From a virus, in IMG/VR virus record IMGVR_UViG_3300032084_000150, positions 1 through 20,179 of that record: a stretch of DNA of 20,179 nucleotides. One strand, 5' to 3'. A program made the translations under genes and the position numbers. How positions within the stretch are numbered: the first letter of the stretch is position 1; each line of letters starts with the position of its first letter. The notes under the pieces are model-generated. The model did not search any database. It was not told the origin of the DNA and saw nothing but the letters and a program-made list of their open reading frames with translations. Positions 1-20,179 of this stretch are shown here, piece by piece.

Positions 1-956
1 GCGTTAAGCTATCGAAAAGGCAGCAAGAGATCCTTGAGAAGTATACGCTCGATGGCATCATTGAGTGGGAGAAGAGGAATACGAAATACTCGATCAGGAT
101 GGACGCGATCAGGAGGGAAGTAAGACAACTAGGTGGACCTCCTATCAGTAAAGCCAAGAAGGTAGTTCGTGAAGGCGTAGGTGCTAAGAGTTCATGGAAA
201 TGTTCTGAGTGTGGCACAGAGAAGAACGATGAAGTGACACAAGAGTTCTACGACTTCTGTAAGCAAAAGGTAGACAAGTACGAGAAAGAGGTAGCAGAGC
301 TAGACAAAGAATTGCTAGACATCACCAGCATGATTGAGCGTCTACCTTGTAAGCCATCAGAGTATGCTAAGTGGAGTGAGCAGAAGAACGAAGCCGCCTA
401 CGCAGAACTACTTACTGAGGCAAAACATGAGCGATCTGTTCTAAATGCACGCAAAGGCGATCTAGAGATCAAGTATGACATCTTTGGGTTCTGGGACAAG
501 GCGTTCTCAGAGAAAGGTCTAGTGCGTTTTGTTATTAGAACTGTTAGGGATTACCTTAATACCCATTGTAATTATTATCTTGGGTATTTAACAAACGGTC
601 GTATTACTGTAGAATTTGATGAGGAATTACGAGAAAATATTGAAGTGCTAGGAAAGCATCGTCACTATATATCTCTATCCGGTGGAGAGCGTAGGAAGGT
701 TAACCTAGCAGTAATGCTTGGACTACAAACTCTTCTTACAATGTCCAACGGCCATCAAAGTAGCGTCTTGTTCTTTGATGAGGTCGCAGAAAACCTGGAT
801 GAAGACGGTATCAACGGTCTTTACGAGCTACTATACGATCTCAAGAAGGACAGGACTCTTTTCGTCATTACACACAACCCGCATCTCGCACAGCACATGT
901 CGAGACACAAGAAGATTAATATAATAAAAGATAAAGGAGTATCAACAATCAAATGA
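1..956 (+). CDS. Recombination endonuclease ATPase subunit (gp46/Rad50/SbcC-like), 5'-truncated
   Basis: The reading frame is open to the left edge of the window (codons from base 3), so the N-terminal Walker A half lies outside. An ATG at 99 is internal, not the start. The visible 317 residues show a CxxC pair (CSEC) flanked by charged, coiled-coil-like sequence, as in a Rad50 zinc hook. An ABC signature SGGERR follows near base 678, then a Walker B FFDE at 771-782 and an H-loop THNPH near 870. Proteins of this family (T4 gp46, with nuclease partner gp47) resect DNA ends for recombination-dependent replication. The partner is presumably upstream of the window. The stop overlaps the start of the reductase gene by four bases, so the two are probably co-translated. 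The family is secure; equivalence to gp46 is inferred from the phage context. Confidence 0.88.
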   Translation, partial: VKLSKRQQEILEKYTLDGIIEWEKRNTKYSIRMDAIRREVRQLGGPPISKAKKVVREGVGAKSSWKCSECGTEKNDEVTQEFYDFCKQKVDKYEKEVAELDKELLDITSMIERLPCKPSEYAKWSEQKNEAAYAELLTEAKHERSVLNARKGDLEIKYDIFGFWDKAFSEKGLVRFVIRTVRDYLNTHCNYYLGYLTNGRITVEFDEELRENIEVLGKHRHYISLSGGERRKVNLAVMLGLQTLLTMSNGHQSSVLFFDEVAENLDEDGINGLYELLYDLKKDRTLFVITHNPHLAQHMSRHKKINIIKDKGVSTIK

Positions 957-2857
957 CCATCGCCAAGCTAAATAGTTTAGGACAAGAAATCTTTATGAGC
1001 CGCTACGCTTACCCAGGTGAGAAGGAGTGGCGACAGCGAGCAAAAGCAATTGCTAGAACCGTAGCAGGAGCAGAACCCGATGAGGATAAAGAAAGAGTTG
1101 AGGGATGGTTTTATGATGCTATTTCTAGCGGCGATTTTGTTCCTGGGGGTCGCATTATTTATGGTTCTGGACGAAATGCTGGCAAGCATAATCTACTAAA
1201 CTGTTATGTCATCATTCCTGAGGATAGCGTCGATAGCATTGGAAAAACTATTCAGGACATGTACAAGATTTCATGTGCTGGTGGTGGTATTGGTTTTAAT
1301 GTATCTAAGATTCGTCCTCAAGGCGATGACATTGGCAATGTAAAGAACTCTGCTCCTGGCAGCGTCTCTGTCCTCAAGATGATCAATGAGGTAGGAGAGC
1401 ATGTCAAGTCTGGTAAGAACCGTCGCACGGCTCTTATGGGTATTCTTAATGTCACTCACCCAGACCTACTAGATTTCCTTACTGTCAAGCTAGATCAGGG
1501 TCAGCTTAACAACTTCAATATCTCTGTTGCTATTACCAACAGGTTCATTGAGGCTGTGCAAAACGACGAGCCTTGGTACTTCACCTATGGCAACAAGGAG
1601 TATCATAACTTCGTCCTGCGTGCTACCAACAGCAAGGGTGAGGAGCGTGAGCTAGAGGTGATTGCCCTTGATGCTGACGATGCTATCGGTCGTGCAGAGA
1701 ACTTCCATCGTGCTGACTGGACTGAAACTTTTGAACTGGTCGGTCAGGCAGATATCTCTGCTCGTAAACTCTGGGAAAGAATCTGGACAAATGCTGTTGA
1801 GTCAGGTGACCCTGGCGTATATAATATTGATCTAGCAAACTCTTTCACCAATGTATCGTATTTCGAGGAACTCGCATCCACTAATCCCTGTGGTGAGATT
1901 AGTCTCCCTTCTTATGGCAACTGTTGCCTTGGGAATGTTAATCTTGCTAACATGTGCTTGGAAGATGGGTCCGATGTAGATTGGAAACGCCTAGCCCGTA
2001 CTGTGAGAACTGGTATTCGTTTCCTAGATAATGTTCTTACCGTCAACCACTTCCCCACTCCTGAGTGTAAGGAAGTAGGTGAAAGATCTCGTCGTGTTGG
2101 TCTTGGTGTCATGGGTCTTCACCACATGTTCATCAAGCTAGGCATTCGTTATGGTAGTGAGAAGAGTCTAGAGTTCCTAGAAAGACTGTTCGCTACAATT
2201 AGAGACGAGGCTTACAAGGCAAGTATATATCTAGCGAGGGACAAGGCACCATTCCCTGCATTTGATAGAGAAAAGTACCTAAGTGAAGATTTTGCTAAAA
2301 CACTTCCTATTCGGATTCGTCATTACATCCGTAAGTATGGTATTCGTAACGCTGTTATGCTTACTATTCCCCCAACTGGAACTATATCAATGCTTATGGG
2401 CGTCAGCAGCGGGATTGAGCCTATTTTCTCTGCCATGTATAATCGCAGATGGCGTCAAGGTAATGTCTGGAAAGAGCAGTTCGTCGCAGACCCTCTTTTC
2501 CAGGAGTATTTCGATGCAGGAAAGGAACTCCACGCATTTGTAGGTGCTTACGATATCACTCCTGAGGAGCACATGGCTGTCCAGGCAACCATCCAACGCT
2601 TCATAGACTCCTGCATTAGCAAGACAATAAACTTGCCAGAGACCTTTGATCCTGCTACTATGATCGAAGATGCCGTGAACTATATGCCATACCTGAAAGG
2701 AATGACTATATATAGAGCGGGCTCAAAAGGTAACGAACCACTACAAGCAATACCACTAACTAGAGAAAATGTCGAACGATACATGGGACAACAAAACGCC
2801 GTTGGAACCGCAGACGGAGCAGCCTGTACCCTCGGAGGAGATGGAGAGTGCGGCTGA
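953..2857 (+). CDS. nrdJ: Adenosylcobalamin-dependent (class II) ribonucleoside reductase
   Basis: This enzyme reduces ribonucleotides to deoxyribonucleotides, supplying precursors for phage DNA synthesis. The 634-residue product carries a redox cysteine in LLNCYV (C84), the active-site NPCGE (N311, C313, E315), a barrel cysteine in GNCCLGN (C324/C325), the PPTGTIS phosphate-binding loop (about 473-479) and a C-terminal cysteine pair (C625, C633) for re-reduction. The GDPG stretch, the compact length and the absence of a small-subunit (NrdB) gene nearby fit class II rather than class I. Radical generation would then need B12 coenzyme from the host. It starts in an ATGA-type overlap with the gp46-like gene and has an AAAGGAG ribosome site about 13 bases upstream. 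No intein is seen. Class II is inferred from motifs; a class I large subunit with a distant partner is less likely. Confidence 0.88.
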   Translation: MTIAKLNSLGQEIFMSRYAYPGEKEWRQRAKAIARTVAGAEPDEDKERVEGWFYDAISSGDFVPGGRIIYGSGRNAGKHNLLNCYVIIPEDSVDSIGKTIQDMYKISCAGGGIGFNVSKIRPQGDDIGNVKNSAPGSVSVLKMINEVGEHVKSGKNRRTALMGILNVTHPDLLDFLTVKLDQGQLNNFNISVAITNRFIEAVQNDEPWYFTYGNKEYHNFVLRATNSKGEERELEVIALDADDAIGRAENFHRADWTETFELVGQADISARKLWERIWTNAVESGDPGVYNIDLANSFTNVSYFEELASTNPCGEISLPSYGNCCLGNVNLANMCLEDGSDVDWKRLARTVRTGIRFLDNVLTVNHFPTPECKEVGERSRRVGLGVMGLHHMFIKLGIRYGSEKSLEFLERLFATIRDEAYKASIYLARDKAPFPAFDREKYLSEDFAKTLPIRIRHYIRKYGIRNAVMLTIPPTGTISMLMGVSSGIEPIFSAMYNRRWRQGNVWKEQFVADPLFQEYFDAGKELHAFVGAYDITPEEHMAVQATIQRFIDSCISKTINLPETFDPATMIEDAVNYMPYLKGMTIYRAGSKGNEPLQAIPLTRENVERYMGQQNAVGTADGAACTLGGDGECG

Positions 2858-2903
2858 GTTTGAAAAGCTTCCTGATATAAACGATCCATACTGGGAAGAC
2901 TAA
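2841..2903 (+). CDS. Possible 20-residue acidic peptide at the reductase 3' end
   Basis: An ATG lies 17 bases before the reductase stop in another frame, directly after GGAGGAG. It gives a 20-codon ORF ending in TAA, rich in Asp and Glu and ending PYWED. The purine-rich stretch is very close to the ATG, closer than an ideal ribosome site. The ORF could be a tiny coupled gene, or the tail of the reductase reached by a frameshift past the C-terminal cysteine pair. No family is recognised. Chance cannot be excluded at this length. Confidence 0.3.
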   Translation: MESAAEFEKLPDINDPYWED

Positions 2904-2918
2904 TTTTTTATCTTCATT

Positions 2919-2959
2919 TACCTCCAAGTATTCTAAATATATTTGAATACTTGGAGGTA
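2919..2959 (+). promoter_or_regulatory. Perfect 15-bp hairpin that sequesters the tail gene ribosome site, with a late-promoter-like box in it
   Basis: TACCTCCAAGTATTC (2919-2933) is the exact reverse complement of 2945-2959, with an 11-base A/T loop. The 3' arm contains GGAGG (2953-2957), the ribosome site for the ATG at 2965. The box TCTAAATA (2932-2939) at the loop differs in one base from the T4 late promoter consensus TATAAATA. Transcripts reading through from the reductase would fold and hide the site, whereas transcripts starting at the box would lack the 5' arm and be translatable. The hairpin is read directly; the regulation is inferred by analogy with T4 late genes. Confidence 0.7.
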
Positions 2960-2964
2960 TTTAT

Positions 2965-5900
2965 ATGGCTTGGAATAGTAGAAACGGGTATCGTGACCGA
3001 TATCTAGGTGCCGCTAAAACACTAAGAAATAAGGCACTCGCTTGGGTTTATGCTCGCAGGGGCGAGGTTCCTGCAAACATCTATAGAGATGATCAAAGAG
3101 AAGGTTCATCCTTCTTCAACCCTGCCATTGTTCTCGATTATGATTTCGATGACATGGACGGGGATTTCCTTTTCAACAAAGCTCCTGGGGGAGACGATTA
3201 TTCCCTAGTTGTTCAAGGAGGAGAGTGGGTTAACGACGAAGAATACTGCATGTCAGGCTTCTCCACTTCCGCAACCTACGGAGTTATAAGAGGTAGATCT
3301 GATGTTATTACTCAGGTTGCTCAAAATAACAAGCAGTTTACAATTGATACTTGGATTAGGGCTCATGATCTTACGACCACTGGCCCTCCTAGAATATTCT
3401 CTATGGCCCCTTCCACTTCGGGAACTACAGGCCACGGGTCTTCTGCCCCCGACGCATTCTACCGTCGAAACTTAAGTTTGCTACAAGGTCCAAACAGCGC
3501 ACCTTTTGCAGGCGATGATTTACAAGCTAGATTTAGAGTTCTAGTAGGATCTACTGAGTCTGAGCTTAATGGTACATCCCCACCCCCTGATATTGCAGAG
3601 GGTGTATTAGTCCAGGATCAACTTCACCATGTAGCTTTAAGTGTTAAGGCAGTGGATGGAGATGGTCTTCCCGAGGTTACTATTGCCATGTATGTTGATG
3701 GTGATTTAGTTTCTGAGCAGATTATTGATGTAGATGGCGCAGAGTATGATGATGTTTTCTCTAACTGGGGAAGCACAGAACAGGGAAGCTATTTATTAAG
3801 TCTTTTCGATGAGGCTGCTGTAGTAGGAATTCCTGGTCAAAGAGCATGGAAAGGAACTATGTATCGCTGGAGATTCTGGGCTGGAGCCATGACCAGTCTC
3901 CTTATTAAACAATTATTTGATGCTGGCCCTAAAGGTTCTACTACATGTAACTGGGGTGGTGGAGGTGCTATCGGTGATCTAGATCCCGTTAGTGGTAACA
4001 TCTTTACACCTCCTATCGCTCAGGATGATACTGCTACAGTATACTTTGGAGATAGCAAGCCTATCTCTGTTCTTTCAAACGATCTTGTGTTCGGAGGTAA
4101 GAACTTTAGAAGAAACTCTCTTCAAGTTGTAACCCCTCCCACTTCTGGAACTGCTGTCCCAGATATTTACGGAAGGATTGAGTATAGTGCAATTGATTAC
4201 CCCGACACAACTCCAGGTAATCAAGACACCTTCACCTACAAGGTAAAGGATAACGCTAACCTTTGGACTACTGGCACTGTTTATGTAAACATTGCATCAG
4301 GTCCTCCTACAGGCGTGTTTACTCCTACTATACCTTTCCCAGGGGGAACTGCATACCCTGGTCGTCTACCTCCTTACGGGGCCAACCCAGCAGATGTTGA
4401 TTTCTCTGGAGGACCTTTAAGTGGCGCACTTGTTGATGCTTGTGGTATTGATTGGGTTATTCCATGGAAGTCCACAACAGGACCTAACAACGATTACTTT
4501 AAGATTGAAGAACTAGGTGATCAATATGCTGATGATATTCAGCTTAGTGGTTTCGCAATGCTATATCCTGATCTAGACTCAGAGGATTCAGGAGGTATTA
4601 AAATTACCGAACCAGGAACCTACGAAAACTTTGTTTCTTACAAGAAGATTCAGATTAGAGCTGATGATGTTATCCTTAAGAACTTCATTGTAGATCCTTG
4701 TTTAGGTGGAAGCCCTGCTGCAAAGGCAGCTATTTGGGCAAAGCAAAACTCTGTAGGTTATGATCCTAACTTCTGGCTTACTAACCTTAACGCACCTACT
4801 GATGTAAAAGGTCCTTGCCCTTTATATGGTATAACAGATAACCAAGGTGTTAAGAAGTATTATGAAAGACAGAACAACTCCATAATCTACGCTATAGATT
4901 GTAACAAGGTTCAAGGAACTGACACTTATGTTTCTGGAACAATTATAAGGGATGGTATGGTTACTTGGGGTTCAAGTAAAACGATCCTTCTTAGAAACAA
5001 CTCTATAGTTAAAAGATGTGATCTAAAAGAGGGAGGTGCTGACGCAATTGAATTCGGTGGTGACAATGTTTCCGCTACAGGTAACTGGATTCACCATCTT
5101 GGACCTCTTGCAAAGTCCCACTCTGATGGTATGCAAACCACTGGTAACTTCAATACCTATATCTTTGGAAACTTTATAGATATGCCATCTCCTGCTAAGG
5201 CACCTGTGCAACCCTATAAATCCAATGCAGCTTATATTGCTGGACCAACAAAAGCAAACATTGCCAATGTTGCAGTAATAGGTAACTGGATGAATGCTGG
5301 TAACAGTACGCTTTATATCAACACTGGTGATAAGTGGAAGAAAGCTTCTACTTTAGGTGTTCAGGCATCTGCTGATGGAACCTGTACATTCAGCCTTAAA
5401 GGAAACCAGTTCTCCGCAACACCAGAAGGTGCTAGACAGAACCTTGCTGGTGACGGTATTATCCTTGAGAAGTATGTTGTTAAGGGTTCTACTGAGGCTT
5501 ACTGGTGGGAAGTTCCCTCTGAATTTTACGGTAGAACTGATGCTTCTACTATAGTGCTGTCTGGTCCTGCTGGTGGTTGGGAAGATATTGTATATGATCC
5601 TACTGATCCTTTCGCTGGTCCTGACGGATACAAGTCTACCTACGGTGATCCTAATGTAGGCTGCTTATGTCCTAACCCTGAAACATACTTTGATCAAGGG
5701 GATTACACTGCATACTATAACAACCCTGGCGGGTGGGATCCAACACAAGGAGCAGATTGTGACTGGGTTAACAATGGTCAACCTTGTCACATCTTGTTCA
5801 GGCCCACTCTTGACGGACAACCTATGGTGTTCAGCGGTGTAAACTCTCAAGATATACCTTACGGTCAAAACGGTGTTTACAGGATTTCTGACCCAGCAAA

Positions 5901-6384
5901 GTGCCAGATTAATGGTGTGTACGATACCCCAGAAACCGCTACAAGCTGGTATCACCCTAAAGAGTTCTCAGGCGTTATCGTAGCTGATAATAGGTTTGGT
6001 GCGTACTTCCAGTACAACCCTGCTGGAATTGGTGATGCTCACCAATGCTGTGGAGACTTTGAATGGGATCAGCCAGCTAACGAAGCTGGAACTATGTCCT
6101 CAGTAATAATGTCTGGAAATATTTGGGACTATACTGGACAGCTTATGGGATCTGCCACAGGTGGAGGTTACACTCCCAACTACAACGATATTTATGGAGA
6201 TTTAAGCATCGTTAGAAAGTTCAATGACTGGTGTATTCCAGCCAGCGGAACCACTTACGGTCTTGCATCCTTCGATAGATTAAGATCTGATGGATGGTGT
6301 TCGGAATTCGCTAATGGAATGACCTTCGTAGAACCTTCTTACGACAGTTCTTGTGTACATTGTCCTGATCCATGGTGTCCATGA
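2965..6384 (+). CDS. Large tail fibre/tail spike protein: LamG-like, cadherin-like and beta-helix domains
   Basis: This 1139-residue protein starts at an ATG seven bases after GGAGG. After a short basic N-terminus (about 1-45), residues about 50-310 resemble a laminin-G/concanavalin-like lectin fold (FTIDTWIRA, LHHVALSV, MYVDGDLV). Residues about 350-450 look like a cadherin/Ig-like repeat: an N-terminal AQDD, then VLSND and DTFTYKVKD. Residues about 530-800 have the repeated short hydrophobic strands of a right-handed parallel beta-helix, including SHSDGMQ, common in pectate-lyase-like folds. The last ~280 residues are Cys-rich, ending in SSCVHCPDPWCP. This architecture fits a receptor-binding or glycan-degrading tail protein on the virion surface. 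It stands alone under late-type control, separate from the replication genes around it. Enzymatic activity is not shown. A general structural appendage protein is the main alternative. Confidence 0.75.
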   Translation: MAWNSRNGYRDRYLGAAKTLRNKALAWVYARRGEVPANIYRDDQREGSSFFNPAIVLDYDFDDMDGDFLFNKAPGGDDYSLVVQGGEWVNDEEYCMSGFSTSATYGVIRGRSDVITQVAQNNKQFTIDTWIRAHDLTTTGPPRIFSMAPSTSGTTGHGSSAPDAFYRRNLSLLQGPNSAPFAGDDLQARFRVLVGSTESELNGTSPPPDIAEGVLVQDQLHHVALSVKAVDGDGLPEVTIAMYVDGDLVSEQIIDVDGAEYDDVFSNWGSTEQGSYLLSLFDEAAVVGIPGQRAWKGTMYRWRFWAGAMTSLLIKQLFDAGPKGSTTCNWGGGGAIGDLDPVSGNIFTPPIAQDDTATVYFGDSKPISVLSNDLVFGGKNFRRNSLQVVTPPTSGTAVPDIYGRIEYSAIDYPDTTPGNQDTFTYKVKDNANLWTTGTVYVNIASGPPTGVFTPTIPFPGGTAYPGRLPPYGANPADVDFSGGPLSGALVDACGIDWVIPWKSTTGPNNDYFKIEELGDQYADDIQLSGFAMLYPDLDSEDSGGIKITEPGTYENFVSYKKIQIRADDVILKNFIVDPCLGGSPAAKAAIWAKQNSVGYDPNFWLTNLNAPTDVKGPCPLYGITDNQGVKKYYERQNNSIIYAIDCNKVQGTDTYVSGTIIRDGMVTWGSSKTILLRNNSIVKRCDLKEGGADAIEFGGDNVSATGNWIHHLGPLAKSHSDGMQTTGNFNTYIFGNFIDMPSPAKAPVQPYKSNAAYIAGPTKANIANVAVIGNWMNAGNSTLYINTGDKWKKASTLGVQASADGTCTFSLKGNQFSATPEGARQNLAGDGIILEKYVVKGSTEAYWWEVPSEFYGRTDASTIVLSGPAGGWEDIVYDPTDPFAGPDGYKSTYGDPNVGCLCPNPETYFDQGDYTAYYNNPGGWDPTQGADCDWVNNGQPCHILFRPTLDGQPMVFSGVNSQDIPYGQNGVYRISDPAKCQINGVYDTPETATSWYHPKEFSGVIVADNRFGAYFQYNPAGIGDAHQCCGDFEWDQPANEAGTMSSVIMSGNIWDYTGQLMGSATGGGYTPNYNDIYGDLSIVRKFNDWCIPASGTTYGLASFDRLRSDGWCSEFANGMTFVEPSYDSSCVHCPDPWCP

Positions 6385-6385
6385 T

Positions 6386-6394
6386 ACTATAATA
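6386..6394 (+). promoter_or_regulatory. ACTATAATA promoter-like motif, leaderless spacing
   Basis: The motif contains a perfect TATAAT (6388-6393) and ends four bases before the ATG at 6399. A transcript from it would start at or next to the start codon. No Shine-Dalgarno sequence lies between. No recognisable -35 box lies 16-18 bases upstream. Confidence 0.55.
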
Positions 6395-6398
6395 GGTC

Positions 6399-6842
6399 AT
6401 GGCTATATACGAGTTCATTTGTCATGACTGTGAAGTAATATGGGAACGGGAAGCGCCTATGAGTAAAGCGCCTTCCCGTTCCCGTTGTCCTGAATGTAAG
6501 AAGCTATCCAACAGGCATTGGGGCGAGGTCCCTGTAATGTTCAATGGGAGCGACTACTATACTAACAAGCGTAAACAGCACAACTTAGTGTATAACGATA
6601 AGTCTAAAGCTAAAGAGGTTAAAGAGGATCTTTTAGATATTGCAAAGAAGCAGTCGGAACAGCAAGCTTCACCTTATAGACCTGTAGTATTAGATGAAAC
6701 CAAGCTTGAGCAAGGTCACGCTGAAGGTAAGATAAGGCGCAAAACAAAGGAAGAAAAGGATTTTGAGAAGAAACAGGGTGATGAGATCAGGTCGTCGCTC
6801 TATAATAACCATGCTGGTTACAGGAACCTAAGCAAACGATAA
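6399..6842 (+). CDS. FmdB-like zinc-ribbon protein
   Basis: The 147-residue product opens with a zinc ribbon of the FmdB type: a CHDC pair at residues 9-12 and a CPEC pair at about 31-34, within a YEFICHDC...RCPEC pattern. The remaining two thirds is Lys/Glu-rich and probably helical or disordered. FmdB-type ribbons occur in small phage and bacterial proteins of poorly known role, often regulatory or nucleic-acid linked. This is the first gene of the replication operon, eight bases before the helicase gene. There is no ribosome site before its ATG, which follows a TATAAT-type box, so a leaderless message is likely. A strong hairpin lies inside its coding sequence between the two cysteine pairs. 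Confidence 0.7.
   Translation: MAIYEFICHDCEVIWEREAPMSKAPSRSRCPECKKLSNRHWGEVPVMFNGSDYYTNKRKQHNLVYNDKSKAKEVKEDLLDIAKKQSEQQASPYRPVVLDETKLEQGHAEGKIRRKTKEEKDFEKKQGDEIRSSLYNNHAGYRNLSKR
6442..6483 (+). repeat. Strong hairpin within the zinc-ribbon gene
   Basis: GGGAACGGGAAG (6442-6453) pairs perfectly with 6472-6483. After a single bulged C at 6471, three more pairs follow (6454-6456 with 6468-6470). The 11-base loop (6457-6467) holds an in-frame ATG (6460-6462). Fifteen pairs, mostly G-C in the lower stem, make this unusually stable for coding sequence about 43 bases from the presumed mRNA 5' end. It could pause ribosomes or polymerase, or be a processing site. Confidence 0.7.
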
Positions 6843-6850
6843 ACAACGAT

Positions 6851-8173
6851 ATGGCATACAACTTTTCAGACAACATTCAGCGAGGCATTCTCAACCTCGC
6901 CAAGAGTAATCTTGATTTCTTCAACGAGATCGCTCCGCTCGTTAAGTCGGAGTATTTTGAGTACCCAATTCACTCCACGCTATACGATGGCATTACGGAG
7001 TTCTTTGGGAAGTATCACAAGCTCCCTAATGACGATTTCCTGCTTGAGTTCTGCAAGGACCGAAAGAGGCAATCGGAGTCTGTCGCAGAGTATGAGGACG
7101 AAGTTTGTTTTATCAACAACCTTGATGCCTCCACAGTCCAGAACACTGAGTTCATTGTAGACTGTGTGGAGAAGTTTGCTCGCAGAGAGTCCATGAAGCA
7201 AGCTATAACCAAGTCTGTTGACCTCATGCGAGATGGACGCTTCGATGAGATCGAGAAGGAAGTTAAGGACGCACTACTGGTTGCTCGCAGCCAGGACTTC
7301 GGACAAGACTACTTCAAAGATACCGAAGCTCGCTGGGAGCGCCTTCTGACCGTCAATGACGATGATTACATCAAGACTTGCCTGCCTAGCCTTGATCGTG
7401 GTCTTAACGGTGGCGGTCTTCGTAAAAAGGAACTTGCTATGGTTGTTGCTCCTCCTGGGGTTGGCAAGTCCCTTTACCTAGCCAATCAGGCAGTGAAGTG
7501 TCTGATTGAAAACCTGAAAGTTGTTTATATATCGTTGGAGATGAGTGAAGATAGAGTGGGTCAACGCATCGACTCTATCTCCACTCTGATCCCTCAAAAG
7601 CTTCTTGGGCAAGAGCGTGAGCAGAAGATGCTCCGTCAGCGTCACAAGATCTTTCAGGATCGTTTCCCCAAGGCTAACCTCCGTATCAAGGAGTTCCCCA
7701 CAGGGATGGCGAATGTTAACACGATTCGGGCCTACCTGAATCAACTTAAGAGCTACGAGGACTTCGTGCCTGATGTGCTTGTCATCGACTACATGGAGCT
7801 ACTGCGTCCAGTCCGTGAAGGCATGAGTGAGTATGAAGCCCAGCAGCGTATTGCAGAGGAGCTACGAGGCATCGGTGTAGAGCAGGACATGCTGATCTGG
7901 ACTGCTACTCAGACCAACCGTGCAGGTCGTGGAGCCCGTCTAATCACCGATGAACACCTAGGAGATTCCTACGGTAAGTTCCGTGTGGTGGACCTTGCAA
8001 TCTCTCTCAACCAAGACGAAGAAGAGTTTGATGAGGGTATGATGCGTGCCTATGTGATGAAAGCCAGGAACGGAAAAGCTAGGTTCGTCATCCCCATGAC
8101 CATCAACTATAATGTGTTGGTTATGCAAGAGGTTGACCATGACGAGAACCAAGAGCCTGAAGCAGAAAATTAA
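6851..8173 (+). CDS. Replicative DNA helicase (DnaB/T4 gp41-like)
   Basis: This RecA-fold hexameric helicase of 440 residues unwinds DNA ahead of the phage replisome and usually pairs with a primase. Residues about 1-140 form an N-terminal helical domain like that of DnaB. The ATPase domain has a Walker A APPGVGKS at 200-207, a conserved Glu in YISLEMS, a Walker B VLVIDYMELL with D313, and the TATQTNR stretch near the DnaB-family sensor/arginine region. Length and order match DnaB-family phage helicases. It lies eight bases downstream of the zinc-ribbon gene with no good ribosome site and overlaps the next gene by 35 bases. The family call is firm; the gp41 label rests on the neighbouring gp32- and UvsX-like genes. 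No primase gene is in the window. Confidence 0.92.
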   Translation: MAYNFSDNIQRGILNLAKSNLDFFNEIAPLVKSEYFEYPIHSTLYDGITEFFGKYHKLPNDDFLLEFCKDRKRQSESVAEYEDEVCFINNLDASTVQNTEFIVDCVEKFARRESMKQAITKSVDLMRDGRFDEIEKEVKDALLVARSQDFGQDYFKDTEARWERLLTVNDDDYIKTCLPSLDRGLNGGGLRKKELAMVVAPPGVGKSLYLANQAVKCLIENLKVVYISLEMSEDRVGQRIDSISTLIPQKLLGQEREQKMLRQRHKIFQDRFPKANLRIKEFPTGMANVNTIRAYLNQLKSYEDFVPDVLVIDYMELLRPVREGMSEYEAQQRIAEELRGIGVEQDMLIWTATQTNRAGRGARLITDEHLGDSYGKFRVVDLAISLNQDEEEFDEGMMRAYVMKARNGKARFVIPMTINYNVLVMQEVDHDENQEPEAEN

Positions 8174-8510
8174 GGATGTAGGGGAGGTGTTCTATGGATG
8201 GGGCACCTTCTCTATCAAATTTGAGAAGAAGATAACCATGGATGGCGATGAGTGCTTAGGGCTCACCGACTTCGATAAGATGGCTATAGTATTGGATGAT
8301 ACTGCCGAGGACAAAGTGCTTCGCCCCACGCTGCTACATGAGGTATTCCATGTTATCTTTTCTACAATGGGCCTAAGGGCTAATGACGAGGATGCTACTG
8401 TAGATCTTACAACAACTAACGAATTTGTTGTAGAGAGTGCTACCCGTGGACTATTATTGTTTCGACACCTGAATCCTGAACTATGGAGTGTATTATTCGA
8501 TGAAGAGTGA
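8139..8510 (+). CDS. Putative HExxH zinc metallopeptidase-like protein
   Basis: The 123-residue product contains LLHEVFH (H67, E68, H71), the HExxH zinc-binding and catalytic motif. A Glu in the NEFVVE helix (E95 or E99) could be the third ligand. I chose the ATG at 8139 because AGAGG lies six to eight bases before it; an upstream ATG at 8112 has no such site. The gene overlaps the helicase end and is itself overlapped by the following gene, so it is part of the replication operon. Small phage zincin-like proteins of this type exist, but their substrates are mostly unknown. It may be a protease or a non-catalytic zinc protein. No signal peptide is seen, so it should act in the cytoplasm. Confidence 0.65.
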   Translation: MTRTKSLKQKIKDVGEVFYGWGTFSIKFEKKITMDGDECLGLTDFDKMAIVLDDTAEDKVLRPTLLHEVFHVIFSTMGLRANDEDATVDLTTTNEFVVESATRGLLLFRHLNPELWSVLFDEE

Positions 8511-8949
8511 TGACCTACTGAGAGCATACGAGGATCTAGACATGGATCTTTACCTTACGCTCGCGGACAGCCTGCTTAGTATTGATAAGTTTTCTGTAAA
8601 CGATGAGATCCTTAAGCACTCTCGTCTGTATTCCTACTACTGTGGTCTACTAGAGTATGCCACTAAGAATGTAAAGGACTACGAGGTAGAGATGGAAAAG
8701 CATGAGGTGGACTTGAAAAATGACGCCCGTGATGCTATTATCAAAGCCGGGGCAAGGGCAACGGTCGCTGCTGTCGATGACTATGTTGGCCGTGATGATA
8801 CCCTATATACTATGAAGAAGAATCTTGAGGAGAAGCGTTACAAGCAGGGTCTTCTCAAGTCACTAGTCCAATCTATGTCTCATAGAAAGGACCTGCTTGT
8901 ACAACTATCTGCAAATTCTCGCGCTGAGACGAGAATGATCACTGACTGA
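8500..8949 (+). CDS. Small helical protein, candidate UvsY-like recombination mediator
   Basis: This 149-residue, highly charged protein is predicted to be almost entirely helical, with long Lys/Glu-rich stretches. I chose the ATG at 8500, which follows GGAGTG at a workable distance, over a GTG at 8488. It overlaps the stop of the HExxH gene and sits directly before the ssDNA-binding protein gene. Length, helical pattern and position resemble T4 UvsY, which loads UvsX on gp32-coated DNA. By eye the spacing of an LYSYY-type segment and a C-terminal helix is similar to UvsY, but no diagnostic motif exists. The call is therefore inference from context; an unrelated hypothetical protein is quite possible. 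Confidence 0.45.
   Translation: MKSDDLLRAYEDLDMDLYLTLADSLLSIDKFSVNDEILKHSRLYSYYCGLLEYATKNVKDYEVEMEKHEVDLKNDARDAIIKAGARATVAAVDDYVGRDDTLYTMKKNLEEKRYKQGLLKSLVQSMSHRKDLLVQLSANSRAETRMITD
8915..8936 (+). promoter_or_regulatory. Hairpin upstream of the ssDNA-binding protein gene
   Basis: ATTCTCG (8915-8921) pairs perfectly with CGAGAAT (8930-8936) across an 8-base loop. It lies at the end of the preceding gene and is followed by a mostly A/U leader before the SSB start. T4 gp32 represses its own message by binding an A/U leader next to an RNA structure, so a similar role is conceivable. No pseudoknot partner for the loop is visible. Confidence 0.35.
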
Positions 8950-8973
8950 ACTACTATATAAGGAAAACTAACT

Positions 8974-9747
8974 ATGGCTATTGACCTAAACGCGCTTCGT
9001 CAGAAGCACCAACAACTTACCAACCCTAAAGCCGCTGGTGGAGATCAGGACTTCCTGAACAAGTTCTACCAAGTAAAGGAGGGCGAGGCTTATCTTCGTA
9101 TCCTTCCTGCCTCTGCTGATTCTGACAAGAACTTCTATGCAGAGACTAAGATCCACCGTGTCCCTCAGCCTGACGGTTCGGTGAAGAATGTACACTGCCG
9201 CAAGGTGCATGGAGAGAAGTGCCCTCTGTGCGATCTCTACTACGCCCTGTGGAAGACTGGTTCCAAGGAGGACGAGGATCTTGCTCGCCAGATCAAGCCC
9301 CGTGCTCGCTACTACCTGAACGCCTATGATCGTGAGAACGAGGAGGTCAAGATCTTCTCCATTGGCGTTATCCTGTTCCAGAAGATTGTCGAGACCATGA
9401 TGGATCCTGACTACGCTGATCTTTTCGAGCAGTCTGAGAACGGTATCCTTGATACCGAGATTGGTCACGACTTCAAGCTTCACATGAAGAAGGAAGGTCA
9501 ATGGCCCAAGTACGATCAATCCATGTTCCGTCCTAAGGCAACTCCGCTTGGCAGCAAGAAGATGATCTCAGAGGTGATGGAGTCTCTTCACGATATTCAC
9601 TCCCTTGTGAAGCTTGAAGAGTACGATGATGTGAAAGAGGCAGTTCTCAACCTGCGGCCTGAACTACAGCCACGGGAACGCACTCTTCAAGAAGATGATT
9701 CGGATGCGGGTTCCGATGATGATTTTACTAAGAGGCTATTGTCATGA
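8974..9747 (+). CDS. Single-stranded DNA-binding protein (gp32-like)
   Basis: The product of 257 residues should coat ssDNA during replication and recombination and interact with helicase, mediator and recombinase. It starts with a basic N-terminus (LRQKHQQL), which in gp32 mediates cooperative binding. A zinc-binding cluster follows: H74/C75/H79 with CPLC at 83-86, equivalent to the gp32 His/Cys zinc site. An OB-type region rich in aromatic residues is next, and it ends in an acidic tail with DDSDAGSDDD, the usual partner-binding tail. An AAGGAA ribosome site lies eight bases before the ATG. A CTATATAA stretch just upstream could be a weak promoter. The stop overlaps the lipoprotein start (ATGA). 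The gp32-type assignment is well supported by zinc motif, size and acidic tail. Confidence 0.85.
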   Translation: MAIDLNALRQKHQQLTNPKAAGGDQDFLNKFYQVKEGEAYLRILPASADSDKNFYAETKIHRVPQPDGSVKNVHCRKVHGEKCPLCDLYYALWKTGSKEDEDLARQIKPRARYYLNAYDRENEEVKIFSIGVILFQKIVETMMDPDYADLFEQSENGILDTEIGHDFKLHMKKEGQWPKYDQSMFRPKATPLGSKKMISEVMESLHDIHSLVKLEEYDDVKEAVLNLRPELQPRERTLQEDDSDAGSDDDFTKRLLS

Positions 9748-10301
9748 AACTAATCAATGTAATCGCAGCCTCAGTCCTAGCGTTCGGTGTTACATCCTGC
9801 GCTATGCTTGAGGAATTCCTAGGCGAGGGTACTGTCTTTACCACCGCTGATCAACTTGCCGAAGGTCAACAAGGTGCTGTCATCCCATGGGAGCAGCTTC
9901 CTGAGGAGATCAAGGCTAAAGTTCCTGAAGGCACAACTGTCGTAATGGCAGATAAGGAGCAACTTAAAGAAGATGCTGCTTATATTCCTGCTGCTCCTAG
10001 CGGTGAGGATCTCGGTGCCATGATCGACGCAGGGTTTGGTATTGCTAGTACCTTCCTCCCTGGCCTTGCTGCATGGGAAGGTGTTGTCACACTCTTCTCT
10101 CAGCGTAAGCGCAAGCATTATGTCAAGGCAGCCAAAGCTCTTGTACCTCACAAAGGAGACACCTCTGTTGATCTTGTGGGCACTGTAAAAGCTATTGGTG
10201 CTGGTCTTGGCCTATCACACTCATCTGAGGCATCTAAGATTGCTGCTGAAGATGATTCTGAGTACGAGTACGAAGAAGTACCCGAAGAACCTGTTGCATG
10301 A
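9744..10301 (+). CDS. Phage-encoded lipoprotein, unknown function
   Basis: The 185-residue product begins with a classic lipoprotein signal: a basic MK start, a hydrophobic stretch, and a lipobox VTSC with Cys19 as the lipidation site. The mature protein has an acidic stretch, a hydrophobic and Gly-rich segment around residues 93-115 that could contact or enter a membrane, a basic RKRKHY patch, another Gly-rich stretch, and a very acidic C-terminus. It is translationally coupled to the SSB gene by an ATGA overlap, an odd place for an envelope protein. Phage lipoproteins are known to block superinfection (T5 Llp) or serve as outer-membrane spanins, but I recognise neither here and the length is high for a spanin. 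The lipoprotein nature is visible; the role is open. Confidence 0.75.
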   Translation: MKLINVIAASVLAFGVTSCAMLEEFLGEGTVFTTADQLAEGQQGAVIPWEQLPEEIKAKVPEGTTVVMADKEQLKEDAAYIPAAPSGEDLGAMIDAGFGIASTFLPGLAAWEGVVTLFSQRKRKHYVKAAKALVPHKGDTSVDLVGTVKAIGAGLGLSHSSEASKIAAEDDSEYEYEEVPEEPVA

Positions 10302-10384
10302 TGTTGATGCTGTCTGAGCCAATCCCGACGAAGGAGGTGATCCTACTAGAGTGTTCTAGGGGATCCTGTCGGGCAGCGAAGTAG
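10298..10384 (+). CDS. Possible 28-residue ORF overlapping the structured RNA region
   Basis: An ATG overlapping the lipoprotein stop opens 28 codons with two Cys in an ECSRGSC stretch and ends in TAG at 10382-10384. There is no convincing ribosome site, but the stop-start overlap could couple it to the lipoprotein gene. It covers most of the region that also folds into nested helices, so coding and structured-RNA readings compete. The length is short enough to arise by chance. Confidence 0.3.
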   Translation: MMLMLSEPIPTKEVILLECSRGSCRAAK

Positions 10385-10389
10385 ACAGT
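10309..10389 (+). ncRNA. Candidate structured RNA with a 13-base perfect complement to the 16S rRNA 3' end
   Basis: Four nested helices can form: 10310-10315 with 10383-10388, CCCGAC (10324-10329) with GTCGGG (10368-10373), GATCC (10339-10343) with GGATC (10361-10365), and CTAGA (10346-10350) with TCTAG (10355-10359), closed by a GTGT loop. The strand 10331-10343 reads AAGGAGGTGATCC, the exact complement of the 16S 3' terminus (GGATCACCTCCTT). Its AAGGAGGT part lies unpaired in an internal loop. No start codon suited to this site follows. Possible roles are binding of 30S subunits or control of downstream translation. A short ORF (10298-10384) is the competing explanation. Confidence 0.45.
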
Positions 10390-10403
10390 CTAGAAACTCG
10401 AAA

Positions 10404-10424
10404 AAAGCGTTAGACGGGCGCTTT
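10404..10424 (-). terminator. Possible leftward intrinsic terminator
   Basis: AAAGCG and CGCTTT form a 6-bp stem with a 9-base loop. Read on the minus strand, the hairpin is followed by TTT and part of a longer T run, as in an intrinsic terminator. On the plus strand it is followed by A residues and would not terminate. No minus-strand gene nearby needs it, so this may be chance. Confidence 0.2.
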
Positions 10425-10441
10425 AAAAAACTCAGACTTGC

Positions 10442-10450
10442 ACTATAATA
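10442..10450 (+). promoter_or_regulatory. ACTATAATA promoter-like motif for the glycan cassette
   Basis: A perfect TATAAT (10444-10449) lies in the shared ACTATAATA motif. The expected start of transcription is near 10455, so the message would begin at or within the GAAA hairpin. There is no clear -35 box at 16-18 bases. Confidence 0.55.
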
Positions 10451-10475
10451 GAGAGGTGGTGAAAGCCACCTCTCT
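10450..10475 (+). promoter_or_regulatory. 5' mRNA hairpin with GAAA tetraloop
   Basis: AGAGAGGTGG (10450-10459) pairs with 10466-10475. A U-G pair (10460, 10465) closes a GAAA loop, a stable GNRA tetraloop. It falls at the expected 5' end of the glycan cassette message, and its purine arm is the only Shine-Dalgarno-like sequence before the ATG at 10483. It may protect the mRNA end or modulate initiation. Confidence 0.6.
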
Positions 10476-10482
10476 TCTTATT

Positions 10483-11652
10483 ATGAGTAAACTAAAGATA
10501 CTTGTTGTTCCCGCTAATGATGGCGGATGTGCGTATTATAGAGCTTGGAGCCCTTTCCAAAAGCTTCAACAAAAGTTCCCTGAAGAGGTAGAGGTTAAGT
10601 TCAACAAGAACCCTCTAGGTATTGACGAGAAGACTGGTCAATGGCAACCAGACTGGGAGTACGAGGATATGAAGTGGGCCGACATCGTGTTCACTCAGAA
10701 CCTTAGTAACTTCGGTGGACCTTACACTGCTCGTATCGTAGGTAAGGCCAAAGAGTTTGGTAAGATCATGCATTACGATACTGACGATCTTCTCACAGAA
10801 GTTTACGAGGGACACAGACTACACGGTGTTTACAAAGATAAAGGTCTTAGTGATATAACTAAGTTCATCTATAATAACTCCGATATTGTATCAGTAACTC
10901 AGCGTAAGTTCGCAGAGAGAGTTCTTCCTTTCTGCGGTCCTAACACTACGCTAACAGTTATAAAGAATGCTATCGACTATGACCTACCTTGCTGGAACAT
11001 GCCCAGAGTTGTTCCTAAGAACTTATGTAGAGTAGGCTGGGTAGGGGGAATCCACCATGAGCAGGACCTTAAGCAGTTCGTAGGTGTTCCTGCTCTCGTT
11101 AATCAAAAGGCAGGAAGAGAGCGAGTTCACTGGAACTTCTTCGGTAGACCTCCAGTCAACCCTGAGACAGGTAAGGACTGGCAGCAGGATGTATGGGACA
11201 ACTACGAGCGTATGCTGTTCGGCTTCATGAAGGGCAGACGCAATAGCACAGTTCACCCAGCACAAGGACCTGATAGGTACGGACAGTTCTACACTCACAT
11301 GGATCTGGCTATCGCTCCTCTTGAGTTCAACAACTTCAATGATAGTAAGAGTGAGATCAAAGTAGCTGAGTGCGGTAGGTATGCGATTCCTCTTGTAGCT
11401 ACAAACTGTGGATGCTATGATGAGACTATCATCAACGGTGAGACAGGATATCTTATTGATCCATCTAATCCTAAGTCTGAGTGGGTTAGGGTTATGAGTA
11501 AGATGATCAAGGATAAGAAAGGTAGAGAGGAAATGGGTAATAACCTCAAGCAGGTTACTGACGAGTTCTTTGATATCAACAAAGTTGTCAAGTTTAGGCT
11601 AGACCTTTACAGACAGATACTAAATCTTGAGGAGATTAAGAATGAAAATTAA
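10483..11652 (+). CDS. Glycosyltransferase, GT4-like (GT-B fold)
   Basis: The 389-residue product resembles GT-B glycosyltransferases of the family 4 type. It opens with a KLKILVVPAND strand and a YYRAWSPF segment, and has a WADIVFTQN segment ending the N-terminal Rossmann half. The C-terminal half has RVGWVGG, then LAIAPLEFNNFNDSKSEIKVAE, which corresponds to the nucleotide-sugar-binding E-x7-E region, and NGETGYLID. I chose the ATG at 10483; a longer frame from a TTG at 10438 runs through the promoter and hairpin and is not plausible. There is no good ribosome site. It heads the glycan cassette and overlaps the next transferase gene. Donor and acceptor sugars are unknown. It may act on a virion glycan, on glycosylated DNA bases or on a host surface polymer. 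Confidence 0.8.
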   Translation: MSKLKILVVPANDGGCAYYRAWSPFQKLQQKFPEEVEVKFNKNPLGIDEKTGQWQPDWEYEDMKWADIVFTQNLSNFGGPYTARIVGKAKEFGKIMHYDTDDLLTEVYEGHRLHGVYKDKGLSDITKFIYNNSDIVSVTQRKFAERVLPFCGPNTTLTVIKNAIDYDLPCWNMPRVVPKNLCRVGWVGGIHHEQDLKQFVGVPALVNQKAGRERVHWNFFGRPPVNPETGKDWQQDVWDNYERMLFGFMKGRRNSTVHPAQGPDRYGQFYTHMDLAIAPLEFNNFNDSKSEIKVAECGRYAIPLVATNCGCYDETIINGETGYLIDPSNPKSEWVRVMSKMIKDKKGREEMGNNLKQVTDEFFDINKVVKFRLDLYRQILNLEEIKNEN

Positions 11653-12430
11653 AATACTAAGCGGATGGTCTGCCCCAGGCGGATCTACACAACATCACAT
11701 TGACCTAACCAACCTTCTTAACGAGAACGGTTACGACTGCACTTTCTATGGTCCACACGATTACCATATGGACAAGTGTAAGGCAGGGATGCTACAGGAA
11801 GCAAAGGTTGATCCAGAGGATACAATCATCAGTCACTTCCTAAGGATCCCTGATGGGCTTGATGTTAAGAAACATATCCTTAGCCTACATGAAACCAACC
11901 TGTTTCCTCTAAAAGAGGTTGATCCTCAATGCTACGATGTAATTCAATATGTGAGTGATCACCAAAGGGAGTGGCAAGACTACGAGCATGAGTATGTCAC
12001 CATCCCTCCTATGGTAGCTGATGTTGATTGGAAAGCTCCTGAGGAAGGCTCTGACAGGTCTAAGATCGCAGGCGTAATAGGGAGCGTGGATTCCCACAAA
12101 CAGCCTCATTTGGCCGTAGAGAAGGCGTTGCAGGATGGCTTTGAACGAGTGCTGATGTTTGGTATTATTACGGACAAAGACTATTTCGAGAAAGAGCTAC
12201 TGGAGTATGTAGAAAACGGTCTTGTAGTTATGCTAGGACAGATGGAGGACAAGAACGAAATGTATAACCTAGTAGGAAAGGTATATCACATGTCCAAGCG
12301 TGAAACTTACGGTCTGGTGGAAGCTGAGTGTAAGAAGGCAGGCATCCCCTTTGAGGGGCTTGAGAATAATCCTACTGTTCTTACTAACGAGGAGATACTT
12401 GGTCTTTGGAAAGACTTGCTTGAGGTATGA
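11642..12430 (+). CDS. Glycosyltransferase-like protein, GT-B type
   Basis: This 262-residue product starts at the ATG at 11642, where AGGAG lies seven bases upstream, within the end of the previous gene. It has an N-terminal Rossmann-like strand (IKILSGWSAPGGSTQHHIDL) typical of GT-B transferases, with a GGSTQH loop where family members hold a Gly-rich motif. A C-terminal half follows (KIAGVIGSVDSHKQPHLAVEKAL, VVMLGQMED, YHMSKRETYGLVEAEC) that matches the donor-binding half, including an E-x7-E-like YGLVEAE. It is short for a GT4 enzyme (often 350-400 residues), so the acceptor half is compact. It probably works in series with its neighbours. Substrates are unknown. Confidence 0.7.
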   Translation: MKIKILSGWSAPGGSTQHHIDLTNLLNENGYDCTFYGPHDYHMDKCKAGMLQEAKVDPEDTIISHFLRIPDGLDVKKHILSLHETNLFPLKEVDPQCYDVIQYVSDHQREWQDYEHEYVTIPPMVADVDWKAPEEGSDRSKIAGVIGSVDSHKQPHLAVEKALQDGFERVLMFGIITDKDYFEKELLEYVENGLVVMLGQMEDKNEMYNLVGKVYHMSKRETYGLVEAECKKAGIPFEGLENNPTVLTNEEILGLWKDLLEV

Positions 12431-12436
12431 ATCAAG

Positions 12437-13048
12437 ATGATATCAGTTATCATACCTACCATGTGGAAACCTGCTGTATTTCCACAACTTCTAGGAAGCT
12501 TGCTAGAAAATGATCTGATAGATGATATTGTAATTGTATCTAATGCAAAGCCCTCCTTTACCATAAGTAACGATAAAATTAATATCATACAGCAAAAAGA
12601 GAATGTGGGAGTAAACCCTGCTTGGAATATAGGTGTTAGGTCAGCTAAGAATGAAATCGTTGTTATCCTTAATGATGATTTCTTAGTTGACCAGTCCTTC
12701 TTTGAAGAAGCACTAAAGATAAAAAACAAGCACGGGATGGTTGCGATAAACTTCGACCCTTCCCAGAAAAGTATTGTAGAGATAAGACAAAGAAACCACG
12801 GATTAGGATGCTGTTTCATGATGGAGAAGGGAGACTATGTTGAAGTCCCACCAGACCTTAGGATATTCTACGGCGATGATTGGCTGTTTACAAACTGCTT
12901 GTTAAAAGGTAAATCTATAGCACTTCTTCCAAATATAGATCATAACGGGATTCTTTCTGAAACATCTAAGCATTTCAATTGGATTGTTTGGTCGGAGAGA
13001 GATAGCTACATGAATCATTTAAAGAGAATTATACCTAAAGATTCTTAG
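12437..13048 (+). CDS. Glycosyltransferase family 2-like protein (GT-A fold)
   Basis: The 203-residue product has the GT-A opening MISVIIPTMWKPA, an ENVGVNPAWNIGV segment like the GT2 N-x-G-x-x-x-x-x-N-x-G pattern, and VVILNDDF in place of the metal-binding DxD. A YGDDWLF near residue 150 could provide the catalytic base. The product is short but covers a whole GT2 core. It follows the previous transferase gene by six bases. From here the sequence becomes visibly more A/T-rich and uses ATA for isoleucine often (60 bases at 12541-12600 are 30% G+C, against 48% at 9061-9120 in the SSB gene). This suggests a cassette of separate origin. Substrate unknown. Confidence 0.75.
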   Translation: MISVIIPTMWKPAVFPQLLGSLLENDLIDDIVIVSNAKPSFTISNDKINIIQQKENVGVNPAWNIGVRSAKNEIVVILNDDFLVDQSFFEEALKIKNKHGMVAINFDPSQKSIVEIRQRNHGLGCCFMMEKGDYVEVPPDLRIFYGDDWLFTNCLLKGKSIALLPNIDHNGILSETSKHFNWIVWSERDSYMNHLKRIIPKDS

Positions 13049-13050
13049 GT
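13033..13050 (+). repeat. Small hairpin over the GT2-like gene stop codon
   Basis: ACCTAA (13033-13038) pairs with TTAGGT (13045-13050) around a 6-base loop, spanning the TAG stop, just ahead of the next promoter-like motif. There is no T run, so it is at most a weak terminator. Confidence 0.3.
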
Positions 13051-13055
13051 TAGTG

Positions 13056-13064
13056 ACTATTATA
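13056..13064 (+). promoter_or_regulatory. ACTATTATA promoter-like motif, leaderless spacing
   Basis: TATTAT (13058-13063) lies inside the shared motif, which ends four bases before the ATG at 13069. This is the same distance as at 6399 and 15252. There is no Shine-Dalgarno sequence before this ATG. Confidence 0.5.
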
Positions 13065-13068
13065 AGCC

Positions 13069-13623
13069 ATGGAATTAATCAATAACATATACGAGCATCA
13101 TTGTAATAAAGTATCGGACATCAATGAGCATCTACCCACTCTAAAGAAATACTCAGAAGAGGTTGATAGCGTAGTGGAAATGGGCGTTAGGTGGGTTGTT
13201 TCAACCTGGGCTTTATTAGCAGGTAAGCCAAAAACAATGACATCCATTGATATAGATAATCCATCAAAGCATAATGTGCCTATTGAGAAGGTAGAGGAGA
13301 TAGCAGAAAAAGCTGGAATACCGTATAAGTTTATTCAAGGAGATACTACTAAGATTGAGATAGAAGAGTGTGATCTTCTTTTTATTGATACTTGGCATGT
13401 GTACGACCAACTTAAACAAGAATTAGAACTTCATGGAAATAAAGCTAAGAAGTATCTCATATTCCACGACACTACAACTTTTGGAGAAGAAGGTGAGACC
13501 TTTGGGCACAAAGGACTTCAACCAGCTATTGATGAGTTTTTAGAGAACAACTCTCATTGGAAAGTAAAAGAAGTATTTACTAATAATAACGGGCTAACTG
13601 TTTTGGAACGACAAGATGTATGA
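13069..13623 (+). CDS. Class I SAM methyltransferase-like protein (Methyltransf_24 type)
   Basis: The 184-residue product has a Rossmann-fold pattern: VVEMGVR in the place of SAM-binding motif I, TSIDID at the end of strand 2 as the ribose-binding acidic residue, FIQGDTTK at strand 3, and CDLLFIDTWHVYDQLKQEL at strand 4. YLIFHDTTTFGEEGE follows, as in the Methyltransf_24 and cephalosporin-hydroxylase-like families. Such genes are frequent in phage and bacterial surface-glycan clusters, where they may cap or modify sugars. It begins right after a promoter-like box with no ribosome site. Its end overlaps the next gene by eight bases. Methyltransferase fold is likely; the substrate is not known. 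Confidence 0.65.
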   Translation: MELINNIYEHHCNKVSDINEHLPTLKKYSEEVDSVVEMGVRWVVSTWALLAGKPKTMTSIDIDNPSKHNVPIEKVEEIAEKAGIPYKFIQGDTTKIEIEECDLLFIDTWHVYDQLKQELELHGNKAKKYLIFHDTTTFGEEGETFGHKGLQPAIDEFLENNSHWKVKEVFTNNNGLTVLERQDV

Positions 13624-14179
13624 TATAAACCAATATTACGGAGAATCCTACTACGGGAAAAGGATGGCGTTTAAGGAAACCGTGTACCCTCTTCTATCTA
13701 AAGCTATTCAGGAGGTTATGCAGCCCACCGATATAGTTGATGTAGGCTGCGGTAACGGAGTTCTTATGGAGGGGTTTTCAGTATCCTGCGTAGGTATAGA
13801 GGCGAGTGATGAGGGTGTTAAACATACCGCTAATAGAGGGTATACTGTTATAAAGCACGACCTCAGAAATAAACTGAATATCGAACGATTCAATTTAGCG
13901 GTTAGTGTTGAAGTGGCCGAACACTTAGAGGAGGAATTCGCGGACATGTTTGTAGACAATCTAGTATCTCTATCAGACAATGTTGTAGTGACTGCTTCTA
14001 ATGTACGAGGCTATTCTCACTTTAATCCACAACCTAAATCATATTGGATTGATAAATTCAAACTTAGGGGTTACGAATTATCCAATAAGACCGAAGAGAT
14101 TGTTAACATAGCTAAGTTAAAAATTAAATCGCCTTACGACTACTTATACAATAACCTTATGGTTTTTATAAAGGTATGA
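13616..14179 (+). CDS. Class I SAM-dependent methyltransferase
   Basis: The 187-residue product has a clear motif I, IVDVGCGNGVLMEGF (about residues 40-54). GIEAS follows as the acidic residue that binds the SAM ribose, then HDLRN and VSVEVAEHLEEE, typical of small-molecule and sugar methyltransferases of the Methyltransf_11/23 type. The C-terminal part carries extra hydrophobic strands and ends NNLMVFIKV. The gene is A/T-rich like its neighbours and overlaps both of them (8 and 4 bases). With the adjacent transferases it probably decorates a glycan. A protein or lipid substrate cannot be excluded. Confidence 0.78.
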   Translation: MYDINQYYGESYYGKRMAFKETVYPLLSKAIQEVMQPTDIVDVGCGNGVLMEGFSVSCVGIEASDEGVKHTANRGYTVIKHDLRNKLNIERFNLAVSVEVAEHLEEEFADMFVDNLVSLSDNVVVTASNVRGYSHFNPQPKSYWIDKFKLRGYELSNKTEEIVNIAKLKIKSPYDYLYNNLMVFIKV

Positions 14180-14826
14180 AAAATCCAGTAATATATACCG
14201 CTCTTTATGGAGGATATGACAATCTAATCCAAGCTCCAAAGTTAGATAAGTATAGATATGTGTGCTTTACAGATAACCCACAGCAGGCAGAAGGGAAGGG
14301 CTGGGAAGTGATTCACAAGCACCCAACCCACGATAAGCCTGTTAGAAGTGCAAAGCTATTTAAGATACGACCTCACTTATTTTTTGAAGATCACGATGTA
14401 AGCCTCTGGGTTGATGCTAATGCTCGAATCGTCCAAGACCCAGAGCCTATACTGACGGATTGTTTGGAAGATTACGACATAGCCTTGTTCGATCATTACT
14501 TCATAGATAATCTAATGGGAGAAGCAAAAGAGTGCATTAGATGTGGGAAAGATGACCCTAAGACTATAACAGATCAGGTAGAGAAGTATATTCAAGATGG
14601 GTTCTCGCAAATATCTAATACACACTATATGTGTGGATTCATAGCTAGAAGGCATAATCAAAAAGCAGTAAAGGACTGCATGGATTTTTGGTGGAATGAG
14701 ATTGAAAATAATAGTTACAGAGATCAGTTAAGCTGTGGTTATTCTCTTTGGAAAAACAAATTACCTTGCTGCCGAATAAATGCCACCCACGAAAGCTTCT
14801 TTCGCCTTAACGCACATATTAAATAA
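14176..14826 (+). CDS. DUF616-like putative glycosyltransferase
   Basis: The 216-residue product begins VIYTALYGGYDNL and has RYVCFTDN, then RSAKLFKIRPHLFF and VSLWVDANARI. This ordered set resembles the DUF616 (TOD1/MUCI70-type) glycosyltransferase-like family, in which the WVDAN segment takes the place of a DxD motif. Later parts have Cys residues (ECIRCG, HYMCGF) and a DQLSCGYSLWK stretch. The start overlaps the methyltransferase stop (ATGA), with AAAGGT just upstream. It closes the glycan cassette, three bases before the MazG-like gene. The family resemblance is from memory of motif order. Function is inferred from that and from context. Confidence 0.6.
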   Translation: MKNPVIYTALYGGYDNLIQAPKLDKYRYVCFTDNPQQAEGKGWEVIHKHPTHDKPVRSAKLFKIRPHLFFEDHDVSLWVDANARIVQDPEPILTDCLEDYDIALFDHYFIDNLMGEAKECIRCGKDDPKTITDQVEKYIQDGFSQISNTHYMCGFIARRHNQKAVKDCMDFWWNEIENNSYRDQLSCGYSLWKNKLPCCRINATHESFFRLNAHIK

Positions 14827-14829
14827 ATT

Positions 14830-15222
14830 ATGACTAAATCAATTCATTACAAAAGAGTAGACGAGTTCCATAAAGCATACGACATGCCCAGGGGAACTGT
14901 AACAATGAGCGAGGACTTCACCAAGCTCACCAAGGAAGACGCAGATCGCATCAAGCTACGCTTCGATCTCAACAATGAAGAGTTCCGTGAGCTAGTGAAT
15001 GCGGACACTCCTGCTGAGATTATGAAGGAGGCGTGTGACATAGTGTATGTCATCTTAGGCATGTTCGTAGAGTTCGGTTGGAACTTTGATGAAGCATTCA
15101 AAAGAGTGCATGAAAGTAACATGAGCAAGCTGGATGACGATGGTAAGCCAATCCGTAGAGAGGATGGAAAGATCCTCAAAGGACCTAACTATCAAGCACC
15201 AGATCTTAGAGATTTAGTCTGA
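14830..15222 (+). CDS. MazG-like/phosphoribosyl-ATP-pyrophosphohydrolase-like nucleotide hydrolase
   Basis: The 130-residue product has the all-alpha NTP-pyrophosphatase pattern. An E-E-x-x-E motif (NNEEFREL, about residues 49-56) is followed by E-x-x-D (KEACDIVYVI, about 67-76), which together bind magnesium and the nucleotide phosphates. The C-terminal part AFKRVHESNMSKL and KGPNYQAPDL is characteristic of phage members of the MazG/HisE-like group. Such enzymes hydrolyse nucleoside triphosphates or alarmones and may adjust the nucleotide pool during infection, which fits next to replication genes. No ribosome site precedes the ATG; instead an A/T stretch TTAAATAAATT lies just upstream. Composition returns to that of the replication genes. 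Confidence 0.75.
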   Translation: MTKSIHYKRVDEFHKAYDMPRGTVTMSEDFTKLTKEDADRIKLRFDLNNEEFRELVNADTPAEIMKEACDIVYVILGMFVEFGWNFDEAFKRVHESNMSKLDDDGKPIRREDGKILKGPNYQAPDLRDLV

Positions 15223-15238
15223 TAAAAGTCAAATTTGA

Positions 15239-15247
15239 ACTATTATA
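15239..15247 (+). promoter_or_regulatory. ACTATTATA promoter-like motif before the recombinase gene, leaderless spacing
   Basis: TATTAT (15241-15246) lies in the shared motif, which ends four bases before the ATG at 15252. No Shine-Dalgarno sequence and no standard -35 box are visible. Confidence 0.55.
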
Positions 15248-15251
15248 GACT

Positions 15252-16226
15252 ATGCGCGATGATGTAATTAAGTCCCTCAAAACTGCGGGACTGCTTTCGG
15301 ATCAGAACCTTGACCTTGGGTTCGTCTCAACAGGGTCCTACGCTCTCAACAAGATCTGCTCTGGTGACTACCAAAAGGGAATCCCTATCGGTATGATCAC
15401 CCAGTTCCACGGTGAGGCATCTACAGCCAAGACTGTATTCGTGACTCACATTCTTGCGAACGCACAGAAGCAAGGGTATCATACAGTTCTTATTGACGCT
15501 GAGAATGCTTACAACTCAGAGTTTGCCTCAACGCTAGGTATTGATCCACAGAACCTTATCTATACTGCACCGCCTACGCTAGAAGATTGCTTCGCAAGTA
15601 TGGAGGCTCTTATCAAAGAGATAAGAGAGATTGATAAGGATACTCCAATCGTTATTGGCTACGATAGTATTGCTGTATCACCTAGCCGTGAGGAGATGGA
15701 GAAGACCGATTACGAATCACACCAGATGACTGGTGCTATGCGTGCAAAGGTTACAGGAGCCTGTTTGAGAAAGATTAACCCACTCCTACGGGAACATAAG
15801 GTTGCTCTGGTTATTGTGAACCAGATCCGCAACAAGGTAGGTGTGATGTACGGTGATCCTAGAACACCAGCAGCGGGTGGTAAATCTCTTGAATACTACC
15901 TCGGTCTTAACTTTATGACCTCTGCACCTAAGAACGAAAGGATACAAGACGATAATAAAAGCGTGGTGGGTATCCGTGGTAAGATAGCTAATGTAAAGAA
16001 CAAGGTCACAAAACCTTTCCAAGATGCGGAGTTTGAACTACTATACGATGTAGGTCTAACTCCGCACTATGGAGTGCTTGATCTTATGGTCAAGGACAAA
16101 ATAGTAGAGAGGTCTGGTGCTTGGTATCAATACAAGGACGAACCTAAGTTCCAAGCCAAGACATTCAACGAGAGTTTTATGACCGACGATAAGTTTAAAT
16201 CACTACGAGAGGAGATAGGACTATGA
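15252..16226 (+). CDS. RecA/UvsX-like recombinase
   Basis: The 324-residue product should catalyse strand invasion for recombination-dependent replication and repair. It has a RecA-type core: FVSTGSYALNKICSG as the approach to the P-loop, HGEASTAKT as a divergent Walker A (54-61), VLIDAENAYN with the strand-2 acid residue, VIGYDSIAVSP as Walker B, and the VNQIRNKVGVMYG stretch with the RecA QIR-type segment, followed by PAAGGKSLEYYLGL. Walker A has Ala where RecA has Gly before the Lys. T4 UvsX also departs from the consensus here, which supports the phage type. It starts directly after a TATTAT-type box without a ribosome site and ends in an ATGA overlap with the next gene. Confidence 0.88.
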   Translation: MRDDVIKSLKTAGLLSDQNLDLGFVSTGSYALNKICSGDYQKGIPIGMITQFHGEASTAKTVFVTHILANAQKQGYHTVLIDAENAYNSEFASTLGIDPQNLIYTAPPTLEDCFASMEALIKEIREIDKDTPIVIGYDSIAVSPSREEMEKTDYESHQMTGAMRAKVTGACLRKINPLLREHKVALVIVNQIRNKVGVMYGDPRTPAAGGKSLEYYLGLNFMTSAPKNERIQDDNKSVVGIRGKIANVKNKVTKPFQDAEFELLYDVGLTPHYGVLDLMVKDKIVERSGAWYQYKDEPKFQAKTFNESFMTDDKFKSLREEIGL

Positions 16227-16438
16227 CAGACTTCATCAAGCAACTCGATAAACTAATCGAGAAGGCCATGAAAAAAGAACTTAGTAAGGGCAAGCAGCCT
16301 GAGCCTACTATACAGGAGTACAAGGACATCGAGGACTACCAGCGTAAGACAGGCAAGCGTTTCCGTATGCTGAAAGAGCAGAAAGAGCGAGGCTTGTCAC
16401 GCGAAGAGGCGTTCGCTGAGATGTTCCCCACTAAGTAA
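16223..16438 (+). CDS. Hypothetical protein, small and highly charged
   Basis: This 71-residue protein is rich in Lys and Glu and probably helical throughout, with no Cys and no membrane segment. Its ATG overlaps the recombinase stop (ATGA), and GGAGATAGGA just upstream can act as a ribosome site, so it is co-translated with the recombinase. The C-terminal GLSREEAFAEMFP resembles a small helix-turn motif, but I recognise no family. A role as a recombinase accessory protein is possible only by position. Confidence 0.6.
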   Translation: MTDFIKQLDKLIEKAMKKELSKGKQPEPTIQEYKDIEDYQRKTGKRFRMLKEQKERGLSREEAFAEMFPTK

Positions 16439-16462
16439 CCTACATAGTATAGGAGGTGTCAC

Positions 16463-16747
16463 ATGATGACCCGCACTAAGATTAAGATTGGCGACAAGAA
16501 CTATATCTACGATGATCAACTGAGGTTCTTTCTGAACCGTCCCACAGACGATAAGACCAAGGCCGCTCTTAATACTTATGTCCAAATGTGGTCCATGTAC
16601 AATGCGATTAACGACCTATACGAAGAAGATAATACCGTGGCAACGCTTCGATGGGACCATGAGTCTGGTGAGGCTCTCTTTACTTTCCCAAAGGAAGGCG
16701 TTGTCATGGATACTCTCAAGAGCAAAGGATTTTCTATAAATGAGTGA
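16463..16747 (+). CDS. Hypothetical protein
   Basis: This 94-residue protein has a strong ribosome site, AGGAGGTG, six to seven bases before the first of two adjacent ATGs (16463, 16466). The N-terminal half holds short strands (KIKIGDKNYIYDDQLRFFL), followed by a helix with Met and Trp residues and a final strand pair (ATLRWDHESGEALFTFP). The last codons overlap the start of the next gene by eight bases. No family is recognised. The strong ribosome site suggests a higher translation rate than for its neighbours. Confidence 0.65.
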   Translation: MMTRTKIKIGDKNYIYDDQLRFFLNRPTDDKTKAALNTYVQMWSMYNAINDLYEEDNTVATLRWDHESGEALFTFPKEGVVMDTLKSKGFSINE

Positions 16748-17018
16748 CTCCATTCCGATTGCATACGATACTGACCCCAACTACTACGATCTGTCTATAC
16801 CAGACTCCATCATGGTTCAGGACGCTAAAAGGTTCCTGGATTGGATGGAATGGCAGCAGTCCATGGTTCCTGAACCTTACAAATCAAACCCAGATGTCTG
16901 GAAGATCTATGATTTAGAAGGTTACCAAGCGTTCGTTAGTGACTATATAACTATTAGAACGGAGAAGGAACGCGATGGCGAAAGTATATATTCCCAAGAC
17001 AGATCATTTATCTCCTGA
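16740..17018 (+). CDS. Hypothetical acidic protein
   Basis: This 92-residue protein is acidic, rich in Asp, Tyr and Trp, with a DAKRFLDWMEWQQSM helix in the middle. It overlaps the preceding gene by eight bases and the following one by 44 bases, so it is part of the same run of small genes between the recombinase and the Clp-like ATPase. No signal peptide, membrane segment or known motif is seen, and no function is proposed. The last 14 codons are shared in another frame with the next gene, an unusually long overlap for this window. Confidence 0.55.
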   Translation: MSDSIPIAYDTDPNYYDLSIPDSIMVQDAKRFLDWMEWQQSMVPEPYKSNPDVWKIYDLEGYQAFVSDYITIRTEKERDGESIYSQDRSFIS

Positions 17019-17319
17019 GAGATTAAAGAAGGCTTGTGCTGATATGCTCAAGCAGGCTAGAGAAGATAGAAACCTAGCCAAACAAGCGTATGAGTTCTTC
17101 AAAGAGATAGTAGACAACTCAGCGCACTCTGATGATATCAGAGACATGGACGCTCGCAAATGTATGATCGAGTGCTTAAAGCTTATGCAATCTGCCCAGA
17201 ATACGGCGATTAAAGGTTTAGATACCTTTATCAAAGCAGAAGAAAAACTCAGCAAGAGCAAAAGCACTACTACTATGAAGGACGAGGCACCCCCTTCATG
17301 GAAGGATCTAAGCGAGTAA
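16975..17319 (+). CDS. Hypothetical helical protein
   Basis: This 114-residue protein is mostly helical, with heptad-like stretches (LKKACADMLKQAREDRNLAKQAYEFF, ARKCMIECLKLMQ) and a flexible Ser/Lys/Thr-rich C-terminus ending PPSWKDLSE. An AAGGAA ribosome site lies about seven bases before the ATG. Size and helical character are compatible with a small structural or DNA-packaging adaptor such as a terminase small subunit, but nothing diagnostic supports that and I leave it unnamed. It sits five bases before the preferred start of the Clp-like ATPase gene. Confidence 0.65.
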   Translation: MAKVYIPKTDHLSPERLKKACADMLKQAREDRNLAKQAYEFFKEIVDNSAHSDDIRDMDARKCMIECLKLMQSAQNTAIKGLDTFIKAEEKLSKSKSTTTMKDEAPPSWKDLSE

Positions 17320-17324
17320 TTAAT

Positions 17325-18695
17325 ATGTCCAAAGACGGCAACACTTTTAAAGTATTCTGTGACGCAATCAACGAGATTATCTCTGTTCGTGCGTTAGATA
17401 CCAATAGTCTTGAGAAGTATAGGCAAGATGTCTATAAGATGATCAAGAAGTCTACATCAATAGATCTTCTGGATTACGAGATCAAGGTTATTAACGATTT
17501 TGTTGTCGAAGGTAATAAGTTGCTTGCAAAGTGTGAGCAGACTATTAAAGAAGCCTATGAAGAGGATTTCGATCAGGTCTATGCAGGCATCATCGAAAGC
17601 ATTTATATGTCAGTTTGTCAGGTGTATCCTAACCTGCAACTGGAAAACATTGTGCAATCTCTGAACCAAGAGACTCTCAAAGGTTTTCTTAACTCGTTCT
17701 TAGAAGAACTGTATGATAAAACTGATGAAAAAGCGCCTAAGAAAAGAACTAGGCGTCGAACAGGAAGTAGGCTCGTTGACGATCAGCCAGAGGGTAAAGA
17801 ACGCTCTCTTAAAACCCTTGCTGATATTCACAAGCTAGAGGCAGAGCTACGCAAAGAGGTTATAGGCCAGGATGAGGCCATTGACAGCGTTGTACGCTAT
17901 GTGAAGCTCATGGTAGCCAACCTCGCCCAGAATGTCTCCCTGATGTTCATTGGTCCCACAGGCGTTGGTAAGACCAAGCTGGCTAAGGTCCTAGGCGACC
18001 ACTACTCAGGAAACTTCTTCAAGATCAACTGTTCTGAGTATGCACAGCAGCACGAATATGCTAAACTTATTGGATCTCCTCCTGGCTATGTTGGTAGCAC
18101 AGAGAAGTCTATCCTTCAAGTAAAAGCAGAGAAGAGCAACAAGTGGGTGCTTCTCTTTGATGAGATTGAGAAGGCATCACCTAAACTATTCGACTTCATG
18201 CTTGCCCTCATGGATGATGGCAAGGTTATGGCATCTAACGGGCAGGAGCTAGACTTCTCCGAGAGTATCATTCTAATGACCTCTAACGAGGGTATAAAGG
18301 ACGCAAACATTGGGGAGACTACCCTGGGCTTCGGAAAGGAAACAATCACCTACGAGGGCTCTAAGGAGGCTATTAAGAAGTCCGTGAAGAAGAAGTTCAG
18401 CCCTGAGTTTATTGGTAGGGTTGATGAGATGGTACACTTTAACTATCTTAGCAAGGAGGACTTGCTCAAGGTAGCAAAACTGGAGATAAAAAACCTACCA
18501 GTTCGTAAAACCAAGGCACTTCTTAACTATATAATTGAGAACGGTACTTCGGAACAATACGGAGCACGGTTCATCGCAAAGTTTATCACCCGTGAGGTTA
18601 AGTCTCTTCTAGCAGATAGTATACTGAGTGGAGAGCAGCCTAAGACTGGTAAGCTTTACGATGTAAAAGTGAAAAACAATAAATTAGTGATATGA
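17325..18695 (+). CDS. ClpA-like AAA+ unfoldase with a unique N-terminal domain
   Basis: The 456-residue product has one AAA+ module matching the second ATPase domain of ClpA/ClpB: Walker A GPTGVGKT (210-217), pore loop GYVG (254-257), Walker B LLFDEIEKA (D279, E280), sensor 1 ILMTSN, an arginine-finger segment FSPEFIGRVDE, and a C-terminal small domain with EQYGARFI. Between sensor 1 and the arginine finger is LGF (334-336), where ClpA and ClpC carry the IGL/VGF loop that docks ClpP; ClpB lacks it. Residues 1-170 are not a Clp N-domain and contain an Arg/Lys-rich linker (KKRTRRRTGSR). The start is uncertain: an ATG at 17298 would add nine residues. The protein should unfold proteins in an ATP-dependent way. 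Partnership with host ClpP is inferred. Confidence 0.85.
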   Translation: MSKDGNTFKVFCDAINEIISVRALDTNSLEKYRQDVYKMIKKSTSIDLLDYEIKVINDFVVEGNKLLAKCEQTIKEAYEEDFDQVYAGIIESIYMSVCQVYPNLQLENIVQSLNQETLKGFLNSFLEELYDKTDEKAPKKRTRRRTGSRLVDDQPEGKERSLKTLADIHKLEAELRKEVIGQDEAIDSVVRYVKLMVANLAQNVSLMFIGPTGVGKTKLAKVLGDHYSGNFFKINCSEYAQQHEYAKLIGSPPGYVGSTEKSILQVKAEKSNKWVLLFDEIEKASPKLFDFMLALMDDGKVMASNGQELDFSESIILMTSNEGIKDANIGETTLGFGKETITYEGSKEAIKKSVKKKFSPEFIGRVDEMVHFNYLSKEDLLKVAKLEIKNLPVRKTKALLNYIIENGTSEQYGARFIAKFITREVKSLLADSILSGEQPKTGKLYDVKVKNNKLVI

Positions 18696-18922
18696 GAATG
18701 ACACCAAGACAAAGAGCTATGGCTCGCGCACAGGCTAGGGCTGCTGCTAAACAACAGCCAATAGTAGAGCAGTTTGAGGATGCCGATGATGCCGCAGAGC
18801 TAGAGTATCAAGAGAAGAAAACTAGGCAGCGGAGAACAAAAAGCAAAAAGCTAGAGGTTGACGAGCCCTCCAAGCCTAAAAGAAAGTATACTCGTCGTAA
18901 GAAGAAAGACGAGGATAAATGA
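18692..18922 (+). CDS. Small, very basic protein
   Basis: This 76-residue protein starts in an ATGA overlap with the Clp-like gene. It has a basic Arg/Ala/Gln N-terminus (residues 1-22), an acidic middle (EQFEDADDAAELEYQEK) and a strongly basic C-terminal tail with KRKYTRRKKK. This charge pattern suits a nucleic-acid-binding or histone-like protein, or a flexible adaptor. Being co-translated with the unfoldase, it could also be an adaptor or substrate, which is speculation. No fold or family is recognised. Confidence 0.6.
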   Translation: MRMTPRQRAMARAQARAAAKQQPIVEQFEDADDAAELEYQEKKTRQRRTKSKKLEVDEPSKPKRKYTRRKKKDEDK

Positions 18923-18972
18923 TCACCTTTAGCCGCCTTGGGTGTGCAATACGCCTTTCGTGCTGGAGATGA
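18919..18972 (+). CDS. Possible 17-residue cationic peptide
   Basis: An ATG overlapping the stop of the basic-protein gene is preceded by GACGAGGAT at ribosome-site distance. It opens 17 codons (MITFSRLGCAIRLSCWR) with two Cys and four Arg, ending in TGA just before the terminator. It may be a genuine tiny gene, or the chance result of a purine-rich end to the preceding gene. Confidence 0.25.
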   Translation: MITFSRLGCAIRLSCWR

Positions 18973-18984
18973 ACTTCGCTGCCG

Positions 18985-19010
18985 CCTACCCCTTCGGGGG
19001 TAGGTTTTTT
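18985..19010 (+). terminator. Rho-independent terminator with TTCG tetraloop
   Basis: CCTACCCC (18985-18992) pairs perfectly with GGGGTAGG (18997-19004) across a TTCG loop, followed by six T residues (19005-19010). This is a textbook intrinsic terminator ending the recombinase-Clp operon. Confidence 0.95.
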
Positions 19011-19030
19011 ATATTAAAATCACTTAGGGG

Positions 19031-19048
19031 TATTTACTATAGTAAATA
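19031..19048 (+). promoter_or_regulatory. 18-bp perfect palindrome, promoter or operator candidate
   Basis: TATTTACTATAGTAAATA is its own reverse complement. It lies 20 bases after the terminator and 20 bases before the ATG at 19069, where a new promoter is needed. It contains ACTATAGTA, one base from the ACTATAATA motif used elsewhere, and GTAAATA, which resembles late-promoter boxes. It may therefore be both promoter and protein-binding site. Confidence 0.5.
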
Positions 19049-19068
19049 ACTTTGACGAGGTTTTTCAT

Positions 19069-19293
19069 ATGGATAGAACAGTTCTCTCAAAGGACACATT
19101 GATGCCTTTGAGTTTTGTTATTACATTATTTGTAGGTCTTTTTTGGATGAGCAGCAAGCTCACCGATATTGAAATCAAGCTTGATCAGATGGAGACAAAG
19201 CTAGAAGATCAATGGAGTTCAACAGAGATGGAGAACTGGTCCCTAAAACTTAAGATGAGAAACCCTGATATTGAAATTCCTGAGGTGAGATGA
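19069..19293 (+). CDS. Small single-pass membrane protein
   Basis: This 74-residue protein has one hydrophobic segment (PLSFVITLFVGLFWMSS, about residues 13-29) after a short N-terminus. A heptad-like helix follows (KLTDIEIKLDQMETKLEDQW), then a C-terminal NPDIEIPEV. A GAGG ribosome site lies eight bases before the ATG, and transcription probably starts at the palindrome upstream. One membrane helix plus a coiled coil would fit an inner-membrane spanin-like, holin-associated or tail-related accessory protein, but there is no lysin or outer spanin next to it. Small phage membrane proteins with a similar tryptophan- and NP-containing tail are common and unassigned. The stop overlaps the next start. 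Confidence 0.7.
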   Translation: MDRTVLSKDTLMPLSFVITLFVGLFWMSSKLTDIEIKLDQMETKLEDQWSSTEMENWSLKLKMRNPDIEIPEVR

Positions 19294-19523
19294 TGTACGA
19301 TAGGTTACTACATTTGCTTTCTGAGGTTGTTACCTCCAAAACTCTTGGTCAGCCTAAAAATACCCTACCCCTGGTTCAGAAAGGTAAGTACAAAGGAATG
19401 ATGTATAAATCTCCTCAAGGAAATCCAAACTTACCACGCGAAAAAGGAAGAAGCAAGATTCAAGGTCCTTCCGCCCCAGAACCAGTATTGCAGAGGGGTA
19501 GGGATAGTCAGAGAAAACCTTGA
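19290..19523 (+). CDS. Hypothetical protein
   Basis: This 77-residue basic protein is rich in Pro, Lys, Gln and Gly. It starts at one of two adjacent ATGs (19290, 19293) that overlap the membrane protein stop, with GAGGTGAG directly upstream. After a short helix (YDRLLHLLSEVV) the sequence is low in order-promoting residues (KGKYKGMMYKSPQGNPNLP, REKGRSKIQGP), so most of it is likely disordered. Its stop region overlaps the -35 box of the tRNA promoter. No family is recognised. Confidence 0.55.
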   Translation: MMYDRLLHLLSEVVTSKTLGQPKNTLPLVQKGKYKGMMYKSPQGNPNLPREKGRSKIQGPSAPEPVLQRGRDSQRKP

Positions 19524-19548
19524 AGAAGGTCCCCCATCGTTCTATAAT
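19520..19548 (+). promoter_or_regulatory. Sigma70-type promoter for the tRNA region
   Basis: TTGAAG (19520-19525) and TATAAT (19543-19548) are separated by exactly 17 bases. The -10 box is perfect and the -35 box matches four of six positions. Transcription should start near 19555, at the first base of the tRNA-like element. This is the only classical two-box promoter seen in the window. Confidence 0.65.
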
Positions 19549-19553
19549 GGGGT

Positions 19554-19606
19554 GTAGGAATGGTCGAGTGGTAACACCGACTGATGGAACAGATGCCCGT
19601 TCCTAC
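19554..19606 (+). other. tRNA-like element lacking a T arm
   Basis: GTAGGAA (19554-19560) pairs perfectly with TTCCTAC (19600-19606) as a 7-bp acceptor-like stem. Next come T and G at tRNA positions 8-9, a 4-bp D-like stem GTCG/CGAC (19563-19566, 19578-19581) and a loop containing AGTGGTAA as in D loops. Only about 18 bases remain, with no T arm and no CCA. A competing stem GGAAC/GTTCC (19586-19590, 19599-19603) exists. It could be a deleted tRNA or a processed leader. Confidence 0.4.
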
Positions 19607-19617
19607 TGAAATAAACT

Positions 19618-19694
19618 CCGTCCAGGGTGGCTGGTAGTCACAGAGCATCTTATAAGTGTTTATGAGTAGCGTTCGATTCGCTATGGGCGGACCA
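19618..19694 (+). tRNA. tRNA, probably Ile with anticodon TAT (noncanonical core)
   Basis: The 77-base element has a 7-bp acceptor stem (19618-19624 with 19684-19690, one G-U), a discriminator A and an encoded CCA. The T arm is textbook, TAGCG/CGCTA with loop TTCGATT (19667-19683). The D stem is GTGG/TCAC with GG in the loop, and the anticodon loop is CTTATAA (19649-19655), giving TAT, which would read AUA. Oddities: G replaces U at position 8, C replaces A at 14, and the anticodon stem has several G-U pairs. The 3' part is overlapped by the convergent HNH gene. AUA is frequent in the A/T-rich cassette, which would make such a tRNA useful. Because of the core changes it may be degenerate. Confidence 0.65.
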
Positions 19695-20046
19695 ATCAAT
19701 TGTCAACTCACCAAAATGTAAAGCTCGATGACAGTTAGAGCATAGCATAACGCACTTATCTAACTCTTCCTGTATCACTTCCCATTTTCTTGAATGGTTT
19801 CCTGATATGTTAAAGTCCTTTTTAGTAGGATCTAAATGATGGAAATCTAACGCAGATGGGTATTTGTCGAAACCACAGCTATAACACTTAGCTCCTTTAT
19901 ATTCGATTGCTCGTTGCTTTACTTTAGTTCTCCTCTTGTTTACATGGCAGGAATTACAAGTATCCTTGGTATGTCCTGCTTTGCGAGAGTAGACGAATTG
20001 ACGATCACATAATTTACAAGTATTCATTTTAGTAAGAGCATCTTAT
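19642..20046 (+). repeat. 12-bp direct repeat flanking the HNH gene
   Basis: AGAGCATCTTAT occurs at 19642-19653, inside the tRNA anticodon arm, and again at 20035-20046, just upstream of the HNH start. The two copies bracket the HNH coding region almost exactly. The second copy continues so that 20035-20041 pairs with 20045-20051, a perfect stem that the tRNA copy lacks. Confidence 0.65.
19650..20027 (-). CDS. HNH homing-type endonuclease
   Basis: The 125-residue product on the minus strand has an N-terminal zinc pair set (C4, C7, C24, C27), a second set formed by CYSC and CSNC, and the HNH core LDFHHLDP followed by CVMLCSNCHRALH. This is the layout of free-standing phage HNH endonucleases, which nick or cut DNA to spread their own gene. 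It is the only minus-strand gene in the window and converges on the tRNA. Its last 15 or so codons and the stop lie within the tRNA gene, so its tail (beginning about WSAHSES) is encoded by tRNA complement. No strong ribosome site precedes the ATG. It looks like a recent insertion next to a tRNA. Confidence 0.85.
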   Translation of the reverse strand: MNTCKLCDRQFVYSRKAGHTKDTCNSCHVNKRRTKVKQRAIEYKGAKCYSCGFDKYPSALDFHHLDPTKKDFNISGNHSRKWEVIQEELDKCVMLCSNCHRALHFGELTIDWSAHSESNATHKHL

Positions 20047-20067
20047 GCTCTAACATATATAGGTAGC

Positions 20068-20179
20068 ATGAAGCTTAAAGAAGAAAAAACTATTGATCCC
20101 CCTCGACCGCGTTTGCGGTACTACGAACTTGCACGGCGCGAAGCCGAGAAATCAGACCACCCGAAGTATAAGCTGGGAT
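20068..20179 (+). CDS. Start of an unidentified gene, 3'-truncated
   Basis: From the ATG at 20068 a frame stays open for 37 codons to the window edge. The visible sequence is basic and Pro/Arg-rich (KTIDPPRPRLRYYELARREAEK) with no recognised motif. The only ribosome-site-like bases are AGG at 20061-20063. Higher G+C than in the preceding 350 bases and a compact coding-like codon pattern favour a real gene. Product unknown. Confidence 0.5.
   Translation, partial: MKLKEEKTIDPPRPRLRYYELARREAEKSDHPKYKLG

Follow-up and report, generated by a model that had tools for sequence, protein, structure and literature searches.

Genomic context of the element

The window, that is the whole stretch of DNA analysed here, is an IMG/VR virus record of 20,179 bases. 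Pfam searches of the window identify a gp32-type ssDNA-binding protein, a DnaB-type helicase, a RecA-type protein, a ribonucleotide reductase and a glycosyltransferase. The gp32 matches in isolated phages are at most 33% identical among the matches listed, and most of the matching records are T4-like cyanophages. A search for psbA as a marker of a cyanobacterial host found none. The source is an uncultured T4-like phage, and between two of its genes lies a real, strongly conserved and unclassified non-coding element of one clade. The features of this region are as follows.

8974–9747, + strand: gene of a gp32-like ssDNA-binding protein (PF08804, E 1.8e-17), upstream of the element and in the same apparent operon as the next gene
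9744–10301, + strand: lipoprotein-like gene (ORF and relatives), overlapping the gp32 gene and directly upstream of the element
10324–10432 (approx.), + strand: conserved non-coding core of about 105–110 nt, putative 3' UTR of the gp32-lipoprotein operon
10444–10449, + strand: TATAAT, the -10-like box of the next transcription unit
10450–10475, + strand: terminator-like hairpin, then TTCTTATT; in one relative (L009) the sequence is altered and the pairing kept
10483–11652, + strand: glycosyltransferase gene (PF00534 and PF13692) without a Shine-Dalgarno (SD) sequence, downstream of the element

The element is thus placed between the stop codon of the lipoprotein-like gene (10301), for which a Pfam search gave no match, and the TATAAT box, the terminator-like hairpin and the glycosyltransferase start. 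A promoter scan just upstream of the element found none. Provided that transcription runs to the terminator, the element would constitute the 3' UTR of the gp32-lipoprotein unit. In two relatives (L009 and L010) the downstream gene is exchanged for a different one while the element is intact, which ties it to the upstream operon. For the same reason the link to a glycan cassette, proposed in a preliminary description of this DNA, is weak.

Some further observations concern the surroundings. From 10443 to 10485 the -10 box overlaps the terminator-like hairpin, after which come a T-rich sequence and then the ATG, and this layout recurs in most relatives. At the genes starting at 6399, 13069 and 15252 a TATAAT/TATTAT-like box ends ~6 nt before the ATG and an SD is lacking, resembling leaderless messages. 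Likewise CTATAATAAACCATG precedes the glycosyltransferase gene of L028, as in leaderless messages. The window and L002 are near-identical through gp32, lipoprotein and element, but beyond the first bases of the glycosyltransferase gene (10483–11652) identity drops to only 77.6%, a sharp mosaic boundary. Elsewhere in the window, the stretch 2965–6384 between the ribonucleotide reductase and replication genes encodes a protein of 1139 aa that contains a Big_9 domain of the bacterial Ig type. At 19618–20027 a minus-strand ORF that looks HNH endonuclease-like (CxxC and DFHHLDP motifs, by eye) overlaps a tRNA-Ile (TAT) at its end.

A complement of the 16S rRNA tail in a conserved non-coding stretch

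The element contains the 13-mer AAGGAGGTGATCC, which is complementary to GGAUCACCUCCUU at 13/13 bases. E. coli 16S rRNA has 13 free 3'-end bases, GAUCACCUCCUUA (PMC5427494). The site pairs with 12 of these 13 and with the G preceding them. The full anti-SD match described earlier for 10331–10343 is therefore confirmed. It is the sole exact copy in the window, where the next best match has 2 mismatches, and a given 13-mer is indeed expected far less than once in 20 kb (~0.0006, both strands). The further claim that no proper start codon follows stands for normal spacing, as a start codon opening a gene about 5–9 nt after GGAGG is absent; it does not take account of a GTG-TTC-TAG located 13 nt past GGAGG. 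The conserved sequences are the following.

10331–10343, + strand: AAGGAGGTGATCC, complementary to the free 16S rRNA 3' tail, invariant in all relatives bearing the element
10331–10359, + strand: invariant block 1, 29 nt, the 13-mer plus TACTAGAGTGTTCTAG
10351–10359, + strand: GTG-TTC-TAG, a possible two-codon minigene, invariant
10390–10429, + strand: invariant block 2, 40 nt, CTAGAAACTCGAAAAAAGCGTTAGACGGGCGCTTTAAAAA

Relatives were gathered by a lipoprotein search, which yielded 54 loci; the comparisons rest on six distinct sequences of one clade. The exact 13-mer occurs at the same place in L002–L007 and L009–L011, plus overlapping loci from those contigs. A loss of the 16S match in relatives, named beforehand as an outcome to look for, was not seen in any relative carrying the element. 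Core identity is 93.6–100% among the six distinct sequences, as compared to 36–95% at four-fold degenerate sites of the gp32, lipoprotein and glycosyltransferase genes (36–57% against L011, the most distant one). The conservation is well above chance and, judged from the alignments, is that of a non-protein-coding stretch under purifying selection.

Two coding readings have to be weighed against this. The rival view offered in the preliminary description, a 28-codon ORF whose frame reads K-E-V-I across the site, fares badly. All versions do keep this frame open over the site, and SETIPTKEVILLECSRG is similar in several of them, but the start is absent in L011, starts and carboxyl ends differ elsewhere after indels, an SD is lacking, block 1 has no synonymous change and stops fall within block 2. 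A conserved start and frame with synonymous-biased change, as expected of a small gene, is not found for the ORF over the site, and we consider it extremely improbable that a short protein is encoded here. The other coding reading takes GTG-TTC-TAG as a two-codon minigene which, driven by the strong SD, would stall or recycle ribosomes. GTGTTCTAG is invariant, as such a minigene would demand. However, the spacing of 13 nt from GGAGG compares to 6–7 nt at the well-marked SDs of this phage, the start sits inside a hairpin loop, and the 40-nt block is left unexplained. A minigene appears very improbable.

Regarding the distribution of the element, a lipoprotein tree places all element bearers on one side of a single branch (support 94/88; 0/500 shuffles as low), so one gain followed by vertical descent suffices. 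In element-free loci with sequence available beyond the lipoprotein gene, the stop codon is followed by promoter and hairpin or by a further ORF in the slot. In L020, L039 and L045–L048 the slot carries a small ORF of roughly 75–85 codons, so that this position after the lipoprotein gene resembles a site for variable cargo. The contig of L008 ends precisely at the element's left boundary (...GACAATC), which may reflect an assembly break at the hairpin.

Model and pattern searches of 20 related records, IMG/VR and 85k genomes gave no copy outside the clade, and no second copy within the same genomes reached a convincing score. A scan of the 85k genomes with the pattern of block 1 gave none; matches there to part of block 2 were rejected as unrelated, mostly terminators or coding sequence. 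A DNA similarity search against annotated phages and plasmids returned short chance matches only. The Rfam scan of the window had 0 matches at gathering score (best sub-threshold 19.3 bits, 56 needed). The other viral matches to the 13-mer, L120 apart, are ordinary SDs or coding (L114 reads as coding) and do not represent further copies of the element. A vector artefact was considered in view of the BioBrick-like TACTAGAG and rejected because of diverged flanks in contigs from several metagenomes.

Predicted structure and strand

The four nested perfect helices of 22 bp noted earlier were found as described (6+6+5+5). The predicted fold has a z-score of about -2.5 compared to dinucleotide shuffles. 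Its parts are listed below, together with a fifth hairpin and an alternative pairing partner.

10310–10315, + strand: P1 5' strand, pairs with the P1 3' strand 10383–10388; in L011 degraded, mostly pairable
10324–10329, + strand: P2 5' strand CCCGAC, pairs with 10368–10373; L004, L005 and L007 each have a single C x A mismatch
10368–10373, + strand: P2 3' strand GTCGGG
10339–10343, + strand: P3 5' strand GATCC, within the 13-mer, pairs with 10361–10365
10361–10365, + strand: P3 3' strand GGATC
10346–10359, + strand: P4 hairpin CTAGA-GTGT-TCTAG (10346–10350/10355–10359); its 3' half may alternatively pair with 10390–10399
10390–10399, + strand: CTAGAAACTC, alternative-fold partner of 10349–10359 (10 bp, one bulged G)
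10404–10424, + strand: P5 hairpin AAAGCGTT-AGACG-GGCGCTTT, with no U-run after it on the + strand

The site had been assigned to an internal loop. This is correct for AAGGAGGT only, while the remaining GATCC is paired with GGATC (10361–10365). Opening all 13 bases is predicted to require ~8–11 kcal/mol. Regarding the covariation check in relatives that had been proposed, pair counting on the alignment reveals 97% pairing and 0 pairs changed on both sides among 6 sequences with little variation, and RNAalifold on the same six indicates that covariation is absent. The helices as predicted are compatible with the alignment, but the structure is not proven, since double compensatory changes are lacking and the variation is too small for a test. 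A preQ1-like pseudoknot of P5 with the A-rich tail was discarded, since conservation of the tail pairing is lacking and Rfam has no match.

GAGTgTTCTAG (10349–10359) and CTAGAAACTC belong to different invariant blocks, and both are invariant and complementary in 6/6 sequences; complementarity of this extent between the two blocks was reached by 60/5000 shuffles. With the site free, the alternative fold is predicted to be ~4–10 kcal/mol weaker than the main fold. If the 13-mer is held single-stranded, it becomes the best fold in 2/6 sequences only (L005 and L007). A conformational switch of P4 with CTAGAAACTC is suggestive only on the basis of these models.

Concerning the strand, G-U pairs are valid on the + strand only in 21 cells (P1, inner pair of P2, P5) and on the minus strand only in 4, which favours the + strand. 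Another reading would be an element acting at the DNA level (regulator of a promoter, site of replication or of recombination), or else an RNA from the minus strand that mimics the 16S tail. The element does precede the TATAAT box belonging to the next unit. Transcribed from the minus strand, it would present a hairpin followed by GGAUCACCUCCUU and so mimic the 16S end; the minus strand folds as well (z -2.05), and there the C x A mismatches of L004, L005 and L007 would turn into G-U pairs. But the G-U pairs elsewhere speak for the + strand, a minus transcript would have to cross a terminator-like hairpin with T-run (the reverse of P5) before reaching the element, and a convincing minus promoter was not found. 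Hence both variants are very unlikely.

Candidate functions

The best explanation we can offer, with a probability of roughly 0.38, is a non-initiating + strand RNA element that would dock 30S subunits and act like a STAB-SD stabiliser within the 3' UTR of the gp32-lipoprotein operon; a switch of conformation may be part of this. STAB-SD is the 5' mRNA stabiliser of cry3A from Bacillus thuringiensis, an SD-like sequence which pairs with the 16S 3' end without initiation, whereby the bound 30S subunit blocks decay by RNase J (PMC4113751). A STAB-SD thereby holds off a 5'-3' exoribonuclease and prolongs the half-life of the RNA. The phage element resembles it by matching the 16S 3' end at 13/13 bases with no start at normal spacing. 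It differs by its position, as STAB-SD acts near the 5' end and the phage element, barring processing of the RNA, is situated in a 3' UTR. Moreover, its match is embedded in a conserved predicted structure with a second invariant block, and a stabilising role would be by analogy.

According to this explanation, + strand transcription would yield the element as 3' UTR of the gp32-lipoprotein operon RNA, and the invariant 13-mer would dock the 30S subunit via the full anti-SD tail with translation not being started. The docked subunit would displace P2 and P3. Either the subunit itself or the structure exposed thereby may then serve to protect the mRNA or to regulate it; the target might also be an RNA derived from the 3' UTR, with its end at the terminator. 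The second invariant block must serve a separate purpose, which may be the alternative pairing or the binding of a protein. Transcription, 30S binding, lack of initiation and a stabilising role are all inferred.

The predicted hybrid with the 16S tail (-23.1 kcal/mol) yields far more than the predicted opening cost of 8–11 kcal/mol, so docking seems energetically plausible in these calculations. Lack of initiation is suggested by the comparison with ordinary extended SD sites: several copies of the same 13-mer in other viral contigs are such ribosome sites with an ATG or GTG 1–4 nt later, whereas the element has no normally spaced start and its non-coding conservation is far longer. Against docking, 5/13 bases sit in a helix, docking needs just a short SD, the 40-nt invariant block is not explained by it, and the comparison comprises only six distinct sequences from one clade with 0 double compensatory changes. 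A phage-encoded bS21, which might have served as partner, was not found in 19 fragments.

A different reading is an RNA with structure, either a cis element or an sRNA derived from the 3' UTR, whose conserved sequence would bind a protein or another RNA, with the anti-SD match being incidental or secondary. Examples are control of RNA processing, antitermination at the downstream hairpin or an sRNA ending there. Most of the conservation, including this block, lies outside the 13-mer, the element is directly upstream of the terminator-like hairpin, and there are precedents in 3'-UTR RNA elements (PMC2864571) and in phage sRNAs. GGAGGTG is also able to pair with the 3' arm of the terminator (-11.8 kcal/mol). 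This pairing is, however, weaker than the terminator itself (about -19), for which reason attenuation by this route was dismissed, and it is altered in L009. An invariant 13-mer exactly covering the 16S tail would moreover be a large coincidence, and we regard this reading as somewhat unlikely.

Known structured RNAs offer partial parallels. The wcaG and manA motifs of cyanophages lie close to genes for sugars or exopolysaccharides in marine T4-like phages (PMC2864571), in contrast to the phage element, whose position is tied to the upstream operon. Rfam hits around the element up to E 10 are sub-threshold chance ones, with neither wcaG nor manA among them. The L17 downstream element is a structured domain in a 3' UTR, which is unusual in bacteria (PMC2864571). 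It shares this location with the phage element, but the two are unrelated by the Rfam scan and the gene context differs.

Two further readings start from ribosome binding. In the first one, the 30S subunit would break P2/P3, the 3' half of P4 would re-pair with CTAGAAACTC (10 bp) and the fate of the RNA would change. The invariant complementary partners in 6/6 sequences, the 60/5000 shuffles and the alternative fold of L005 and L007 argue for such a switch; the preference for the alternative in 2/6 only, its deficit of ~4–10 kcal/mol with the site free and the missing covariation argue against it. A switch of this kind is distinctly unlikely on balance. The extended version, in which a 30S subunit captured by its whole anti-SD tail senses free ribosomes and the re-folding of P4 sets the fate of the gp32 operon message, is rather unlikely too. 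The earlier suggestion of a ribosome-sensing element is thus retained as a possibility, weakened by the 0 double compensatory changes and by the confinement of the alternative fold to 2/6 sequences.

In the second one, the RNA would be a decoy that titrates 30S subunits or anti-SD tails and thereby favours leaderless phage messages. The full-tail complement and the leaderless appearance of the genes at 6399, 13069 and 15252 fit this idea. A decoy would, however, need RNA amounts near those of ribosomes, and the element has one copy per genome. Many genes of the window, roughly half of the phage's own, have SD matches of at least 5 nt; titration in favour of phage messages, as had been suggested before, is hence unlikely because many phage genes use SD sequences themselves, and a decoy is highly unlikely overall. 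Among the papers searched, none describes an RNA by which a phage acts as anti-SD decoy or ribosome sponge.

Taken together, a conserved non-coding element with a complete anti-SD complement is supported by the sequence comparison, and at about 110 nt the RNA is compact enough for 30S binding assays in vitro. Should ribosomes not be its target, it would nonetheless be a conserved and unclassified element of phages. A conserved non-coding anti-SD complement with no properly placed start suggests that the phage uses the mRNA-docking tail of the ribosome beyond initiation. If true, STAB-SD-like docking would extend to phages and to 3' UTRs.
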